Shown: positions 1-64,000 of the stretch, piece by piece
Layout: each line of letters opens with the position of its first letter
How positions within the stretch are numbered: the first letter of the stretch is position 1
Program-made: the position numbers and the translations under genes
From: Ketogulonicigenium vulgare WSH-001
Lineage (GTDB): Bacteria > Pseudomonadota > Alphaproteobacteria > Rhodobacterales > Rhodobacteraceae
Assembly (NCBI RefSeq): GCF_000223375.1
Contig: NC_017384.1
Span: forward strand, 1,676,501-1,740,500
DNA length: 64,000 nt
Direction: 5' to 3'
The notes under the pieces: generated by a model
What the model saw: only the letters and a program-made list of their open reading frames with translations
Told to the model about the DNA's origin: nothing
The model's database searches: none

Positions 1-371
1 GGATCGGCCGGCGGCGGCCAGCTGCCCCCCTCGACCAGCGTCACCGTGACGCCGAAGGGCACCGGCACGCCAAGCAGATCAGCCAAAGCGAAGGGGCCGG
101 GGCCGTCGATAAAAATGCTGCCAATAGTGGTGATCCGTTCGCGCGGCAGGACATAGGCTACGTCATAGACAACACCCTGCCCCAAGTCCTGCCGGAACAG
201 CGAGGCACTGAACGCGCCGCCCGTCACCGTTACATCGATCGGCGCGCCGGTGATGATCGCAGCGCCGCTCTTGTCCCAGCCGCGCGGGGTAAAGCGGATC
301 AGGCTCAAATTCTGCGGCGCACCCGCGATATCGCGCAGCTCGCCCGTAACCGTGACGGTCGTGATCGCCAT
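1..371 (-). CDS. Phage tail fibre-like protein, partial (runs off the left edge)
   Basis: Reading leftward from an ATG at 371 there is an open frame of 123 codons without a stop to the window edge. The start is preceded by AAAGG. The product begins MAITTVTVTGEL and is rich in Gly, Val and Thr with beta-strand alternation (GAPIDVTVTGGAF, GVTVTLVEGG), as in N-terminal domains of phage tail fibres or receptor-binding proteins. It is the next leftward gene after the tail-tip and fibre-assembly genes, which supports that role. The family is not identified with certainty, and the C-terminal part is not visible. A terminator hairpin lies just upstream in the same direction. Confidence 0.6.
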   Translation of the reverse strand, partial: MAITTVTVTGELRDIAGAPQNLSLIRFTPRGWDKSGAAIITGAPIDVTVTGGAFSASLFRQDLGQGVVYDVAYVLPRERITTIGSIFIDGPGPFALADLLGVPVPFGVTVTLVEGGSWPPPAD

Positions 372-401
372 GACTGGCCTTTCTATTGGATAGGTTTGGG
401 C

Positions 402-432
402 AAAGAAAAACCCGCCTCAAAGGGCGGGTTCG
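402..432 (-). terminator. Rho-independent terminator for leftward transcription
   Basis: Read on the minus strand, the arms AACCCGCC and GGCGGGTT form a perfect 8-bp stem with a 6-base loop, followed by a T-rich run (TTTCTTT). It sits between the rightward acetyltransferase gene and the leftward tail-fibre-like gene that starts at 371, so it would stop or attenuate late-operon transcription ahead of that gene. Confidence 0.7.
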
Positions 433-585
433 GGCTAACAATGCTAGCCACTGAAGGAAGCTTAATAGGGGCAAAGCCGCCACTAAACGGCAAGTCGACA
501 GTCAGGCTTTTGCCTGTTCTCCTATCTCATTGTAAGCACGACCTTACACGACCACTGCCAATCTCTCGGCACACCGGAGACCAAT

Positions 586-1167
586 ATGAACGAGTTGCAG
601 AAGGCCGCAGCCGGACTGCTATATGATGCAAATTACGACCCTGCCTTGCTCGCGAAACGTCGCGCCGCTAAGCGCATCCTATTCGAAATTAACAATCTGC
701 ATCCCGACGAGGACGAGAAACGGACACAGCTGCTGAAGGGTCTGCTCGGCAAAACCGGCCAGAACATCACGTTCGACGGCCAATTCCATTGCGATTACGG
801 ATTTAACATCGAGGTCGGCGAAAACTTCTATGCCAACGTGAACCTTGTGATCCTTGACGGAGCGAAGGTTACCATCGGCAACAACTGCTTCATCGCACCG
901 AATGTTGGCATCTACACCGCTGGTCATCCGCTAGATGCCGAAAGGCGTAACAAGGGGTTAGAATACGCGCATCCCATCACTATTGGAGATGATGTCTGGA
1001 TTGGCGCTGGCGTGACGGTGTTGCCAGGCGCGTCGATTGGTTCGGGCAGTGTAATCGCCGCCGGTTCGGTTGTCCGTGGAGAGGTGCCGCCAAATGTCAT
1101 CTGCGGCGGAAATCCCGGGAATGTCATTCGCGAAATAAATGAACGCGACAGTCAGAAGTATCGCTGA
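586..1167 (+). CDS. Hexapeptide-repeat O-acetyltransferase (Maa/LacA/NodL type), prophage moron
   Basis: The 193-residue product has the maltose/galactoside acetyltransferase layout: a helical N-terminal region (about residues 1-60, including YDANYDPALLAKR) followed by a left-handed beta-helix of hexapeptide repeats (VTIGNNCFIAPNVGIYTAGH, ITIGDDVWIGAGVTVLPG). The His in TAGHPLD matches the usual catalytic histidine. The family transfers acetyl groups from acetyl-CoA to sugar hydroxyls. The gene is rightward inside the leftward tail module, its end abuts the convergent chaperone gene at 1176, and a terminator lies on its left, the typical setting of a phage moron. Modification of host surface polysaccharide to change phage sensitivity is a reasonable inference; the substrate is unknown. 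Confidence 0.88.
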   Translation: MNELQKAAAGLLYDANYDPALLAKRRAAKRILFEINNLHPDEDEKRTQLLKGLLGKTGQNITFDGQFHCDYGFNIEVGENFYANVNLVILDGAKVTIGNNCFIAPNVGIYTAGHPLDAERRNKGLEYAHPITIGDDVWIGAGVTVLPGASIGSGSVIAAGSVVRGEVPPNVICGGNPGNVIREINERDSQKYR

Positions 1168-1175
1168 CGTCCCCT

Positions 1176-1601
1176 TTACCCCGGCAGATCCGGCCACCTC
1201 ACCTGCGCCGGATCTGTAAGGTTGCCGGGCAGATCTCGCAGCGCCTGCCGATAGGCGAGCCACGCGGCGCGCGCCTCATCGCTTTGCGGGTAGTCTGGCT
1301 GGCTGCGATAGTCGCAGGCCGCGAGCAGCCGCGTGCGCTCCATCCGCAGCTGCGCCCATTGGTAGGTATCGAGATCAGGATTGATGACCCAATCCCATGC
1401 GACAGGGTCCCAGACATGGCGATCATCCGGGCGCGGCGGCAGCTCGACCGGCATCCCCCGCACCCAATGCGTCGCAGCCGACCAGTATCCCTGCAGAAGT
1501 CCAAAGCCCGCAGGGACACTGATTGTCGGATCGGCGACCACAAACGCCGCGATCTCTCCGGTATCCAGCCGATAAAGGGTAAACGGCACCTCTTGCTGCA
1601 T
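1176..1601 (-). CDS. Tail fibre assembly / tail chaperone-like protein
   Basis: This 141-residue protein ends with the pattern seen in many phage tail assembly chaperones: W-x2-LR-x2-R-x-RLLAACD, then a short acidic stretch, then AWLAYRQALRDLP (residues about 82-127). The N-terminal half (QEVPFTLYRLDTGEIAAF) is less conserved and probably binds a fibre. It starts 2 bases after the stop of the tail-tip gene, so the two should be co-translated. It is the last leftward gene before the inverted acetyltransferase gene. The family assignment rests on the C-terminal motif; direct evidence of a chaperone role is lacking. Confidence 0.72.
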   Translation of the reverse strand: MQQEVPFTLYRLDTGEIAAFVVADPTISVPAGFGLLQGYWSAATHWVRGMPVELPPRPDDRHVWDPVAWDWVINPDLDTYQWAQLRMERTRLLAACDYRSQPDYPQSDEARAAWLAYRQALRDLPGNLTDPAQVRWPDLPG

Positions 1602-1603
1602 GG

Positions 1604-4600
1604 CTATCTCCGGAATTGGTGCGCCGACAGATAGCGCTGGTAAACATTCGAGGCGTGCACCACCGTCCGCGCCATCAAAGTGTAGGTCGTCGGACCTTGG
1701 CCTGTATCCCAGTCGACAAAGTTAATGACCGATGACTGCCGCCATGCGCCACCATAACCGTAGGACCCACCGACCTGCTGACCATTGCGCAGGAGCCACA
1801 CAACGATCCGCATGTCCGTCGAGCTGCCATCAAGCTGTGCATTCGCGGTGATCATCGTGGCGAGGCCGCGCCGATCGACAGTCAGCTCGAGCAGCGGGTA
1901 GTCCGCCGAGTTGGTGACAAAGGTCGGACTGCTTGGCTCCCAATACGCATAAGCCGGGACGGTCACCGCATTGCCCGCGATCTGCAATGTGTTGACCGCA
2001 AGATCCGCGATCGCGCCGTTTGCCGCGGTGACGGAATTGGCCGCCATCTTGTCCGCAGTGACGATTTGGGACGTTAGGTGTTGGGTTTGGATGCCGCCCT
2101 CGACGATGAGCAGCACGGCGTTGCGCTCCAGCAGTTGCGCTGACCCGATGTTGAGGACAGGCCGACCATAACTGGGGTCGATGTAGACCTCGAGCTTTGC
2201 CGTTTTCGCAGTGGCGGGAGAGGTGCCACTGACACTGAACCGGTTGATCCACGCAGCGCCATGCAAAGCGATGTGGCCGAGCTCTCCGACGTAGTTTCCA
2301 TCCCTGTCCAGATAGGTAATCCGGAACAAAGTCCTGCTCCCACCGCTCACCCAGTAGCCCAATTCGAACGAATAGGACGTGGCGCTTTTGATCGGAAACA
2401 CTTCGCCACTTAGAACCCAGGCCCAAGGATTCCCTGTGACCGTGCTAGGCGCGGTATTCAGCTGGATCCCTACCCCTTGCGGCCCGTAATTATTGCCATT
2501 TTGCGTATCGACAAAGCGCTGCTGGAATACGACGCCTTGCGCGGCGTTCCAGAACCACGAGCGCCCGCCCTGCCCGACCGGCGTGCCGAGATCCTGATAG
2601 AGATAATCCGGCACCAAGGAGCCGCCAGTGATCAGCACATGATGCGCGCGAAGTGCACCTGTGGCGATCTCTCGCGCCCCAACGGCGCCCGCCATGAACG
2701 CAGCACCCGTCAGGGTGTTGACGACGATATCGCCGCCATCGGTCTTATTAGACCATGCGCCAAGCTCGCTATCCCAACGATAGATCTTTTGATCTGTCGT
2801 CAGCACCAGCATGTCGCCGACCGAGCCTGTGGCCGGCAGCACATCGACCACCTCTGGCACCGTGAGGCCCGCCGCAAACTTTGTTTTATCAAGCGACGCC
2901 GCAGAGACCCCAGCAAAGACATTCTGCGTCCAAACCCCCGCCGCTGCATCCCAGCGCCAGATCTCGCCCGTGGTGCGGATCATCACCAGCTGATCGGCCC
3001 GCGCCCCCGCATCGGGCAGCGCATCCACAGGCTGAATGCCCTGCGCCGCCGCCATCTCCTCAATCCGGGCGACAAAGCCGTCCGGCAGATCGCCCTCCTG
3101 CATCTGGATCGCGGGCGTGGTGACCGTGATCCAGCCCGACCAGACATAGCCGCCGGTCAGCTCGGACATCAGCGCACCGCGCACCTCGTAGACAGACGCC
3201 GGTGCAACGCCGGTGATCCGCCACTGATAGGGCCGATCATAGGGGCGCATGACGTCAAAGGTCGGCTCGCTTGCTCCCAGACGCCTTGCCTGAATGCGCG
3301 CTTGCGCGATGCCTATGGCATCGCCCGCGCAGCCGACGCGGATCGCAGCGACCCGCCCCACGCCTGCATCATCGGCTACCTCGTCGCCGACCGCCGTCCA
3401 GCCGTCGATGGCCTGCACCCACGGGATCTCCGGCACCGGGGCCACGCTATCATAGGGCAGCTCGAAGCTCGGCGACCAATCGTAATCGGCGGGATCGACC
3501 TCGCGCAGGCGCACGGTGACATTCATGCCGGGCAGCTTGGTCACCTGCTCAACGACGAACTGCTTTGCGTCATAGCCGTTGCGGGCGCTGGTCCAGCTGA
3601 TCGTGTCCACCAGCGGCTCAAGCGCATAGGCGCCGGGATGCAGGCTGAACTCCACGATAGTATCGCGGCGATAGTCCTCGAGCTGCGCCCGCATCAGCCG
3701 TTGCACCTGGTGCGGATAGGGCACCGCCGGATAGCTGAGCGAGGTCGGCAGATGCCGCCCGCCGTCAGCCGCCACGCCCGCTTCCGAGATATACTCGGGC
3801 GCATCGCGCGAGGCCCACTTGGCGGTGGGGTCCGGGAAGGTCGCCGTGATCGCATTGAACGTCTGGCTTGCCGGCGCAAAGGGCGTCAGGCTCTGCCCCT
3901 CGCTGATGACGATATCCGCATCGGTGATGGCAAACACCGGCGCGGCCGGCAGGCCGACCACGGGCTTTAGCATCCCCCCGACCTCGGCATAGCGCATGTT
4001 TGCGCCCTTGCCGATTTCCTCCATCACCCCCAGCGGCTCATCGCTGACCGTGATTTGCAGACCGGCGCGGTAGGCCGGTTCCGTGCCGCCCTCGGCCAGC
4101 GCGACCGGCATGTCGCAGGCGTTCATTGCCGCCATCCATTCGGCCAGCGGCAGACGCCACTGCGCCATGTTCTTGCCGCCGAACAGCCATTCATCGCCCC
4201 AGTAGATCCCGCGTGCGATATTGTAGCTGATCACCGCCGCATTGCGGCTGGGCTGATAGGTCGCGCGCTGGCCCCAGCGCTGCGCGCCCTGCCCGCCCGC
4301 CGTGCTGTCATAGCGCGGGTCATAGAGCGGCAGCGGCTCCGGCTCCCATAGATAGGTCGGATAGCTGGTCAGCGTCTCGCTATCAAAGCGCGTGGTGACG
4401 ATGACATAGGTCTTGCCGGTGCCGATATGGTTGGCCGTCCACGGGTAATCTGCATCCTCGCCAAATGCCCACAGCAGGAACGGATCAGCGGCGGTTTGCG
4501 TGCCGTCGATCCATTTGACCCAGATCCGCGCGCCGAGGTCGCCCTCGCCCTCGTCATCCTTCATATTCGACAGCGGCCAGCCGACAACGGTATGGGTGGC

Positions 4601-5110
4601 AGGTACTGCGCCAATATCATGCGCGGGCAGCGAACGGATACTGGACGGGCCAAAGAGCGAAAGACCCGTGACGACTGTTCCGACTTTGCCCGCGACCAGG
4701 TCGGCGCGCTCATCATTGACCCATGCGCCCGCAAAGCCCTGTGGCAGGCTCGAGATCTCGATCACCTCGGTGATGAACCGCGTCTCGCGGCCCCATTTGG
4801 CGATAAACCGGCGCTTGCCCGCCGTCGCGAAGTCGCCGGCGGTGAAGGTCAGCGCGGTATCGTCGCCGAATTCGACATCGAACTTCACATCGTAATTTTG
4901 GCCCTGCTGCGCCGCCACGCCGGTCAGCGCCGCGCCAAGGATGCCGGTGCCGAGGCTGACAACCGCGCTAGCCAAAAACGCGCCTATGGTGGCACCCGCC
5001 CAGCCAAAGACATTGACGGCAAGCCAGCCCGTCACCGGGTCAGCCGCAGCCGGGGCGGCCACGCTCATCAGCGCGACCACCGTCAGGACCAGCGTCCAGA
5101 TGCGTGTCAT
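1604..5110 (-). CDS. Tail tip / host-specificity protein (gpJ-like)
   Basis: At 1168 residues this is the largest protein in the window. It starts with a hydrophobic segment (IWTLVLTVVALMSVAAPAAA) and a second glycine/alanine-rich hydrophobic stretch near 40-65, as in tail-tip proteins of related siphoviruses. The middle (about 130-600) has the tip-protein features WVKWIDGTQ and YNIARGIYWGDEW. The region around 590-700 resembles fibronectin-type modules, and the C-terminal 400 residues look like a receptor-binding region (ITGGSLVPDYLYQDLG, then beta-rich sequence). It lies downstream of the minor tail genes and upstream of the fibre chaperone. It probably forms the central tip that contacts the cell. 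Confidence 0.85.
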   Translation of the reverse strand: MTRIWTLVLTVVALMSVAAPAAADPVTGWLAVNVFGWAGATIGAFLASAVVSLGTGILGAALTGVAAQQGQNYDVKFDVEFGDDTALTFTAGDFATAGKRRFIAKWGRETRFITEVIEISSLPQGFAGAWVNDERADLVAGKVGTVVTGLSLFGPSSIRSLPAHDIGAVPATHTVVGWPLSNMKDDEGEGDLGARIWVKWIDGTQTAADPFLLWAFGEDADYPWTANHIGTGKTYVIVTTRFDSETLTSYPTYLWEPEPLPLYDPRYDSTAGGQGAQRWGQRATYQPSRNAAVISYNIARGIYWGDEWLFGGKNMAQWRLPLAEWMAAMNACDMPVALAEGGTEPAYRAGLQITVSDEPLGVMEEIGKGANMRYAEVGGMLKPVVGLPAAPVFAITDADIVISEGQSLTPFAPASQTFNAITATFPDPTAKWASRDAPEYISEAGVAADGGRHLPTSLSYPAVPYPHQVQRLMRAQLEDYRRDTIVEFSLHPGAYALEPLVDTISWTSARNGYDAKQFVVEQVTKLPGMNVTVRLREVDPADYDWSPSFELPYDSVAPVPEIPWVQAIDGWTAVGDEVADDAGVGRVAAIRVGCAGDAIGIAQARIQARRLGASEPTFDVMRPYDRPYQWRITGVAPASVYEVRGALMSELTGGYVWSGWITVTTPAIQMQEGDLPDGFVARIEEMAAAQGIQPVDALPDAGARADQLVMIRTTGEIWRWDAAAGVWTQNVFAGVSAASLDKTKFAAGLTVPEVVDVLPATGSVGDMLVLTTDQKIYRWDSELGAWSNKTDGGDIVVNTLTGAAFMAGAVGAREIATGALRAHHVLITGGSLVPDYLYQDLGTPVGQGGRSWFWNAAQGVVFQQRFVDTQNGNNYGPQGVGIQLNTAPSTVTGNPWAWVLSGEVFPIKSATSYSFELGYWVSGGSRTLFRITYLDRDGNYVGELGHIALHGAAWINRFSVSGTSPATAKTAKLEVYIDPSYGRPVLNIGSAQLLERNAVLLIVEGGIQTQHLTSQIVTADKMAANSVTAANGAIADLAVNTLQIAGNAVTVPAYAYWEPSSPTFVTNSADYPLLELTVDRRGLATMITANAQLDGSSTDMRIVVWLLRNGQQVGGSYGYGGAWRQSSVINFVDWDTGQGPTTYTLMARTVVHASNVYQRYLSAHQFRR

Positions 5111-5111
5111 A

Positions 5112-5540
5112 TTAACCTACCTTGAAAGCCCGCTTGATCTGGTCGCGCGGAACCCGCGCGTGACCTGTCTTGTCCAGCACGATCACGCTGGAGATATCGA
5201 TGACCCCGAGCGCGCCGATCTGCCCCTCGCCGTCCAGCAGCGCCAGATCACCGATCTGGGCGAAGGCCGGATGCACTTCTGGCAGCAGCGCCGCCATCGC
5301 ATCGCCCAGGCTCTCATAGCCCGCCTTGCGCAGCACACGCAGCGCGCCAGTGGGTGTTTTGTAATTGGCCCAGGCGGGGCGCAGATCTTCGCCCGTGATC
5401 GCCTCGACCGCGCCGGCCGCCAAGCCCAGCCCGCAATCATGGCGGCCCCACTCAAACGGATGATCCCGCTGGATATCGAGCGCATGGCTGAGACGCGCCC
5501 GCCAGTCCGGCAGGCGGGTCAGCGATCCTTTTTGTACCAT
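5112..5540 (-). CDS. DUF6950-like tail protein (possible cysteine peptidase-like fold)
   Basis: The 142-residue product resembles small proteins found next to siphovirus tail-tip genes. The motif HPFEWGRHDCGLGLAAGAVE near residues 26-45 has the F-W-G-x2-D-C pattern of the DUF6950 group, which is distantly like NlpC/P60 cysteine peptidases. A role in local cell-wall opening or tip assembly is possible. I chose the ATG at 5540 because the longer form extends far into the upstream gene; even so it overlaps that gene by 22 bases. Its stop lies 1 base from the tip gene start, supporting joint translation. The catalytic function is unproven. Confidence 0.72.
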   Translation of the reverse strand: MVQKGSLTRLPDWRARLSHALDIQRDHPFEWGRHDCGLGLAAGAVEAITGEDLRPAWANYKTPTGALRVLRKAGYESLGDAMAALLPEVHPAFAQIGDLALLDGEGQIGALGVIDISSVIVLDKTGHARVPRDQIKRAFKVG

Positions 5541-6139
5541 TGGACAGACCTCGATCCGATGACCGCGGCGAATTCGCAAAAGCGGTCGATAAGGTTACGA
5601 CGCTTCTGATGGGCGTCGGATGATTTGGCGGGGTTGCGCGCGGTCAGCTGCCACATGATCTCGGAGCGGATCTGATAGGTGATGCCGCCCTCGCCGTTTT
5701 CGCCCGGCGTATTGATCGGCCCCGCGTCGATGATGCCGACCCATTGCAGCTGGGGCGCGGCCGTAAACGCGCCGCCTGTCATGGTGGTGGCGTGGATCTC
5801 GCAATAGGCCAGCCGCAGATCATAGCCCCGCGCCAGCAGCTGCGCGGCATCCACCCCTTGGCTGGTCGAGACCGCCACCGGGTTATCGGTCAGATCGCCG
5901 ACATAGGTCAGATCCTCGACCTTGAGGTTTACCCCGCCGAAGTAGTGCCGCGAGACGTTACTGCCATCGGGCTGCGTTAGCGTCAGCGTGATATCCTCAT
6001 CGCCAGACCACAGCCCGATCGGCACTTCCGCGCCGCCAGCACGCGGCCGCGCCAGCACCCAGAAAAAGTAAACGGGGGCAATGCCCCCGTCCCGCGCCGC
6101 CGTAAGGCTGGCCGCAAATTGTGCGTCGTATGTGCGCAT
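5519..6139 (-). CDS. Minor tail / distal tail hub protein
   Basis: This 206-residue protein begins MRTYDAQFAASL. An AGGAAA ribosome site lies 8 bases before the chosen ATG at 6139; two upstream ATGs are badly spaced. The product is beta-rich (DITLTLTQPDG, GGVNLKVEDL, LQWVGIIDAGPI) and ends with the charged helix-like stretch HQKRRNLIDRF. The position between the other minor tail gene and the DUF6950/tip genes matches hub proteins of siphoviruses and gene transfer agents. I do not recognise a specific family. A rightward GrlR-like gene separates it from the tail gene at 6564-7214. Confidence 0.65.
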   Translation of the reverse strand: MRTYDAQFAASLTAARDGGIAPVYFFWVLARPRAGGAEVPIGLWSGDEDITLTLTQPDGSNVSRHYFGGVNLKVEDLTYVGDLTDNPVAVSTSQGVDAAQLLARGYDLRLAYCEIHATTMTGGAFTAAPQLQWVGIIDAGPINTPGENGEGGITYQIRSEIMWQLTARNPAKSSDAHQKRRNLIDRFCEFAAVIGSRSVQWYKKDR

Positions 6140-6233
6140 TATCATTTTCCTAGAAAGGCTTAGGCAAGGGTAGACATCTGACAAACCCTTGAGTCATTAT
6201 CTGGCCACGCAACCTATAAGGGAGTGACACGCC

Positions 6234-6563
6234 ATGATTGACGGTTTTTATAGTGTTGAGTTCGAGACGGTGTTGGGTTCCGGCGGAGGCGTCGTCGTCC
6301 TCGAGGACGGCAGCCTGCGCGGCGGCGATTCCAAGCGATATTTCCTTGGAAGCTATCGCATAGAAGATCAGAAGCTGTTGGCCGATGTGCACGTCGGAAC
6401 ACATATGGACAAACTCGACATTCCGCCGGTCTTCGGGGTTAATGAACTCGACCTGAAGATCACCGGAAAATTGACAGCTAGTGCAGCAATTGAAGGCACG
6501 GCGCGTAGTCCCCAACGCCCGGACAGCGTCATGGTGTTCAACATGAAGCGCATATCGGGCTGA
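6234..6563 (+). CDS. GrlR-like regulatory protein, prophage moron
   Basis: The 109-residue product matches the overall pattern of the GrlR family of small beta-barrel regulators: start MIDGFYSVEF, then GGGVVVLEDGSLRGGDSKR, YFLGSYR, and a C-terminal FGVNELDLKITG strand. GrlR was described as a negative regulator of a type III secretion locus; homologues are scattered on mobile elements with unknown targets. An AGGGAG ribosome site lies 9 bases upstream. The gene is rightward inside the leftward tail operon, and its stop directly abuts the stop of the convergent gene at 6564. The family call is from pattern memory. Confidence 0.68.
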   Translation: MIDGFYSVEFETVLGSGGGVVVLEDGSLRGGDSKRYFLGSYRIEDQKLLADVHVGTHMDKLDIPPVFGVNELDLKITGKLTASAAIEGTARSPQRPDSVMVFNMKRISG

Positions 6564-7214
6564 TCATCGCTTTTCCAACATGGTGACGCTCGCGCCGGTC
6601 GCCGCTGAACCGCGCCGATAGCTATAGGGCGTGTATCCGTCGTCCGGCACGAACATGCGGCAGACAGGGCGCAACAGTTCGATCTGCGCCCCGACTTGCA
6701 GCGACAACGGCGGATAGGGATAGACCGCCACCTGCACACTGCCACCCGCCACCGCGCCGCCGTCCGCGATCTCGCCCAGGTAATAGCGCCCCGTGCCCCA
6801 AGGCGCACTGAACCGATCGCCGGCCGCGAACTCAAACCCCGCAGGCAAGCCCGAGAATGTGATCCGTGTGCGATCAGCCGAGAAGCCCGCGACCCGCACG
6901 TCGGCATTCACCAGATGCGCCGGCGCGCCAATCGCTGGCCCGCTGTAGGTCGGATCGGCCCACAGAAAAGCCCGATTGGTGCCGAGCGCCCGGAACCGCG
7001 CATCGGTGCTCCGCGCGCGGCCGATGCAGTCGCGCGAGAGGTTATTGAGGTCAAAGCTGGCTGTCCACAGCGGCGGCGCGAGCTCAGCCGCCCACCGCCG
7101 CCCGTCGCCACCGCCGGACATCTCGTCATAGCGTTGCAGCTTCAGACTGACCTCTGCGCGCGTGGCGATCAGATCGCCGAGGAAAGCCAGCGGGTAGAGA
7201 TCCGGCAGGGTCAT
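6564..7214 (-). CDS. Minor tail protein (distal tail-like)
   Basis: A 216-residue protein directly after the tape measure gene, overlapping it by 4 bases (ATGA). It has a beta-strand-rich body (RTRITFSGLPAGFEFAAGDRF, GSVQVAVYPYPPLSLQVG) typical of distal tail proteins that link the tube to the tip. It opens with MTLPDLYPLAFLGDLI and ends with a GASVTMLEKR strand. No specific domain is recognised, so the function is assigned from position: it follows the tape measure and precedes the hub and tip genes. Confidence 0.68.
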   Translation of the reverse strand: MTLPDLYPLAFLGDLIATRAEVSLKLQRYDEMSGGGDGRRWAAELAPPLWTASFDLNNLSRDCIGRARSTDARFRALGTNRAFLWADPTYSGPAIGAPAHLVNADVRVAGFSADRTRITFSGLPAGFEFAAGDRFSAPWGTGRYYLGEIADGGAVAGGSVQVAVYPYPPLSLQVGAQIELLRPVCRMFVPDDGYTPYSYRRGSAATGASVTMLEKR

Positions 7215-10200
7215 CTGGTCTTCCTTCTTTCTACCATTGCATTGCGGACTTTGACATTGAACCGCTTGTCATAATCGCTGAGCACTTGTGTCATAGCGGC
7301 TCTGGCGCCGACGGCGGCGCGCTCTTCGATCGCGGCATCCCCTTGCGCTCCGCTGACATCGACCGTGATCGCCACCGACATGGACTGCGGGCCGGCATGG
7401 TCAGCAGTGGTCAAGCTGGACATCGCCGGAAGTCGCATGCCGACCAGCCCCCCTTCCGAGTAGCCAGGTATGCCCGCAGTCTGACGTAGCATTTCTGCGG
7501 CCGCCGGCCCGCCCACGCGACTTACATCATCCTGCGACCATACGACCTCACCTTTATGCACAATGCCCGCAGGCTGATACCGCCCGCCGGGTCCAGTGTA
7601 TCCGCCGGTGTCATAGCTAAGGCCGCTGCCGATCGCATTAATCAGGCCGCCGCCCCATGAGGTCGAGCCAATCAGCCCCATCATCCCCTTGACCATCTGC
7701 ACCTTAGCAATCTGCATCAGCAAATCCGCAACAGCCTCGCGCGCCGATTTCGACCCATCGATGATCGAGCCAAAGAAATCTTCCAATGTCGCGCGCCCGG
7801 TATCGGATGCCTCCTTGATCTTGCCGAGCTTTTCGGCGGCTTCCTCAGCCCCGAGGCCTGCCGTCACATAGGCCTGTGCAAGTGCATCGATCTCCGCCAT
7901 CAGTTCCGGCGTCATCGCGCGACCTTGCTGTTGCGCCGCGTGCAACAGCTCAGCCCGCTTACGTGCGAACTCCAGCGCATCACCATAGTCTCGCGTGCCA
8001 TCAGCCACAGAAAGAATTGCAGCAGCCTCGATTTGGAAAGCCTGGGTCTCCTCCCGGATCGATTTGACTGCGTCCGTATAAGGCGTGTCATCGCGCCTGC
8101 GTCCCGATCGGCCTTGCTCGCGCCTTGCGTCCTGCGCCGCGAGATTACCAGCAGCGATATGACGGATCTGGGCCTCGGTCAGCTGCACCTCATCACTGAG
8201 CGATTGCCGACGAACGCTTGCGATCTCATTTTCCAGCGCAAGTGCTTCACGTGTCAGACCGTTGCGACGATTGGCCTCTGTGACGTAATCCGCAGCCTCG
8301 CGCTCGATCCGCTGCCCTTCGCTACGTGACGCCCCATACTCCGTCGCAGCGGCGGCGCGTGCCGCGAGCGACGGATCAGATGCCAGTGCGGCGGCCGCTG
8401 ACGCGCGATCAGCTGTCCTAATCAGATCAGCAAGCGCTCCCGTCATCTGTGCAATACGACCCAGAAATGGTGCAACGTTTGGATCGGCTTCACCGATGTC
8501 TTGCAAAGCCTGCTGCGCCTCGTACGCGGACATAGTTCCTTCTTGCAATGCGACCCTGACAGCCATCAATTGCGCGATGGTTTCGCTCGCGATGTCATCA
8601 TATTGAAGACCCTTCAAATAGCGATCCAACTCGCGCACGGCCTCCAACTGATCAGAAAGAATGTCGCTCATACCAGACTGCGCAATTGCATCGCGCATCG
8701 CACTGGTGGCACGCACATGATTTGCAAGAAGGCTGATGATCTCCCGCCCATCCTCTGTGAAGCTCGACGTATCAATGCTCTCTAGAGAACGGATCACATC
8801 ATCAGCGCTGATGCGAAGGGCGCCGAACTCTACTGCCAAGTCCCGAACTGCGCTGAGGGCATCCTTTTCTTCACCACCCCGACCCCAACCACCGAACAAG
8901 CCGCCCGCGCTCCCGGCGCGATCGACGATCGATTGCAAGTCAACCGTCGAGACTTTCTCCAATTCCTCACGCAAGTCGCGCAAGTTTGCCAGTCGTCCGT
9001 CCAATCCATCAAGAGCGGAGCCCACCGCATCAATCGCACTCGCGGCCGGCGGCGCAACAAGTCCTAGGCGCTCCAGCTCGTCACTTACACGCTGCGTCCG
9101 GCCTTCGGCTTTCAGTGCAGCATCCGAATACATCACCAGCCCGCCGGCAACGACACCACCGAGCAAAATGCCCAGAGGCCCTGCCGCAGCACTCATGCCG
9201 CCAAGCGCCGCAGCAAGACCGCCCACGCTCGAGGCTGCGCGCATGGCTGTAACGTATTTCATGATCTCAACGGCACCGGTGCCAAAACGCACCGCAAGAG
9301 CAGCGACAGAACGACCGAGTACCGCCCCAGCCAAAACCGCCGCGACTTTCAGACCTTTATCTGCAACCGTGTCGAAGTTATCCGCAATGATCGTCAACGC
9401 ATCGGCGATGCGCGCCGAGATCCCCACCGCATCATCACCGCGACCGATATATTCCAGCAGCGCGTTGTTCAGCAGCATGAAGCCATCCTGGATCGTCGCA
9501 GGCATGGCCGCAGCCTCATCGCGCAGCTTTGCCATCTGCGAGGTGATCCCGAGCAGCTCCGCCCGTCCGATCTTGCCATCCCGGCCCATCTTGCGCAGCT
9601 CGAGTGTGGTGACGCCCATCGATGCTGCGAGCGCCTGTGCCACCCGCCCCCCGGACGCAATGACGGTGTTGAGGTTGTCGCCCTGCAACGTCCCGAGCGC
9701 CATCGCGTTCGACAGTGCATTCATCACACGCGAGGCGACATCGCCTTTCGCACCGGAGACAACCAGAGCATTGTTTAGGCTCTCGACGAAGTCGAGCTGG
9801 GTATTTGTCGCGACTCCGAGATCGCCAAGCACAGACGCGAAGCTAATATAGCTGTCCGCCGTCATGCGCAGATCGGAGTAAGTCCGGCGCGCCATGTCGC
9901 TGACACGCTCCATGACATCGGTGCCGCGATCCATCGACCCAGCCGCGTTATTCACGCGACTGGTAATATCCGTCCAGGCGCTGGTCATCGCTATCAGTTG
10001 GCGGCCGCCAAGCGCCGCCGCCAAAGGCGCAAGGATCGAGCCTGCCCGCGCTTTGATATTGTTGAGGCTGCGCCCGATCTGTGTCTCCATATCCTTGAAG
10101 GATCGGGTTAAAGTCGCATTCTGGCGCTGGAACTTTGTTGTCGCGTCGCGTTCCATTTTCGCCAGACGGCCCTCGAGCCGCACAATGGATTGGGTGAACT

Positions 10201-10252
10201 GTTTCTCGGACAACCCAACTGGGAGCTCAAGCGGATCTTCTGAAGCCATCAT
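7211..10252 (-). CDS. Tail tape measure protein
   Basis: The 1013-residue product has the classic tape measure layout: an N-terminal coiled region (EKQFTQSIVRLEGRLAKME), a tape measure core with the motif SYISFASVLGDLGVAT around 140, hydrophobic segments near 300-380 (AAVLAGAVLGRSVAALAVRF, GPLGILLGGVVAGGLVMYSD), long helical stretches, and a C-terminal region with the common lambda-type ending (DTGGYTGPGGRYQPAGIVHKGEVV). Family members set tail length and exit during DNA injection. The start overlaps the stop of the small chaperone gene by ATGA. At roughly 0.15 nm per residue the tail would be about 150 nm long; this is an estimate. Confidence 0.95.
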   Translation of the reverse strand: MMASEDPLELPVGLSEKQFTQSIVRLEGRLAKMERDATTKFQRQNATLTRSFKDMETQIGRSLNNIKARAGSILAPLAAALGGRQLIAMTSAWTDITSRVNNAAGSMDRGTDVMERVSDMARRTYSDLRMTADSYISFASVLGDLGVATNTQLDFVESLNNALVVSGAKGDVASRVMNALSNAMALGTLQGDNLNTVIASGGRVAQALAASMGVTTLELRKMGRDGKIGRAELLGITSQMAKLRDEAAAMPATIQDGFMLLNNALLEYIGRGDDAVGISARIADALTIIADNFDTVADKGLKVAAVLAGAVLGRSVAALAVRFGTGAVEIMKYVTAMRAASSVGGLAAALGGMSAAAGPLGILLGGVVAGGLVMYSDAALKAEGRTQRVSDELERLGLVAPPAASAIDAVGSALDGLDGRLANLRDLREELEKVSTVDLQSIVDRAGSAGGLFGGWGRGGEEKDALSAVRDLAVEFGALRISADDVIRSLESIDTSSFTEDGREIISLLANHVRATSAMRDAIAQSGMSDILSDQLEAVRELDRYLKGLQYDDIASETIAQLMAVRVALQEGTMSAYEAQQALQDIGEADPNVAPFLGRIAQMTGALADLIRTADRASAAAALASDPSLAARAAAATEYGASRSEGQRIEREAADYVTEANRRNGLTREALALENEIASVRRQSLSDEVQLTEAQIRHIAAGNLAAQDARREQGRSGRRRDDTPYTDAVKSIREETQAFQIEAAAILSVADGTRDYGDALEFARKRAELLHAAQQQGRAMTPELMAEIDALAQAYVTAGLGAEEAAEKLGKIKEASDTGRATLEDFFGSIIDGSKSAREAVADLLMQIAKVQMVKGMMGLIGSTSWGGGLINAIGSGLSYDTGGYTGPGGRYQPAGIVHKGEVVWSQDDVSRVGGPAAAEMLRQTAGIPGYSEGGLVGMRLPAMSSLTTADHAGPQSMSVAITVDVSGAQGDAAIEERAAVGARAAMTQVLSDYDKRFNVKVRNAMVERRKTR

Positions 10253-10395
10253 TTCACCCCAAGTGCCTTCAGGCGATCGAGAGTCACCTCGCCGCCACCT
10301 TCCGTTTTGATGCCGTTAAATCGCTTCCAGGCGGCGAAGGCGCTGTGGAACTCCCACAGGCTCATGCGCTGGACCTGTTCGGGGGCGAACCCCAT
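10249..10395 (-). CDS. Small tail assembly chaperone (GTA gp10.1-like)
   Basis: A 48-residue frame beginning MGFAPEQVQRMSLWEFHSAF, resembling the very short proteins that sit between the gp10-like gene and the tape measure in rhodobacterial phages and gene transfer agents; these act as tail assembly chaperones. The ATG at 10395 lies 33 bases after the stop of the gp10-like gene. The same frame is open further upstream across the end of that gene, so fusion by -1 frameshifting is possible, but no good slippery heptamer is visible. Its stop overlaps the tape measure start. Confidence 0.68.
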   Translation of the reverse strand: MGFAPEQVQRMSLWEFHSAFAAWKRFNGIKTEGGGEVTLDRLKALGVK

Positions 10396-10427
10396 CACGG
10401 CCCCGCTGCCATAGAGGAGCGAGAACC

Positions 10428-10811
10428 TTAACCGTTCTCGTCCGTCATCTCCGCCGCCACTGGCTTTTCCGGCTGATCGTGATCCTTGCCGGAGAAAAAG
10501 CCTGTTACGATGCCGTAGCAGATCTTTACGAGCTCCGCGAAATCGGCCTCCTCCATCGCGCGCAAAGCGAGCGCGCGCGCAGCATCCCCTTCCATACCGC
10601 CGCCGATCAGTCCCAGGCGAATGCAATCAATGACCTCGCGCACCCGCACCGGCGAGAAGCCGAGCGAGCCACGCTCGATCCCCTGCCGGCAGCGGAAGCG
10701 GAAATCCGCGATGCCTTGCGGCGTTAGATCGTCAAGCGCTTCGGCCTCGCCAATACGAAGCCGGAACGCATGCTCGCCGCAGGTCCAATTGATGACCTGT
10801 GCCTCCGCCAT
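10428..10811 (-). CDS. GTA gp10-like tail assembly protein
   Basis: The 127-residue product resembles the gene transfer agent family (gp10 of rhodobacterial GTA): start MAEAQVINWTCGEHAFRLRI, then a helical body (TPQGIADFRFRC, VREVIDCIRLGLIGGG) and a charged tail. These proteins lie between the tail tube and tape measure genes, the usual place of the first tail assembly chaperone. The start codon overlaps the stop of the tail tube gene (TAATG), so the two are translationally coupled. Family recognition is moderate; the positional argument is strong. Confidence 0.78.
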   Translation of the reverse strand: MAEAQVINWTCGEHAFRLRIGEAEALDDLTPQGIADFRFRCRQGIERGSLGFSPVRVREVIDCIRLGLIGGGMEGDAARALALRAMEEADFAELVKICYGIVTGFFSGKDHDQPEKPVAAEMTDENG

Positions 10812-11269
10812 TAGGACCCGACCTTCAGGCTGCGGGTTGGCGTTTTTGCGAAGCGTGCCTCAACCGAGGCGGAAACCACCGCGCCCTTGACGCGTGACTG
10901 GCCAAGGCTGGTGATGATGATCGGGCCAGTCTCGTATTCGATCTCGCCGGCGCCTGCGTTCAGATTGCCGATCCGCGCCAGCATTTCAGTGCTGTCGCCC
11001 GCATAGAACTTTTTCAGGAAGGTATCATACCCACCCTGCGTCCAGTTGCCGGTGCCCGAAAAGCTGACCGCAAGGCTCTGCACCCGCACGCTTACGTTGT
11101 TCGGTTTGCTCTCGTCGTCGCAATCATCGACCGTTTCGGTCTCACTGGTCGATGCCGTCCGTGTCACATCGGCGCCCATGATCACGCAATTACGTGCCCA
11201 GGTAGTGCCGTTGTCTTCAGAGAACTCGAACACGAGCTCGTGGTATTCTTCATGAAAAGGCGCTGCCAT
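10811..11269 (-). CDS. Major tail tube protein
   Basis: The 152-residue product starts at the ATG at 11269, preceded by GAGGAG with 9-base spacing. It is beta-rich: HELVFEFSEDNGTTWARNC, then VQSLAVSFSGTGNWTQGGYD, and a C-terminal GAVVSASVEARF, the pattern of TP901-1/gp11-type tail tube subunits. The motif SGTGNW with a following helix is common in these proteins. Position between the tail terminator-region genes and the chaperone genes supports the call. In the virion it would form stacked hexamer rings around the tape measure. Confidence 0.85.
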   Translation of the reverse strand: MAAPFHEEYHELVFEFSEDNGTTWARNCVIMGADVTRTASTSETETVDDCDDESKPNNVSVRVQSLAVSFSGTGNWTQGGYDTFLKKFYAGDSTEMLARIGNLNAGAGEIEYETGPIIITSLGQSRVKGAVVSASVEARFAKTPTRSLKVGS

Positions 11270-11309
11270 TTTGGCGATCTCCTCGTGTTGCAAACAAAAA
11301 TGCAGCCGG

Positions 11310-11510
11310 TCAGGGCTGCGCAGGGTCGTCAGGGGTTTTGTGCGTGCTGCGGCGCGGAGGTGGCACTGTGGCACAACCCGCACTGACCGCCGCATCTATA
11401 AACTCTTGCGGGAAGTGCTGAGGATCTGGACCCGCCTTGGCTGACCATCCCGCATTGCGCAGACGGCTGGTGTAGTGGAAGTCACGGTGGAAGATCGCTT
11501 TAGCCATCAT
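11310..11510 (-). CDS. Small phage protein of unknown function in head-tail region
   Basis: A 66-residue protein starting MMAKAIFHRDFHY and ending with a proline- and charge-rich tail. The start ATG at 11510 overlaps the end of the DUF3168 gene, suggesting coupling. It contains GWSAKAGPDPQHFPQEFIDAA, a patch with conserved-looking aromatic and Pro residues. I do not recognise the family. Similar short genes between tail terminator and tail tube genes occur in other siphoviruses with no assigned role. Confidence 0.6.
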   Translation of the reverse strand: MMAKAIFHRDFHYTSRLRNAGWSAKAGPDPQHFPQEFIDAAVSAGCATVPPPRRSTHKTPDDPAQP

Positions 11511-11910
11511 AGCGCTCCATCTGGAATTCGTAGCGAAGCACACCGTGCAGCGTCAGTCCGTTGGGATCGCGCAGGACCTGGCTAAATGGATCGCCCCGTG
11601 CCACGATTGGATGTCGATCTGTCTGGACTTGACCCATGATCCGCCGCAGCCGTTGCATGATCTCTTCGCAATGCGCGCGGCCCGTCCGGTTCGACCAGGC
11701 ATCGAGCTGCAAAGATACATCCTCGATCGCTTGGCACCCGCCTTCTTGTGAGACGCTGTCCCAAGGCCCGAAGCTGATGTAGCCATTAGCAGCTCCCCAA
11801 GGGCGATCCGGCACCCGGTCATAGATGCCGGCAATGATTGCCATAAGTGCAGCATCCGCCCGCACCGCTGCCTCAATGGCGTCTTGCAGTTCCGTCGCTG
11901 GTGATGACAT
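11500..11910 (-). CDS. DUF3168-type tail completion / tail terminator protein
   Basis: The 136-residue protein (from MSSPATELQDAIEAAVRADA) has the DUF3168 pattern: N-terminal helix, then IYDRVPDRPWGAANGYISFG, then a strand with DVSLQLDAWSNRTGRAHCEEI and a C-terminal HGVLRYEFQMER. Members cap the tail tube at the head-proximal end. I chose the ATG at 11910 because it overlaps the upstream stop (TGATG); a longer form starts at 11928. The order gp6, head closure, gp10, DUF3168, tail tube is canonical for HK97-like phages. Confidence 0.86.
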   Translation of the reverse strand: MSSPATELQDAIEAAVRADAALMAIIAGIYDRVPDRPWGAANGYISFGPWDSVSQEGGCQAIEDVSLQLDAWSNRTGRAHCEEIMQRLRRIMGQVQTDRHPIVARGDPFSQVLRDPNGLTLHGVLRYEFQMERYDG

Positions 11911-12326
11911 CAGCCACCTTCCTTCCATGCTTTGCGCACCGCCCGCCGTATTGCTGCCATGGCCTGCTTGCGGCGCAAACGCTTTGCGGGGTTGAAGAAA
12001 GGCTTTGCGGGCATTGATTGCGTGCCGACCTCTTGGAGCTTCGCGTTTTGGAAGCGCTCGCCTTGCTTATTGGTAACGATCGTCGCGTCGTTACCCGCCC
12101 TTACAACGACCCCAATGAAGCCTGATCTGCCCTGGCTGGTCATGACTGCATCAGCCTCCTCAACGCGGATCGACGCTGCCAGATCCCCATCCGATGCACC
12201 CGCGAATGCACGGGCAAGGCTCGCGATCTCTTCGCCCTCTTTGCGGGCTTGGGACCGCCCCGCCTCGATCGCGGCCTTGGCATGGGTGCGCAATTTACGG
12301 CGCACAGCGTCGAGTCCCTTAACCAT
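11910..12326 (-). CDS. HK97 gp10-like neck/tail-joining protein
   Basis: The product of 138 residues, from MVKGLDAVRRKLRTHAK, matches HK97 gp10-type proteins: basic N-terminal helices (KAAIEAGRSQARKEGEEIA), a beta hairpin (SGFIGVVVRAGND), then E-x-GT-x5-PAKPFFNPA and a basic C-terminal helix. The PA-x-PF-x-PA motif is diagnostic of the family. The start overlaps the end of the head closure gene by 8 bases. It works at the head-tail interface. Confidence 0.88.
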   Translation of the reverse strand: MVKGLDAVRRKLRTHAKAAIEAGRSQARKEGEEIASLARAFAGASDGDLAASIRVEEADAVMTSQGRSGFIGVVVRAGNDATIVTNKQGERFQNAKLQEVGTQSMPAKPFFNPAKRLRRKQAMAAIRRAVRKAWKEGG

Positions 12327-12666
12327 ATGCCACCCCCGCCTCCACCAGCAGATAGATCCAGGCGCGATCACTGATCGGATCGACCTCGCGGATATTGTAA
12401 ACGCCTGTCTGCGGCACATCGCCCTCGTAGGTGGCGCGCCGCATGTCGATCATCCGCCATGATTGCAGGATCTCGCGCGCAGCGGCGCATTGGCGGATCT
12501 TGATCTTGAACACAGACCGCCCTTCCAGACGCGCCGCATAAACCGCCTCGCCGCCGCGCGCATAGATGAATTCGGCCCGGCATTCGTATTCATGGGTCCA
12601 AATGCCAGTGCGCATATCCGGCGACTCGAACTGAACCCGCTCGATCAGTTTGCCCGCAGTGCTCAT
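12319..12666 (-). CDS. Head closure / head-tail adaptor protein
   Basis: The 115-residue product starts MSTAGKLIERVQFESPDM, matching the common opening of phage head-tail joining proteins (G-x-L-x-ERV-x-FE). Beta strands follow (ECRAEFIYARGGEAVYAARL, VFKIKIRQC), with the typical W-R-M-I-D-x-R motif near residue 85. The ATG at 12666 overlaps the gp6-like stop by 4 bases. It plugs the portal-connector channel after DNA packaging. Confidence 0.87.
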   Translation of the reverse strand: MSTAGKLIERVQFESPDMRTGIWTHEYECRAEFIYARGGEAVYAARLEGRSVFKIKIRQCAAAREILQSWRMIDMRRATYEGDVPQTGVYNIREVDPISDRAWIYLLVEAGVAYG

Positions 12667-13190
12667 CCGAATGCGAAGCTCCTGTAGGTTGCGACCATGT
12701 CGCGCACGCCAAGCGGCACCTGGGCGAGACCTGCACCAACGGCTTCGCGATTTAGATACCAATGCGCGACCAGCATGCGCATCGCCTGCACGAGGCGCGC
12801 CGGCACATTACCGGGCCCGAGGCCCGCCACGAACACCACCCTCGCCGACGCGACATTCTCCGCGCCGTATACGATCAGGCGGCCATCGCGCAGAGCGTAG
12901 CGGCTGGCGTCGAGCGTCACTGCGGCGCCCAGATCATCGACATAGCCTACGCTGGTGATCTCAGGATCGGGATAACCCGCGAAGCCGAGATCAAAGCGCG
13001 ATCCCGTTGCGGTGAACTCCGCGCGCTCGAGGCGCGTCTGACAGACCGATTGCACCCAATCCACCGCCGCGTCGATGTAGAGGCTGATCAGCGCATCATC
13101 ATCGCCGAAGTCATCGGCGCGGCAATGCTTCTTGGCATCCTCGAGGGTGATAATCACGCCCGTTGCCTCGCTCGTTTGCTGAATATCCAT
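12663..13190 (-). CDS. gp6-like head-tail connector protein
   Basis: This 175-residue protein from MDIQQTSEATGVIITLEDAK contains the connector pattern: LEDAKKHCRAD, then DDALISLYIDAAVDWVQ, and later VPARLVQAMRMLVAHWYLNREAV. The family forms a ring under the portal. A GAGGGTGAG ribosome site precedes the ATG at 13190. The gene lies after the capsid gene and overlaps the head closure gene by 4 bases, as expected. Confidence 0.9.
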   Translation of the reverse strand: MDIQQTSEATGVIITLEDAKKHCRADDFGDDDALISLYIDAAVDWVQSVCQTRLERAEFTATGSRFDLGFAGYPDPEITSVGYVDDLGAAVTLDASRYALRDGRLIVYGAENVASARVVFVAGLGPGNVPARLVQAMRMLVAHWYLNREAVGAGLAQVPLGVRDMVATYRSFAFG

Positions 13191-13240
13191 GCTCACCCTC
13201 CAGCCAGCAGAGCGGGGCCCAGCGGCCCCGCCCCAGTTGG

Positions 13241-14419
13241 TTACTCGCCGCCGGCGGCCGTCAGATCGCCATAGACGATGCCTTCGGGACGCAGCGTTTC
13301 CAGCTGCAGCCGTTCTTCCAGAAGGATGGTAACCAGGTTCTTGACGAAGTTGTCGCGATCCTCGGTCGAACGGCGCACTTCGATCCCCTTGCGCTGCCAA
13401 ATCAGCGTGTTGCCGATAAAGCCGCCGACGATGAACTTGCCCTGCGGCAGGCCCTTGGTGCGGACGACCGGCAGACCCCATGCGGTATTGCCGGCAAAAG
13501 CCGGGTGCAGATAGCGACCATCCGCATCTTTCGCCAGATCCAGCGCGGCAGCGTCCAGATGGTTCATCACGATGGCGGAGGCCAGCAGATCCGCCTCGGC
13601 CACCTGCGCAATAGCGATGCGGATATCATCCATGGCGTTGACCGGCGTAATGCCGGGCACCAGCCCGCTGTCATAGGTGGTGGAGTTCGCCAGCAGGCCA
13701 TCGATGCGGCCAGTGGTGCCGGGGCCATTCAGCAGCTCGCCCTCTTCCTTCAGCTGCAAGCCGTAGAGGCCGCGCTGATTGATATAGGCTTCCATGCCGT
13801 CAACATCGTCCAGTGTCTCTTCTGTGACCCGGAAGAAGTGCGCCATCTTCACCATCGGCGCTGCCTTCGGCTCGAAGTCCAGCTCGGACTGCGGCTTCTG
13901 CGCGCCTTCGGCAACCACGCCGGCATTGTTGGTGTAGCCGCTCTCTTGCAGATATTCGATCACGGCGGCCGTGGTCGCGGCCGTGGGGATGATATCGCGC
14001 AGGAACAGAGCCTGATTGACCGGCTGGATCAGCCCGCGCGAGCCGCGGCGTACGCCGCCCGGCAAGTCGATGGTGCCAAAGCTGCCGGTGGTCACATCCT
14101 TGACCTCGAAACGCGCCTTGCGGTCATCCTTCAGGGTCTTGAACTCGTCATGCTCGGCGATGATCCGGCCCAGCGACTTACCTTCCAGATCAGCGCCGCG
14201 ATGCGACAGCTTTTTGGTCAGGTCGGCGACCTGATCGCCCAGTTCGGTCAGGCCCTTGCGGCTGTCCTCGACGTGACCCTTGATATCGGTGATATCCTCG
14301 CCGGAGGCTTTCTTCTGGTCCAGCACCTTCAGTTGGTCGCTGAGATCAACCTGCGCCTTCTTCACCTCGGCCAGCGTTTTGCTCGCGTTATCGAGGGCCT
14401 CTTTGATTTCCAAGTCCAT
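13241..14419 (-). CDS. Major capsid protein, HK97 fold
   Basis: The 392-residue protein has an N-terminal coiled delta domain (about 1-90, EALDNASKTLAEVKKAQ) that the prohead protease should remove, then the mature capsid: GSRGLIQPVNQALFLRDIIP, E-x2-FFRVTEETLDDVDGME, and a C-terminal QRKGIEVRRSTEDRDNFVKN. These match the HK97-type capsid family. A ribosome site (AAAGGAT) lies before the start at 14419. The protease gene directly upstream and connector genes downstream confirm the module. Confidence 0.96.
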   Translation of the reverse strand: MDLEIKEALDNASKTLAEVKKAQVDLSDQLKVLDQKKASGEDITDIKGHVEDSRKGLTELGDQVADLTKKLSHRGADLEGKSLGRIIAEHDEFKTLKDDRKARFEVKDVTTGSFGTIDLPGGVRRGSRGLIQPVNQALFLRDIIPTAATTAAVIEYLQESGYTNNAGVVAEGAQKPQSELDFEPKAAPMVKMAHFFRVTEETLDDVDGMEAYINQRGLYGLQLKEEGELLNGPGTTGRIDGLLANSTTYDSGLVPGITPVNAMDDIRIAIAQVAEADLLASAIVMNHLDAAALDLAKDADGRYLHPAFAGNTAWGLPVVRTKGLPQGKFIVGGFIGNTLIWQRKGIEVRRSTEDRDNFVKNLVTILLEERLQLETLRPEGIVYGDLTAAGGE

Positions 14420-14441
14420 GGTTTATCCTTTCGATGGACGG

Positions 14442-15095
14442 TTAGAACTTGAAGGCGTCCTTGATCGCCTTCGCGGTCTCCGAAGCGGACGCGTCGCGCT
14501 GTCCATCGCCCAGAGCTTCTGGCGCGCGGGCGGCAATCGCCTTGCGCAGCCAAACCGGGAGGCCCGCGTCACGCAGGGCCACCTCCACGGATTTCTTCAG
14601 GGGCGCGAAGTCACCATCCTTCGCCGCCCGCATGATCTGTACCGAGGATTTCACGGCATCGACGCCAGAGCCGTCTTCCATCGGAAAGGTCACGACCGAG
14701 ATCTCCCACAGGTCGATCTCTTTGAGGTGCCGGATACCGTCGATGATATCGGCGTCTTTGGTGCGATAGCCGATCGACAATCCCTCGATGGCGCCCATCT
14801 TCATCAGCGCATGGGTCTCGCGGCCCTTGACCGTTTCCAGCGCCAGACGTCCTTCGACGCGCAGCCCCTTCTCGTCCTCACTGATCGACGTCCAAACCCC
14901 GATCGGCTGCGCTGCATCATGCTGCCACAGCAGCTTCACCGACTTTTGGCCCGCGATCGATTTGGCATAGGCCCCCGGGCGCACCATATCGCCGCCCTGA
15001 TCGACCACATTGAAGCGCGAGGCATAGCCGACGAACACGCCTTCTTCGGTCGCGGCCTTTGCATCGAGCCGCGCCAGCTTAAATTCCATTGCCAT
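14442..15095 (-). CDS. HK97-family prohead protease
   Basis: A 217-residue serine protease of the HK97 prohead family. Recognisable parts are EGVFVGYASRFNVVDQGGDMV, the catalytic-region motif WQHDAAQPIGVWTSISEDEK with the His near residue 60, and GAIEGLSIGYR with the active Ser. The C-terminal third is a flexible region that normally helps scaffold assembly. It cleaves the delta domain of the capsid protein during maturation. It lies between portal and capsid genes in the standard order. Confidence 0.95.
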   Translation of the reverse strand: MAMEFKLARLDAKAATEEGVFVGYASRFNVVDQGGDMVRPGAYAKSIAGQKSVKLLWQHDAAQPIGVWTSISEDEKGLRVEGRLALETVKGRETHALMKMGAIEGLSIGYRTKDADIIDGIRHLKEIDLWEISVVTFPMEDGSGVDAVKSSVQIMRAAKDGDFAPLKKSVEVALRDAGLPVWLRKAIAARAPEALGDGQRDASASETAKAIKDAFKF

Positions 15096-15104
15096 GATCT
15101 GCCC

Positions 15105-16265
15105 CTATTCGGTGATTGGCGCGCCGCCGGCCGCGGGCAATGCGTCACCGCCCTCGACCGGGTTCTTGCCCAGCCATTCCAGAATGCTGTTCGGCGTTTC
15201 CCAGGCGGCATTGTTGCCCAGGGACTTGGCCGCGTAATCAGCGCGCGCGGCCAGATCCATGCGGTAGAACTGGGTCTCGTCAAAATCGACGTATTCATCC
15301 GCACCCAGCAGCGAGAACCGGATCGCTTCCTCCCAGCGCTTAACCCAAGGCCCCAGCGTGATCGTCACGTGGTAATCCATCGCATCCGAGATCCGCGTCA
15401 GCGACTGCCCCGCCGCGTCATGCGCCAAGAAGATCGGGTGGATGCCATAGGCACGCGCCACCTCCTCGATAATGAATCGCCGCGTCTCGAGCAGCTGCAG
15501 CTCGGCCTGCGTCGGGATGATGCTGTTGTATTTGGTGCCGCTATCAAACACCGGCGTGTTCGGCAGCTTGTCCTTCAGTGCTTCCTTCACCATCTTGGCA
15601 GAGTCCTTGGAAAGCTGCTGATCGGTGGTGATGTAGCCCGGCACGGCCTTCTTTCGGCCATCCTCCATCTGGCGATCCTCGAGGGTCAGCGCGAGGCGTA
15701 GCACCTTGCCGATCTCGGCCGTGATGTTCAGCCCCTCGATCTCGTTCCACCTCGGGCAGGTCACTTCAATGAAGTCGCGGCGCGTTAGGTTCGACAAGAA
15801 GCCAAGGCCGGGGATATTGGCATCGTACCAGACCTTGCCGGTGTCATAATCGCGGCGGATCGTGACCCCGCCGTCATTGATCGGGATCAGCGCGCGGATG
15901 CGCCCGCGATAGCCGCGATGGATATAGGCCCGCCCTACGCCCCGGAACACCGCCCACATTGTCAGGGTCTCGACAAACTCAGTCGGCGTCATCCAGTCGT
16001 TGGGCGCGAGCGTCAGGCGCTCGGTCAGCTCGCCCGCGCGGATCGGCGTGCGGATCGCGCGGCCCAGCCGGTCATGGCCCAGTTTGCCAACCGTGATCGG
16101 CAGGCTTGCCACCCCTTCCGCGATCCGCATGCCGGCCGCCAACGAGGCAGTGACCCGCAGCTGCTTCTGGTGCTCGGACACAGCGCGCTCGACGATGTTC
16201 TGTTGGTAAAACCGATTGCCCGTGCCGGGATCCGTGTTCTTTTGTCCGAAGGGCCACAGCTTCAT
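15105..16265 (-). CDS. Portal protein, HK97 family
   Basis: The 386-residue product starts MKLWPFGQKN and contains the portal signatures: VASLPITVGKLGHD, APNDWMTPTEFVETL, and IEEVARAYGIHPIFLA followed by SDAMDYHVTITLGPW. The ATG at 16265 overlaps the terminase stop (ATGA), the normal terL-portal coupling. Portal proteins form the dodecameric ring at one capsid vertex through which DNA is packaged. Length is typical of the family. Confidence 0.95.
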   Translation of the reverse strand: MKLWPFGQKNTDPGTGNRFYQQNIVERAVSEHQKQLRVTASLAAGMRIAEGVASLPITVGKLGHDRLGRAIRTPIRAGELTERLTLAPNDWMTPTEFVETLTMWAVFRGVGRAYIHRGYRGRIRALIPINDGGVTIRRDYDTGKVWYDANIPGLGFLSNLTRRDFIEVTCPRWNEIEGLNITAEIGKVLRLALTLEDRQMEDGRKKAVPGYITTDQQLSKDSAKMVKEALKDKLPNTPVFDSGTKYNSIIPTQAELQLLETRRFIIEEVARAYGIHPIFLAHDAAGQSLTRISDAMDYHVTITLGPWVKRWEEAIRFSLLGADEYVDFDETQFYRMDLAARADYAAKSLGNNAAWETPNSILEWLGKNPVEGGDALPAAGGAPITE

Positions 16266-18043
16266 GTGAACAATACCCCGCCTTCCATGTAGCTGCGCCG
16301 CCCCTTGCGGTCGGCCTTGGTGGCGCCCACGCCCATTGCAAGCGCGACCATGCCGTCGATACGGCCGCGCTGACGCTGTTTGTCGAATGCCTGATTGCCC
16401 TGTCCGTCCGAGATCAGCACCGTGTTCGCGGCGCAGACATGGGTCATCTTGTTCTCGGCGATCAGGATCTCGCGCTTGAGGATCTTGTCCGTCATGTGCG
16501 TGATCGAATGTGGCATGCACAGCTGCCGCCCCTCGAAAGCAATGCGTGTGCCCTGGGCGTGTGTCACGATCTTCAGGCCCGTGCCCTCAGGCTCATCGGG
16601 CCCCATGTACCGCCAGACCTCGAACGAGATCTGCTCACAGGCCGCGATAAAGTCGGAGACATAGGCGGGGTCAACCACCAGCGCCTCAACCTCTTGCGCG
16701 ACGCACAGCTCCTTCACCTGCTGCGCGACGAAGGTGTAATCGATCACCTCGCCCCGCACCGCGATCAGGTCACCGCCCGCGATATAGGATTTATAGGGCG
16801 TGCGATCCTCGGCCTCGCGCCGCTCTAACCCGCCCTCAGTGGTCCAATACCAAAGCTTTGCCGTCAGCTGGTCATCATCATCGCGCCAGACCGCAGAAAG
16901 CGCAGTCAGGTCGTTCTTCTTGGACAAATCCAGCGCCAGCACACAGGGCGTGCCGCGCATATCGTCCTCCGCCACCGGCCCCAGCACCGCGCGCCAGGCA
17001 GCTTCGTCAGCCAGCCAAAAGCCAGACGATCCGACAGGGCGCCCGAAGTAGAGCCGCTCGGTCGCCAGCCGCTCGGACGGCATGTGCTTCGCAGTCTCGA
17101 CCCGCCGGCGCACGTTGTCGATCGGATAGGTGACGCCAAGCGCAGGCAGCGCCTTCACCCAGCAGCTCTCATCGCTGAACGGGTCATCGTCGACGTCGAC
17201 CCGGGCGATATAGCTAAAGGCGCTATCGTCCTCGATCATCCCCAGCGCGACGCGCTGATAAAACTCGCTATAATCCGTGCCCACCGCCTGATCGGCCGCT
17301 GGCGTATTGGTGCCAAGGATCATCAGTGGATCGCCTGGCATTTTGTCGATCGCCGCCTTCCAAAGCTGGATCGCCTTGTCAGTGCGCATCTCGTGCACCT
17401 CGTCGGCAAAGACCGCGATCGGCTTCGGCCCCGAGATGCTGTCGGCCGAGGCGACCGGCAAGAACTTAGCGCCGCTCTCTGGCACCTCGATCTTCCACGC
17501 GTTGTCGCCGACGCCGCGGATCTTCACCTTGGCGACGCTTTCGAGCGTCGCGCCATCCTTGCCCGGGATCGGCGCGCGGCACAGCGCAACCGCATCCGAG
17601 AAAAGGACCTTAGCCTGGTCCTTGTCGTTGGCGATGGCATAGGCCTCGGCGCGCGGCACGCCGTTGAAGCCGATCATGTAAAGCCCGATCGCACCCATCA
17701 GCGGTGATTTGGCCTGGCCCTTCCCTGTCTCGATCCAAGCCTGGCGAAAGCGCCGTGTGCCATCGGCATTGCGCCAACCGAACAAGCTGCCCACCACAAA
17801 CTGCATCCATTCCAGCAGATGGAACGGTTCGCCCGCCTTCGCGCCGGCCGTGACCGTGAACATGGCCGGAAAGAACCGGAAGGCCCGCGCCGCCTCATCT
17901 ATATCGAAATTCAGCCCGCGCGCCGCGCCCTCCCGCAGATCGTTCAAGTGCCGCTGGCACGCAGCCCGCACGAACTTGCCTGCGATGATATCGCCGGACA
18001 AAACCCTATTGGCGTAATCCGTTGTAAGATCCGAGGAACTCAT
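16262..18043 (-). CDS. terL: Terminase large subunit
   Basis: This 593-residue protein is the packaging motor. The N-terminal ATPase has a Walker A-like ETGKGQAKS at residues 105-113 and a Walker B-like IAVFADEVHEM with acidic residues 214-215. The C-terminal RNase H-like nuclease region has CVLALDLSKKNDLTAL and EALVVDPAY with Asp residues. The family is the HK97/phage-P27-type TerL. Its start overlaps the small terminase gene by 38 bases in another frame. It cuts concatemers and pumps DNA into the prohead. Confidence 0.96.
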   Translation of the reverse strand: MSSSDLTTDYANRVLSGDIIAGKFVRAACQRHLNDLREGAARGLNFDIDEAARAFRFFPAMFTVTAGAKAGEPFHLLEWMQFVVGSLFGWRNADGTRRFRQAWIETGKGQAKSPLMGAIGLYMIGFNGVPRAEAYAIANDKDQAKVLFSDAVALCRAPIPGKDGATLESVAKVKIRGVGDNAWKIEVPESGAKFLPVASADSISGPKPIAVFADEVHEMRTDKAIQLWKAAIDKMPGDPLMILGTNTPAADQAVGTDYSEFYQRVALGMIEDDSAFSYIARVDVDDDPFSDESCWVKALPALGVTYPIDNVRRRVETAKHMPSERLATERLYFGRPVGSSGFWLADEAAWRAVLGPVAEDDMRGTPCVLALDLSKKNDLTALSAVWRDDDDQLTAKLWYWTTEGGLERREAEDRTPYKSYIAGGDLIAVRGEVIDYTFVAQQVKELCVAQEVEALVVDPAYVSDFIAACEQISFEVWRYMGPDEPEGTGLKIVTHAQGTRIAFEGRQLCMPHSITHMTDKILKREILIAENKMTHVCAANTVLISDGQGNQAFDKQRQRGRIDGMVALAMGVGATKADRKGRRSYMEGGVLFT

Positions 18044-18416
18044 CTGCCGGGGCGCTCCCCTTCTTCGGCTTCTCGGCCGGCGGCCGCGCCTGTGCCTCCC
18101 CGAACATCGCCCGCTCCAGCTTCAGCATCCGGTCATTCAACTTCTCGACGGCCGACCAGGTAAAACTGAACACCTCGCCCCCGTTCGGCCCGCGCGTCAC
18201 CGGGCCCGCCTCTGCCGCCTCCGGATAGAGCGCCTCGAACTCCACCTTCGCGCGCACATAGCGGTCCGCACGCGCCAGATTCACCCGGCTGAGTGCGGAA
18301 ACCTCTTCAAGTGCGGCAATCACCTCTTTCCAGAGCAGTTTTGCGAGTGAAACACGCGCCTCATCACCCCTAAAAACAGCGTCATAGCGCGGCATTTGCG
18401 GCTTTTTTGCGGCCAT
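18006..18416 (-). CDS. terS: Terminase small subunit, P27 family-like
   Basis: A 136-residue, helix-rich protein directly upstream of terL. Features are KLLWKEVIAALEEVSALSRV, a charged helix (RYVRAKVEFEALYPEAAE) and WSAVEKLNDRMLKLERAMFG, which resembles the C-terminal oligomer region of P27-type small terminases. The last part is Pro/Lys-rich. Small subunits bind the packaging site and recruit the large subunit. Family call rests on pattern and position. Confidence 0.85.
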   Translation of the reverse strand: MAAKKPQMPRYDAVFRGDEARVSLAKLLWKEVIAALEEVSALSRVNLARADRYVRAKVEFEALYPEAAEAGPVTRGPNGGEVFSFTWSAVEKLNDRMLKLERAMFGEAQARPPAEKPKKGSAPADEFLGSYNGLRQ

Positions 18417-18550
18417 CGGTCACCTCAAGAATGCCCCCCGACCCCTACCCCCTTTTTGAACCGCTTCTCAGTGCAAACGAAGGGGGGACGCGGGTGTGGC
18501 GCCAGACGGGGGGTCTTTAAAATCTAGGGGGGTGGGCCGGCCCTCCCCGA
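18417..18550 (-). other. Candidate cos / packaging-site region
   Basis: A non-coding gap between the terS and HNH genes. It contains three GGGGGG runs (starting at 18482, 18508 and 18527) and a CCCCCC run at 18434. In HK97-like phages with an HNH partner the cos site lies in this position. No overhang can be pointed to, so the call is positional inference. Confidence 0.4.
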
Positions 18551-18937
18551 CTACGATGCGCCCAATGCCCCTGAGCGCGCCCAGGGATGCGCGGGATCGA
18601 TCGGCCTGCCATCCTCGTCGTGCCCAGCGATGAAGCCCCTGTGCGTCGCCTCCTGAATGGAGCGGTCGTGACACTGCTTGCACACGGCCATCAAATTGTC
18701 CGGGTCGAGGAACAGATCAATGTCGCCCTTGTGGTCTCGCTTGTGGTGCGCCGTCGCCGCGTTCGGTGGCAGCGGCTCATCCCTCTTCGGCTGCGCCAGC
18801 ATCACCCCGCAACCAGGCCACTGACAGGTCCACATATCCCGCACAAAGATCTGCCGCCGCAGCATCTTCCATGCTTTGAGGTCATACAGGCGACGGTGGC
18901 CGTCAGTGCGACGGAAGCGTGACAGGCGCGATGTGAT
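18551..18937 (-). CDS. HNH endonuclease, terminase-associated
   Basis: The 128-residue protein has DGHRRLYDL, RRQIFVRDMWTCQWPGCG (first zinc Cys pair), then the HNH core ATAHHKRDHKGD with the catalytic His pair, and DNLMAVCKQCHD with the second Cys pair. Phage HNH proteins next to terS are needed with TerL for specific cos cleavage in HK97-like phages. I chose the ATG at 18937 (MITSRLSRF); an alternative start is at 18964. A decayed second copy lies at 20757-21075. Confidence 0.9.
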   Translation of the reverse strand: MTSRLSRFRRTDGHRRLYDLKAWKMLRRQIFVRDMWTCQWPGCGVMLAQPKRDEPLPPNAATAHHKRDHKGDIDLFLDPDNLMAVCKQCHDRSIQEATHRGFIAGHDEDGRPIDPAHPWARSGALGAS

Positions 18938-19366
18938 CATACAAACTTTCAATGCTTTGATCATTACTGACGTAGAGAATCATGACAGCCGGAAAGGCTG
19001 AATGCGCTAGAGAGATCACACTTGAGCTTCCGCAGATTACCGCAAAGGCTAACGAAGTTTGGCTATCCTGCCTCATCCACTGCCATGAAATATCCAGATT
19101 ACACCCGCTCCGGTTGAACAGTTTGCTCCTGAGGGAGGTCAAGGGAAATCCAAATTTAACAGCTCAATCAGCACACAACGCAAGCATTCTGTACATGCGA
19201 AAGTTCGCTATAGTGTCAAAATTGACGCAAATGGCATCCACTTGCAGATGACTATCTACTATTTTGCAACCTATTTAGAGTAGCCTTGTTGTACGGAAGC
19301 TGGTCCTCGCTAACAACAGCGTGTGCCCTAGTACTGTCTTAAATCCATTCCATTTAAAGGTGTGAA
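18938..19366. other. Intergenic region ahead of the outer-membrane gene
   Basis: About 430 bases, visibly more AT-rich than the flanking phage genes. I see no convincing gene. An 89-codon rightward frame from 18982 lacks a good ribosome site and a recognisable product. The region should hold the promoters for the leftward HNH gene and the rightward beta-barrel gene, but I cannot place them with confidence. Confidence 0.5.
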
Positions 19367-20095
19367 ATGAGCATCAATCGTTACATTATCACTTCGGCTG
19401 TAGCAGTCATGGTAGCGGCCAGCGGCGCCTCCGCTGGCGGTCTTACCGCTGAGGTTGTGGAACCCGCAGTTGTAGTGCCTGTCATGTCTGCTCCTGTGGC
19501 TAACCGTTTTGCCGGCGGTTATGTCGGTGGAGCTATCTCCTACTCCTTTGGCGGTGAAGATCGTCTGGGCATTCATACACCCACCGGAACTTACGTTGGT
19601 GACGTTGGGGATCTCGAAGTCAGTGGAGCAGCTGGAAGCCTTTTTGGTGGTTACCGTTGGAACAGCGGCAAATGGCTTTTTGGCCCTGAGCTGAATGTGC
19701 GCTTCGGTGATATTACAGACGACTTGGACTACCCGGGCCCCATTCCTGCAGCTACCAATGCAAGCAGCGAAATCAGTTGGGAAGCGGCGATCCGCGGAAC
19801 CGTAGGCTATGAAATTTCACCGACCAGCATGGTATACGGCTTCGTAGGATACACGCGCAGCGAAGTTGATTATGTCACGACTGGTGCGATCAACCTCGAT
19901 GAGACCGTAAGCCTGGACGGCGTCACTGCGGGGTTTGGTGGTGAGTATGCGTTCAACGACAGCTGGGCGCTTCGCGGCGAATATGCTTATTCCGGCTACG
20001 GCAAAGAAGAGCTGATTGCGCCAGCAGGTGGCCGTGTGACCAATGCTTCAATCGAATTGCATACTATCAGCGTGGGCGTCACATATAGCTTCTGA
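19367..20095 (+). CDS. Outer-membrane beta-barrel protein (OmpA/porin-like 8-strand type)
   Basis: The 242-residue product has a signal peptide (basic start, hydrophobic core SAVAVMVAASGASAGG, likely cut after an Ala near 24), then amphipathic strands (GGYVGGAISYSFGG, LFGGYRWNSGKWLFGPELN, AIRGTVGYEISP, ALRGEYAYSGYG) and ends in HTISVGVTYSF with the terminal Phe needed for outer-membrane assembly. AAAGG lies upstream of the start, and a strong hairpin follows the gene. It stands alone and rightward between the HNH gene and its decayed copy. Inference: a lysogenic-conversion surface protein, possibly affecting superinfection. Confidence 0.88.
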   Translation: MSINRYIITSAVAVMVAASGASAGGLTAEVVEPAVVVPVMSAPVANRFAGGYVGGAISYSFGGEDRLGIHTPTGTYVGDVGDLEVSGAAGSLFGGYRWNSGKWLFGPELNVRFGDITDDLDYPGPIPAATNASSEISWEAAIRGTVGYEISPTSMVYGFVGYTRSEVDYVTTGAINLDETVSLDGVTAGFGGEYAFNDSWALRGEYAYSGYGKEELIAPAGGRVTNASIELHTISVGVTYSF

Positions 20096-20116
20096 TTTTT
20101 ATTGGATGAAATTAGT

Positions 20117-20146
20117 GAAGGGGCCGCTGATAATGCGGCCCCTTCG
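20117..20146 (+). terminator. Terminator-like hairpin after the beta-barrel gene
   Basis: Perfect 10-bp arms AAGGGGCCGC and GCGGCCCCTT with a 7-base loop, 22 bases after the stop codon. The following sequence has only a weak T run, so termination strength is uncertain. Confidence 0.65.
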
Positions 20147-20288
20147 CCATTTATTACCGCTCCAATATACTGATATTTCTCATTAATGGAGGTCGCTACT
20201 GGTTGCCACAATGCGTGTCCGTCGACCGTACAGTGTAAGAAGCCTGTTCAAATTAATTAGAGGAATCAATAGATAGAGAGCTAACCTA

Positions 20289-20606
20289 ATGAACAACTTT
20301 ACCACTAGAGACAACATGTCTCACCGACGACATAAGATGGGGCGCCAGTACTATATTTCCTGTGTTCGAACGTCAAAAAGCGAGCCAGAGCGACCAATTA
20401 TTTATTTGTCATCTGAATGCTTCAAAAAAATTGGCGAATTTGACGAAACAAACTGGCCACGATTTATAGGGCCAGTACCGTCGCGATACATTTCAGCGAC
20501 GATTCAGAGATACATAGCTGACCATGGGTTCTGCATCCTGACGGATAAAGAGCTCTCTGAATTGAAGCCCTTACTCTGGGCCGATAGAAGAAGGCCAGTG
20601 GCCTAG
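20289..20606 (+). CDS. Hypothetical protein, accessory zone
   Basis: A 105-residue basic protein of no recognised family. The frame is AT-richer than its neighbours, suggesting separate origin. It contains GRQYYISCVRTSKSEPERP, then IIYLSSECFKKIGEF and a C-terminal helix (LTDKELSELKPLL). A 15-bp perfect palindrome, GAGACA-ACA-TGTCTC, lies at 20308-20322; an alternative ATG at 20316 falls inside it, so the palindrome might control this gene. Reading-frame quality is reasonable, but evidence for expression is limited. Confidence 0.5.
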   Translation: MNNFTTRDNMSHRRHKMGRQYYISCVRTSKSEPERPIIYLSSECFKKIGEFDETNWPRFIGPVPSRYISATIQRYIADHGFCILTDKELSELKPLLWADRRRPVA

Positions 20607-20756
20607 ACCTCAGCCAGAAGCCCTTAAAGCTGTCTGTAAGATAATTGCGCATGAGCCGAAATTGGGTTGGGCGCATCGCTTCTTGGAGCAGAGATATTCA
20701 GAGCATTCATTCAGCCCTGTTAGCCCTAAGTTTCGATGCCTACATATACCTTGCCT

Positions 20757-21075
20757 CCAAGTTAGATTGTTCTTGCAGCACCTGCACACAGCCATCCGAT
20801 TATCGGAGTCGAGGAGCAGATCGAGGTCGCCCTTTTGGTTCCGCTTCTGGTGCGCGGTTGCTGCGTTAGGTGGCGGCTCGTTATTCTTCTACTGTTCCAA
20901 CATTATACCGAAGCCAGTCAACTGACAGCCCCACATATCCCTTACAAAGACATGTCGCCTCAGCATCTTCCAGACTTCGAGGCCATGCAGGCGACGGTGG
21001 CCGTCGCTATGACGGAAACGACTTAGCCCAACGTTTCGGCTCGTGGCCACATCCTTGACTTTAAAGGCCCGAGAC
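20757..21075 (-). pseudogene. Decayed second copy of the HNH endonuclease gene
   Basis: Read leftward, this stretch encodes SRFRHSDGHRRLHGLEVWKM, LRRHVFVRDMWGCQLTGFG, then a TAG stop, then PPPNAATAHQKRNQKGDLDL and DNRMAVCRCCKN. Each part aligns with the intact HNH protein at 18551-18937. The catalytic His pair HH has become HQ, one zinc Cys has become Phe (CGC to GFG type change), and the frame is broken, so it is inactive. DNA similarity is also visible, for example around 20961-21005 against 18863-18907. It is a direct, diverged duplication or a remnant of an older prophage. Confidence 0.88.
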
Positions 21076-21247
21076 CCCAGCTTCATCACATGAGCTTGAT
21101 GAGACCATACCAGCTGCCAGCGTAATACCCCGCTGGCCACCGCCCCGGCGATTGGGGCGCATTCTCTCTTGCTATCTCCTCACATCCCTCTCCTCGCCGA
21201 CTTGATCTTTGCATCGGTCAGCATGGGTACACACAAGGAAGTCTCAA

Positions 21248-21637
21248 GTGAGCAAAACCAAATTGCCGCGCGTCGTCATATCGGACGCTACAATGGCCGT
21301 CCTCGAGCGGCTGGCCGAAGGCTTGGAGCGCCGCAATCCAGAGCTCGCAGAGCATTTCGTCGACGAACTGTCCCGCGCCAAAGTCGTGAAAAGCGCGGCC
21401 TTACCCGTCGACACCGTCGATCTGGGCAGCACTGTCACATTTCGCGACGAGACTACTGGTAAAAGCCAGACCGTCACTCTAGCGCTGCCAGAGAACGCGG
21501 ACATCAATGAAGGCCGTATCTCGGTTGCGACTCCGATCGGTGTTGCACTGATCGGCCTCAGCGCCGGTGCCAAGTTCAGCTGGCTTGCGAACACAGGCAC
21601 CAAACACGAGCTGTTGGTCGAAGATGTCCACCGCTGA
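21248..21637 (+). CDS. Rnk/GreA C-terminal-domain protein (RNA polymerase-binding)
   Basis: The 129-residue product has a short N-terminal helical region (MAVLERLAEGLERRNPELAE) and a GreA/GreB C-terminal domain: VDLGSTVTFRDETTGKSQTVTL, LPENADINEGRISVATPIGVAL and IGLSAGAKFSW. This is the layout of Rnk, the nucleoside diphosphate kinase regulator that binds RNA polymerase near the secondary channel but lacks the long Gre coiled coil. I chose the GTG at 21248, which has AAGGAAG 7 bases upstream; an ATG at 21209 is less well placed. It could modulate host transcription from the prophage. Confidence 0.85.
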   Translation: MSKTKLPRVVISDATMAVLERLAEGLERRNPELAEHFVDELSRAKVVKSAALPVDTVDLGSTVTFRDETTGKSQTVTLALPENADINEGRISVATPIGVALIGLSAGAKFSWLANTGTKHELLVEDVHR

Positions 21638-21662
21638 TCGACCTTATCCTCGCTCACCAAAT

Positions 21663-21702
21663 TGATCCTGAGCGCGCAAATTATGGGCGCGGATCAGGAT
21701 CA
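21663..21702. terminator. Inverted repeat, possible terminator
   Basis: The arms TGATCCTGA and TCAGGATCA, together with inner CGCGC and GCGCG, form a long imperfect hairpin between the Rnk-like gene and the response-regulator gene. There is no T run, so it may be a terminator, a processing site or an operator. Confidence 0.45.
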
Positions 21703-21801
21703 TAGGGTCCTGTTCATAATTTAGTCGGATACCAGTGGAACAGGTTGCTTATTCGCGCGTTCCGCATCTGTGAAACCGGATAACAGAGAGGATTGTCTGG
21801 C

Positions 21802-22188
21802 ATGGCTTTTGATCAAACGGGCGTCTCTCCCAGCGCCAAAGTCTTAGTCGTCGAAGATGATCATCAGTTGCGCAGGGTGGTGACCATGGTCATCGAACGC
21901 GCCGGCCTTTCTGTTCTTGCTGTAGCCAACGCGGATGACGCGATAGTTGTGCTCGCGGGAAATGATCCGGTTTCCGTCCTATTCACAGATGTGGACATGC
22001 CGGGTTCTATGAATGGAATCGATCTAGCGCACCGCGTGTCGTGCAATCACCCCACGATCCGGGTGATCGTTGCCTCCGGCCGTAGTTCAGTCGATGTGGC
22101 AGAGCTTCCCGCTGGCGCAGAGTTTTTTAGAAAGCCCTATGATATTCACTGCTTAACCCGTGCGCTCTACGGCACAGCGCAGGTCTGA
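21802..22188 (+). CDS. Stand-alone response-regulator receiver protein
   Basis: A 128-residue single-domain receiver: KVLVVEDDHQLRRVV with the acidic pair near residue 16, VLFTDVDMPG with the phospho-acceptor Asp near 60, VIVASGRSS with the Ser/Thr switch region, and FFRKPYD with the conserved Lys. No output domain follows. I chose the ATG at 21802, with GAGAGGA 9 bases upstream; a TTG at 21793 is also in frame. No kinase gene is nearby, so it would have to be served by a host kinase or act as a phosphate sink. Confidence 0.88.
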   Translation: MAFDQTGVSPSAKVLVVEDDHQLRRVVTMVIERAGLSVLAVANADDAIVVLAGNDPVSVLFTDVDMPGSMNGIDLAHRVSCNHPTIRVIVASGRSSVDVAELPAGAEFFRKPYDIHCLTRALYGTAQV

Positions 22189-22277
22189 TCCTACAGCAGC
22201 TTCACGATCGAACTTTGTGATGTGACTCGCTCCAATGTTCTTCTTATGTTCTCGCGCATCATTATGATGGAGCGAGC

Positions 22278-22613
22278 ATGACAAGGCGATCAACAACGCA
22301 GGAGAAGAAGGACAGGGACGCGTGGCCCATCACGCTGCGTTTCAGGGTTCCTGAACTGGGCTTTCATGGTCTGGGTCGCGACAACGACCCTTACGAATGG
22401 ACGCGCCTGACTTTAGGCTTGGGCGAGTACACCACGACATCGCTGCACATTCCCGCAGGTGACATATCGTGCTGGCATTTCCGCTCTATGGAAGACGCGC
22501 AGCGCTTCGTCGAGCGCTTCCCCATGCTGGAGCTGTTCGACGGAACAACTGAGATGACCTACAATTCGCCCTACGTGATGAACGGGGTTAGGCGCTACGA
22601 GAGACCAAAGTGA
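22278..22613 (+). CDS. Hypothetical protein, accessory zone
   Basis: A 111-residue protein with no recognised family. Visible features are an N-terminal basic stretch (TRRSTTQEKKDRD), a strand-rich middle (PITLRFRVPELGFHG, TTSLHIPAGDISCWHFRS) and a helix MEDAQRFVERFPML. The ribosome site GGAGCGAG lies just before the ATG. It is the last rightward gene of the accessory zone. The sequence composition and frame look genuine, but the role is unknown. Confidence 0.6.
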   Translation: MTRRSTTQEKKDRDAWPITLRFRVPELGFHGLGRDNDPYEWTRLTLGLGEYTTTSLHIPAGDISCWHFRSMEDAQRFVERFPMLELFDGTTEMTYNSPYVMNGVRRYERPK

Positions 22614-22664
22614 TGTGGGCGGCCCACTGGTGTTCTGGCCAGCGGGCCAACCTGCCCAGCGCGT

Positions 22665-22916
22665 TTACTTTTGGCGGGCCTGCTCCGCGAGCAGCTCATA
22701 GGTCGCGCGCGTGCTGTCATAAATGCCGAGAAGAACATAGAGCGTGCCCGCGCCGCCCACGATACCCACGAATCCGACACCCAACATAGCGATCGGTGCG
22801 AACAGATTGCCTGTCTGAGCAAAAGCGCTGATCGCGCCGATCACCACAAAAATCGCGCCAACAACTACGCCGATATTGATCAGCATGGCGAACGACGAGA
22901 TGAAGAACTTCTGCAC
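22665..22916 (-). CDS. Small membrane protein, two predicted helices
   Basis: An 83-residue protein starting at a GTG at 22916 with GGGAG 8 bases upstream; longer starts at 22931 and 22994 are possible. Two hydrophobic segments are evident, MLINIGVVVGAIFVVIGAI and APIAMLGVGFVGIVGGAG, followed by a short helix (YELLAEQARQK). It could be a holin-like or superinfection-related membrane protein, but nothing in the sequence decides this. It lies beyond the hairpin that ends the leftward early operon, so it is probably a separate unit. Confidence 0.55.
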   Translation of the reverse strand: MQKFFISSFAMLINIGVVVGAIFVVIGAISAFAQTGNLFAPIAMLGVGFVGIVGGAGTLYVLLGIYDSTRATYELLAEQARQK

Positions 22917-22995
22917 TGAGTGAACTCCCATTTGATGCTGGGATATTTGGCTCACATTAGCAGCAGGATCGCAACGCCTTGCGAGCGCCACCAAT

Positions 22996-23030
22996 GAAGA
23001 AGCCCGCAGGTTACAACCAGCGGGCGCAAT
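22996..23030 (-). terminator. Probable terminator of the leftward early operon
   Basis: On the minus strand the arms GCCCGC and GCGGGC, with inner GGTT and AACC, make a nearly continuous hairpin followed by TTCTTC. It lies about 45 bases past the stop codon of the last gene of the operon at 23069. Confidence 0.55.
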
Positions 23031-23068
23031 TATTCTACATGCAACTTAGCAAGGGGGGGCTACCTATT

Positions 23069-23764
23069 TCAAGTGGGATTCGTTGGGATTATCCATGGCG
23101 TCATCGGTGGCATCGCATCGGTCAGGACAATGCGGTCGAACTGCCAATGAGCGACCGTCCATGCGATGTATGTCAAGGCCCCCCACCAATCGAGATAGTT
23201 GCGGCGCGCCGCCGCGATAGTCCGCGCATCCGGTGTGTATATGATCGGGCAGATCTGCGGCGTATAGCGGCGAACGCGCCCCCTGATCAGCTTCTTCTCT
23301 TCGGGAAGATCCTCGACAACAGCGTAGCGACCATGCTGGTTCTGTGCCCAGGTTCTGGGCTTAACCCGCACATCGCTGTTCCGTATCCAGTCCGGCGAAC
23401 GCCCAGCGCGCGCAAGTGTCATGATCTGGATGGCCATCCGGCGGCCGCCGTAGCCATCCGGCAGCATCTTTACGGCAGCGGCGAGAGACTGCGCATCAGG
23501 ATGCGGCTCGCTGCTTCCGCCTCCGTCCACCTTGCATCCAAGAATGGCACGGTCGGCCAGCACCGAAAGCGTGTCGCGCCCTCCCATGACGATATCCCGG
23601 TCCAATGAGTCGGTCTGGTCGAAGTCCACTCGCGCAAACTCGGTACCAAATGCCCACTCCAGCGCGCGCTGAATAGACATTTCACGATATCGGGTGCCGC
23701 GGGCGGGCATCATCTGGCAAGCCAGATCGTCAGTCATTGGGGGCGCCTTTGGACCAGTAGCCAT
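23069..23764 (-). CDS. Hypothetical phage protein, last gene of the leftward early operon
   Basis: A 231-residue protein of no recognised family. Visible blocks are YREMSIQRALEWAFGTEFA near the N-terminus, GGRRMAIQIMTLARAGRSPD in the middle, and a C-terminal NYLDWWGALTYIAWTV. The arrangement resembles phage proteins found downstream of replication genes in alphaproteobacterial prophages. AGGAG lies 10 bases before the ATG at 23764; an alternative ATG at 23737 overlaps the stop of the preceding small gene in the coupled style of this operon. Function unknown. Confidence 0.7.
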   Translation of the reverse strand: MATGPKAPPMTDDLACQMMPARGTRYREMSIQRALEWAFGTEFARVDFDQTDSLDRDIVMGGRDTLSVLADRAILGCKVDGGGSSEPHPDAQSLAAAVKMLPDGYGGRRMAIQIMTLARAGRSPDWIRNSDVRVKPRTWAQNQHGRYAVVEDLPEEKKLIRGRVRRYTPQICPIIYTPDARTIAAARRNYLDWWGALTYIAWTVAHWQFDRIVLTDAMPPMTPWIIPTNPT

Positions 23765-23885
23765 GATAATGCTTCTCCTGCTTCCCGCACTTCGTGCATT
23801 CGATGTCTGTGCCAGGAGTGAGGGACTGAAAGCGGCAGACGCGCCATTGATGGCGGCACAGCCATTGCCGGATGCGACTGATCAT
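23730..23885 (-). CDS. Small cysteine-rich protein, possible zinc ribbon
   Basis: A 51-residue frame starting MISRIRQWLCRHQWRVCRF and containing a CTKCGK pair plus further Cys and His residues (C10, C17, C30, C33), consistent with a small zinc-binding unit. The ATG at 23885 overlaps the stop of the upstream gene (ATGA), and its end overlaps the next gene, so it fits the coupled chain of this operon. Similar short Cys-rich proteins are common in alphaproteobacterial prophages. No function can be given. Confidence 0.6.
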   Translation of the reverse strand: MISRIRQWLCRHQWRVCRFQSLTPGTDIECTKCGKQEKHYHGYWSKGAPND

Positions 23886-24160
23886 TCCCCCAACTCCCCC
23901 TTCACCAGCGCCGCGCGGATGCGGGCCCCAGCGCTCTCGGCACGGATGATCGCCACGTTCAACAGATCGGCGCGGACGTACTCTTGCCCCTCGCCCAACG
24001 ACATCCCGGCGTGGCCTGCGACCAGATCCGCTCCGTCGCTACGGCGCACGCTGACGATGCAGACACGCTCAGGCATTATCGGCATTCCCGAGGCAGATAG
24101 CGCATCGGCCTCACGGGCGCGGCGTGTCGCCGGCGCGGGGATATGGGCAACATTCGTCAA
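23882..24160 (-). CDS. Hypothetical early-operon protein
   Basis: A 92-residue protein that starts at a TTG at 24160, overlapping the stop of the replication gene (TTGA); GAGGGGG lies about 8 bases upstream and supports that start. Contents include MPIMPERVCIVSVRRSDGA and a C-terminal helix (SAGARIRAALVKGEL). No family recognised. The overlaps on both sides argue that it is a real member of the operon. Confidence 0.6.
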   Translation of the reverse strand: MTNVAHIPAPATRRAREADALSASGMPIMPERVCIVSVRRSDGADLVAGHAGMSLGEGQEYVRADLLNVAIIRAESAGARIRAALVKGELGE

Positions 24161-25101
24161 AACGATATCCCCCTCGCTCGCAGCTGGTCGGGCGCAATCA
24201 TCTCGCGCTGTAGCATGTGGCGTGCCAATGCGGGGCTGATGGCGCTGGGCGCGATATAGCCGGGCGCGGTGATCTTGCTGGCCCAGAACGCCGCCATCTC
24301 ATCCATCGAGGCGCGCCCTCCTGCGGGCTTCGCACTCGCCGCGGCCGCCATGCGGGCATCCAGCGCTTTGGGGCCATTCGGGGCTTGGGGCATCTGCTGG
24401 CGGCTGGCCTTGGCAACCTCGATCACCTGGTCCGGCGAAAACCCCATCCCCAGCCATGCCGCGACATCGGCCCGGGCCTGCTTACCCGCCCAGCGCGCCG
24501 GGAGCTTCATCGGATCGATGTTCAGCGCCTGCAACAAGTCTGCCCAGAAGCCCGCGGTGATCTGATCGCCCTGCCCTACATCTAGGCCTTGATCATCACC
24601 CAAATCCAAATCCGTCCCGTCGCGCGTCGCACGCGCGCCCGCACCGGAACGGTTCTTACCGGTTCTTACCGGTTCCTCTCCGGTGGGCCGGAGTTTGATA
24701 GGCTCAAAACTGGAGTTTGATGCGCCCAAATCTGGAGTTTGTTCGGCAACTGGCTCCTGTGGGCCGGAGTTTGCACTAACTCCAGAAAATGGAGTTTGTT
24801 CAGCGCGCGGGGCAAAGTCGCACCCCAAGATGTAGTAGGTGCGGCGCTCTTTGCTCCCCGGCGCGGTGGACTTGCGACGGATGATCAGACCATCCTCTTC
24901 CATGGTGGCGAGGGCTGAATTCAACGCACCATTCGACAGTCCGGTCTTCTCCATCAGCCGCGCCTGAGAGGGGTAGCAAGCCAGCGCGGGATCGGTCTCG
25001 TCATTGTGGTGATCGCACAGATGGAACAGCACTCGGAAGGCCCCAGCCTTCACGCGATTGGGGTCGAGGCTTGCCAGCCAGTAGTTTGCCTTATGGCTCA
25101 T
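24157..25101 (-). CDS. Phage replication protein with N-terminal winged helix
   Basis: The 314-residue product opens with a helix-turn-helix domain of the replication-initiator type (residues about 1-95: AGAFRVLFHLCDHHND, PSQARLMEKTGLSNGALNSA, LATMEEDGLIIRRK). A low-complexity linker (about 100-165) follows, encoded by the iteron-like DNA repeats, then a helical C-terminal part (WAGKQARADVAAWLGMGFSP). This matches lambda O-type organisation: origin-binding domain, origin within the gene, C-terminal partner-binding region. I infer that it binds the repeats and recruits host replication proteins. No helicase gene is in view. The start overlaps the upstream small gene by ATGA. Confidence 0.8.
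   Translation of the reverse strand: MSHKANYWLASLDPNRVKAGAFRVLFHLCDHHNDETDPALACYPSQARLMEKTGLSNGALNSALATMEEDGLIIRRKSTAPGSKERRTYYILGCDFAPRAEQTPFSGVSANSGPQEPVAEQTPDLGASNSSFEPIKLRPTGEEPVRTGKNRSGAGARATRDGTDLDLGDDQGLDVGQGDQITAGFWADLLQALNIDPMKLPARWAGKQARADVAAWLGMGFSPDQVIEVAKASRQQMPQAPNGPKALDARMAAAASAKPAGGRASMDEMAAFWASKITAPGYIAPSAISPALARHMLQREMIAPDQLRARGISF
24651..24800. repeat. Iteron-like repeats, candidate phage replication origin
   Basis: Five copies of the octamer GGAGTTTG (minus strand CAAACTCC) begin at 24690, 24712, 24734, 24766 and 24791, giving steps of 22, 22, 32 and 25 bases, so most lie about two helical turns apart. Bases 5' of the core are CC or CT in four copies. Next to them is a pair of exact 10-base direct repeats GGTTCTTACC at 24651 and 24661, and a third degenerate copy at 24671. 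All lie inside the replication gene, as in lambda O. Confidence 0.72.
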
Positions 25102-25298
25102 TTCCGCTCACCCAAATTAGTTCTGGTTGCAGGGGCAGTTTCCCGCCCGTAGCTAGGTCGACAGGTCTTCCACTTGTTCCAAGCAGTTGGGGGCCCGGCC
25201 GGAGATGTGGATTTATGCTCCTTTGTCTCCGGCCTTATGATTCCCAGATATGATTTGCTGACCTCTAAAGACTGAGGATATGATCCGCTGCACATCAT
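25098..25298 (-). CDS. Small early-operon protein of unknown function
   Basis: A 66-residue frame containing YLGIIRPETKEHKSTSP and AWNKWKTCRPSYGRETAP. Its ATG at 25298 overlaps the RusA stop (ATGA), and its own stop overlaps the replication gene start (ATGA), so it fills the gap exactly and is coupled on both sides. That double overlap is the main evidence that it is real. No ribosome site or family is recognised. Confidence 0.52.
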   Translation of the reverse strand: MMCSGSYPQSLEVSKSYLGIIRPETKEHKSTSPAGPPTAWNKWKTCRPSYGRETAPATRTNLGERK

Positions 25299-25717
25299 CC
25301 TGGATATCCAAGCACCGGATGATCAGGTGGAGGGACGCGTCTTGTTTCGTCCGCTCTCTTCATCGCAATAATATCCACAACGACCTTGCCACCCCGCACA
25401 ACCGGCCCCATGCACATGGCGAAGCTGAACCGACTGTCATCCACGCCCAGCGCGTCGCGTATCCCGTCAATCGCGGCTTTCATTGAGGCGAGCAGGTTAT
25501 CTAAGTCGCGTGCGCGCTTGACCTTGGGGTGGAAGGTGAAGCGCAGGTGTAGCGACGCATCAGCGCGCTGGGCGGGGATCTTGGCCGCGCGGCATAGCAG
25601 CCACGCATCCATGCGCGCGAACTTCTTCGCCTTGGCTAGATCCGACCAATGTGGCCGCGCGTTCGGGCTGAGCGCATTGACCGGCCAAGCAAGTTCAATG
25701 GTGCCGAGGTGGGTCAT
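25295..25717 (-). CDS. rusA: RusA-like Holliday junction resolvase
   Basis: The 140-residue product has the RusA pattern: N-terminal IELAWPVNALSPNARPHWSD, a Lys/Arg-rich middle (HPKVKRARDLDNLLASMKAA) with the acidic residues of the RARDLDN motif, and IDGIRDALGVDDSRF with the second acidic cluster, which together coordinate magnesium. The family cuts four-way junctions during recombination and replication. I chose the ATG at 25717 because it overlaps the upstream stop (ATGA); a longer form starts at 25744. It precedes the replication genes in the leftward operon. Confidence 0.9.
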   Translation of the reverse strand: MTHLGTIELAWPVNALSPNARPHWSDLAKAKKFARMDAWLLCRAAKIPAQRADASLHLRFTFHPKVKRARDLDNLLASMKAAIDGIRDALGVDDSRFSFAMCMGPVVRGGKVVVDIIAMKRADETRRVPPPDHPVLGYPG

Positions 25718-26071
25718 ACCATCTCCTCCTGCGACCGCAGCCATACCGGCGCTGGGCCTGTGGCGGCAGCCTGCCGGCGCAACTGCTGGATCTCGCGATC
25801 AAGGATGCGGTGCTCTGCCACACAGGCGTCAAGTTCCTCGGGCGTCGGGCTCAGCCATGCCATTGACGCCCACAGATTCATCTGGCGGGCGCAGGCGTCG
25901 CGATACGCCTGCCACGCCGCTGGCGAGCCAGTCAGCCTCGAGCTGCTCTCGATGCGCGTTGCATGCCCAGACATAGCCGACGCGCTTGCGTTCGCTGAGA
26001 GGCCCTGCCTCGCTCCGTCCATGGGGCGGGTGCACGGCGCCGCAATATCGGCAAAGTTTATCTGCGAGCAT
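25714..26071 (-). pseudogene. Cys-rich zinc-finger-like gene, apparently frameshifted
   Basis: Two overlapping leftward frames look like halves of one gene. The first, from an ATG at 26071, has MLADKLCRYCGAVHPPHG and YVWACNAHREQLEADWLA: a zinc-binding CxxC and C-x2-H pattern. Its later codons look random. The second frame becomes sensible exactly where the first decays: SPAAWQAYRDACARQMNLW through PEELDACVAEHRILDREIQQ, ending at 25714. Joining them needs a single +1 shift near 25924. It could be a mutation, a sequence error or programmed shifting; alternatively there are two overlapping genes. The end overlaps the RusA start. Confidence 0.6.
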
Positions 26072-26075
26072 TCCA

Positions 26076-26348
26076 TTACATGCCCATCGCTTGCTTATAG
26101 AGGTCGAAGATCGCTTCTTCCTCGGCCACGTCATTCTGGTCGCGCTTTCGCAGCGCGATCACCTTGCGCAGGACCTTGGTGTCGTAGCCGCGCCCCTTGG
26201 CTTCGGCCATGACCTCCTTCATCTGCTCAGCGACGTACTTCTTCTCAGCCTCGAGCGCTTCATAGCGCGCCACGATCGAGCGGATCTCGTCGGCCGCCAC
26301 CCCCGCGACCTTCTCGGCCACATTGATGTCCGCCTCGGTGTTCTTCAT
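26076..26348 (-). CDS. GapR family (DUF2312) DNA-binding protein
   Basis: A 90-residue protein, from MKNTEADINVAEKV, that matches the DUF2312/GapR family: EIRSIVARYEALEAEKKYVAEQ, then MKEVMAEAKGRGYDTKVLRK, RKRDQNDVAEEEAIFDLYKQ and the terminal AMGM. Members are alphaproteobacterial nucleoid proteins; Caulobacter GapR clamps around overtwisted DNA ahead of forks and RNA polymerase. Here it sits in the phage replication operon, so a role in phage DNA supercoiling during replication is likely. The longer form starts at a TTG overlapping the upstream stop. Confidence 0.92.
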   Translation of the reverse strand: MKNTEADINVAEKVAGVAADEIRSIVARYEALEAEKKYVAEQMKEVMAEAKGRGYDTKVLRKVIALRKRDQNDVAEEEAIFDLYKQAMGM

Positions 26349-26356
26349 CGGGATGC

Positions 26357-26617
26357 TCAATTGTCCGCCTCCCGCTGAATCTGGCTGAGGCGAACAAATG
26401 CCTGGTCGATCGTCAGATCAGAGTTTTTGGTTTGCCAGGCTTTTGTGGCACCTATGAGCCAAAGGATGAGAAAGCAAAAACCCACCCACTGCATAGCCAC
26501 GCTTTGCGTCACAATGCCGATGCCAATGACACCGACCTGCGCACCCGCGATGTAAATAGCGGATCGAATTTTGGGCTTGTTAGTCACATTGATCGTGATC
26601 GTAAAATCTTTGGTCAT
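26357..26617 (-). CDS. Small membrane protein in the early operon
   Basis: An 86-residue protein: an N-terminal beta-like stretch (DFTITINVTNKPKI), two hydrophobic segments (IYIAGAQVGVIGIGIVTQS and WVGFCFLILWLIGATKAW) and a C-terminal helix (DQAFVRLSQIQREADN). The ATG at 26617 overlaps the stop of the methylase gene (ATGA). It is probably an inner-membrane protein of unknown function, possibly involved in superinfection exclusion or membrane attachment of replication. Confidence 0.65.
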   Translation of the reverse strand: MTKDFTITINVTNKPKIRSAIYIAGAQVGVIGIGIVTQSVAMQWVGFCFLILWLIGATKAWQTKNSDLTIDQAFVRLSQIQREADN

Positions 26618-27195
26618 GCTACCCCCTCAGGTTGGGACATCGCCGCAGGCGCAGGGAAGCGGTCAGTCTGGTCGCCCCAGACATCCCAGCCCGCGCGCTC
26701 CTGGCGGCTGAACAATTCGATGCGGCGCGCGCTGGGCATTAGCCGCTCGGCCGCGGTGAAGGCTTCCTCGGGCTTGCGGGAATGCTGGCGTCGGGCGCCC
26801 TCGATGACGGAGCGCACACTGCGGGTCGTCTTGGGGTTGCCCCGCGTCCCGATCAAAAACGGCTCGCCCGCGCAGCGCAGGATATAGCCCGTGCCAAACG
26901 CGAGCTTGCCCGTGACCAGGTTGCGCTTTGACCAGTGGCCCGCGGTTTTGAATGTAAAGCCCCAGTACCGCAGCATCGTCAGCGCCTGGGGAAGCATGGG
27001 GTTGGTCGCCCACAGCCAAAGCAAGCAGTCAGGCGCCGCTATCGAGGCGACGGGCAGCTCGGAGATCCAACGCAGATCACGCGTCGCGTAATGCGCATCT
27101 GCGGACTTGCCCTGCCCCTTTGCCGAATAGGTCGCAAAGCTCCAAGGCGGGTCAGCCATAATCAGATCGTATTGCTCGATCGGGAACGCCGTCAT
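26614..27195 (-). CDS. MT-A70 family adenine methyltransferase
   Basis: A 193-residue protein with the MT-A70 catalytic motif DPPW at residues 15-18 (LIMADPPWSF). It continues with the family signatures LLWLWATNPMLPQALTMLRYW, FKTAGHWSKRN, GTGYILRCAGEPFLIGTRG and HSRKPEE, and ends with ELFSRQERAGWDVWGDQ. Such enzymes methylate adenine N6 in DNA or RNA using SAM; phage copies may protect phage DNA from restriction or regulate it. No restriction partner is adjacent. Start and stop overlap both neighbours (ATGA). Confidence 0.92.
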   Translation of the reverse strand: MTAFPIEQYDLIMADPPWSFATYSAKGQGKSADAHYATRDLRWISELPVASIAAPDCLLWLWATNPMLPQALTMLRYWGFTFKTAGHWSKRNLVTGKLAFGTGYILRCAGEPFLIGTRGNPKTTRSVRSVIEGARRQHSRKPEEAFTAAERLMPSARRIELFSRQERAGWDVWGDQTDRFPAPAAMSQPEGVA

Positions 27196-27422
27196 CGCCG
27201 CGCCCCTTTATGTTTGGGCCAGCGATAACCGCGATCGACAACAGCGGCGCGCTCACCGCTTTCGCGCAGATCGGCTTCGAATACCGCCTGCGTGGCCATA
27301 CCGATCGTGCTTTTTCCAACACCGAGAATGTCGCCAACTTCGGACAGTGAAATGCCGCGCACGCGCATCGCTAGCGCGCGCAGGATCAGCTCATCATCCT
27401 GGCGGGTAGGAAGGGCACTCAT
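27192..27422 (-). CDS. Small HTH protein, paralogue of its neighbour
   Basis: A 76-residue protein with QDDELILRALAMRVRGISLSEVGDILGVGKSTIG, a helix-turn-helix region, followed by VFEADLRESGERAAVVDRG and a basic end. It aligns over its whole length with the next gene upstream (27419-27649): shared D-E-L-x-L-x-ALAMR, the DADLRESGE-type block and Y-x-W-K end. The ATG at 27422 overlaps the upstream stop (ATGA). It may be a DNA-binding regulator of the early operon. Confidence 0.72.
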   Translation of the reverse strand: MSALPTRQDDELILRALAMRVRGISLSEVGDILGVGKSTIGMATQAVFEADLRESGERAAVVDRGYRWPKHKGARR

Positions 27423-27649
27423 GGCCGACCTCCCCTTCGCTTTTTCCACTGGTAGCCAAGCTCAACGACCGCTGCAGGCTCCCCGCTTTCGCGAAGGTCA
27501 GCGTCTCGCACCGCGATGGTGAAGAGCCCCACATTGCTGCGCGGCATGCCCAGCGCGCCGCCGATCACATCGAGAGGCTTGCCAGACTGGCGCATGGCCA
27601 ACGCCTGTAGCAGCAGTTCATCATGTTGCCGGGAGAGGGCAATGGTCAT
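27419..27649 (-). CDS. Small HTH protein, paralogue of its neighbour
   Basis: A 76-residue protein: HDELLLQALAMRQSGKPLDV, an HTH recognition helix region IGGALGMPRSNVGLFTIAVR, then DADLRESGEPAAVVELGYQW and a basic C-terminus. It is clearly homologous to the gene at 27192-27422, so the pair arose by tandem duplication with strong divergence in the recognition helix, which suggests different DNA targets. The ATG at 27649 overlaps the Cro-like gene's stop (ATGA). Confidence 0.72.
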   Translation of the reverse strand: MTIALSRQHDELLLQALAMRQSGKPLDVIGGALGMPRSNVGLFTIAVRDADLRESGEPAAVVELGYQWKKRRGGRP

Positions 27650-27897
27650 TTTGATGCCCCCTCACCTTGATCGCAAAGCGGCTGAGCTCCATGTACTGTG
27701 ACATGAGATTTCATTCCAAAAAGCTCGGGTGGACAGGTCAAGCCTGCCTCATCAGCGATCGCTTTTACGGCGATGAACCAGGATGATGGGAAACGGCCTC
27801 GAACGATCGCATTGCTTACAGCCGTGGGCAAAACACCAACTGTATCTGCCATTTTTCTACGCCCAAGGGCGTTTGCTAGATTGGATGCTGCTGTCAT
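27646..27897 (-). CDS. Cro-like repressor, first gene of the leftward early operon
   Basis: An 83-residue protein with a YdaS/Cro-type helix-turn-helix: TAASNLANALGRRKMADTVG, VLPTAVSNAIVRGRFPSSWF. The rest (AVKAIADEAGLTCPPELFGM) fits a small dimerisation part. It is divergent from the CI-like gene, and three palindromic operators fill the gap. GAGG lies close before the ATG at 27897; an upstream in-frame start at 27918 would run through an operator. Repressing the lysogenic promoter to favour lytic growth is the expected role. Confidence 0.8.
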   Translation of the reverse strand: MTAASNLANALGRRKMADTVGVLPTAVSNAIVRGRFPSSWFIAVKAIADEAGLTCPPELFGMKSHVTVHGAQPLCDQGEGASK

Positions 27898-27909
27898 GAC
27901 CTCACTATG

Positions 27910-27975
27910 TCCACACAATGTGGATTATAGCAAGTCCACATTTAGTGGTTTGCCTAAGATTTCACAATTTGTGAA
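27910..27975. promoter_or_regulatory. Three-operator switch region between cro-like and cI-like genes
   Basis: Three 15-bp sites with 6-3-6 geometry: TCCACA-CAA-TGTGGA at 27910-27924 (perfect palindrome), TCCACA-TTT-AGTGGT at 27935-27949 (imperfect), and TTCACA-ATT-TGTGAA at 27961-27975 (perfect). Centres are 25 and 26 bases apart. The arrangement resembles lambda OR and is expected to bind the CI-like and Cro-like proteins. The divergent promoters must lie here, but I could not identify clear -35 and -10 boxes. Confidence 0.78.
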
Positions 27976-27985
27976 TTATTCAAGC

Positions 27986-28255
27986 ATGGGCAACAAGCGT
28001 TCTGAACCTGGACAATATGCTGAAATTGGTGATCGCCTCGAGGCGATCCGTAAGGTTTTCTCAGATCTCAACCAAAAGGACTGGGCTGAAAAACACCACT
28101 TTGGCCATTCCACATACAACAACTGGGTTACCGGAATCAGGCGTATACCCGTCGAAAGTGCCGAGGCGCTCTGCGACCTCTACGGCGTTGACTTGGACTT
28201 CATATACCGCGGAAGAAGAGACGGTCTGCCGGACAATCTCAAAAAGGTACTCTGA
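27986..28255 (+). CDS. CI-like prophage repressor (short HTH form)
   Basis: An 89-residue protein from MGNKRSEPGQYAEIGDRLEA containing an XRE-type helix-turn-helix: IRKVFSDLNQKDWAEKHHFG, HSTYNNWVTGIRRIPVESAE, ALCDLYGVDLDFIYRG. The block is typical of alphaproteobacterial phage repressors, and it lacks a LexA-like autocleavage domain, so induction would not use classical RecA-triggered cleavage of this protein. The start ATG at 27986 has no strong ribosome site, so a leaderless transcript is possible. It diverges from the Cro-like gene across three operators. Confidence 0.8.
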   Translation: MGNKRSEPGQYAEIGDRLEAIRKVFSDLNQKDWAEKHHFGHSTYNNWVTGIRRIPVESAEALCDLYGVDLDFIYRGRRDGLPDNLKKVL

Positions 28256-28497
28256 TCACATCTCCCCATGTGCTTGACCACATGGTCTAGGGGCACGTCC
28301 AGCTCATCTGCAATTTCGATCATCCGATCCAGCCGCCTGTCTATTTCTTTTTCCGCCGTGCACTCGCCCCTTCTCAAGCCATACTAAACTTGTTCCCGTT
28401 TTGTTCAATCCCTCTTTGTCAGGATGGCAAATTATGTTGTGGACAGTGAGGCTTATAGTTTCCGAGGATGCCTGGAGCAGAATCGGGAGAACAACGT

Positions 28498-29550
28498 ATG
28501 TCGATCGACGCAACACTTAAGGTATTGACTGAACGCGTCCAACAGCACGCGAACACGATGCTCACGGAGGAGGCTGTCAAAACTGCGGTTGTCCTCCCGT
28601 TCCTCCAGGCACTCGGCTACGACGTATTTAACCCGGGTGAAGTCATTCCCGAGTTTACGGCAGATGCTGTAGGTAAGAAGGGCGAAAAGGTAGACTACGC
28701 GATAAAGCTCGATGGCGAGATTCGCATATTGATCGAATGCAAGCCGATCAGCACCAACTTGGACAAAGTGCACCTCGCACAACTTTACAGATACTTCTCC
28801 GTGACTAGCGCAAAATTTGCGGTTCTCACGAACGGGAGATTTTTCCACTTCCACAGCGACTTAGAAGAGCCAAATAAGCTTGATACAAGGCCATTTTTCA
28901 CCTTCGACATCACCGAGCCGAATAGCCAGGTGCTTGGTGAACTCAAGAAGTTCGAGAAATCTGGCTTCGATGTAGACGGCATTCTCGCGAATGCTGAGCG
29001 CCTGAAGTACACATCCGCGTTGAAAACCGAGATCAACAAGCACATGGACGCACCATCAGATGAATTCGTGCGGGTCTTAGCCGCGCCTGTTCACGAGGGC
29101 CGCTTCACTGCAGCCGTGCTCGATCAATACCGAGGGCTAGTAAAGTCGGCATTCCGTGAAATAATCCGCGACTCTGTCCAAGAACGTTTGTCCTCCGCAT
29201 TAGCAACAACTGACACTGCTGCTGAAATTGCCGAAGAACCGGTCGTTCCAGATGCTGAGATTGTGACGACTCAGGATGAAGTTGAAGGATTCATGATCGT
29301 CAAAGCGATTGTGTCTTCGGTGATAAAGCCCGGCAGGGTCAGCATGCGTGACCAAAAGAGCTACTGCGGAATACTCGCTGACGACAACAACCGTCGTCCG
29401 ATAGCTAGGCTCCACTTCAACCGCTCTACCAAATACCTAGGCCTCTTCGATGGAGAAGCAGAAGAAAGAGTAGTCGTTGAAAGTTTAGATGACATCTACT
29501 CTCACGCCGAGCGTCTACGGCAGACAGCCATCAAATACCCGACGCCCTGA
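28498..29550 (+). CDS. HsdR N-terminal-domain nuclease-like protein, stand-alone
   Basis: A 350-residue protein whose first half is a type I restriction HsdR N-terminal domain with a PD-(D/E)xK core: VVLPFLQALGYDVFNPGEV, E-x6-D-A-x5-G-E-KVDYAIKLDGEIRILIECKP (Asp and ECK are the catalytic set), then FAVLTNGRFFHFHSD. The second half has helices plus a C-terminal strand-rich domain (SYCGILADDNNRRPIARLHF). No motor, HsdM or HsdS gene follows. GGGAG lies 8 bases before the ATG at 28498; a start at 28468 is less well placed. It is downstream of the repressor in the same direction and ends at a terminator, so it is probably made in the lysogen. A defence role is inference. Confidence 0.85.
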   Translation: MSIDATLKVLTERVQQHANTMLTEEAVKTAVVLPFLQALGYDVFNPGEVIPEFTADAVGKKGEKVDYAIKLDGEIRILIECKPISTNLDKVHLAQLYRYFSVTSAKFAVLTNGRFFHFHSDLEEPNKLDTRPFFTFDITEPNSQVLGELKKFEKSGFDVDGILANAERLKYTSALKTEINKHMDAPSDEFVRVLAAPVHEGRFTAAVLDQYRGLVKSAFREIIRDSVQERLSSALATTDTAAEIAEEPVVPDAEIVTTQDEVEGFMIVKAIVSSVIKPGRVSMRDQKSYCGILADDNNRRPIARLHFNRSTKYLGLFDGEAEERVVVESLDDIYSHAERLRQTAIKYPTP

Positions 29551-29580
29551 TAGCGCCCCACCCGAACAGATTTCAAGCAG

Positions 29581-29608
29581 AGGCCCGCATTATCAGTGCG
29601 GGCCTTTT
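29581..29608 (+). terminator. Rho-independent terminator of the lysogeny unit
   Basis: Perfect 9-bp arms AGGCCCGCA and TGCGGGCCT with a 7-base loop, followed by a TTTT run, 31 bases after the HsdR-N gene stop. It separates the repressor-nuclease transcript from the following early operon. Confidence 0.85.
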
Positions 29609-29671
29609 CGCATCCAACATCCGATTCGGCGGATTTCACGCAACTCTCTTGCCTCATCATGACAACTAAAA

Positions 29672-29715
29672 TCCACCATGTGTGAATTTTAAATTGCATA
29701 TCCACATTTAGTGGA
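29672..29715. promoter_or_regulatory. Second operator pair ahead of the rightward early operon
   Basis: Two further sites match the switch operators: TCCACC-ATG-TGTGAA at 29672-29686 and TCCACA-TTT-AGTGGA at 29701-29715. The second shares the 14-base string TCCACATTTAGTGG with the middle switch operator and extends to a perfect ATATCCAC/GTGGATAT palindrome. Centres are 29 bases apart. They sit 60-100 bases before the first gene, so the operon is probably controlled by the same repressor. Confidence 0.78.
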
Positions 29716-29776
29716 TATTTTAACTTCATATCCCGCAGCGACTCACCCTCGCAGACGGTCACAGATGGAGAACTTG

Positions 29777-30007
29777 ATGAGCATTCTTTACGCCCACCCT
29801 GACGGCCTGATGTCGGCTCAGGACCTGCGTGAAACGCTGGTTCGCGACCACATCCGCGCAAGCCGCGTCACTCTGGCCCGGCCCCGCGGCTTCTTTGACA
29901 TTTCCCTGCACCGCGACTGCGAGGTCGACGGCGCCGCGCTGGCCGACTGGGCTTTGCGTCGCCCCGCAAACGGCCCTTCGGCGCCCGCCGCCTCGCTGGC
30001 GTCCTGA
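29777..30007 (+). CDS. Hypothetical protein, first gene of the rightward early operon
   Basis: A 76-residue protein from MSILYAHPDGLMSAQDLRET; GGAG lies 6 bases before this ATG at 29777, better than the longer starts at 29711 and 29765. The middle has VRDHIRASRVTLARPRGFFD and the end is Ala/Pro-rich. No family is recognised. It is followed after 10 bases by the first acyl carrier protein gene and preceded by the operator pair, so it is the leading gene of the operon. Confidence 0.6.
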   Translation: MSILYAHPDGLMSAQDLRETLVRDHIRASRVTLARPRGFFDISLHRDCEVDGAALADWALRRPANGPSAPAASLAS

Positions 30008-30017
30008 GGCTACCGCG

Positions 30018-30275
30018 ATGAACGGCTTCACGAACACAGAGGCGCGGCTGATCTTCCTGATCGCCAAGGATTTTCACATCGCGGCCGAGATCCTGCCCAG
30101 CACGAGCCTGCGCGGTGACCTGCGCATGGACAGCCTCGATCTGGTCGACCTCTGCGTAAAAGCCGAGGATCTGTTCGACATCGAGATCAACGATGCCGAG
30201 GCGACCGAGGCCACGAGCATTGCCGACCTCGCGCGGCTGATCGACCACGTTTTAGCCGAGGAAGCTGCAGCATGA
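30018..30275 (+). CDS. Acyl carrier protein homologue 1 (prophage-encoded)
   Basis: An 85-residue protein with the four-helix ACP pattern: LIFLIAKDFHIAAEILPSTS, the phosphopantetheine site RMDSLDLVDL with Ser39 in the DSL motif, then EDLFDIEINDAEATEATSIA and DLARLIDHVL. The acidic recognition helix after the serine is present. GAGG lies 8 bases before the ATG at 30018. No acyltransferase, ketosynthase or synthetase gene is in the element, so the protein would need host phosphopantetheinyl transferase and acyl partners. A second homologue lies 480 bases downstream. Confidence 0.88.
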   Translation: MNGFTNTEARLIFLIAKDFHIAAEILPSTSLRGDLRMDSLDLVDLCVKAEDLFDIEINDAEATEATSIADLARLIDHVLAEEAAA

Positions 30276-30457
30276 GCCGCGTCTCCTTCGCCCTCTCGAT
30301 TGCCCCGATGATACTGGGGATCGCGCTGCTTGCGTGGCATGCGTGGCCGACCATCCAGTGGGCGCGTGCACTGTCGCCAGCGGCTGGCCCCCATATGACC
30401 TGCGCCACTGATCCGGTCATCAACTGCCGCCTGCCCAGCGCGGAGACCGGGCAATGA
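30272..30457 (+). CDS. Small membrane-anchored protein between the two ACP genes
   Basis: A 61-residue protein with one hydrophobic segment (FALSIAPMILGIALLAWHAW) and a short external tail containing two Cys residues (MTCATDPVINCRLP). The ATG overlaps the ACP1 stop (ATGA), and its stop overlaps the next gene, so it belongs to the coupled chain. It resembles no family I know. The Cys pair might form a disulphide in the periplasm, but this is speculation. Confidence 0.6.
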   Translation: MSRVSFALSIAPMILGIALLAWHAWPTIQWARALSPAAGPHMTCATDPVINCRLPSAETGQ

Positions 30458-30759
30458 GCGCGGCAATGATCCACGAGCTTGAAAGCCTCATCGCGCGCAG
30501 CAAGCGGCTCGGAACCTGGTCGCACACCGCGTCATCGGTCTATGGCAGCGAAATGACCAAGCCACACGCCCTAATACTGGCCGCCCCTGTTGAGCTGCCG
30601 CATTACGATCAGGCGCCCCCTTTTGCTGTGGCGATCGCAGGTAGCCTGGTGGCGCAGCCCGATCAGCTGCTGAGCGAGATCGCCGATCAGCTCAATGCCG
30701 TGCCGGTCATCGCGCAATATTGCTTGGACCTGCTGCGGGAAAAGGAGTCCGGCCGATGA
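30454..30759 (+). CDS. Hypothetical protein between the two ACP genes
   Basis: A 101-residue protein: an N-terminal helix (MIHELESLIARSKRLGTW), a middle part with PHALILAAPVELPHYDQAPP and FAVAIAGSLVAQPDQLLSEIAD, and a helical C-terminus (VIAQYCLDLLREKE). It overlaps both neighbours by ATGA. No family is recognised. Given its place between two ACP genes, a function linked to them is possible, but nothing in the sequence shows it. Confidence 0.6.
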   Translation: MSAAMIHELESLIARSKRLGTWSHTASSVYGSEMTKPHALILAAPVELPHYDQAPPFAVAIAGSLVAQPDQLLSEIADQLNAVPVIAQYCLDLLREKESGR

Positions 30760-31016
30760 CCGTGTCCGACGCCCAGCGCGGCCTCGCCGACATCCTCGAA
30801 GAGCTGTTCGGCCTGCTGCCGGAACGCACCGCGCCCACCGCGCACCTGCGCCACGACCTGGGCCTAGACAGCCTCCACCTGATCGAGCTGTTCATGGAAA
30901 TCGAGGTCCGCTTCGGCATCGAAATCTCCGACGCCGCAATTGAATCCGTCCAGACCGTCGCGGGCCTGTCCTGCGTGATCGAGCATCTGGTTACCCAGAA
31001 AAGGAATGCAGCATGA
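30756..31016 (+). CDS. Acyl carrier protein homologue 2 (prophage-encoded)
   Basis: An 86-residue protein with the ACP fold pattern: SDAQRGLADILEELFGLLPE, a GLDSLHLIEL phosphopantetheine site with Ser39, then FMEIEVRFGIEISDAAIESV and a last helix LSCVIEHLV. It is more similar to canonical ACP than the first copy (LGLDSLHLIELFMEIE). The ATG overlaps the upstream stop, and its stop overlaps the sliding-clamp start. The two copies share Ser39 and length but are well diverged, so they probably have separate partners. Confidence 0.9.
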   Translation: MTVSDAQRGLADILEELFGLLPERTAPTAHLRHDLGLDSLHLIELFMEIEVRFGIEISDAAIESVQTVAGLSCVIEHLVTQKRNAA

Positions 31017-32146
31017 CCGATACTGTTTCAGCAATCATCGACCGCCATGCGCTGCGCAAAGCCATGACATCGCTACAGCGCACCGTGCAGCAATGGGCAG
31101 CAATTCCCGCCCTCAAATATATCTCAATTTCTAGCGGGCTGGGCGAGGTCACACTTCGCGCCACCGATCTGGACAACTTGCTGACAATCAAGCTCGAGGC
31201 AGAGACAACGGGCACCGTTCCGTTTCTAGTCTCTGCGGAGGTGCTGCAAAAGTTTGCCTCTTTGGCGGCAGGCCCAGTGACGGTCACGCGCACACCCGAT
31301 ATCGAGGGCAAGGATGCTCTGATCACGATCACAGATCAGGAAACCACCCTGCGGCTGCGCGAGCGCATCCAGCACGATGACTTCCCCACCGTTCCAGCTT
31401 GGGACATGAAAGACGCTGCCCGCTTCACCGGGAGCGGCGCGGAGCTATCGCGCATTCTCGATCTATCTCGCCATTGCGTCAGCACCGAAGAGACCCGGTA
31501 TTACCTCAATGGGATCTATCTGATCACAGCACCCGAGCGCAGCACGCTGCGCGCTGTCGCCACAGACGGCCATCGGATGGCAGTAATCGACAGCAATATC
31601 GAAGCGCCCAACCTCGCAGGCGTCATTTTTCCAAGATTTGCGCTCGATGTGTTTCGCGGGCTGCTAGATCCCAAGTCGAACACCCCAATCAAAATGCAAT
31701 TTGAGGAAAACAGGGGCATCATCGAGGGTGACGACTGGATCCTTCACTCCAAGATGATCGACGGCACATTCCCTGATTACACGCGGGTCATCCCCAAACA
31801 TGAAACGAACTGCGAGGCGCACTTCACCCGCGCAATCGTGACAAAGGCGCACCGCCTCTCACAAGCAGTCAGGGGCCACATCGCGGCGGCCGCAACAATT
31901 ACCTCGGATGGCAAGATGCACCTGATGCATGAAGGTGAGGACGAATCTGTATCCGTGCCTGTTGGGGCATCACCCAACTTCGATCTTGGGCGCCATGGCT
32001 TCAATGTCAAATATCTGAACAAACAGGCACAGGTCACGCCGGAATTCACCCTTCGCGCGTCCACTGAACGGCCTAACGATCCAGCGACCATAGTTTCCGA
32101 TGATCCCGACGCCTGCTGGATACTGATGCCGATGAGGGCGGCATGA
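31013..32146 (+). CDS. dnaN: DNA polymerase III beta subunit (sliding clamp), phage-encoded
   Basis: A 377-residue protein, the normal clamp length. It has three clamp repeats: the first with RHALRKAMTSLQRTV and TLRATDLDNLLTIKL, the second with YYLNGIYLITAPE and the highly conserved AVATDGHRMAV, the third ending in CWILMPMRA, the usual clamp C-terminus. It would form a dimeric ring that tethers polymerase. Clamp genes on temperate phages are uncommon; this copy could replace the host clamp on phage DNA or bind phage partners. Its start overlaps the ACP2 stop by ATGA. Confidence 0.95.
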   Translation: MTDTVSAIIDRHALRKAMTSLQRTVQQWAAIPALKYISISSGLGEVTLRATDLDNLLTIKLEAETTGTVPFLVSAEVLQKFASLAAGPVTVTRTPDIEGKDALITITDQETTLRLRERIQHDDFPTVPAWDMKDAARFTGSGAELSRILDLSRHCVSTEETRYYLNGIYLITAPERSTLRAVATDGHRMAVIDSNIEAPNLAGVIFPRFALDVFRGLLDPKSNTPIKMQFEENRGIIEGDDWILHSKMIDGTFPDYTRVIPKHETNCEAHFTRAIVTKAHRLSQAVRGHIAAAATITSDGKMHLMHEGEDESVSVPVGASPNFDLGRHGFNVKYLNKQAQVTPEFTLRASTERPNDPATIVSDDPDACWILMPMRAA

Positions 32147-32676
32147 TGCGTGACCACATTTTTGACGCACTTACACCCAACGCGACATCTGAACGGAACC
32201 TGCGCGAAATCCTGCGGGGTGGCTACTGCACCCGCTGGCACGCCAACGCCGACATGGCCCATATTCGCGAGACCTTGGCAGAACATCACGCGCGGGTCGC
32301 GCAGATCATCCTTGCCCTGCATCCCTCGCCCAGCGCGGCGCTGCTTGACGCGGCATTGCATCACGACGCAGGCGAGCCGCGCGTTGGCGATGTGCCTTGG
32401 CCAGCCAAGCGCGACAACCCTGCCCTCGCCCAGGCGATTGACGAGGTCGAGCGTGCCGCCCGCGAGCGCCTTGGCATCCACATCAATCTTTCTACGATCG
32501 ATAAGGCGTACCTGAAACTGTCCGATCGGCTGGCTGGCTACATGCACGTCCAGCACACCGCGCCGCATCTGCTTGCCCAGCGCGACTGGCTCGAAGATCG
32601 CCTCGCGATCGAGCTGCAGGCGGCACAGTTGGGCGTGGCGCCTGCGGTGTCTCGCCTTATCGAGGGCGCGTCCTGA
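32143..32676 (+). CDS. HD-domain phosphohydrolase (YfbR-like 5'-nucleotidase)
   Basis: A 177-residue HD-domain protein: [20 protein letters not shown] (first His), [14 protein letters not shown] (second His), then [20 protein letters not shown] with the HD pair and the conserved G-D-x-P-W that follows in YfbR-type 5'-deoxynucleotidases. These enzymes dephosphorylate deoxynucleoside monophosphates and so change nucleotide pools. It lies between the clamp and SSB genes, in keeping with a DNA metabolism role. The start ATG overlaps the clamp stop. Confidence 0.88.
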
Positions 32677-33143
32677 TGTCAGGCTCGGTCAACAAGGTCT
32701 TCCTGATCGGCAACCTAGGGCGCGACCCCGAGGTGCGCAGCTTTCCCAATGGCGGCAAGGTCGTGAACCTCAACATCGCCACCAGCGAGACGTGGCGCGA
32801 CAAGAACACCGGCGAGCGCAAGGAGCGCACGGAATGGCACAAGGTCGCCATCTTCAATGACGGCCTCGCCAACGTCGCGGAGAAGTATCTGCGAAAGGGC
32901 AGCAAGGTTTACATCGAAGGCAAGCTGGAGACCCGTAAATGGCAGGATCAGTCCGGCACCGATCGCTACACGACCGAGATTGCACTCCGCCCATTCTTCG
33001 GCCAGCTCACCCTGCTCGATGGCCGCAGCCAGGATGACAATCGCCACGATGGCGAAGGCTATTCATCCGGCAGCTACCAGCGCCCCGATGACACCGCCCA
33101 GCGCGCCGCACGTGATCTGGGCGACGATGAAATCCCATTCTGA
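32676..33143 (+). CDS. ssb: Single-stranded DNA-binding protein
   Basis: A 155-residue SSB with the OB fold ([59 protein letters not shown]), a short Gly/Ser/Gln-rich linker, and the acidic tip DDEIPF that contacts replication proteins. Length is slightly below host SSB. It protects single strands in replication and recombination. It overlaps the HD gene stop and is followed directly by the next gene. Confidence 0.96.
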
Positions 33144-33493
33144 TGGAGCGGCCAGCATATCTACTGTTCGACCAGAACAAGCTCAAGCGCGCCGAGCTGG
33201 ACGATCTGCTCGACGACATAGCAGCCTCTGGCATCGACATCCCGGACGGGACACGAGCAAACATCCCAACGATGCGCAAATTCATCGCGGAATTGCGCCG
33301 ATTGTATTGGGACGCACATCACAGCGCTCGAGCATCAACATCACCGCGCCCAACCGCGCCAACTGCCACCCATCACTCGCGAAAACCCAAAGGACTGCCC
33401 GACTACGTCACATGGAAAATCATCCCAGCATCAGAGATAGACGCTTGGCTCACGACGCTACCGCGCAAACCGCTGTTCGGAGAGTCAGAATGA
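33143..33493 (+). CDS. Hypothetical early-operon protein
   Basis: A 116-residue protein starting [19 protein letters not shown]; the ATG overlaps the SSB stop. The N-terminal part is helical and charged (DDLLDDIAASGIDIPDG), the middle has MRKFIAELRRLYWDAH, then a Thr/Pro-rich linker and a final PDYVTWKIIPASEIDAWL. No family is known to me. The reading frame is coupled to both neighbours, which supports a real gene. Confidence 0.62.
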   Translation: MERPAYLLFDQNKLKRAELDDLLDDIAASGIDIPDGTRANIPTMRKFIAELRRLYWDAHHSARASTSPRPTAPTATHHSRKPKGLPDYVTWKIIPASEIDAWLTTLPRKPLFGESE

Positions 33494-33723
33494 CATCGCG
33501 CCCTTTCTTGGCCGAGGCCCATGCCTGCCGCATCCACGGCTTGATCAAACAGACCGGCGGCGCGATCACCGTTGCGCAGCTGTCTGACCGCCTCGGTATA
33601 GCACCGATCACTGTGCGCGATATCGTCCAGGCACGCGGCTGGACTCGCCGGATCGGCCGTAAGGCCCCCATCATTCATCTGGTCGACCCCGAGGTCGACG
33701 TTGTCGAACTCCATTTTGATTGA
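33490..33723 (+). CDS. Small HTH DNA-binding protein
   Basis: A 77-residue protein with a winged helix-turn-helix pattern: CRIHGLIKQTGGAITVAQLS, DRLGIAPITVRDIVQARGW, then a short strand region ending HLVDPEVDVVELHFD. The ATG overlaps the upstream stop (ATGA). It is the last intact gene of the coupled early operon and may act as a late regulator or as part of the excision control. The function is not shown by the sequence. Confidence 0.68.
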   Translation: MTSRPFLAEAHACRIHGLIKQTGGAITVAQLSDRLGIAPITVRDIVQARGWTRRIGRKAPIIHLVDPEVDVVELHFD

Positions 33724-33735
33724 GAGAGTCCAGCC

Positions 33736-33816
33736 ATGAGTACACGTCTTTCCGACCTCAACGCCCATCTCTTCGCCCAGCTCGAGCGTCTTTCGGCAAG
33801 CAATACATCAGCTTAA
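33736..33816 (+). CDS. Tiny ORF resembling the N-terminus of a conserved phage protein family
   Basis: A 26-residue frame, MSTRLSDLNAHLFAQLERLS and a short end, stopping at 33814. The pattern L-x-DLN-x-HLFAQLERL matches the start of a small phage protein family of about 60-70 residues that lies near integrase or excisionase genes. Here the frame ends after 26 codons, so it is a truncated remnant or a minimal form. The ribosome site for the following excisionase gene starts just after its stop. Confidence 0.42.
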   Translation: MSTRLSDLNAHLFAQLERLSASNTSA

Positions 33817-33831
33817 GAGGAGGGAATGATC

Positions 33832-34173
33832 ATGAGTGCCCAGCGCGCACAGAAACCTGACATCAAGCACTACACGGCCGACACACTTGCAGAGCATTGG
33901 GAATGCTCAGGCGAGACCGTCCGAAAAATGCTAAGAGATGGCAAGCTACAGGGCTTTCGAGTCGGAAAGTCTTGGCGAATTCCCAAGTCGATCGTCGAGG
34001 AACACGAACAATGTCAGAATATCGAGTCGGACGACTCCGTGGTGGATACTGTGTCACCTGGACAGATCCAGACGGAGGGCGGCGCAGATACAAGCTCGAC
34101 GCAACAACTCCAACGGAAGCCGAAGCTGAAGCTCGATCGATCTTTCACCAAGCGGCGGCTGCGCGCGCTCTGA
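33832..34173 (+). CDS. xis: Excisionase-like HTH protein
   Basis: A 113-residue protein. The N-terminal part matches the excisionase/HTH_17 domain: HYTADTLAEHWECSGETVRK, MLRDGKLQGFRVGKSWRIPK, SIVEEHEQ. The rest (about 55-113) is Gln/Asp-rich and overlaps the integrase gene by 163 bases in another frame. AGGAGG lies 8 bases before the ATG at 33832; the ATG at 33826 is closer and less likely. It is placed and oriented as in lambda, where Xis precedes Int and directs excision. Confidence 0.82.
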   Translation: MSAQRAQKPDIKHYTADTLAEHWECSGETVRKMLRDGKLQGFRVGKSWRIPKSIVEEHEQCQNIESDDSVVDTVSPGQIQTEGGADTSSTQQLQRKPKLKLDRSFTKRRLRAL

Positions 34174-35012
34174 CGGTTTCAGACATCTGGTCCGCTTATC
34201 GAAAGGACAAGGCAGGCCGCAGGATTGACCACCACATGATCGACACTGGCAAGACGATTCTGCCCGTATTTGGCGCCCTGGAGCCACATCAGATTACGAC
34301 TCAGGATTGCAGAGATTATGTTGAGAAGCGGCGGGCGATCGGTAGAAAAGACGGTACGATTCGTACTGAACTCGGGCATCTGCGCACAAGCCTATCATGG
34401 GCGGAAAAGCACCGTATGATTGAGCATGCGCCGCATATCGAGCGCCCCGCAATGCCGTCTCCAAAGGAGCGCTATCTCTCGCGCGCCGAGATTGATCGTC
34501 TGTTGTCAGTGGATGGCGACCCCCACATCAGGCTAGCCATTTTATTGATGCTGACCACCGCCGGCCGCGTGGGCGCGATCCTTGAACTCACCTGGGATCG
34601 GGTCGACATGATCAGGGGTCAGATTAATCTTCGCCTGGAGGGCGAAGGGCCACGAAAGGGCCGCGCGGTTGTCCCGATCAACAATACACTGCGCGCTGCG
34701 CTGGTCGCAGCTAAGGCACATGCAATGTCGGAATTCGTCGTCGAATATGCAGGCGGCCAAATCGGTTCGATAAAGACGGGCTTCCGAAACGCTTGCGCAA
34801 AGGCAGGTCTTAAGGGAGTTACCCCGCACGTGCTTCGGCACACGGCCGCGGTCCATATGGTCGAGGCAGGCGTGCCAATTCTCGAAGTTGCGCAGTACCT
34901 TGGGCACAGCAACCCGAGCGTCACGTTCAGCACGTATGGGCGATTCTCACCCGACCACCTTCGAAAGGCGGCAGACGCGCTCGAATTCGGAAAGCTTCGC
35001 TCGGTTCAATGA
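34011..35012 (+). CDS. int: Tyrosine-type site-specific integrase
   Basis: A 333-residue phage integrase. The N-terminal arm-binding part is MSEYRVGRLRGGYCVTWTDP, followed by a core-binding SAM-like domain (ALTVSDIWSAYRKDKAGR), then the catalytic domain with R186 (GRVGAILELTW), H273 and R276 (HVLRHT), H299 (YLGHSNPSVT) and the nucleophile Y309 (FSTYGRF). GAGGA lies 10 bases before the ATG at 34011, which I chose over an in-frame start at 33897. The gene ends 44 bases from the 3' end of tRNA-Thr, which is therefore the likely attachment site. Confidence 0.96.
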   Translation: MSEYRVGRLRGGYCVTWTDPDGGRRRYKLDATTPTEAEAEARSIFHQAAAARALTVSDIWSAYRKDKAGRRIDHHMIDTGKTILPVFGALEPHQITTQDCRDYVEKRRAIGRKDGTIRTELGHLRTSLSWAEKHRMIEHAPHIERPAMPSPKERYLSRAEIDRLLSVDGDPHIRLAILLMLTTAGRVGAILELTWDRVDMIRGQINLRLEGEGPRKGRAVVPINNTLRAALVAAKAHAMSEFVVEYAGGQIGSIKTGFRNACAKAGLKGVTPHVLRHTAAVHMVEAGVPILEVAQYLGHSNPSVTFSTYGRFSPDHLRKAADALEFGKLRSVQ

Positions 35013-35056
35013 ACCTACGATAACTCTCTCGCGGTGTCTTAAGTGTCTGGAAAGGC

Positions 35057-35131
35057 TGGTGCTGTGAGAGAGGATTGAACTCTCGACCTCTCCCTTACCA
35101 AGGGAGTGCTCTGCCACTGAGCTACCACAGC
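35057..35131 (-). tRNA. tRNA-Thr (anticodon GGT)
   Basis: On the minus strand the sequence starts GCTGTGGTAGCTCAG and ends with the acceptor strand TCACAGC, discriminator A and an encoded CCA, 75 nt in all. The anticodon stem CTCCC/GGGAG closes a loop TTGGTAA, so the anticodon is GGT, and GTTCAATCC gives the T arm. The 3' end faces the integrase gene, so the prophage appears to have inserted at the tRNA 3' part while keeping it intact. Confidence 0.97.
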
Positions 35132-35263
35132 AACCTTGAGGCGGCTTTTAGCGAAGCTGTCGCCATGCGCAAGGGGGAAATTTACTTGACGCTGCGGCGG
35201 GATGCGCGGGGATCGCGGCAGGACGCGCTGGACGGATCGCGCCGCCAGGATTAAATTACCCCC

Positions 35264-35425
35264 ATGACACAGACCAAGCCCCCCGCCTCATCCCGCGATG
35301 CGCGCCTGAAAGCCGCGCTGAAATCGAATATCGCCCGCCGCAAAGCGCAAATGAAGGCGCGCGCCGCCAGCGCCGAGGAGGACGAGGCACCCGAGCCCAC
35401 ATCCGAAGATCAGCCAGACCAATAG
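35264..35425 (+). CDS. Small conserved basic protein upstream of DUF2948
   Basis: A 53-residue protein starting MTQTKPPASSRDARLKAALK, with a basic helix KSNIARRKAQMKARAASA and an acidic end (EEDEAPEPTSEDQPDQ). Short Lys/Arg-rich helical proteins with this pattern are conserved in Rhodobacterales near hisD; I remember the pattern but not a name. It begins about 130 bases to the right of the tRNA, in host DNA, and is oriented with the hisD cluster. Confidence 0.65.
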   Translation: MTQTKPPASSRDARLKAALKSNIARRKAQMKARAASAEEDEAPEPTSEDQPDQ

Positions 35426-35497
35426 GATAGCCCACTTGATCGCGGCTGCGATTGTTCCAAATATAGGCCAACACCGCGAGATAAAGGGCGCAATGAC

Positions 35498-35977
35498 ATG
35501 ACCGAAGATGCAAGCTTTGCCGATGGCGATGAGCGTCCGCTGCGCCTGATCGCGCATGAGACCGCCGACCTTGGCGTGATTTCCGCATTGGTGCAGGACG
35601 CGATCCTGCCCGCCAGCGAGATGGTCTGGCAGCCGCGTCAGCGCCGTTTCGCGCTGTTGCTGAACCGCTTTCGTTGGGAAGATCCGCTGAACGCCAATGG
35701 CCGCCGTCGCCGCGCAGAGCGCGTGCAATCGGTTCTGCATTTTGACGATGTGGTAAAGGTGCGCAGCCAAGGGCTTGATCCAGCGCAGAAAGATTTGGTG
35801 CTGTCGCTGCTGGCGCTGGACTTTACCCCCGGTGCAGACGGCACAGGCACGCTGACACTGACGCTTGCCGGTGATGGTGTCATCGCGCTCGACCTCGAGG
35901 CATTGAACATCACGCTGCAGGACGTCAGCCGTCCCTATCGCGCCCCCTCGGGCAAGGTGCCGCGCCATGCGGATTAA
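35498..35977 (+). CDS. DUF2948 family protein
   Basis: A 159-residue protein that fits the DUF2948 pattern: PLRLIAHETADLGVISALVQ, DAILPASEMVWQPRQRRFAL, LNRFRWED, then ERVQSVLHFDDVVKVRSQGL and GVIALDLEALNITLQDVSRP. The family is almost exclusive to alphaproteobacteria, and its function is unknown. It sits 57 bases upstream of hisD in the same direction, the usual place in Rhodobacterales, which supports both the family and the host assignment. Confidence 0.9.
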   Translation: MTEDASFADGDERPLRLIAHETADLGVISALVQDAILPASEMVWQPRQRRFALLLNRFRWEDPLNANGRRRRAERVQSVLHFDDVVKVRSQGLDPAQKDLVLSLLALDFTPGADGTGTLTLTLAGDGVIALDLEALNITLQDVSRPYRAPSGKVPRHAD

Positions 35978-36034
35978 ACTCGCGGTTGCACCCCGGCGCG
36001 CACGCCGCTAATCGCGACGGCAAAGGAGACCGCC

Positions 36035-37339
36035 ATGCCGCTGCATCTGAACACGCTGGACGCTGATTTCGAACAGGCCTTTACTGCCCTTTTGGGGATG
36101 AAGCGCGAGGATAGCCCCGATGTGGATGCCATTGTGGCGGGCATCATCAGCGACGTGCGCCAGCGCGGCGACGCGGCCCTGATCGAGCTGACCGCGCGCT
36201 TTGACCGCCTTAGCCTGACCCCCGAGACGATCCGCTTTTCCGAGGCCGAGATCGACGCCCTGATCGCCAAAGTGCCCCCGATCGAGGCAGAGGCGCTGGA
36301 ACTGGCCGCCGAACGCATCCGCACCTATCATGCCGCCCAGATGCCGCAGGATGCGCGCTGGATGGATGATGCGGGCGCGGAGCTCGGCTGGCGCTGGACG
36401 CCGATTGCAGCCGCTGGCCTTTATGTCCCGGGCGGCCTTGCGTCCTATCCCTCGTCGCTGTTGATGAATGCGATCCCGGCCAAGGTTGCGGGCGTCAAAC
36501 GCCTTGCCGTGACCGTGCCGACGCCCGATGGCGTGGCGAATCCGCTGGTGCTGCTGGCCGCGCGGCTGGCGGGCGTGGACGAGGTTTACCGCGTCGGCGG
36601 CGCGCAGGCGGTGGCCGCACTGGCCTATGGCACCGCGACGATCCCGGCGGTGGATAAGATCACCGGCCCCGGCAATGCCTTTGTCGCCGCTGCAAAGCGC
36701 CGCGTATTCGGCAAGGTCGGCATTGATATGATCGCCGGCCCGTCGGAAATTCTGGTCATCGCCGATGGCGACAACAACCCCGACTGGATCGCGCTTGATC
36801 TGATGTCGCAGGCCGAACATGACGCCAGCGCACAGTCGATTTTGGTCACCGACAGCCCTGCCTTTGCCGCCGCGGTTGAGACCTCGGTCGCAAAACTGCT
36901 GACCACCCTTGCCCGTGCCGAGATCGCGGGCGAAAGCTGGCGTGACTTTGGCGCCATCATCATCGTGCGCGATATGGCTGAGGCGGTTCAGCTTTCAAAC
37001 CGTATCGCGCCCGAGCATCTGGAAATCTGCACCGCCGACCCCGAGGCCCTGCTGACCCAGATTGATCACGCTGGCGCCATTTTCCTCGGCCAATGGACGC
37101 CCGAGGCGATCGGCGATTACATCGGCGGCCCCAACCACGTGTTGCCGACCGCGCGCTCGGCGCGATTCTCGTCGGGCCTGTCGGTGATGGATTTCATCAA
37201 ACGCACCACCATCGCCCGCATGACGCCCGAGGCTTTGCGCGCCATAGGCCCCGCCGCCGAAGTGCTGGCCGCCTCGGAAAGCCTTCAGGCACACGGCCTG
37301 TCCGTCACCGCGCGGCTCAAGGCGCTGAACGAGGAATGA
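36035..37339 (+). CDS. hisD: Histidinol dehydrogenase
   Basis: A 434-residue enzyme of histidine synthesis that oxidises L-histidinol to L-histidine in two NAD-dependent steps. Family signatures seen: WTPIAAAGLYVPGGLASYPS, VYRVGGAQAVAALAYGT, VDKITGPGNAFVAAAKRRVF and the C-terminal GPNHVLPTARSARFSSGLSV, which contains the zinc and substrate ligands. An AAAGGAGA ribosome site precedes the ATG. The next gene overlaps the stop by ATGA, so the cluster is translated as a unit. Confidence 0.98.
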   Translation: MPLHLNTLDADFEQAFTALLGMKREDSPDVDAIVAGIISDVRQRGDAALIELTARFDRLSLTPETIRFSEAEIDALIAKVPPIEAEALELAAERIRTYHAAQMPQDARWMDDAGAELGWRWTPIAAAGLYVPGGLASYPSSLLMNAIPAKVAGVKRLAVTVPTPDGVANPLVLLAARLAGVDEVYRVGGAQAVAALAYGTATIPAVDKITGPGNAFVAAAKRRVFGKVGIDMIAGPSEILVIADGDNNPDWIALDLMSQAEHDASAQSILVTDSPAFAAAVETSVAKLLTTLARAEIAGESWRDFGAIIIVRDMAEAVQLSNRIAPEHLEICTADPEALLTQIDHAGAIFLGQWTPEAIGDYIGGPNHVLPTARSARFSSGLSVMDFIKRTTIARMTPEALRAIGPAAEVLAASESLQAHGLSVTARLKALNEE

Positions 37340-37812
37340 ACCGGCTGATCGCCATCACGCTGGCCGAGGGGGGCCATGCCTCGCATCAGGCCCTGCAAGA
37401 GCGGCAGGTGGCGATCCGTGATCTGTTGGAGGAGAACGCCTTTGCGATCCCTCCGCGCCCCGACTATCCCCTGCCCGCAGGTCCCTATCGCCTGCATCTG
37501 GCGCTGCTGGATCGTCGCTTGCACTTTACCGTGACCAGCGAATCCCACGATCCGACCGTGGCCTTTCAATTGGCGCTGGGGCCGTTCCGGCAGGTGTTCA
37601 AGGATTACGCCCAGATCTGCGGCAGCTATCATAGCGCGGTGAAATCCATGCCGCCCGCCCGGATCGAGGCGATCGATATGGCGCGGCGCGGCATTCACAA
37701 TGAAGGCGCCAGCATTTTGCAAGAACGCCTGCACGGCAAGGCGGAACTGGATGCCGCCACCGCGCGCCGCCTGTTCACGCTGGTCTCGGCCCTGTGCGAG
37801 GACGTGCTATGA
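37336..37812 (+). CDS. UPF0262 family protein
   Basis: A 158-residue protein with the UPF0262 pattern: MNRLIAITLAEGG, ERQVAIRDLLEENAFAIP, then PYRLHLALLDRRLHFTVTSE and QVFKDYAQICGSYHSAVKSM, ending with ARRGIHNEGASILQERL. The family is alphaproteobacterial and uncharacterised. It starts at an ATG that overlaps the hisD stop and ends overlapping the phosphatase start, so it is coupled to both. Confidence 0.93.
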   Translation: MNRLIAITLAEGGHASHQALQERQVAIRDLLEENAFAIPPRPDYPLPAGPYRLHLALLDRRLHFTVTSESHDPTVAFQLALGPFRQVFKDYAQICGSYHSAVKSMPPARIEAIDMARRGIHNEGASILQERLHGKAELDAATARRLFTLVSALCEDVL

Positions 37813-38279
37813 AAGCGCCGCTGCCGGCCTCGATCCTGTTTTGCTGTGATCAGAATTCCGTCCGCTCGCCCATGGCCGAGGGGATTATGAAAAAGCTATA
37901 TGGCCGTGATTGTTACGTGCAATCGGCGGGCGTGCGGTCGGATCTGGAAATTGATGGCTTTGCCATCGCCGCCTGTTCCGAAATCGGGGTCGAGCTGTCG
38001 CGCCACCGCGTGCGATCTTTTGACGAGATGCAGGATTGGGGTGATGATCTGTCGTCCTTTGATCTTGTCGTGGCCCTGTCGCCCGCATCCGAGGCGAGGG
38101 TGCTGGAGCTGAGCCAGTATTTCCACATGAATGTCGAATACTGGCCGATCATCGACCCAACCAACGCTGGCGAATCGCGCGAGACCCGCCTTGCGGCCTA
38201 TCGCGACGCGCGCGACATGATCATTCAGGCCCTGACAGATCGCTGGGGCAGCCCCGCCATGGCCGAACAGCCACTGTAA
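37809..38279 (+). CDS. Low-molecular-weight protein tyrosine phosphatase / ArsC-like family
   Basis: A 156-residue protein with the phosphatase loop C-x5-R-S formed by C13 and R19 (FCCDQNSVRSPMAEG), and the catalytic-type Asp in WPIIDPTN near residue 118. The family covers tyrosine phosphatases and arsenate reductases of the same fold; the substrate here is unknown. I chose the ATG at 37809 because it overlaps the upstream stop (ATGA); an earlier in-frame start at 37794 runs into the previous gene. It is always near infA in Rhodobacterales as far as I recall. Confidence 0.9.
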   Translation: MKAPLPASILFCCDQNSVRSPMAEGIMKKLYGRDCYVQSAGVRSDLEIDGFAIAACSEIGVELSRHRVRSFDEMQDWGDDLSSFDLVVALSPASEARVLELSQYFHMNVEYWPIIDPTNAGESRETRLAAYRDARDMIIQALTDRWGSPAMAEQPL

Positions 38280-38386
38280 ATTCGCACTGCTATCCCGCCA
38301 AATGAGTCTTTGCCCTTGAAAAGCGGGCGCAGTCGGCGCATCTAGCACCCGTCCGCACCAGGCGGATGGTGCTATCAGGAGATCAC

Positions 38387-38605
38387 ATGGCCAAGGAAGA
38401 ACTGCTCGAATTCCCGGGTGTCGTCAAGGAACTCCTGCCGAACGCGACGTTCAGGGTCGAGCTAGAGAACGGCCACGAGATCATCGCGCACACGGCAGGC
38501 AAACTGCGCAAGAACCGCATTCGCGTTCTGGCAGGCGACAAAGTCCAGGTCGAAATGACCCCTTACGATCTGACCAAGGGTCGGATCAACTACCGCTTCC
38601 GTTGA
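38387..38605 (+). CDS. infA: Translation initiation factor IF-1
   Basis: A 72-residue S1-like OB-fold protein: [68 protein letters not shown]. This is the standard IF-1 sequence, which binds the 30S A site. An AGGAG ribosome site lies before the ATG at 38387; a start at 38366 is less likely. A gap of 107 bases precedes it and may hold its own promoter. Confidence 0.98.
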
Positions 38606-38619
38606 CAGCTCGCGTGCCC

Positions 38620-39219
38620 ATGATGGGCCTGCGGCTGATACTGGGTTCGGCCTCGCCGCGGCGGGCCGAGCTGCTGGGGCAGCTTGGCATCGCAGCCGAT
38701 GCGATCACCCCAGCCGATATCGACGAGACCCCCGCAAAGCTGGAAATGCCGCGTGATTACGTGGCCCGCATGTCGCGTGAAAAGCTGGCAGCCCTGCCGG
38801 CCCGCGATGATGCGGTGACGCTTTGCGCCGACACGACCGTCACTATGGGCCGCCGCATCATGGGCAAGCCCGAAAATGCAGCCGAGGCGGCCAGCTTTCT
38901 TTACGCCATGTCCGGCCGCCGCCACCGTGTGATCACCGCGATCTCGGTCGGGCGCGGCGCAGACAGCTGGCATCGCGTGGTGGAGTCGGTCGTCAAATTC
39001 AAAGTGCTGTCCGATGCCGAAGTGAACGCCTATATTGCCAGCGGCGAATGGGCGGGCAAGGCCGGCGGCTATGCTATTCAGGGCCGCGCCGCGGCCTTTA
39101 TCCCTTGGATCAGTGGATCGTTCAGCGCTATCGTTGGCCTGCCGCTGTCCGAGACCGCAGCTTTGCTGCATACGGCCGGCTATCGCGCCGCCGACACGAT
39201 AATCGCGAACGGGGAATAA
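38620..39219 (+). CDS. maf: Maf-like nucleotide pyrophosphatase
   Basis: A 199-residue Maf/YhdE protein: [18 protein letters not shown] with the SASPRR signature, [16 protein letters not shown] with the catalytic Asp, [12 protein letters not shown] and the C-terminal [20 protein letters not shown]. Members hydrolyse dTTP, UTP or modified nucleotides to monophosphates. I chose the ATG at 38620 (MMGLRL) because an upstream TTG at 38602 nearly abuts the infA stop. It is followed after 3 bases by the RNase E/G gene. Confidence 0.93.
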
Positions 39220-39222
39220 CAC

Positions 39223-40266
39223 ATGAAGGGCCGCAGAATCGTCCTTGACCACTATCAGGGGCGCGAAGCCGCTGCCCTTTTGGTGGATGGCCGCCTTGAT
39301 GACCTGCTGATCGACAGCGATCAGGTACGTACCGGCGCCATTTTCCGTGCCATCTGCGACCGCCCGCTGAAGGGTCAGGGCGGCATGATGCTGCGTATCC
39401 CGGGCGGCACGGCGTTCTTGCGTCAGGGCAAAGGTCTGCATCCGGGTCAGGCCATGCTGGTCCAAGTGACCGGCATCGCCGAGGATGGCAAAGCCGTCCC
39501 CGTAACAGACCGCGTGCTGTTCAAAAGCCGTTTCGCCATCATTACCCCCGGCGCGCCCGGTCGTAATATCTCGCGCCAGATCGACGACGAGGAAGAGCGC
39601 GACCGCCTTGCCGCCATCGCGCATGAGGCGATGGAAGGCGCGGATGAGGGCACATTCGGCCTGATCATCCGTTCATCCGCCGCAGGCGCGGACGAGGATG
39701 ATATCTATGACGATATCCGCGAAATGCTCGATCTGGCCGTCGCCGTCATGGCCGATGCCGAGGGCACCGAGCCAGAGGCCCTGACCGAAGGCGATGGCCC
39801 GCACGACCTGGCGTGGCGCGAATGGTCGGCCCCCGATATCGAGACGATCCCCGGCGGTTTTGCGCGCGAAGGCGTCGATCAGATGATCGAGGATCTGGCC
39901 GAGACCCGCGTCGAAATCGGCGAAGGCACGATGTATGTCGAGACCACCCGTGCGCTGGTTGCGATTGATGTGAACACCGGCGGCGACACATCCCCCGCCG
40001 CCGCGCTAAAGGCGAACCTTGCCGCCGCCCGCGCCCTGCCCCGTGCGCTGCGGATGCGCGGCCTTGGCGGCCAGATCGCCGTCGATTTCGCCCCCATGTC
40101 CAAGGCGCACCGCAAGCAGGTTGAACAAAGCCTGCGCGCCTCGTTCAAACTGGACCCGATCGAGACCAGCCTTGTCGGTTGGACCACGATGGGCCTGTTC
40201 GAGCTGCAGCGCAAACGCGAGCGTCTGCCCCTTGCCCAATTGCTGGAGGGGGCCAATGGCCAGTAA
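39223..40266 (+). CDS. rng: Ribonuclease E/G family protein
   Basis: A 347-residue member of the RNase E/G family, shorter than E. coli RNase G. Visible motifs are GGMMLRIPGGTAFLRQGKG in the S1-like region, GTFGLIIRSSA, and the metal-binding core ALVAIDVNTGGDTSPAAAL with Asp residues, then GLGGQIAVDFAPM. It probably works in RNA turnover or processing. The yacG start lies inside its 3' end, giving an 11-base overlap, the conserved order in this group. Confidence 0.93.
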   Translation: MKGRRIVLDHYQGREAAALLVDGRLDDLLIDSDQVRTGAIFRAICDRPLKGQGGMMLRIPGGTAFLRQGKGLHPGQAMLVQVTGIAEDGKAVPVTDRVLFKSRFAIITPGAPGRNISRQIDDEEERDRLAAIAHEAMEGADEGTFGLIIRSSAAGADEDDIYDDIREMLDLAVAVMADAEGTEPEALTEGDGPHDLAWREWSAPDIETIPGGFAREGVDQMIEDLAETRVEIGEGTMYVETTRALVAIDVNTGGDTSPAAALKANLAAARALPRALRMRGLGGQIAVDFAPMSKAHRKQVEQSLRASFKLDPIETSLVGWTTMGLFELQRKRERLPLAQLLEGANGQ

Positions 40267-40468
40267 GTGCCCCATCTGCGGCAAAGCGACGGTGGCGGAA
40301 TATAAGCCCTTTTGCTCGGCGCGCTGCGCCGATGTGGATTTGGGCCGTTGGCTGGGCGGCAACTATCGCATTGCATCCGAGGATAACGACGAGCAGGAAG
40401 AAGCGCTGCAAGAGCTTGAAAAACTGATCGATTCAGAATTTCCGCCGGACGGCACCACCCGCCATTAA
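40256..40468 (+). CDS. yacG: DNA gyrase inhibitor YacG
   Basis: A 70-residue zinc protein: MASKCPICGKATVAEYKPFC with CPIC and the second pair CSARCADVD, followed by WLGGNYRIASED. Its zinc ligands and the helical acidic tail are typical of YacG, a small protein that binds GyrB in E. coli. The start overlaps the RNase E/G stop, as commonly seen. Its end meets the convergent acyl-CoA synthetase gene, overlapping by 4 bases. Confidence 0.95.
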   Translation: MASKCPICGKATVAEYKPFCSARCADVDLGRWLGGNYRIASEDNDEQEEALQELEKLIDSEFPPDGTTRH

Positions 40469-42366
40469 CTGGCGGGTGCCCAATCCCAGACCAGCGCATA
40501 GCGCCCCATAAGGGCGCGAAACGCATCCTCGTCAAAGCCATCGCCCCGCGCGATATAGGTCACAAGACCGCGCTTGCGGTCTTCCTCGACCAGCGCAACC
40601 GTGGCTGCCAGCCCCGCATGTTTGAATGCCTCGTCCAGCACGCGCTGGATCGCCAGCTTGCGCAAAGCCGGTTTGAAAATCTTGCCGACAGCGGTTTTCG
40701 GCAGCTCGTCCAGAACCTCGATATGACGCGGCACAGCGGCGCGCTCGGCAATATGCTTGCGGGCAAAGGCGGTCAGCTCTGTCGGGGTGATCGTCGCATC
40801 ACGCACCAGCTCGACATAAGCGCAGGGCAACTCGCCCGCATGCGGATCGGGCTGGCCAACTGCCCCGACAAAAGCCACCTCGGGATGCGCGGCCAGCGCC
40901 TCCTCGATCTCAGCGGGGTCGATATTATGGCCACCGCGAATGATCAGATCCTTGGACCTACCGGTGATAAAGATATAGCCGTCCGCGTCCAGCTTGCCCA
41001 AATCACCCGTGCGCAGCCACAGCGGCTGGCCATCCGCGCCGGGGTAAAACAGGTCGGCATTGCGCGCATCTTCGGTGTAGGTATGGCCGGGAAAGACGCC
41101 GGGACTTTGCACACATATCTCACCCACTTCGCCGACAGCGCAGGGGAATTGCGTCACCGGATCAATGACGCGGATTTTGGTATGCGGCACCGCAATCCCG
41201 ACCGAGCCGATTTTCTTGGGGCCGTTCGGCGGGTTCACAGCGACAAGGCAGGTCGCCTCGGTCATGCCGTAACCCTCGCAGATGGTCAGGCCTGCGGCGT
41301 CCTCGAACCGTTTATACAGCTCGACCGGCAGCGCGGCAGAGCCTGAGATCGCCAGTTTCAGTGACGAGATATCCGCATCCACCGGCCGCTGCATCAGCGC
41401 CGAAATCGCCGTGGGCACGGTGATCAGAAAGGTCGCGCGATAACGGGCGATCAGCTTCCAGAAGTTGTCGAACACGCCTTTGCCGCGATAGCCTGCAGGC
41501 GTCGGCAACACCAGTTCCGCCCCAGAGGCCGTCGCCATCCCCAGCACCACGACCGAGCCAAAGACATGGAACAGTGGCAGCGGGCACATCATCACATCGC
41601 GTTCGGTGAACAGCACATGCGCCCCGACCCATGCGTTATAAGTGATGCCGGAAAACCGCTGCTGCGCGACCTTTGGCAGGCCCGTCGTGCCGCCGGTGTG
41701 GAAATAAGAGGCCACGCGGTCGTGGGTGCCAACCTCGAACACCGGATCGACCGGCTGCGCGGCGATGGCGCGGGTGAAATCCACCACCTTGGCCTGATGC
41801 TGCACGTCCAGTTTGGGACGCATGAAACCCGCGATAATCCGTTTGAAAAACGGCAGATAACGGGCAAGGTCAACCTCCAGCACCGTTTCCACCTCGGGCG
41901 CCAGAACCAGCGCCAGCGCCGCCTTTTGCGCCACATCGGAACTGGGCATGGATTTCAGCGTGACCAGCACCTTGGCCCCCGTCTCGCGCAGGATGCTGGC
42001 GATCTGTTCGGGTTCCAGCAGGGGGTTAATCGGGCAGACAATCCCCGCCGTTTGCGCCGCGAAATAGCTGAGGACCATTTCCGTACAATTGGGCAGCAGC
42101 AGCGCGACCGTGTCGCCCTCGCTCACGCCAAGGCTGCGCAGCAGGTTTGCCGTTTGACCGACCTTATCGCGCACCTGCGACCAGGTCAGCGTCTCGGCCC
42201 GTGCGCGCGGATCGGACAGCAGTTGAAAGGTGACGCCCCGGCGCGCGCCGAACTGATCGGCGGCGCGCTGTACCATCTGCCAGGACGTGGCGGGGAAATC
42301 CGCGGGGGGCCATGGCGTATGCGCCTCGATTGCGGCGCGGTCAGCGACGCTTGCAAATGCGACCAT
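40465..42366 (-). CDS. Acyl-CoA synthetase (AMP-forming)
   Basis: A 633-residue member of the ANL superfamily. Motifs seen: YFHTGGTTGLPKVAQQRF (ATP-binding loop, about residue 219), CEGYGMTEATCLVAVNPP, LRTGDLGKLDADGYIFITGR, and the lysine region PKTAVGKIFKPALRKL. It forms acyl-adenylate and then acyl-CoA; the substrate may be a long-chain or aromatic acid. GGGAGG lies before the ATG. It follows the ABC exporter gene after 21 bases, so the two may be co-transcribed with glyS. Confidence 0.92.
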   Translation of the reverse strand: MVAFASVADRAAIEAHTPWPPADFPATSWQMVQRAADQFGARRGVTFQLLSDPRARAETLTWSQVRDKVGQTANLLRSLGVSEGDTVALLLPNCTEMVLSYFAAQTAGIVCPINPLLEPEQIASILRETGAKVLVTLKSMPSSDVAQKAALALVLAPEVETVLEVDLARYLPFFKRIIAGFMRPKLDVQHQAKVVDFTRAIAAQPVDPVFEVGTHDRVASYFHTGGTTGLPKVAQQRFSGITYNAWVGAHVLFTERDVMMCPLPLFHVFGSVVVLGMATASGAELVLPTPAGYRGKGVFDNFWKLIARYRATFLITVPTAISALMQRPVDADISSLKLAISGSAALPVELYKRFEDAAGLTICEGYGMTEATCLVAVNPPNGPKKIGSVGIAVPHTKIRVIDPVTQFPCAVGEVGEICVQSPGVFPGHTYTEDARNADLFYPGADGQPLWLRTGDLGKLDADGYIFITGRSKDLIIRGGHNIDPAEIEEALAAHPEVAFVGAVGQPDPHAGELPCAYVELVRDATITPTELTAFARKHIAERAAVPRHIEVLDELPKTAVGKIFKPALRKLAIQRVLDEAFKHAGLAATVALVEEDRKRGLVTYIARGDGFDEDAFRALMGRYALVWDWAPAS

Positions 42367-42387
42367 GGTAGTCCTCCCGACCAGTCT

Positions 42388-44172
42388 TTAGGCGGCGTCG
42401 GCAGCGATGAATTGCAGCCGGGCCAGCCGGGCATAAAGCCCACCCTCGGCGACAAGGCTATCATGCGTGCCCTGCGCGACAAGACGTCCCTGCTCAAAAA
42501 CAAGAATGCGATCGGCACGTTTCACCGTCGCCAGACGGTGCGCGACGATCAGCGTGGTGCGCCCACGCGCCAATTGCTCGACCGCCTTTTGCACCGCAGC
42601 TTCGCTTTCAGCGTCCAATGCGGATGTCGCCTCGTCCAGCAACAGCACCGGCGCATCGCGCAAGATCGCGCGGGCAATGGCGATACGCTGACGTTGACCG
42701 CCCGACAGCATGATGCCACGCTCGCCGACATAGCTGTCATAGCCCTCGGGCAGCGCCATCAGGAAGTCATGCGCGGCGGCCGCGCGGGCGGCAGCCTCGA
42801 CCTCGGCATCGGTGGCGGTGGGGCGGCCAAAGCGGATATTCTCGCGCGCGGTGGCGGCAAAGATCGCGGGGTCCTGCGGCACCAGAGCCATCTGCGCACG
42901 AAAATCGGCACGCGCCATATCGCGCAGATCGGTATCGCCCAGCCGGATCGCGCCCGATTGCGGATCATAGAAACGCTCAAGCATCTGGATGATCGTGGTT
43001 TTTCCCGCACCCGACGGCCCGACCAGCGCCACGGTCTCGCCCGGCGCGATGGTAAAGCTGATCTGGTTCAGCGAAGGCGCATCCGGTCGCGCCGGATAGC
43101 TAAAGGTCACATCATCGAAATGGATCGGCACATCGCGCAGATCAGGCGCTGACACCGGCTGCACCGGATCAACGACGGGGTCCTCGGTCTCCAGCAGCTC
43201 GACCAGACGCTCGGTCGCGCCGGCGGCGCGCTGCAGCTCGCCCCAGACCTCGGTCAGGGCGCCGGCAGCACCGGCGACCATGATGGCGAGGACGACGAAT
43301 TGCACCAGCTCGCCCACAGACATGCGGCCCGCACGCACATCATGCGCCCCGATCCACAGCACGCAAACAACGCCGGCAAAGATTAGGAACATCACCACAG
43401 CCGTCATCGCGGCGCGGGTGCTGACGCGGTTGCGCGCCGATTGGAACGCCGCCTCGGTCGTCGTATTGAAACTATCGCGACTGGCGGATTCATGCGTAAA
43501 GGTCTGGACGGTCTGCGCGGCAAGCAATTGTTCCGACGCCTGCCCGGCAGACCGTGCGATCAATTCCTGATTCTCGCGCGCCAGAACGCGCAAACGGCGC
43601 CCCAGCAAGACGATCGGCACCACAACCAGTGGCACGACCAGCATGACAAGCAAAGTCAGTTTCGCGGCCGTGATAAACAGCAGCACCAGCCCGCCCGCCA
43701 GCATGATCAGATTGCGCAGCGCCGACGAGACCGAGCCACCGATCACCGATTGGATCAGCGTGGTATCGGTCGTGATACGCGACAGCACTTCGCCCGTCAG
43801 GATACGCTCATAGAACGTGGGGCTCATGGAAATCATGCGGGCAAAGGCGGATTTGCGGATATCGCTGATCACCCGCTCGCCCAGCCGGTTCACCAGATAG
43901 AACCGTGCGGCAGACCCCACCGCCAACAGGCCTGCAACGCCCAAGGCGAGCAGGAAATAGCCGTCCAGCACGGCGACGTTTTCCGCGCTAAAGCCGTCGA
44001 CAACATGGCGCACGGCAATCGGCAGTGCCAGCGACACCAGCGCTGTCAGCACCAGCGCGCCCAGCGCCGCCAAAAGTTGCGACCGATAGGGACGCAAGAA
44101 CGGCCAGAGCGCGCGCAGCGCCCCCATATCACGCGAGGCGGGGCGGTCGGACGCAGGCGCGCCGCGGGCCAT
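42388..44172 (-). CDS. ABC exporter, fused permease and ATPase (MsbA/ABCB type)
   Basis: A 594-residue half-transporter. Six transmembrane segments lie in about residues 20-310, followed by an ATPase with Walker A GPSGAGKTTIIQ, Q-loop LVPQDPAIFAATARENIRFG, signature LSGGQRQRIAIARAIL and Walker B VLLLDEATSALDAES, then the H-loop IVAHRLATV. This layout fits lipid A or multidrug-type exporters, and two copies form the transporter. Its start overlaps the glyS stop (TGATG), so it is co-translated with glyS. The substrate is unknown. Confidence 0.92.
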   Translation of the reverse strand: MARGAPASDRPASRDMGALRALWPFLRPYRSQLLAALGALVLTALVSLALPIAVRHVVDGFSAENVAVLDGYFLLALGVAGLLAVGSAARFYLVNRLGERVISDIRKSAFARMISMSPTFYERILTGEVLSRITTDTTLIQSVIGGSVSSALRNLIMLAGGLVLLFITAAKLTLLVMLVVPLVVVPIVLLGRRLRVLARENQELIARSAGQASEQLLAAQTVQTFTHESASRDSFNTTTEAAFQSARNRVSTRAAMTAVVMFLIFAGVVCVLWIGAHDVRAGRMSVGELVQFVVLAIMVAGAAGALTEVWGELQRAAGATERLVELLETEDPVVDPVQPVSAPDLRDVPIHFDDVTFSYPARPDAPSLNQISFTIAPGETVALVGPSGAGKTTIIQMLERFYDPQSGAIRLGDTDLRDMARADFRAQMALVPQDPAIFAATARENIRFGRPTATDAEVEAAARAAAAHDFLMALPEGYDSYVGERGIMLSGGQRQRIAIARAILRDAPVLLLDEATSALDAESEAAVQKAVEQLARGRTTLIVAHRLATVKRADRILVFEQGRLVAQGTHDSLVAEGGLYARLARLQFIAADAA

Positions 44173-46244
44173 CAGCCGACCAACCGCGAAAGATCGGCAA
44201 CCTGCAGGCAGATCGTCCGAATTTGTCCCAGCAGGTTCAGCCTGTTGCGCCGCACGATCGCGTTTTCCGCATTCACCTGAACACCCGCAAAAAACGCATC
44301 AATCGGCGCGCGCAGTGCGGCCATCGCGGCCATGGCACCGGCGAAATCCTCGGCGGCGATGGCGGGGGTGATCTGCCCCTCGGCGCGCGTCAGGGCCGCG
44401 AACAAGGCACGCTCGACTTCATCCTCGGCAAAGGCCGGATCGGCACCGAATGAATATTCGACGCCATCTTTGGCTTCGGCCTGGGTCAGGATATTATTGG
44501 CGCGTTTGAACCCTTGGACAAGGTTCTCGCCGTCATCCGTTTTCAGGAAGGCTTGCAGCGCGCGGGCGCGGCGCACCAACAGATCCAGATCATCATTGCC
44601 CGGCATCGCAAGGCAAGCGTCGATCACATCATGCGACAGGCCCTCGTCCTTTAGGAAGACCTTCAGGCGGTCGTGGAAGAAGCCCAGCAGGTTTTCGGCC
44701 ACAGGCGCAGTCTCGCCCGCCGTGCCACTTGCGGCGAAATTCGCGGCCAGCGGCGCAGCCAGCGTATCGCGCAGCGGCAAGCGCAGCCCATTCCCCAGCA
44801 CCAGCCGGATCACGCCCAGCGCAGCGCGGCGCAGCGCGAAGGGGTCTTTCGAGCCGGTCGGCTTTTCATCCATTGCCCAAAAGCCGGTCAGCGTATCCAG
44901 CTTGTCGGCCAGCGCGACGGTGGCCGATACGGCCTCATGCGGCACAGCATCATCGGGACCCAGCGGTTGGTAATGGCCCTTGCAGGCATTGGCGACAGCG
45001 TCAGACAGGCCAGCGGCGCGGGCGTAATAGCCGCCCATCGTGCCCTGCAGTTCGGGGAATTCCCCGACCATTTCAGACCGCAGGTCAGCTTTGACCACAC
45101 GGGCGGCCAGCGCCGCCTCATCCGCGTCTGCGCCAGTGACGGGGGCCAGCGCACGGGCCATCGCCTCGATCCGCGCGATACGGTCGGTTTGGCTGCCAAG
45201 GCGGTTGTGGAAGGTCACATTGGCAAGGCCCGCGGCCATCCCTTCAAGACCCGCGCGCGAGACGGTGCGCAGGTCGTTTTCCCAAAAGAATCGGGCATCC
45301 GACAGGCGCGCAGCCAGCACTTTGCCATTACCTTGCAGGATCGTCGCGCCATCATCAGCGGTCAGGATATTGGCGACGGTGATGAACGCCTCGATCCGGC
45401 CGGTCGCGGGATTGCGCAGCGAGAAGAATTTCTGATGCTCGCGCATCGAGGTTTGCAGCACCTCGGGCGGCAGGCCGAGGAAAGCCTCGCCAATCGGGCC
45501 CATCAGCACGACCGGCCATTCGACAAGGCCCGCGACCTCGGCCAGCAGACCCTTGTCCTCGACGACCTCTAGCCCCTTGGCAAAGGCGGCATTGGTGGCA
45601 TCGGTCCAGATCGTATCGGCGCGCTGATCGGCGCGCAGCATGACGCGGGCGGCTTGCAGCTTTTCTTCGTAATCGGCAAAGCCGGTGACGGTGATCACGC
45701 CCGGCGCCATGAAACGATGACCGCGCGTGGTGTTGCCCGCCACGATGCCATCGATATCCACCGGCACCACCTGATCATCCAGCAGGCAGATGATCGAATG
45801 CAGCGGGCGCACCCAGCGCAAATTGCCCGATCCCCAGCGCATGGATTTGGGCCAAGGGAAATTGCGGACAGCACTGGTCAGCACCTCGGCGATAATCTCG
45901 GGTGCTGCACGCCCAGGCTTTTCGGTGACGGCAAAATAGGTATCGCCGCGCACGTCCAGCTGATCAACCGTCAGGCCGGTCGCGCGTAAAAAGCCCTGCA
46001 ATGCCGCCTCGGGGGCATTGGTGCGGGGGCCTTTGCGTTCCTCGCGCACAGCGCGCGATTGCGCGGTCAGGCCCGACAGCGTCAGCACCAAACGGCGCGG
46101 GGTCGAAAAGGCACCTGCCCCCTCATAGGTCAGGCCAGCCTCGACCAGACCATCGGTGACCAGTCGGCGCAGGTCATCAGCCGCGCGGGTTTGCATCCGC
46201 GCCGGGATTTCCTCAGAAAACAGTTCGATCAGCAGGTCGGCCAT
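44172..46244 (-). CDS. glyS: Glycine-tRNA ligase beta subunit
   Basis: A 690-residue beta chain of the heterotetrameric bacterial glycyl-tRNA synthetase: start MADLLIELFSEEIPARMQTR, then STPRRLVLTLSGL, SMRWGSGNLRWVRPLHSIIC, MREHQKFFSLRNPATGR and the C-terminal anticodon-type helices. It works with the alpha chain encoded by glyQ, which lies two genes upstream in the same direction. The ending is followed directly by the ABC exporter gene. Confidence 0.98.
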   Translation of the reverse strand: MADLLIELFSEEIPARMQTRAADDLRRLVTDGLVEAGLTYEGAGAFSTPRRLVLTLSGLTAQSRAVREERKGPRTNAPEAALQGFLRATGLTVDQLDVRGDTYFAVTEKPGRAAPEIIAEVLTSAVRNFPWPKSMRWGSGNLRWVRPLHSIICLLDDQVVPVDIDGIVAGNTTRGHRFMAPGVITVTGFADYEEKLQAARVMLRADQRADTIWTDATNAAFAKGLEVVEDKGLLAEVAGLVEWPVVLMGPIGEAFLGLPPEVLQTSMREHQKFFSLRNPATGRIEAFITVANILTADDGATILQGNGKVLAARLSDARFFWENDLRTVSRAGLEGMAAGLANVTFHNRLGSQTDRIARIEAMARALAPVTGADADEAALAARVVKADLRSEMVGEFPELQGTMGGYYARAAGLSDAVANACKGHYQPLGPDDAVPHEAVSATVALADKLDTLTGFWAMDEKPTGSKDPFALRRAALGVIRLVLGNGLRLPLRDTLAAPLAANFAASGTAGETAPVAENLLGFFHDRLKVFLKDEGLSHDVIDACLAMPGNDDLDLLVRRARALQAFLKTDDGENLVQGFKRANNILTQAEAKDGVEYSFGADPAFAEDEVERALFAALTRAEGQITPAIAAEDFAGAMAAMAALRAPIDAFFAGVQVNAENAIVRRNRLNLLGQIRTICLQVADLSRLVG

Positions 46245-46246
46245 AC

Positions 46247-46780
46247 TTATACTTCCGGTGCAGGAGGGCAGTCCTCGGGCGCGGCTTCGCCATCATAGAC
46301 GACCTCGCCGCAACGGTTCATTTGGTTCCACGCATAGGCACGGCCATCGGGCATGACAGCCACCACACGGTCGATGCCGTAATGGACGTTCTCTTGCCAC
46401 AGATAGGCCTGCGCGGCGCCCGCTTCCAGCGCCTCGCCAATTTCGCGGGCGTTAAAGCAGTCGAACCAGCCGGGGCCGACCAGTGGTGTCGCGCCCGGAT
46501 AGGGCGCGAAATTCGCGGCAATCTCGACCGGCGGGGTGGTGGCGGCGAAACAGGCACGGAACCGCAGCGGGCTCGAATTGCTGTCAATCGCTTGCAGCGC
46601 GGTGACCGACAGCTCGGCTGCGGTGCCGTCATTGCGCAGCAGCGTGACAGGGCCGATCTCTTCGGGGGTCAGGCGATTATAATAGGCGTAAACTTGGGTG
46701 TAATACATGCCCGCGCCAAAGATCAGCGCAAAGGCCAGCATCCCGCCCAGCATCAGCCGGGCCATGGTTTGAGATTTCAT
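46247..46780 (-). CDS. Membrane-anchored protein between glyQ and glyS (DUF6446-like)
   Basis: A 177-residue protein with an N-terminal anchor ([20 protein letters not shown]) and a periplasmic domain with [58 protein letters not shown] and [17 protein letters not shown], including four Cys residues that may pair. Rhodobacterales carry this gene between glyQ and glyS; its function is unknown. The start overlaps the glyQ stop by 4 bases. Confidence 0.85.
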
Positions 46781-47718
46781 TGGGCGGCCTCCTCGGGCAC
46801 GTAACCAGCGGCGCCGGTCAGCACAAAGGCGTCGGCGCAGGCCTTGGCCAGCGTACGGACGCGGCCGATATAAGCCTGGCGTTCAGTGACCGAAATCACG
46901 CCCCGCGCATCCAGCAGATTGAACAGATGGCTGGCCTTGATGCATTGGTCATATGCCGGATGCACCATAATGATCCGCTTGCCGGTTTTGGGGTCGATGG
47001 CGGGCTGGTCGAGCAACGCTTTGCACTCAGCCTCGGCATCTTCGAAATGCTTCAGCAGCTTTTCGGTATTGGCCGCATCGAAATTGTGGCGCGAATATTC
47101 TTCCTCGGTCTGGTGGAAGATATCGCCATAGGTCAGTGCGATCGGCGCATCGGGGTCATTGAACGGCATGTCCATGACGTGATCGACGCCCAGCACATAC
47201 ATCGCCAGACGCTCGAGGCCGTAAGTCAACTCGCCCGCGACGGGTTTGCAATCATGGCCGCCGACCTGCTGGAAATAGGTGAATTGCGACACTTCCATAC
47301 CGTCGCACCAGACCTCCCAGCCCAGACCCCAGGCACCCAGCGTCGGGCTTTCCCAGTCGTCCTCGACAAAACGCACGTCATGCAGACGGGTGTCGATACC
47401 AATCGCATCAAGGCTGCCCAGATACAGCTCTTGCAGGTTGGGGGGGCTTGGCTTCACCAGAACTTGATATTGGTAATAGTGCTGCAGGCGGTTCGGGTTC
47501 TCGCCATAGCGGCCATCCGTCGGGCGACGCGAGGGCTGCACATAGGCGGCTGCCCATGGCTTGCTGCCCAGCGCGCGCAGCGTGGTGGCGGGGTGAAAGG
47601 TGCCCGCGCCGACTTCCATGTCATAGGGTTGCAGCACCGCACAGCCTTGCGCGGCCCAATAATTTTGCAGCCGCAGGATGATCTCTTGGAAAGATCGGGG
47701 GGCGCGGGTGTCCGTCAT
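46777..47718 (-). CDS. glyQ: Glycine-tRNA ligase alpha subunit
   Basis: A 313-residue alpha chain that binds ATP, glycine and the adenylate: [55 protein letters not shown] and [14 protein letters not shown] segments (here [20 protein letters not shown]). It assembles with the glyS beta chain to charge tRNA-Gly. The gene starts a leftward unit; a 159-base gap separates it from the divergent gene at 47878. Confidence 0.98.
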
Positions 47719-47877
47719 CGCAACCTCGGGGTTATCGCTCGCGCCGCCGTTGGCGCCTCATCATTGCCGTTTCCTTATTGCGAGAGGGCCACAGGGTCAA
47801 TGAACCCCGCGCTTTTGGGCTGGCCAAGGGCCGCAGTCCCGCTAAGGTCGGCGCATAAAGCGCCCAAAGGAATAGCC

Positions 47878-49644
47878 ATGCTGCCCCGTCTTCGTGTTGC
47901 CTTGCACCATCTGGTTTTCGCCGCCATGCTTTGCATCAGCGCAGGCAGCGCAACCGCCCAGGACAGCACCCGCGCCTATATCCAGGTCGAGGCGCAGCCC
48001 ACCCTTGCGATGGCCCAGCAGCGCGTGCGGGCCTATGCCGGTGCATTGCCCGATGTCTCGGGTTGGGCCCTGCCCAGCGGCTGGTATGCGATTGTATTGG
48101 GCCCCTATAGTCGCACAGATGCGGCCATCTATCTTGATCAGCTGATGACCGAGGCGCAGGCCCCCAATGACAGCTATATTGTGGACGGCGCGCAGTTCCG
48201 GCAGCAATTCTGGCCGATTGGCCTGGGTGTCGCCAGCACGCCGCTGCCGATCCCGATGAACAGTGGCCGCCCGGTGAATGTGCCGCCGCCCGGCCCCGCG
48301 CCCGTCACTCCGCTGCCCGTCACCCCGCAGCCTATAAACCCACAGCCCGCGCCTACCGCACAAGCCGAAACGGTCGAGCAAGCCCTCGCCGCGGAAGGTG
48401 CCCTCAGCAACGGCGACAAACGCCTGTTGCAAAGCGCAATGCGCGATGCGGGCGTGTATGGCGGCGCGATTGACGGGCTGTTCGGGCGTGGCACCCGCGA
48501 TGCGATGGCCGCGTGGCAGGCGCAGAACGGCTATAGCCCGCTGACCGGCGTTCTGACCACCGACCAGCGCGCCGCCCTGATGGCGCAGTATAACGCTGTG
48601 CTGGATGATCTGGGGATAGAGCGCACGGTCTATGACATGGCGGGGATCGAGATTGATCTGCCGACCGCTGTGGTCAATTTCCAAGAGGTGACGCCGCCAT
48701 TTGCCCGCTGGCAGTCGGATGATGGCGCATATGCGGTGCTGCTGATCTCGCAGCCCGGCGACCGCGCGCGTCTGGCCAGCCTTGCGGCGACGCTGCAATC
48801 GCTGCCCTTTGTCCCTGCGGGTGCGGATGTGCAGGTCAGCGCGACGGGCCTTAGCATCACCGGCGCCAGCGGCGACAGCCGCATTCGGATCGAAGCGGGC
48901 CTGCATGACGGCGCGATCAAAGGCTATGGCCTGATCTGGCCGGCCGCAGATCCCGCATTCGACCGTCTGTTCGCGCGGATGCAGCAAAGCTTCCGTGCCA
49001 TTCCCGGCGTGCTTGCGGCGCCCGCCGCCGCTGCGCAGGCCGATACAGCCTTGACCGCCGGCCTGTCGCTGGACGCGCCGCGCCTTGTGCAGGCCGGGAT
49101 CTACATTGACGCCCAAGGCCTGGTGCTGACGGCTGCCGCGCCCCTTGCGCAATGCAGCCGCATCGCGCTGAACGGCGACACACCCGCCCGTATCACCCAA
49201 ACCGCCGGCGAGATGGCCCTGCTGCAGCCCGAACTGCGCATCGCCCCTACCGCCGTCGCCCGATTCGCAACCCCGCAAGATGGCGCCGCGATCACCGGCG
49301 CGGGCTATCCCTATGGCCACACCCTTGCGCAGGCCAGCACCACGCCCGGCCAGATTACGGCGCTGGATGGGCTGACGGGCACTGCCGATCACCTGCGCCT
49401 GACCATGCAGGCAACAGCCGGCGATATTGGCGGGCCGCTGCTGGATGCGGGCGGAGATGTCGTGGGTATGCTGCTGCCGCAAACGGCGGGCCTGCCGCAG
49501 ACGGTTCAGATCGCGGCCTCATCGGGCGCCATTGCGCGCCTGATCAACGCCCCCGCCCCGCTTGCCGTGATCAGCGCCCCCATCGCACCCGAGGCTGTCA
49601 GCACACGCGCCCGCCTGATCACCGCACAAATTTCCTGCTGGTAA
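47878..49644 (+). CDS. Secreted SPOR/peptidoglycan-binding protein with an inactive trypsin-like domain
   Basis: A 588-residue exported protein. The signal peptide ends near residue 25 (ISAGSATAQDS). A SPOR-like region (WYAIVLGPYSRTDAAIYL) follows, then a Pro-rich linker (about 140-165), a peptidoglycan-binding domain (MRDAGVYGGAIDGLFGRGTR, AWQAQNGYSPLTG), and a C-terminal trypsin-type fold. In that fold the canonical LTAAHC site reads LTAAAP, so the catalytic His is Ala421, and G-D-S-G-G-P reads GDIGGP, so the Ser is Ile517. It therefore cannot work as a serine protease and is probably a structural or binding protein at the cell wall. Confidence 0.88.
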   Translation: MLPRLRVALHHLVFAAMLCISAGSATAQDSTRAYIQVEAQPTLAMAQQRVRAYAGALPDVSGWALPSGWYAIVLGPYSRTDAAIYLDQLMTEAQAPNDSYIVDGAQFRQQFWPIGLGVASTPLPIPMNSGRPVNVPPPGPAPVTPLPVTPQPINPQPAPTAQAETVEQALAAEGALSNGDKRLLQSAMRDAGVYGGAIDGLFGRGTRDAMAAWQAQNGYSPLTGVLTTDQRAALMAQYNAVLDDLGIERTVYDMAGIEIDLPTAVVNFQEVTPPFARWQSDDGAYAVLLISQPGDRARLASLAATLQSLPFVPAGADVQVSATGLSITGASGDSRIRIEAGLHDGAIKGYGLIWPAADPAFDRLFARMQQSFRAIPGVLAAPAAAAQADTALTAGLSLDAPRLVQAGIYIDAQGLVLTAAAPLAQCSRIALNGDTPARITQTAGEMALLQPELRIAPTAVARFATPQDGAAITGAGYPYGHTLAQASTTPGQITALDGLTGTADHLRLTMQATAGDIGGPLLDAGGDVVGMLLPQTAGLPQTVQIAASSGAIARLINAPAPLAVISAPIAPEAVSTRARLITAQISCW

Positions 49645-49676
49645 GCCCGCTTGACCGAAAGCCCCGCCCATGCCTA

Positions 49677-50429
49677 ATGCAGGGGATGAGCGCGCAAAAA
49701 GCCAAAAGACCTGCACGTAAATCCGCTGCTGCGCGACCCGCGCGTGGCAAGCTGCCGTGGCGCGCCTGGCTGGTGCGCGGGGCGAAATACGCGGCAATGG
49801 GGTTTGGCGGGCTGGTGGCGCTCTTTTTGCTGCTGGTGCTGTTGTTCGCCTTTGTCCGCCCGCCGACCACGCCCTATATGGTCGCCGAATCGTTCCGTCA
49901 GGGCGGTGTGCGCCATGAATGGGTCGCGATGGATCGCATCGCCCCCGCCATGGCCTTGGCCGCCGTCGCCGCCGAGGATGCCAATTTCTGCACTCACTGG
50001 GGCCTTGATCTGGATGCGATCCGCTTTGCGATTGATTCGCGTCTGGGGGGGGCTTCGACCATCAGCCAGCAGGTGACCAAGAACGTCTATTTGTGGCACG
50101 GTCGCAGCTGGCTTCGCAAATCGCTAGAGGCGCTGATGACCCCGGTGATCGAGCTGTTCTGGTCAAAGCGCCGCATCCTCGAGGTCTATTTGAACATCGC
50201 CGAATTCGACCGCGGCGTGTTCGGGGTCGAGGCCGCCGCCCAACATTACTTTGGCACCAGCGCCGCCAATCTGACCAATCGCCAAGCGGCGCTGTTGGCG
50301 GCGATCTTGCCAAATCCGAAAGAACGCTCGCCCCTAGACCCCAGCGCCTTTGTGAACCGGCGGGCCTCATCCATCATGGATGGCGCTGCGACAATACGCG
50401 GCACAGCCCGCGCCGCCTGTTTTTCCTAA
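49677..50429 (+). CDS. mtgA: Monofunctional peptidoglycan glycosyltransferase
   Basis: A 250-residue enzyme with a basic N-terminus, one membrane anchor (GFGGLVALFLLLVLLFAFV) and a GT51 domain: VAAEDANFCTHWGLDLDAIR with the catalytic Glu, GGASTISQQVTKNVYLWHGR, RILEVYLNIAEFDRGVFGVE, and a final NPKERSPLDP block. It polymerises lipid II into glycan strands. The chosen ATG at 49677 is not certain, since another lies at 49686. It follows the cell-wall-binding gene by 32 bases, in keeping with a shared wall function. Confidence 0.93.
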   Translation: MQGMSAQKAKRPARKSAAARPARGKLPWRAWLVRGAKYAAMGFGGLVALFLLLVLLFAFVRPPTTPYMVAESFRQGGVRHEWVAMDRIAPAMALAAVAAEDANFCTHWGLDLDAIRFAIDSRLGGASTISQQVTKNVYLWHGRSWLRKSLEALMTPVIELFWSKRRILEVYLNIAEFDRGVFGVEAAAQHYFGTSAANLTNRQAALLAAILPNPKERSPLDPSAFVNRRASSIMDGAATIRGTARAACFS

Positions 50430-50530
50430 GATCGCGCGCCTATTTTCCAAAGGGAAGACGGGCTTCTACTTGATTGCGCGGCCGGTTCGCTGCATTCAGG
50501 GGCCATCCACCCAGATATTGCCGAGCTGCC

Positions 50531-51196
50531 ATGACACGCCTCTATCATTATCCCCTCTCGCCGTTCTGCCGCAAAGTCCGCCTGTGCCTTGGCGAAAAGC
50601 GGATCGAGGTCGAGCTGGTCGAAGAGCGCTATTGGGAGCAAAGCCCCGATCTGATGCGCCGTAACCCTGCGGGCAAAGTGCCGGTGCTCAAGCTGGAAAA
50701 CCGCTTTTTAACCGAAAGCACGGCGATCTGCGAATATCTGGAAGACATCGTCCCCACCCCCGCCCTGATGCCCCAAGGGGCCGAGGCAAAATACGAGGTG
50801 CGCCGCCTGATCGGCTGGTTCGACGATAAGTTCTTTAACGAGGTCACCAATAAATTGCTGACCGAGCGTATCTTTAAAAAGGTGCAAGGCGGCGGCTATC
50901 CCGATTCGACCCGCATCAAAGAAGGCGCGCGGGCGGTGAAATATCATCTCGACTATATGAACTGGCTGCTGGAAAGCCGTCGCTGGCTGGCCGGGAATGA
51001 TATGACTTTGGCCGATTTCACCGCGGCTGCGCATCTGTCGTGTCTGGATTACATCTCGGACGTGGATTGGAACCGTTCGGATCTGGTGCGCGACTGGTAT
51101 GCGAAAATCAAATCCCGCCCGGCGTTCCGGTCATTGCTTGCTGACCAGATCCCCAGCTTTTTACCCGCCCCCCACTATGCCGACCTCGACTTCTGA
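50531..51196 (+). CDS. Glutathione S-transferase family protein
   Basis: A 221-residue protein with a thioredoxin-like N-terminal domain ([40 protein letters not shown], which includes the cis-Pro and the Glu-Ser glutathione site) and an all-helical C-terminal domain ([20 protein letters not shown]). The substrate is unknown; a Ser/Cys-type active site near residue 8-11 is likely. The queG gene overlaps its 3' end by 20 bases. Confidence 0.92.
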
Positions 51197-52232
51197 TCCC
51201 CAGACTTCTGATACCATGAAAGCGCGGCTGAAGGCCGCCGCGCTGGATGCGGGCTTTGTCGCGATGGGCATCTGCCGCCCCGACAGTATCCGCAAGGATG
51301 GTGACGGTCTGCGCGCCTTTGTCGCCGACGGGATGCATGGCGAGATGCAGTGGCTGGAAGACCGTATCGACTGGCGCGCGGACCCCACCGCGCTGTGGCC
51401 GCAAGCGCGATCGGTCATCATGCTCGCCGAAAGCTATGCGCCGACCTATAATCCGCTGGACGCGCTAGAGGACCCAGCCCGCGGCGCAATCAGCGTCTAT
51501 GCGCAGGGCAAGGATTACCACGATCTGGTGAAAAAGCGCCTGAAACGCGTCGGTCGCTGGCTGATCGAACAGGCCCCCGGCTCTGAGATCAAGGTTTTCG
51601 TCGACACCGCCCCCGTGATGGAGCGCCCCCTTGCGCGCGAGGCGGGTCTTGGCTGGACGGGCAAACACGGCTGCATCCTGTCGCGCGATTTCGGCAATTG
51701 GGTGTTTCTGGGCTGCATTTTCACCACGCTGGATTTGGAACCCGACCAGCCCGTGCGCCCCAGTTGCGGCAGTTGCACGGCCTGCCTGGATATCTGCCCG
51801 ACGCAGGCCTTTATCGGGCCGGGGCGGCTTGATCCGCGCAAATGCGTCTCTTACCTGACGATCGAGCATTCCGGCCCGGTGCCGCTGGACCTGCGAGGCA
51901 AGCTGGGGAACCGCATCTATGGCTGCGACGATTGCCTTGCGATTTGCCCGTGGAACAAATTCGCGGTCGAGGCCAGCGATATCCGCTATCATGGTGATGT
52001 AGGAAATCCGCCGCTGGACGAGTTGGCGGGGCTGGATGACACCAGCTTTCGCGCGCGGTTTTCCGGCAATCCGATCAAGCGAATCGGCGTGAACCGCCTT
52101 TTGCGCAATGTGATGTATGCCATCGGCAACTCGGGCAAACCGCATCTGCGCGCCAGCGCCCAGCGGCATCTGAACGCCGAAGACCCGGTGCTGCGCGATG
52201 CAGCCGAATGGGCGGTGGCGCGTTTGTCATAA
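51177..52232 (+). CDS. queG: Epoxyqueuosine reductase
   Basis: A 351-residue cobalamin-dependent iron-sulphur enzyme that makes the last step of queuosine for tRNA. Two 4Fe-4S clusters are carried by [17 protein letters not shown] and [14 protein letters not shown], with Cys and a final Pro. It also has [20 protein letters not shown] and [15 protein letters not shown], and a HEAT-like C-terminal helix. The start at 51177 overlaps the upstream gene. The family is conserved and the call is firm. Confidence 0.96.
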
Positions 52233-52311
52233 AATTGCGCCTGACCTTGCGCATAGGGGGAATGGGCCGTATAGGACGGCCCTTATTATTTTGGCCTTTG
52301 GGGGATGCGTG

Positions 52312-53406
52312 GTGATAGAGACACCCTTCTACCTGATCGACCGCACGAAACTTTCGCGCAATCTTCAGATCATCAACCGACTGCGGGACTTGTCGGGCGC
52401 AAAGACACTGCTTGCACTGAAATGCTTTGCCACCTGGCCGGTCTTTGACCAATTGGCCGAGGTGATGGACGGCACGACCTCGTCCTCGCTGTACGAGCTG
52501 CGCCTGGGGCACGAGAAGTTCGGCAAGGAAACCCATGCCTATTCCGTCGGTTGGTCCGATGCCGAGATCGACGAGGCTGTCAGCTACGCCGACAAGATCA
52601 TCTTCAACTCGATCGGGCAGCTGACGCGCTTCGAGGCGGCCTCCAGCAAGGTCGCGCGTGGATTGCGGCTGAACCCGCGCTTTTCGACCAGCGGTTTTGA
52701 TCTGGCCGATCCCGCGCGCGCCTTTTCGCGCCTTGGCGAATGGGATGTGGACAAGATCCGCGCGGTGCTGCCGCTGATCACCGGCGTCATGATCCACTAC
52801 AATTGCGAGAATGGCGATTTCGACCTGTTCGACCGGCAACTGACGCGGATCGAGGACGAGTTTGGCGAGATTCTGCGCCAGCTCGACTGGGTCAGCCTTG
52901 GCGGCGGCATCCATTTCACCGGCGAGGGCTATCCGCTGGAGAAACTCGCCGCGCGCCTCAAGGCCTTTGCCGCGAACATGGGTGTGCAGGTCTATCTCGA
53001 GCCGGGCGAAGCGACGATCACCAACACCACCTCGCTAGAGGTCACGGTGCTGGACATCCTGAACAACGGCAAAGACCTTGCCATCGTCGACAGCTCGGTC
53101 GAGGCGCATATGCTGGATCTGCTGATCTATCGCACCACCGCCAAGATGGAGACATCGGGCGATTATCCCTATCAGATCGCGGGTAAGTCCTGTCTGGCGG
53201 GCGATATTTTCGGCGATTTCACCTTTCCCAAACCCCTGCAGGTCGGCGATCGTTTGTCGATTGCCGATGCGGCGGGTTATACAATGGTCAAGAAAAACTG
53301 GTTCAACGGCGTCAAGATGCCCTCCATCGTGATCCGCGAATTGGATGGTAGCATGACCGTTGCGCGTGAATTCGGCTATGCCGACTATGCCTCCAGCCTC
53401 GGCTGA
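52312..53406 (+). CDS. nspC: Carboxy(nor)spermidine decarboxylase
   Basis: A 364-residue PLP enzyme of the alternative polyamine pathway that decarboxylates carboxyspermidine (or carboxynorspermidine). The PLP lysine is K37 in LLALKCFATWPVF, and YLEPGEATITNTTSLEV contains the PLP phosphate site; SCLAGDIFGDFTFPKPLQVG follows with the second active-site Cys. A GTG start at 52312, or at 52309, is likely because no good ATG lies close by. It is 40 bases upstream of the dehydrogenase gene, so the pair is one operon. Confidence 0.94.
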   Translation: MIETPFYLIDRTKLSRNLQIINRLRDLSGAKTLLALKCFATWPVFDQLAEVMDGTTSSSLYELRLGHEKFGKETHAYSVGWSDAEIDEAVSYADKIIFNSIGQLTRFEAASSKVARGLRLNPRFSTSGFDLADPARAFSRLGEWDVDKIRAVLPLITGVMIHYNCENGDFDLFDRQLTRIEDEFGEILRQLDWVSLGGGIHFTGEGYPLEKLAARLKAFAANMGVQVYLEPGEATITNTTSLEVTVLDILNNGKDLAIVDSSVEAHMLDLLIYRTTAKMETSGDYPYQIAGKSCLAGDIFGDFTFPKPLQVGDRLSIADAAGYTMVKKNWFNGVKMPSIVIRELDGSMTVAREFGYADYASSLG

Positions 53407-53446
53407 GTGAGGCCCTTCCCTCTGTCCTTAAAGGAGACGGTTCGAA

Positions 53447-54685
53447 GTGAAAAAGAACGTCCTCATTATCGGCGCCGGTGGCGTCGCCCAAGTTGTCGCG
53501 CATAAATGCGCACAAAATAACGATCGGCTTGGCGATCTGCATATTGCCTCGCGCACCAAGTCGAAATGCGATGCAATCATTCAAAGCGTGGCTGACAAGG
53601 GCGCGATGAAGGTTGCAGGCAGCTTTACGGCCCATAGCGTCGATGCGATGGACACTGCCGCCGTCGCCGATCTGATCCGGGCAACAGGCGCCCAGATCGT
53701 GATCAACGTGGGTTCCGCGTTCGTGAACATGTATGTGCTAGAGGCCTGTATCCAGACGGGTGCCGCCTATCTGGACACAGCCATCCACGAAGATCCCGCC
53801 AAGATCTGCGAGATCCCGCCGTGGTATGGCAATTACGAATGGAAGCGCCGCGCCGATTGCGCGGCCGCGGGCGTCACCGCTATCTTGGGCGTTGGGTTTG
53901 ATCCGGGCGTGGTCAATGCCTATGCCCGCCTTGCCGCCGACGATTATCTGGATACGGTCGAAAGCATTGATATCGTTGATATCAATGCGGGCAGCCATGG
54001 CCGCTGGTTCTCGACCAACTTCGACCCGGAAATCAACTTCCGCGAATTCACCGGCACAGTCTATTCGTGGCAGAACGGCGCATGGCAGTCGAACAAGATG
54101 TTCGAAGTCGGCAAGGAATGGGACATGCCGGTCGTCGGCACCCAGAAGGCCTATCTGACCGGCCATGACGAGGTTCACTCGCTGTCCGCGCGTTATCCGG
54201 ATGCGGATGTGCGGTTCTGGATGGGCTTTGGCGATCACTATATCAACGTCTTCACCGTGCTGAACAACCTTGGCCTTTTGTCCGAGAAGCCGGTGAAAAC
54301 CGCCGAAGGGCTGGAAGTCGTACCGCTGAAACTGGTCAAGGCCGTGCTGCCCGACCCCTCCAGCCTTGCGCCCGATTACACCGGCAAGACCTGCATCGGG
54401 GACTTTGTGCGCGGCACCAAAGATGGCGCACCGGCCGAGGTGTTCATCTATAATGTCGCCGATCACGAAGATGCCTATGCCGAGACCGGCGCGCAGGGCA
54501 TTTCCTATACCGCAGGCGTGCCGCCTGTCGCCGCCGCACTGCTGGTCGCGGACGGTACATGGGATGTGAAAACCATGGCGAACGTCGAAGAGCTTGACCC
54601 CAAGCCCTTCCTGAACCTGCTGAACCGGATGGGTCTGCCAAACCGCATCAAGGATGCAAACGGCGACCGCGCCCTGGAATTCTAA
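53447..54685 (+). CDS. Carboxy(nor)spermidine dehydrogenase (synthase)
   Basis: A 412-residue saccharopine-dehydrogenase-type protein with an N-terminal Rossmann motif (VLIIGAGGVAQVVAHKCAQN) and downstream family features (GFDPGVVNAYARLAADDYLD, DINAGSHGRWFSTNFDPEIN, GTRDGA-type region). It reductively condenses aspartate semialdehyde with a diamine to give the carboxylated polyamine that the nspC product decarboxylates. The start is a GTG at 53447 with AAGGAGA upstream. The operon ends at a strong terminator. Confidence 0.93.
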   Translation: MKKNVLIIGAGGVAQVVAHKCAQNNDRLGDLHIASRTKSKCDAIIQSVADKGAMKVAGSFTAHSVDAMDTAAVADLIRATGAQIVINVGSAFVNMYVLEACIQTGAAYLDTAIHEDPAKICEIPPWYGNYEWKRRADCAAAGVTAILGVGFDPGVVNAYARLAADDYLDTVESIDIVDINAGSHGRWFSTNFDPEINFREFTGTVYSWQNGAWQSNKMFEVGKEWDMPVVGTQKAYLTGHDEVHSLSARYPDADVRFWMGFGDHYINVFTVLNNLGLLSEKPVKTAEGLEVVPLKLVKAVLPDPSSLAPDYTGKTCIGDFVRGTKDGAPAEVFIYNVADHEDAYAETGAQGISYTAGVPPVAAALLVADGTWDVKTMANVEELDPKPFLNLLNRMGLPNRIKDANGDRALEF

Positions 54686-54690
54686 GCTAC

Positions 54691-54718
54691 AAAGGCCCCC
54701 GGTTTTGGGGGCCTTTTT
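54691..54718 (+). terminator. Rho-independent terminator after the polyamine operon
   Basis: Arms AAAGGCCCCC and GGGGGCCTTT form a 10-bp stem with a 6-base loop, ending in a TTTTT run, 6 bases after the dehydrogenase stop codon. Confidence 0.92.
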
Positions 54719-54836
54719 CTTTGTCCTGCCCCCATGATTTTTTGCATCTTGCCGGTGCAAATCGGAAAGCTTATGGCGCGCGTCAGGCTGGGTGGAAACA
54801 CCGCAGCCGCCACCTTTCTTAAATTGAGGCAGACCT

Positions 54837-55748
54837 ATGTTCGGCGTTGCAGCGGCGGGCTTTTCGCGTGGACGGATTGATCCTCCAACGCTTGTGGGCA
54901 TGAGTGCGATCCTGATGTGGAGCGCCACTGTCGGCCTCTATCGCAATATCTCGGAAATCTTCGGGCCGATCGGCGGCTCGGCCCTGATCTTTACCGTCAG
55001 CGGCATTGTCGCGCTGATCCATGCCGGGCCAAAGGCCTTTCGCGGTCATTCCCCGCGCTATCTGCTGATCGGCGGCGCGATGTTCGTCACATACGAGATC
55101 GCGCTGGCGCTGGCCGTCGGCTTTGCCCAGACCCGCGCCCAATCGGTCGAGGTTGGCCTGATCAACTATCTGTGGCCGTCCTTCACCATCGCACTTGCGA
55201 TTTGGGCGGGACATGCGCGGGCGGGGATCATGGTCATTCCCGGCATTCTGATCTGTCTTTTGGGCGTGTTCTGGGCCGCAACCGGCAGCGCGAATTTCTC
55301 GCTGGCGGCGATGGTCCATAATATCGGCAGCAATCCCCTGCCCTATATTCTGGCCTTTATCGCCGCGATCACTTGGCCGCTTTATACGATTCTGACCAAG
55401 GGCATGGCGCAGGGGCGCAGCGCGGTGCCGCTATTCTTGCTGGCCACTGCGGCGCTGCTATGGGTCTATTACGGGGTCAGCGACCAACCGACACTGGTCT
55501 ATAACAGCAAGGGCGCGATGATGGTGCTGACCTTTGGCGTGTTGACGACCCTGGCCTATTCGGCGTGGACCTATGGTGTGAACCACGGCAACCTGACGCT
55601 GATGGCAACGGCGTCTTATTTCTCGCCGCTGCTATCCGTGATGCTGTCATCCGTGCTGCTGAGCATGGTGCCGGGCTTAAACTTTTGGCTGGGCGCCAGC
55701 CTTGTGACGGCAGGCTCTCTGATCTGCCTTGCCGCCACCAAACGCTGA
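54837..55748 (+). CDS. Drug/metabolite transporter of the YddG/EamA type
   Basis: A 303-residue membrane protein with about ten hydrophobic segments (for example ALIFTVSGIVALIHAG, GIMVIPGILICLLGVFWAAT, PYILAFIAAITWPLYTILT, LNFWLGASLVTAGSLICLAA). The layout of two five-helix repeats and the segments VEVGLINYLWPSFTIALAIW and TYGVNHGNLTLMATASYFSP resemble YddG, an exporter of aromatic amino acids and other metabolites. The substrate is unproven. The gene stands alone between the terminator and a convergent gene. Confidence 0.88.
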   Translation: MFGVAAAGFSRGRIDPPTLVGMSAILMWSATVGLYRNISEIFGPIGGSALIFTVSGIVALIHAGPKAFRGHSPRYLLIGGAMFVTYEIALALAVGFAQTRAQSVEVGLINYLWPSFTIALAIWAGHARAGIMVIPGILICLLGVFWAATGSANFSLAAMVHNIGSNPLPYILAFIAAITWPLYTILTKGMAQGRSAVPLFLLATAALLWVYYGVSDQPTLVYNSKGAMMVLTFGVLTTLAYSAWTYGVNHGNLTLMATASYFSPLLSVMLSSVLLSMVPGLNFWLGASLVTAGSLICLAATKR

Positions 55749-55749
55749 A

Positions 55750-56850
55750 TTACAGCGGATCGGTGCGGAACAACTGCACCTTTAGACCGCCATTCGCCAC
55801 AACGGGGCCTGCGGGCAGGAACGGCAGGCCCGTGGCTTTGGCAAGGCCGCTATCGGCGGTGATGATGCCGACCTGCCAGCCTTTGAACCGCTCGGTCAGC
55901 ACCTTGCCCATCGCACCGTACAGCCCGAACAGAGTCTTTTTCTCGCCGATACGCGCGCCATAAGGCGGGTTGATGATGACAAGACCTGCCGGCCCTTCGG
56001 GCGGGGTGATCTCGGATATCGGTTTCACGTCAAACATCGTGATCTCGCCCACACCGGCGCGGGCGGCGTTATCGCGGCTCATGCGGATAGCGCCTGCGTC
56101 GCGGTCACTGCCGTAAAAGCGCAGATCGGTACTGCGCCCGCCCGCCTTTAGCCCCGCCAGCGCGGCGCGGTCGACCTGCGCCAATTGTTCAAACGCGAAA
56201 TCACGCGCACGACCCGCAGGCAGGCCCATCGCAACCTCGGCCGCCTCGATCACCAGCGTGCCTGATCCGCACATCGGGTCCAGCACCGGCATCTGGCCGC
56301 TATAGCCGCATTGACGCAGGAACAGCGCGGCCAAAGTCTCGCGGATCGGGGCCTTGTTCACCGCCAGCTTATGGCCACGTTTGTGCAACGACTCGCCCGT
56401 GGTATCGACCGAGATGGTGACCAGGTCATCCTCGATCCGCACCTTGATGGTGATCGGCGCATCTTGCGCAATCGGCGCGCCCAAAGTCTCGCGGATCGCG
56501 GTTTCCACGCGCTGCGCGGCGGCACCGGCGTGATAGATTTTGGACTTCACGGTGGTGGCCTCGACCCGCACCGGAACATCGGCGCGCAGCAGCTGATCCC
56601 AAGCGATCTTGCGCGCGCGTTTGTCCAACTGCGCCAGATGCATCGCGCGAAAGGACGCGATCCTCGCCAGCACGCGCACCGCACCGCGCAGTTTGACATT
56701 GGCGCGCCAAACGGCAGGCCAGCCGCCAGCAACCGTCACGCCGCCCGGGATCACACCTGTCACATTCAGGCCCAGCGCGCGCGCCTCATCGGCCAGTACA
56801 TCCTCAAGGCCCGGTGCGGTGACCAGAAAAATCTCATCAACAGGGATCAT
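55750..56850 (-). CDS. THUMP-domain RNA N2-guanine methyltransferase
   Basis: A 366-residue protein with an N-terminal ferredoxin-like and THUMP part (FLVTAPGLEDVLADEARALG, TLGAPIAQDAPITIKVRI) and a Rossmann methyltransferase (PVLDPMCGSGTLVIEAAEVA as motif I, LVIINPPYGARIG as the NPPY catalytic motif). It belongs to the RlmL/RlmKL-type family that modifies 23S rRNA guanine. I chose the ATG at 56850, which overlaps the RidA gene stop (TGATG). Confidence 0.92.
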   Translation of the reverse strand: MIPVDEIFLVTAPGLEDVLADEARALGLNVTGVIPGGVTVAGGWPAVWRANVKLRGAVRVLARIASFRAMHLAQLDKRARKIAWDQLLRADVPVRVEATTVKSKIYHAGAAAQRVETAIRETLGAPIAQDAPITIKVRIEDDLVTISVDTTGESLHKRGHKLAVNKAPIRETLAALFLRQCGYSGQMPVLDPMCGSGTLVIEAAEVAMGLPAGRARDFAFEQLAQVDRAALAGLKAGGRSTDLRFYGSDRDAGAIRMSRDNAARAGVGEITMFDVKPISEITPPEGPAGLVIINPPYGARIGEKKTLFGLYGAMGKVLTERFKGWQVGIITADSGLAKATGLPFLPAGPVVANGGLKVQLFRTDPL

Positions 56851-57236
56851 CAGCGGGCCGCCATCACTTCGACTTCGACCTTGAATTCCGCGCGGGTAAA
56901 GCCCGTGACGATGAGCAAGGTCGAGGTTGGTTTCACGGGCGCATCCGCCAGCCATTCATCGCGCGCCTGCATATAGGCGGCGAAATCCTCGCGCGCGGTG
57001 ACAAAGCCCGCAACGCGCACCACGTCCTGCGGCCCAAGGCCCGCCTCGGCCAGGATCGCGCCGCAATTGGCAAAGCAGATCCGCGCCTGTTCCAGCACGC
57101 TTTGCGGCGCGACATCGTCAGGGCCAACGCCAAGCTGGCCCGAGGTCACGACCCATTGCTGCGGCGCTGCAACCGACACGCCCGATGAATACTGCCCGAA
57201 CGGCGGGCGGATGGAGGTCGGCTCCAGCGCTTTCAT
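56850..57236 (-). CDS. RidA/YjgF family protein
   Basis: A 128-residue protein with the RidA fold pattern: PFGQYSSGVSVAAPQQWVVT, SGQLGVGPDDV, then ILAEAGLGPQDVVRVAGFVT and the C-terminal FTRAEFKVEVEVMAAR. RidA proteins hydrolyse reactive enamine/imine intermediates; the usual substrate-binding Arg is near residue 105 in canonical members, and here the end differs, so activity is uncertain. AGGAG precedes the ATG at 57236. It is divergent from the catabolic operon. Confidence 0.88.
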   Translation of the reverse strand: MKALEPTSIRPPFGQYSSGVSVAAPQQWVVTSGQLGVGPDDVAPQSVLEQARICFANCGAILAEAGLGPQDVVRVAGFVTAREDFAAYMQARDEWLADAPVKPTSTLLIVTGFTRAEFKVEVEVMAAR

Positions 57237-57416
57237 TGCTTTCTCCTGCATAGATCGACCGTCTTTGACGGCAGCGGCGGGAATGATCAACCCCGCGACT
57301 ATAGGTCGACCATAAATCAGGCCGCTGTCACAAAAGTCGCACAAATTTTGACCCTTGGGCAGATGGCCCCCCGGTTTTATGTGCGCGCCCCTTGCACCGC
57401 CGAAACTCACCGGTCA

Positions 57417-57454
57417 CGAACATATAAACGACCCAATGTTCGATAAACGATCAA
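57417..57454. promoter_or_regulatory. Candidate operator/promoter region of the catabolic operon
   Basis: Upstream of the creatininase-type gene lie inverted arms CGAACAT and ATGTTCG at 57417-57423 and 57436-57442 and a direct repeat ATAAACGA(C/T)C at 57424 and 57443, 19 bases apart. No strong ribosome site precedes the ATG at 57455. The layout suggests a regulator-binding site; the regulator is not in this window. Confidence 0.5.
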
Positions 57455-58240
57455 ATGCCCCATCAATACTGGTCAGATCTGCGTGCTACCGACTTTAACG
57501 CCTCGCTGCATGATGCGGTGGCGCTGCTGCCGGTTGGCGCGACAGAACAACACGGCCCCCACCTGCCCCTGAACACCGACAGCCTGCTGGCCGAGGAAAT
57601 GGCGCGGCTTTCCGCCGCCCATGCCGCATCCGCCACTGTGCTGATCTTGCCGACAATCGCTGTGGCGAAATCGGACGAGCATATTCACTTCCCCGGCACG
57701 CTGACGCTGGACGGCGCGACCCTGCTGGCGGTGCTGGAACAAATTGGTGCCAGCGTCGCCCGCGCCGGCATCCGGCGTCTTGTGTGCATCAACGCCCATG
57801 GCGGCAATGTGCCGGTGCTGCAAATGCTGGTGCGATCCTTGCGCATCAAACATGACATGCTGGCCGTCACCGCGGGCTGGATCGGCATGGGCTTTCCCGA
57901 GGGCGCAGTATCCCCGCGCGAACAGGCCGAGGGGATTCACGGCGGGCTGGTGGAAACCGCCGCCATGCTGCATTTCCGCCCCGACCTTGTGGATATGACC
58001 CAGGCGCAGCATTTCGTGCCTGCATCCAGCGCCGTGGCCGCGCAAAATACCGTGCTGCGCATGATGGGCAATGTCACCACCGGCTGGTGCGCCGAGGATC
58101 TGCACCCCGCAGGCGCCGCCGGTGATGCCGCCAGCGCCACCGCCGCACTGGGCGCAGAGCTGGTCACCCACTCTGCCCAGCGCTTTGGCAAACTGCTGGA
58201 TGAGGTCGCCGCTCATCCCCTGCCAAAAGGTGCCGCATGA
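57455..58240 (+). CDS. Creatininase family amidohydrolase
   Basis: A 261-residue protein with the metal site GATEQHGPHLPLNTDS, where E31, H33 and D42 match the creatininase ligands, then VCINAHGGNVPVLQMLV with the second His, and the ligand Glu in HGGLVETAAMLHF. The family hydrolyses cyclic amides such as creatinine and mycofactocin precursors. The gene leads an operon with a deaminase-like enzyme and an ABC importer, so the substrate is likely an imported nitrogen heterocycle. It overlaps the next gene by ATGA. Confidence 0.9.
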   Translation: MPHQYWSDLRATDFNASLHDAVALLPVGATEQHGPHLPLNTDSLLAEEMARLSAAHAASATVLILPTIAVAKSDEHIHFPGTLTLDGATLLAVLEQIGASVARAGIRRLVCINAHGGNVPVLQMLVRSLRIKHDMLAVTAGWIGMGFPEGAVSPREQAEGIHGGLVETAAMLHFRPDLVDMTQAQHFVPASSAVAAQNTVLRMMGNVTTGWCAEDLHPAGAAGDAASATAALGAELVTHSAQRFGKLLDEVAAHPLPKGAA

Positions 58241-59463
58241 ACCGCGTGCTGAAAAACGCCCGCATCCCCGCCGCGCTGGCCGAAGGCCTGTCGGGCCGCG
58301 ACCTTGGCAATGGGCTGATTGAACTCGACCTGCCCATCGCGGGCGGCAAAATCGCCCCCGCCAGCCTTGGCGCGCCGCAGGATCTGGGCGGCAAGATCGT
58401 CCTGCCCTGCTTTGTCGACGCGCATGTGCATCTGGACAAAACCTATACCGCCCAGCGTGCAGGCGTTAGCCGCACCGGGCTGGACGAAGCCGTCGGCCTT
58501 GCCATGCAAGACGCCCCGAACCGCACCGCCGCAGATCTGGATACGCGGATGGAGCGCGCCGCCGAGGCCGCCTATCGCGCGGGCACCGTCGCGCTGCGCT
58601 CGCATATCGACAGCATGCAGGCCCCGAACGACAACCCCGGCTGGCAGGCCTTGGTGCGGCTGCAACAGCGCTGGGCCGGCCGCCTGACGATCGAGCCCGT
58701 CGCCCTGATGCGGATCGAGCGTGCCATCGAGGACAGTTTCGCCGATCGCTGCGCCCAGATCGCGGCGACAGGGGGCCTCGCGGGCGGCTATATCTCGGGT
58801 CAGGGCTGCGATCCTGCGATGATCGACCGCTTTTTCGAACAGGCGGCGGGTGCGGGCCTTGGTGTGGATTTCCACGTTGACGAGACAGCCGATGCCAGCG
58901 CGCGCGGGATCGAATCCGTGCTGGATGCGATGACCCGCACCGGTTTTGCGGGGCGCGTGACCCTCAGCCATTGCTGCAAGCTCTCGGCGCAATCACCCAG
59001 TGTGGCGCAGCCGATCGTTGAGCGCATGGCGGCTCTGGGCGTGCATGTCATCAGCCTGCCGCTGTCGAACGCCTTTTTGATGGGCCGTGCGCCGGGGCAG
59101 ATGTCACCCCTGCGCGGCATGACCCGCGTGCAGGAATTGGCGGCGGCGGGCGTGCCGGTCAGCTTTGCATCCGACAATGTGCAGGACCCGTTCTACGCTT
59201 ACGGCGCCTATGACATGTTCGAGGTGATGCGCGCCGGCCTGCTGATCGCCCAGCTAGAGGGCGATGCAGGCCACTGGCTGCAAGCCATCACCCGCACCCC
59301 CGCCAGCGCGATGGGGCTGCAAGCGGGTGTCATCGGCTATGGCCGCCCTGCCGATCTGATCATTTTCGATGCCTATGACTGGGCCGATCTGTTTTCGCGC
59401 GCGCATGAAAACCGCACGGTGCTGCGCGCCGGAGCCCCCTTGCCGCAAAGGACAGGACAATGA
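58237..59463 (+). CDS. Cytosine deaminase-type amidohydrolase
   Basis: A 408-residue metal-dependent hydrolase. The metal site HVH is H63 and H65 (CFVDAHVHLDKTY), with DFHVDETADASARGIE and VTLSHCCKLS supplying further His residues, and FASDNVQDPFYAYGAYDMFE supplying the catalytic Asp, as in CodA. The family deaminates cytosine, creatinine and related rings. It lies between the creatininase-type gene and the FAD oxidase gene, both of which overlap it, so the three act in one pathway. The exact ring opened is unknown. Confidence 0.9.
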   Translation: MNRVLKNARIPAALAEGLSGRDLGNGLIELDLPIAGGKIAPASLGAPQDLGGKIVLPCFVDAHVHLDKTYTAQRAGVSRTGLDEAVGLAMQDAPNRTAADLDTRMERAAEAAYRAGTVALRSHIDSMQAPNDNPGWQALVRLQQRWAGRLTIEPVALMRIERAIEDSFADRCAQIAATGGLAGGYISGQGCDPAMIDRFFEQAAGAGLGVDFHVDETADASARGIESVLDAMTRTGFAGRVTLSHCCKLSAQSPSVAQPIVERMAALGVHVISLPLSNAFLMGRAPGQMSPLRGMTRVQELAAAGVPVSFASDNVQDPFYAYGAYDMFEVMRAGLLIAQLEGDAGHWLQAITRTPASAMGLQAGVIGYGRPADLIIFDAYDWADLFSRAHENRTVLRAGAPLPQRTGQ

Positions 59464-60845
59464 ACCTAGACGCCTTCCGCGCCGCAATAGACGGGATCGA
59501 GGTCGAAGACCGCCCTCATATCGTCCGTCAAAAAAGCCGCGATTTCTTTTGGTATTCACCGATCCTGAAACGGCAGCTCGATGGCTTTGTCGGCGATCTG
59601 GTCGTCTCGCCCAAGGACGAGGATGAGGTGATCCGCATCCTCGCCGCCGCCTATGCCCATGACGTGCCCGTCACCGTGCGCGGCGGCGGCACCGGTAATT
59701 ACGGCCAGGCCATGCCGCTGCAAGGCGGCGTCGTGCTGCATACGAACAAGCTGACTGGCATCACCGCGCTGCATGAGGACAGCATCTGCGTCCGCGCGGG
59801 CACCGTGATCGAACATATCGAGCATCACCTACGCGAGAACGGCCGCGAGATCCGCCTCTTCCCCTCGACCACGGCATCCGCCAGCATCGGTGGCTTTATC
59901 GCGGGCGGCTCGTCCGGCGTTGGCGCCATTCGCTGGGGCGGCCTGCGCAATCCCGCCAATATCCGCCGCGTGCGTCTGGTGACGATGGAGGCAGCGCCCC
60001 GCATCCTCGATCTGACCGGCGATGACATCCATAAAGCCGCCCATGCTTACGGCGTGAACGGCGTGATGACCGAGATTGAATTGCCCATCGACCCGGCTGT
60101 CGATTGGGTCGATGTGATGATCACCACCCCCGATTTCATCAGTGCCAACACCCTCGCGATCAGTTTGGGCGAGGATGAGGGGGTGCTTTTGCGGATGCTC
60201 TCGACCTTTGCCGCGCCGATCCCCGAGCTGTTCTTCCAGCGTTTCCGCCCGTTCGTCGGCGTGGGGCGCGGTGTGATCGCCGCCATGGTGCGCCGGGATG
60301 ACCTGCCCGCGTTCGAATCCCACCTGCAAAATTGGCCGACGGCAGAGCTTGTCTATCGCGCCGATCTGGCCGACCCCGCCCTGCGCCTACCTGCCGTGTT
60401 CGAGATGGCGTGGAACCACACGACGCTGCGCGCGATCAAGACCGACCCCAGCCTGACCTATCTGCAGATGATGTTCCCGCGCGATGCGATGGCCCAAACC
60501 ATCACCGCGCTGGACCAGCATTTCGGCGATGAGATCATGCTGCATTTCGAATACACCCGCTTTTCCGGCGTCGTCAGCCCCGTCGCCATGCCCATCGTGC
60601 GTTTCACCACCGAAGAACGGCTGGAAGCACTGATCGCGGAACTCGAGCGCGATTTTGGCATCACCGTCTTCAACCCGCACCGCGTCACGCTGGAAGAAGG
60701 CGGCATGAAGCGCACCGATATCTCGCAACTGGAATTCAAACGTCAGACCGATCCCAAAGGCCTGATGAACCCCGGCAAGATGATCGCCTGGACCCATCCC
60801 GATTGGCAGCCCGAAGCTGGCAAATCCTTCCTGTTCCAAGAGTAA
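59460..60845 (+). CDS. FAD-binding oxidoreductase (FAD_binding_4 / PCMH type)
   Basis: A 461-residue flavoprotein with the FAD-binding PCMH fold: VVSPKDEDEVIRILAAAYAH, VPVTVRGGGTGNYGQAMPLQ, TTASASIGGFIAGGSSGVGA, and a cap region ending FNPHRVTLEEGGMKR. The family includes D-lactate, glycolate and 2-hydroxyglutarate oxidoreductases. Here it probably oxidises a hydroxy or amine product of the two hydrolases. The start overlaps the upstream stop (ATGA). Confidence 0.9.
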   Translation: MNLDAFRAAIDGIEVEDRPHIVRQKSRDFFWYSPILKRQLDGFVGDLVVSPKDEDEVIRILAAAYAHDVPVTVRGGGTGNYGQAMPLQGGVVLHTNKLTGITALHEDSICVRAGTVIEHIEHHLRENGREIRLFPSTTASASIGGFIAGGSSGVGAIRWGGLRNPANIRRVRLVTMEAAPRILDLTGDDIHKAAHAYGVNGVMTEIELPIDPAVDWVDVMITTPDFISANTLAISLGEDEGVLLRMLSTFAAPIPELFFQRFRPFVGVGRGVIAAMVRRDDLPAFESHLQNWPTAELVYRADLADPALRLPAVFEMAWNHTTLRAIKTDPSLTYLQMMFPRDAMAQTITALDQHFGDEIMLHFEYTRFSGVVSPVAMPIVRFTTEERLEALIAELERDFGITVFNPHRVTLEEGGMKRTDISQLEFKRQTDPKGLMNPGKMIAWTHPDWQPEAGKSFLFQE

Positions 60846-60849
60846 AGCC

Positions 60850-61431
60850 ATGAAAGTTCACGTCATTTACGCCCATCCGCAGGAAGACAGCTTTAACGCC
60901 GCCCTGCACCGCACCGTCGTCGACAGCCTGATCGAGGCCGGACACGAGGTCGACGACCTCGACCTGTACAAAGACGGCTTCAACCCCGTCCTTAGCCTTG
61001 CCGACCGCGAGAGTTACCACGACGTGCCCGCGAACCGCGCGCTGGTCGATGATTACGTCCGCCGGCTGGAAAGCTGCGATGCGCTGGTGCTGTGCCATCC
61101 GGTCTGGAGCTTTGGCTGGCCAGCGATCCTGAAAGGCTATATCGACCGCGTATTCATTCCCGATGTGTCGTTCAAACTGCGCGATGGCCAGATGGGCCCT
61201 GGCCTTATGAACATCAAAAAGCTGGCGACGGTGACCACCTATGGCTCCAAAAAATGGCGCGCATGGTTTCTGGGCGATCCGCCGCGCAAGAACGGCACCC
61301 GTTTCCTGCGCGTTGTGTGCAACCCGCTGGTCAAGGTCAGCTACCATGCGCTGTATGACATGAACAATGTGACCCGCGCCGACACTGATGCCTATCTGGG
61401 CAAGGTGCGCCAGGCGATGCTGAAGTTCTGA
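60850..61431 (+). CDS. NAD(P)H-dependent oxidoreductase, flavodoxin-like (NQO/MdaB type)
   Basis: A 193-residue protein with the flavodoxin-like fold: HVIYAHPQEDSFNAALHRTV as the FMN/FAD phosphate loop, VLCHPVWSFGWPAILKGYID with the quinone-type catalytic region, and VTTYGSKKWRAW. The family reduces quinones, flavins or azo compounds. It follows the FAD oxidase gene by 4 bases and precedes the ABC ATPase gene, so it may supply reduced flavin or reduce a heterocyclic substrate. Confidence 0.9.
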   Translation: MKVHVIYAHPQEDSFNAALHRTVVDSLIEAGHEVDDLDLYKDGFNPVLSLADRESYHDVPANRALVDDYVRRLESCDALVLCHPVWSFGWPAILKGYIDRVFIPDVSFKLRDGQMGPGLMNIKKLATVTTYGSKKWRAWFLGDPPRKNGTRFLRVVCNPLVKVSYHALYDMNNVTRADTDAYLGKVRQAMLKF

Positions 61432-61442
61432 AAGGCCAAGCC

Positions 61443-62219
61443 GTGACACATTCTGCGACCGATACTGAAAAGCCCGATCTGGCCACTTTGGCCCTGCGTT
61501 TCGACGATGTGTCGATGCAATATCCCGATGGCACGATCGCGCTAGAGGGGATCGATCTGACCATCCGCAAGGGCGAGTTCGTCTCGGTCGTCGGGCCTTC
61601 GGGCTGCGGAAAATCGACGCTGCTGAAGCTCGCCTCGGGGCTCGAGGCGCATACCGGCGGGCAGATCCGTGTCGACCGCTCGAACCTGGGTTACACGTTT
61701 CAGGATGCGACACTGCTGCCCTGGCGCACGGTGCTGCCCAATGTCGAGCTGCTGATGGAGCTGCGCGGCATCCCGCCCGAGGAACGCCGCCGCGTCGCGC
61801 TGGAACAGATCGAGCTGGTCGGCCTCAAGGGGTTTGAAAACCACTATCCCAAACGCCTGTCGGGCGGGATGCGGATGCGCGCATCGCTGGCGCGCTCGTT
61901 GGCGCTGAACCCCGCTGTTTTCATGTTCGACGAGCCGTTCGGCGCATTGGACGAGATCACGCGTGAACGCCTGAACGACGAGCTGATCGCCCTTTATCTG
62001 CGCAACGGCTTTACCGGCATGTTCATCACCCATTCGATCCCCGAGGCTGTTTATATGTCCTCGCGCGTCATCGTCATGAGCCGCCGCCCCGGCCGCATCA
62101 TCGCCGATTTCCCGATCCCCTTCGCCTATCCCCGTCAGCCCGAGCTGCGCTATGATCCCGAATTCAGCCGCATCGCCGGCGAGGTGTCCGTCGCGCTACG
62201 CCACGCGATTGAGGAATGA
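61443..62219 (+). CDS. ABC importer ATPase (nitrate/taurine/pyrimidine type)
   Basis: A 258-residue ATPase: Walker A VGPSGCGKSTLLKLASGLE, Q-loop YTFQDATLLPWRTVLPNV, signature RLSGGMRMRASLARSLAL, Walker B VFMFDEPFGALDEITRE, and H-loop FITHSIPEAVYMS. The short form and the LLPWRTV string are typical of the SsuB/TauB/ThiZ group. A GTG start at 61443 with AAAGG 8 bases upstream is likely. It overlaps the permease gene by 4 bases. Confidence 0.95.
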   Translation: MTHSATDTEKPDLATLALRFDDVSMQYPDGTIALEGIDLTIRKGEFVSVVGPSGCGKSTLLKLASGLEAHTGGQIRVDRSNLGYTFQDATLLPWRTVLPNVELLMELRGIPPEERRRVALEQIELVGLKGFENHYPKRLSGGMRMRASLARSLALNPAVFMFDEPFGALDEITRERLNDELIALYLRNGFTGMFITHSIPEAVYMSSRVIVMSRRPGRIIADFPIPFAYPRQPELRYDPEFSRIAGEVSVALRHAIEE

Positions 62220-63085
62220 TTGACATGACCGAGATTGCTCCCAAAATCCGCACCGAGGCCTATGCCCCTACCCCCGTCGCGCCGCCGCGCACGCCCGCGC
62301 AAAAATTCGCCGCGACCTTCCTGCCGCCTCTGATCATGGGTGTGCTGGTGGTGCTGCTCTATTGGGTGGTGCGTGAAAGCCTGCCCGCGCATCGTCAGTT
62401 CCTGATGCCCTCGGCCAGCGGCATGTGGGACAAGGCGCTGTCGCAGCCCGCTGTCTGGGCGGAACTGGGCAGCCGCAGTCTGACGACGCTGACCATCGCG
62501 CTGACCGGCCTTGCCTTTTCGATCCCGATCGGCATGGCGCTGGGGATCATCATGTTCCGCTTTTTCGTGATGGAGCGCGCGGTCTATCCCTTTTTGGTGG
62601 CGCTGCAATCCATCCCGATCATGGCGATCATCCCGCTGATCCAGTCGGCGCTGGGCTTTGGTTTTATGCCAAAGGTGCTGATCGTCATCCTGTTCACCTT
62701 TTTCGCCATTCCGACCACCTTACTGCTGGGGCTGAAAAGCCTGGACCAAGGCGTGCTGAACCTGTTCCGCCTGCAAGGCGCAAGCTGGTGGACGATGCTG
62801 CGCAAAGCGGGCCTACCGTCATCCGCCCCGGCGCTGTTTGCCGGTTTTCGCATCTCGACCAGCATGGCGGTCATCGCTGCCGTCACGTCCGAGCTGTTCT
62901 TTATGGCAGGCCGCGGCGGTTTGGGGCAGATGCTGGTCAACGCCAAGACAGATTTCAAATACGAACAGATGTATGCCGCGTTGATCGCCTCGGCCACGTT
63001 GTCGATCAGTATTTTCGTGGTGTTCACGCTGGTCGGGAACCGCATTTTCGCCAGCTGGTATGAAACAGCAGAACGCAAGAGCTGA
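62216..63085 (+). CDS. ABC importer permease
   Basis: A 289-residue protein with about six membrane segments (FLPPLIMGVLVVLLYWVVRE, ALTGLAFSIPIGMALGIIMF, VAALQSIP-type loop as PFLVALQSIPIMAIIPLIQS, VLIVILFTFFAIPTTLL, MAVIAAVTSELFFMAGRGGL). The EAA-type loop is present (RKAGLPSSAPALFAGFRIS). It pairs with the ATPase encoded upstream. Another start at 62225 is possible. Confidence 0.93.
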   Translation: MIDMTEIAPKIRTEAYAPTPVAPPRTPAQKFAATFLPPLIMGVLVVLLYWVVRESLPAHRQFLMPSASGMWDKALSQPAVWAELGSRSLTTLTIALTGLAFSIPIGMALGIIMFRFFVMERAVYPFLVALQSIPIMAIIPLIQSALGFGFMPKVLIVILFTFFAIPTTLLLGLKSLDQGVLNLFRLQGASWWTMLRKAGLPSSAPALFAGFRISTSMAVIAAVTSELFFMAGRGGLGQMLVNAKTDFKYEQMYAALIASATLSISIFVVFTLVGNRIFASWYETAERKS

Positions 63086-63140
63086 CGAAAAGCCCAATGG
63101 GCATAAGACGATAACATCCTCCTTCCAACAGGGAAAAGCC

Positions 63141-64000
63141 ATGAACCGCATTTTGACTGCACTGACCGCATCGGTTGCCGCATTTGCCGGCACCACTGCA
63201 TCGGCTGGCGAATTCGCCACCGCCCATTACACCACGCCCTTGGCAGACGTCTGCCCCAGCCCGTTCTATATCCAGAAAGACTGGCTGGCGCAGGCCGAAC
63301 ACGGCGGCCTTTACCAGATGATCGGTGCGGGCGGCACGATGGAATCGGGCGCCTATCGCGGCCCCTTGGGTGCGACCGGCATTGAACTGGCAATCCTCGA
63401 AGGCGGCGGCGGCATTGGCCTCGGCGATGGCGAGACGGCCTATTCCGCGCTGTTCAACGGCAATTCCAAGGCGGGCGTCATCCCGCATCTGGGCTTCCAA
63501 GAGCTGGACAACGCTTATATCTTCTCGAACCTCTTCCCGGTTGTCGGCGTCTTTGTCCCGCTGGATATCGCGCCGTCGGGCCTGATCTGGGATACCGGCA
63601 CCTATCCCGATGGCTTCCATTCGGTCGATGATCTGAAGGCGTTCGGCGAAAGCGGCGCGGGCATGATCTATGTCTCGACCATCACGCGCACTTTTGGCCT
63701 GTGGCTGGTCGAACAGGGCGTCTCGCGCGATGCCTTTGTCGAGGGTTATCGCGGCGATCTGGAAAACTTTGTCGCCAACAACGGCACTTGGCTGAACCAA
63801 GGCTTCGTCACGACCGAAGTGTTCAACCTGTCGAATGGCATGAACTGGGCCAAGCCCGTCGATGCTGTCACCGTGAACGAGCTGGGCTATCCGACGATCA
63901 CCGGCATGGTCTCGGTCGCGCAGCCCCGCCTCGAGGAGCTGGCCCCCTGTCTTGAGCTGCTGGTGCCGATCATGCAGCAGGCGGCCGTTGACTACATCAA
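63141..64000 (+). CDS. ABC importer periplasmic binding protein, partial (runs off right edge)
   Basis: An open frame of 286 codons from an ATG at 63141 that has no stop before the window ends. A signal peptide is clear (MNRILTALTASVAAFAGTTA, cut after TASA near residue 22), followed by a mature protein with GLGDGETAYSALFNGN and YVSTITRTFGLWLVEQGVS. It probably belongs to the NMT1/THI5-type binding-protein group that feeds SsuB-type importers. Its position after the permease gene completes the importer. The substrate is unknown. Confidence 0.88.
   Translation, partial: MNRILTALTASVAAFAGTTASAGEFATAHYTTPLADVCPSPFYIQKDWLAQAEHGGLYQMIGAGGTMESGAYRGPLGATGIELAILEGGGGIGLGDGETAYSALFNGNSKAGVIPHLGFQELDNAYIFSNLFPVVGVFVPLDIAPSGLIWDTGTYPDGFHSVDDLKAFGESGAGMIYVSTITRTFGLWLVEQGVSRDAFVEGYRGDLENFVANNGTWLNQGFVTTEVFNLSNGMNWAKPVDAVTVNELGYPTITGMVSVAQPRLEELAPCLELLVPIMQQAAVDYI

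What the first reader, a model, noticed from the sequence alone, without database searches (positions are those of the whole stretch)
30018..31016. Two acyl carrier proteins in a prophage early operon
Seen: two ACP-like genes of 85 and 86 residues, each with a DSL phosphopantetheine site at Ser39, separated by a small membrane-protein gene and an unknown gene, all four chained by ATGA overlaps and followed by a sliding clamp, nucleotidase and SSB. Known: ACPs carry acyl or other thioesters after 4'-phosphopantetheine attachment and are also contacted by non-lipid proteins. Inference: the pair may serve a phage-specific acylation of a protein or membrane component, or act as decoys. No acyl-transfer enzyme is in the visible prophage, so host partners, or genes outside the window, would be needed.
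Basis: partly seen in the sequence, partly recalled or inferred. Interest (0 to 1): 0.85.

Follow-up and report, generated by a model that had tools for sequence, protein, structure and literature searches.

The report
Paired phage acyl carrier protein genes
A bacterial virus lying dormant in a bacterial chromosome carries two different small proteins of the kind cells use to hold fatty acids, set in line with its DNA-copying genes; single ones are known in phages but what they do is untested, and pairs turned up in a few other phages too.

Summary
In detail: two ACP genes (85 and 86 aa, Ser39 in DSL) flank a small membrane-protein gene and an orphan gene, ATGA-coupled and running into clamp, nucleotidase and SSB. 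Both pass Pfam's PP-binding cut-off; the ACP1 model has the ACP fold with Ser39 starting helix 2. The prophage spans 44.3 kb between 51-bp repeats at tRNA-Thr. A 14-bp operator-like core occurs exactly twice in the 3.28-Mb genome: beside the repressor gene and upstream of this operon, so repressor control is likely. ACP1 and ACP2 are not recent duplicates (30-31% identity). The four-gene chain was found only in records of this prophage; a relative of the membrane gene lies in a sister-species region without ACPs. Phage ACPs are known, including in Rhodobacteraceae prophages. New here: ACP pairs in four other phage lineages, two with a serine-less member, and serine loss in all seven CBA120-type phage 'ACPs' read. 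I favour binding of host ACP partners over fatty-acid supply, at low confidence. New variant of a known kind.

The parts
30018..30275 (+). ACP1, 85 aa, phosphopantetheine site Ser39 (DLRMDSLD)
   Evidence: PF00550 6.5e-10, phrog_5934 8.2e-11; AlphaFold2 model pLDDT 91.7, S39 is the first residue of helix 39-53; top 12 PDB fold matches carry ACP titles
30272..30457 (+). ORF61, small membrane protein, one N-terminal hydrophobic segment, two Cys near the C-terminus
   Evidence: sequence; no family match; relative in a same-genus genome, E 5.5e-9
30454..30759 (+). ORF101, orphan protein
   Evidence: no family match; 1 of 195 genomes, the own one; only its own sequence in the protein database search; low-confidence model, pLDDT 62.5
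30756..31016 (+). ACP2, 86 aa, phosphopantetheine site Ser39 (DLGLDSLH)
   Evidence: PF00550 4e-12, phrog_5934 1.6e-13
29768..30007 (+). 79-aa ORF in front of ACP1, perhaps the first gene of the operon
   Evidence: ORF only (start ATG read); no family match
29699..29717 (.). operator-like palindrome TATCCAC-N5-GTGGATA at the head of the operon
   Evidence: core TCCACATTTAGTGG occurs twice in the whole genome, here and at 27935; also scored as terminator-like
27910..27948 (.). two sites of the same type (27910-27923, 27935-27948) between the repressor ORF and a divergent short ORF
27773..28255 (+). repressor ORF (HTH in its second half; real start probably 27989, by eye)
   Evidence: phrog_8 2e-9; HTH_3 2.1e-5
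31013..32146 (+). sliding clamp, ATGA-coupled to ACP2
   Evidence: DNA_pol3_beta_2 4.8e-17, phrog_947 1.3e-45
32143..32676 (+). YfbR-like HD nucleotidase
   Evidence: PF12917 1.8e-9
32676..33143 (+). single-strand DNA-binding protein
   Evidence: PF00436 1.5e-36
33897..35012 (+). integrase
   Evidence: phrog_1 4.9e-61
35052..35102 (.). attachment core overlapping tRNA-Thr; identical 51-bp copy at L059:6764-6814, 9.2 kb left of the window
586..1167 (+). O-acetyltransferase of the Mac/hexapeptide kind inside the prophage
   Evidence: PF12464 9.3e-17, PF00132 6e-15

Best explanation
On loss of the prophage repressor the operon at 29768-33493 is transcribed and makes two diverged ACPs together with the clamp, nucleotidase and SSB (inferred from the shared operator). 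The host's AcpS attaches phosphopantetheine to Ser39 of one or both (inferred). They then bind host proteins that normally recognise AcpP through its helix II, competing with or retuning them during phage replication, rather than supplying fatty acids to a phage pathway (inferred). ACP1 keeps the acidic helix II; ACP2 has lost charge there (DSLHLIELFMEIEVRFG), so the two probably engage different partners (inferred). Shown: ACP families and the ACP1 fold, the serines, the gene coupling, the shared operator-like sites, one AcpS-family gene in the host genome. Not shown: expression, modification, any partner.
For: Family, fold and serine. Operator-like core at exactly 2 places in the genome, the repressor region and this operon. 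One host AcpS-family match. No fatty-acid synthase, ketoacyl synthase or thioesterase among the 58 prophage ORFs scanned. In other phages the ACP fold is kept without the serine: ICP1_a, CBA120, phiMAM1, five more CBA120-type proteins, L122_b; there selection cannot be on acyl carriage by that residue. Helix-II acids 6, 4 and 6 for ACP1, ACP2 and host AcpP.
Against: Both copies here keep DSL, which favours a real carrier role. The serine-less cases are in other phages, not close relatives. The 29698-29718 stem also scores as terminator-like, and the promoter scan found nothing at the operon head (1 site in 27400-35200, at 32471, under the shuffle mean of 3.2). The longer 19-bp palindrome with up to 3 mismatches is not significant by count: 3 matches, 1.03 expected, 12 of 100 shuffles reach 3. 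No partner is known, and the papers seen test no phage ACP.
Confidence: 0.4

Rival explanations
1. Auxiliary metabolic genes: extra holo-ACPs that feed host fatty-acid or lipid synthesis during infection or lysogeny.
For: Serines intact; a host AcpS-family gene; the published reading of acpP in Rhodobacteraceae prophages: 8 phages, and three prophages with fabG, acpP and fabF (PMC8224337, passages seen). ACP2 scores nearly as well against host AcpPs (36.4-37.3 bits for two relatives and the own AcpP) as against most phage ACPs.
Against: No fab gene beside them and none among the 58 ORFs scanned; both lie under the AcpP equivalog cut-off (40.9 and 43.3 against 70.45 bits); the tree does not group them with host AcpP.
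Confidence: 0.25
2. Dedicated carriers for acylating a phage or host component, with host enzymes or the prophage O-acetyltransferase (586-1167).
For: An acyltransferase-family gene does lie in the prophage; a membrane-protein gene lies between the ACPs.
Against: That family normally uses acetyl-CoA (established knowledge) and the gene is about 29 kb away beside tail genes; small membrane-protein neighbours are not enriched at viral ACP loci (8 of 126 loci; background 84 of 849 small ORFs); the ORF61 relative in a sister genome lies in a stretch with no ACP.
Confidence: 0.12
3. Adaptors of the replication or recombination proteins they are coupled to, using the ACP fold as a protein-binding module.
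For: ACP2 is ATGA-coupled to the clamp; the phage ACP that groups with ACP1 (L066, support 99/97) abuts a DnaQ-like ORF downstream of a RecT-like ORF (both named by eye).
Against: Related clamps without an ACP nearby: none found in the five stretches read (G089, G047, three Paracoccus phages). Coupling is common in phage operons.
Confidence: 0.13
4. Passenger genes without a selected role.
For: Close relatives of ACP1 and ORF101 were not found in other genomes searched.
Against: Two intact, diverged ACPs with the core residues and coupling; pairs occur in other phages.
Confidence: 0.1

Closest known systems
PHROG 5934 phage acyl carrier protein (moron / auxiliary category)
   Same: Both ACPs match it (8.2e-11, 1.6e-13); phage-borne, stand-alone.
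   Different: Two diverged copies in one operon with a membrane-protein gene and an orphan gene between.
acpP of Rhodobacteraceae prophages (Forcone et al. 2021, PMC8224337, passages seen)
   Same: ACP gene in prophages of the same or a neighbouring bacterial family.
   Different: No fabG/fabF neighbours here; not grouped with host AcpP; a pair. I did not compare the sequences of that paper.
ACP pairs found here in Vibrio phage ICP1, Pseudomonas phage HRDY3, contigs L141/L142 (T4-like by eye) and contig L122
   Same: Two ACP-fold genes, adjacent in the first three, about 1.2 kb apart in L122.
   Different: No ORF61-ORF101 arrangement between them; in ICP1 and L122 one member lacks the serine; HRDY3's first is the end of a 236-aa protein.
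Host AcpP (L001) and solved bacterial AcpPs
   Same: Fold, serine, acidic helix II for ACP1.
   Different: ACP1 is 25-26% identical to host AcpP; both ACPs are below the AcpP equivalog cut-off; no fab gene beside them.

Membership tests
Acyl carrier protein / PP-binding (PF00550) | profile score over the curated cut-off | tested here: met
   39.6 and 46.6 bits against 20.8
Acyl carrier protein / PP-binding (PF00550) | four-helix ACP fold with the serine at the start of helix II | tested here: met
   ACP1 model pLDDT 91.7, S39 starts helix 39-53; top 12 Foldseek rows carry ACP titles. ACP2 not modelled; it matches solved ACPs by sequence, best 5.4e-10
Acyl carrier protein / PP-binding (PF00550) | 4'-phosphopantetheine attached in vivo | not testable with these tools
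   needs mass spectrometry; a host AcpS-family gene exists
Housekeeping AcpP (TIGR00517) | equivalog cut-off 70.45 bits | tested here: not met
   40.9 and 43.3 bits
Housekeeping AcpP (TIGR00517) | groups with host AcpP in a tree | tested here: not met
   ACP1 with phage L066 (99/97), ACP2 with phage L007 (92/86, under the tool's star), the four host AcpPs elsewhere; 22 of 39 inner branches open
Phage ACP (PHROG 5934) | profile match | tested here: met
   8.2e-11 and 1.6e-13
Prophage fabG-acpP-fabF module | fabG and fabF beside the ACP | tested here: not met
   neighbours are ORF61, ORF101 and the clamp
Specialised ACPs in NCBIfam | curated cut-off of a specialised ACP model | tested here: not met
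   every NCBIfam hit listed for ACP1 (13) and ACP2 (20) is under its cut-off

The most novel reading that the evidence does not exclude
Phages of several unrelated lineages carry a two-member ACP module, one member able to hold phosphopantetheine and the other diverged or serine-less, that takes over the host's ACP interaction hub early in infection, as a takeover or counter-defence device rather than as lipid metabolism.
Probability: 0.15. Interest if true: 0.85.

Novelty: new variant of a known kind. Interest (0 to 1): 0.5.

Why it matters
The papers seen here label phage ACPs as fatty-acid auxiliary genes without a test. A pair under likely repressor control, pairs in four other phage lineages, and loss of the carrier serine in some phage ACPs suggest that the label is wrong or incomplete for part of them, and give simple tests: is Ser39 modified, is it needed, what is bound. 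The CBA120 protein, which lacks the serine, matches 279 of 50,697 phage records (269 over at least 80% of its length; a few weak matches have the serine), and 23 of the 40 rows listed are annotated as acyl carrier protein; I read 7 such proteins.

Tried and rejected
Searched with little gain: protein-database searches with ACP2, ORF101 and ACP1 returned one entry each, 98 to 100% identical to the query (the tool needs shared 5-residue words, so distant ACPs are missed). One genome-contig scan with ACP1 gave one locus, an Amycolatopsis contig (43% over residues 25-78), not followed. ACP1 in 394 family genomes hit the own genome and one other at E 1e-6, the latter a DLGADSLD ACP like the host's. 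A family search with alignment A2 was flooded by AcpP-like matches, 292 of 295 genomes. ORF101 folded alone gave pLDDT 62.5 and was not searched further.

Rejected: a link of phage ACPs with a neighbouring small membrane protein (8 of 126 loci against 84 of 849 background small ORFs; adjacency within 60 nt, simple hydropathy cut); recent duplication of ACP1 and ACP2 (30-31% identity; different tree neighbours, though by pairwise score ACP1 is about as near to ACP2, 33.8 bits, as to its best phage matches, 34.4-34.6); a four-gene chain shared with other phages. L057 shows ACP, membrane protein, 108-aa protein in that order; I did not test a sequence link and treat it as chance.

Limits and rows dropped before counts: in the neighbour count L150 and L151 (this same prophage) were left out of 128 loci; L141 and L142 share the same ACP-pair sequence (as L075 and L077) and were both kept. 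One search kept the best 80 of 229 loci, and four of those show a ketoacyl-synthase-like neighbour cluster and four a reductase-like one (by eye), so some are host-type DNA. Loci reach at most 4 kb to each side there, so wider pairs are missed. Pattern scans demand DS in the motif and cannot speak on serine loss; the serine figures rest on phage records picked by me from tblastn lists. ICP1's second ACP was not seen as a second place by tblastn, so pair counts are lower bounds. HRDY3 was read because it showed two places.

Full report
What is there. Window 30018-31016 holds ACP1, ORF61, ORF101 and ACP2, each start overlapping the previous stop as ATGA, and a fourth ATGA joins ACP2 to a sliding clamp, followed by a YfbR-like HD protein and SSB. 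Both ACPs carry D38-S39-L40. They match PF00550 over its cut-off and PHROG 5934, a phage ACP family filed under morons and auxiliary genes. AlphaFold2 with 16 aligned sequences gives ACP1 a confident four-helix model (pLDDT 91.7) with Ser39 as the first residue of helix 2, and the top 12 PDB fold matches carry ACP titles. ACP2 was not modelled; it matches solved ACPs by sequence, best 5.4e-10. PF00550 finds four places in the own genome: these two, a 77-aa AcpP and one in a 1330-aa open frame.

The element. The tRNA-Thr at 35057-35131 overlaps a 51-bp stretch repeated exactly 9.2 kb left of the window, so the prophage spans 44,339 bp of contig C1, both repeats included. Terminase, portal, capsid, tape measure, tail fibre, integrase, replication and repressor genes match PHROGs. 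The host genome has 3 contigs and 3.28 Mb; I believe it is Ketogulonicigenium vulgare, from recall of its replicon sizes; no call names it.

Control. TCCAC-N5-GTGG occurs at three places in the window, 27910, 27935 and 29701 (5 matches counting both strands, 0.50 expected, 0 of 100 shuffles reaching 5). The 14-mer TCCACATTTAGTGG occurs exactly twice in the whole genome, at 27935 beside the repressor ORF and at 29701 upstream of the operon. The first site lies between the repressor and a divergent short ORF that I take for a cro gene by eye (no PHROG match). This makes repressor control of the ACP operon likely. Against it: the stem at 29698-29718 followed by T's also scores as terminator-like, no sigma-70-type promoter was found at the operon head, and the 19-bp palindrome with up to 3 mismatches is not significant by count (3 matches, 1.03 expected, 12 of 100 shuffles). 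The 27935 copy has no T run.

Relatives. ORF101 was found in 1 of 195 genomes, the own one; ACP1 in 2 of 394 family genomes at E 1e-6, the own one and one with a host-type ACP. In viral contigs the genes of the chain were found together only in two records of this same prophage; the other loci hold distant single ACPs. Five stretches around related clamps hold no ACP. ORF61 matches 13 of 195 genomes at E 0.01, only one besides its own convincingly (G001, same genus, E 5.5e-9). That relative has an in-frame stop and lies in what looks by eye like a prophage early region, near an SSB similar to ours (2.6e-68), and no ACP was found in the 14 kb read. So ORF61 is not tied to the ACPs.

Phage ACPs at large. 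Host AcpP as query matches 112 of 50,697 phage records, one of them (HRDY3) at two places. An ACP profile on 137 sources (128 viral-contig loci, 8 others and the window) finds two ACP ORFs in the window, L150 and L151 (the same prophage), L114 (HRDY3), L141 and L142 (one sequence) and L122. Phage ICP1 has two adjacent ones; the query ICP1_a matches 13 records, ICP1 and JSF6. So pairs were seen in this prophage and four other lineages, and are rare among what was searched; the counts are lower bounds, and HRDY3 was read because it showed two places.

Serine. Of 18 ACP-like ORFs from 16 phage loci, 15 have DS[LMFI] (for ICP1_b the script matched elsewhere, but its own motif is DSLD); phiMAM1, CBA120 and ICP1_a have Glu or Asp instead. 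With five more CBA120-type proteins read, all 7 lack the serine; six of the records are filed as Ackermannviridae, one (Croc_ER14) has no family given (two motifs read by eye). L122_b has Tyr. Both copies in the window have Ser.

Tree. On 42 rows ACP1 pairs with L066 (99/97), ACP2 with L007 (92/86), and the four host AcpPs lie apart; 22 of 39 inner branches are open and end branches are long. Pairwise scores are flatter: ACP1 scores 34.6 bits with PhiXhv-12, 34.4 with L066 and HMSP1, 33.8 with ACP2; ACP2 scores 44.9 with PhiXhv-12, 41.4 with L007 and 36.4 with host AcpP. I claim only that the pair is not a recent duplication or a recent capture of host AcpP.

What it may do. No fatty-acid enzyme was seen among 58 prophage ORFs scanned, which is not every ORF. 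Together with serine loss in other phages, this leads me to favour partner binding by a phosphopantetheinylated ACP over lipid supply, at 0.4; a carrier role remains open because both serines are kept.

Literature. Phage ACPs are in print: Erythrobacter phage R6L (PMC5463345, passages: 'their function remains unclear'), Vibrio phage R16F (PMC10152775, passages and one section), Alteromonas phage R22Y (PMC11705849, passages), Rhodobacteraceae prophages (PMC8224337, passages: acpP in 8 phages), and a putative ACP of phage Sajous1 retrieved once in a mass-spectrometry table (PMC10892097, one passage). The listings (open-access papers only) showed me no title on a paired phage ACP; no query asked for serine loss as such.

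Noticed in passing
L243, L245, L253-L257: Phage proteins of the CBA120 and phiMAM1 kind, mostly annotated 'acyl carrier protein' in the records listed, have Asp or Glu in place of the phosphopantetheine serine in all 7 read.
   Followed up: partly
L244:2087-2749 (Vibrio phage ICP1): Two adjacent ACP-like genes, one with DEL, one with DSL; both begin with a similar MxxFGYEI stretch, and Vibrio phage helene's ACP has a like NIFGWNI.
   Followed up: partly
window 586-1167: Maltose O-acetyltransferase-like gene on the + strand beside tail genes of the prophage.
   Followed up: partly
L059:8334-9536 and L059:10831-11814 (prophage part left of the window): Two Hint-domain proteins, and a short SRAP-family ORF at L059:7490-7897.
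   Followed up: no
window 18551-18964 and 20889-21140: Two ORFs with similar sequence by eye, the first an HNH match, the second shorter and without a match, flank an outer-membrane beta-barrel gene (19367-20095); perhaps a cassette between repeats.
   Followed up: no
window 21209-21637, 21793-22188, 26076-26360: Rnk/GreA-like factor, single-domain response regulator and GapR-like DNA-binding protein in the prophage.
   Followed up: no
L077 (= L142), L079 (= L136): In contigs that look T4-like by eye the ACP gene or pair lies after a capsid-like gene; the related contig L079 shows only the first ACP.
   Followed up: partly
L114:5280-5990 (Pseudomonas phage HRDY3): The first of the two ACPs is the C-terminal part of a 236-aa protein with an unknown N-terminal part.
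   Followed up: no
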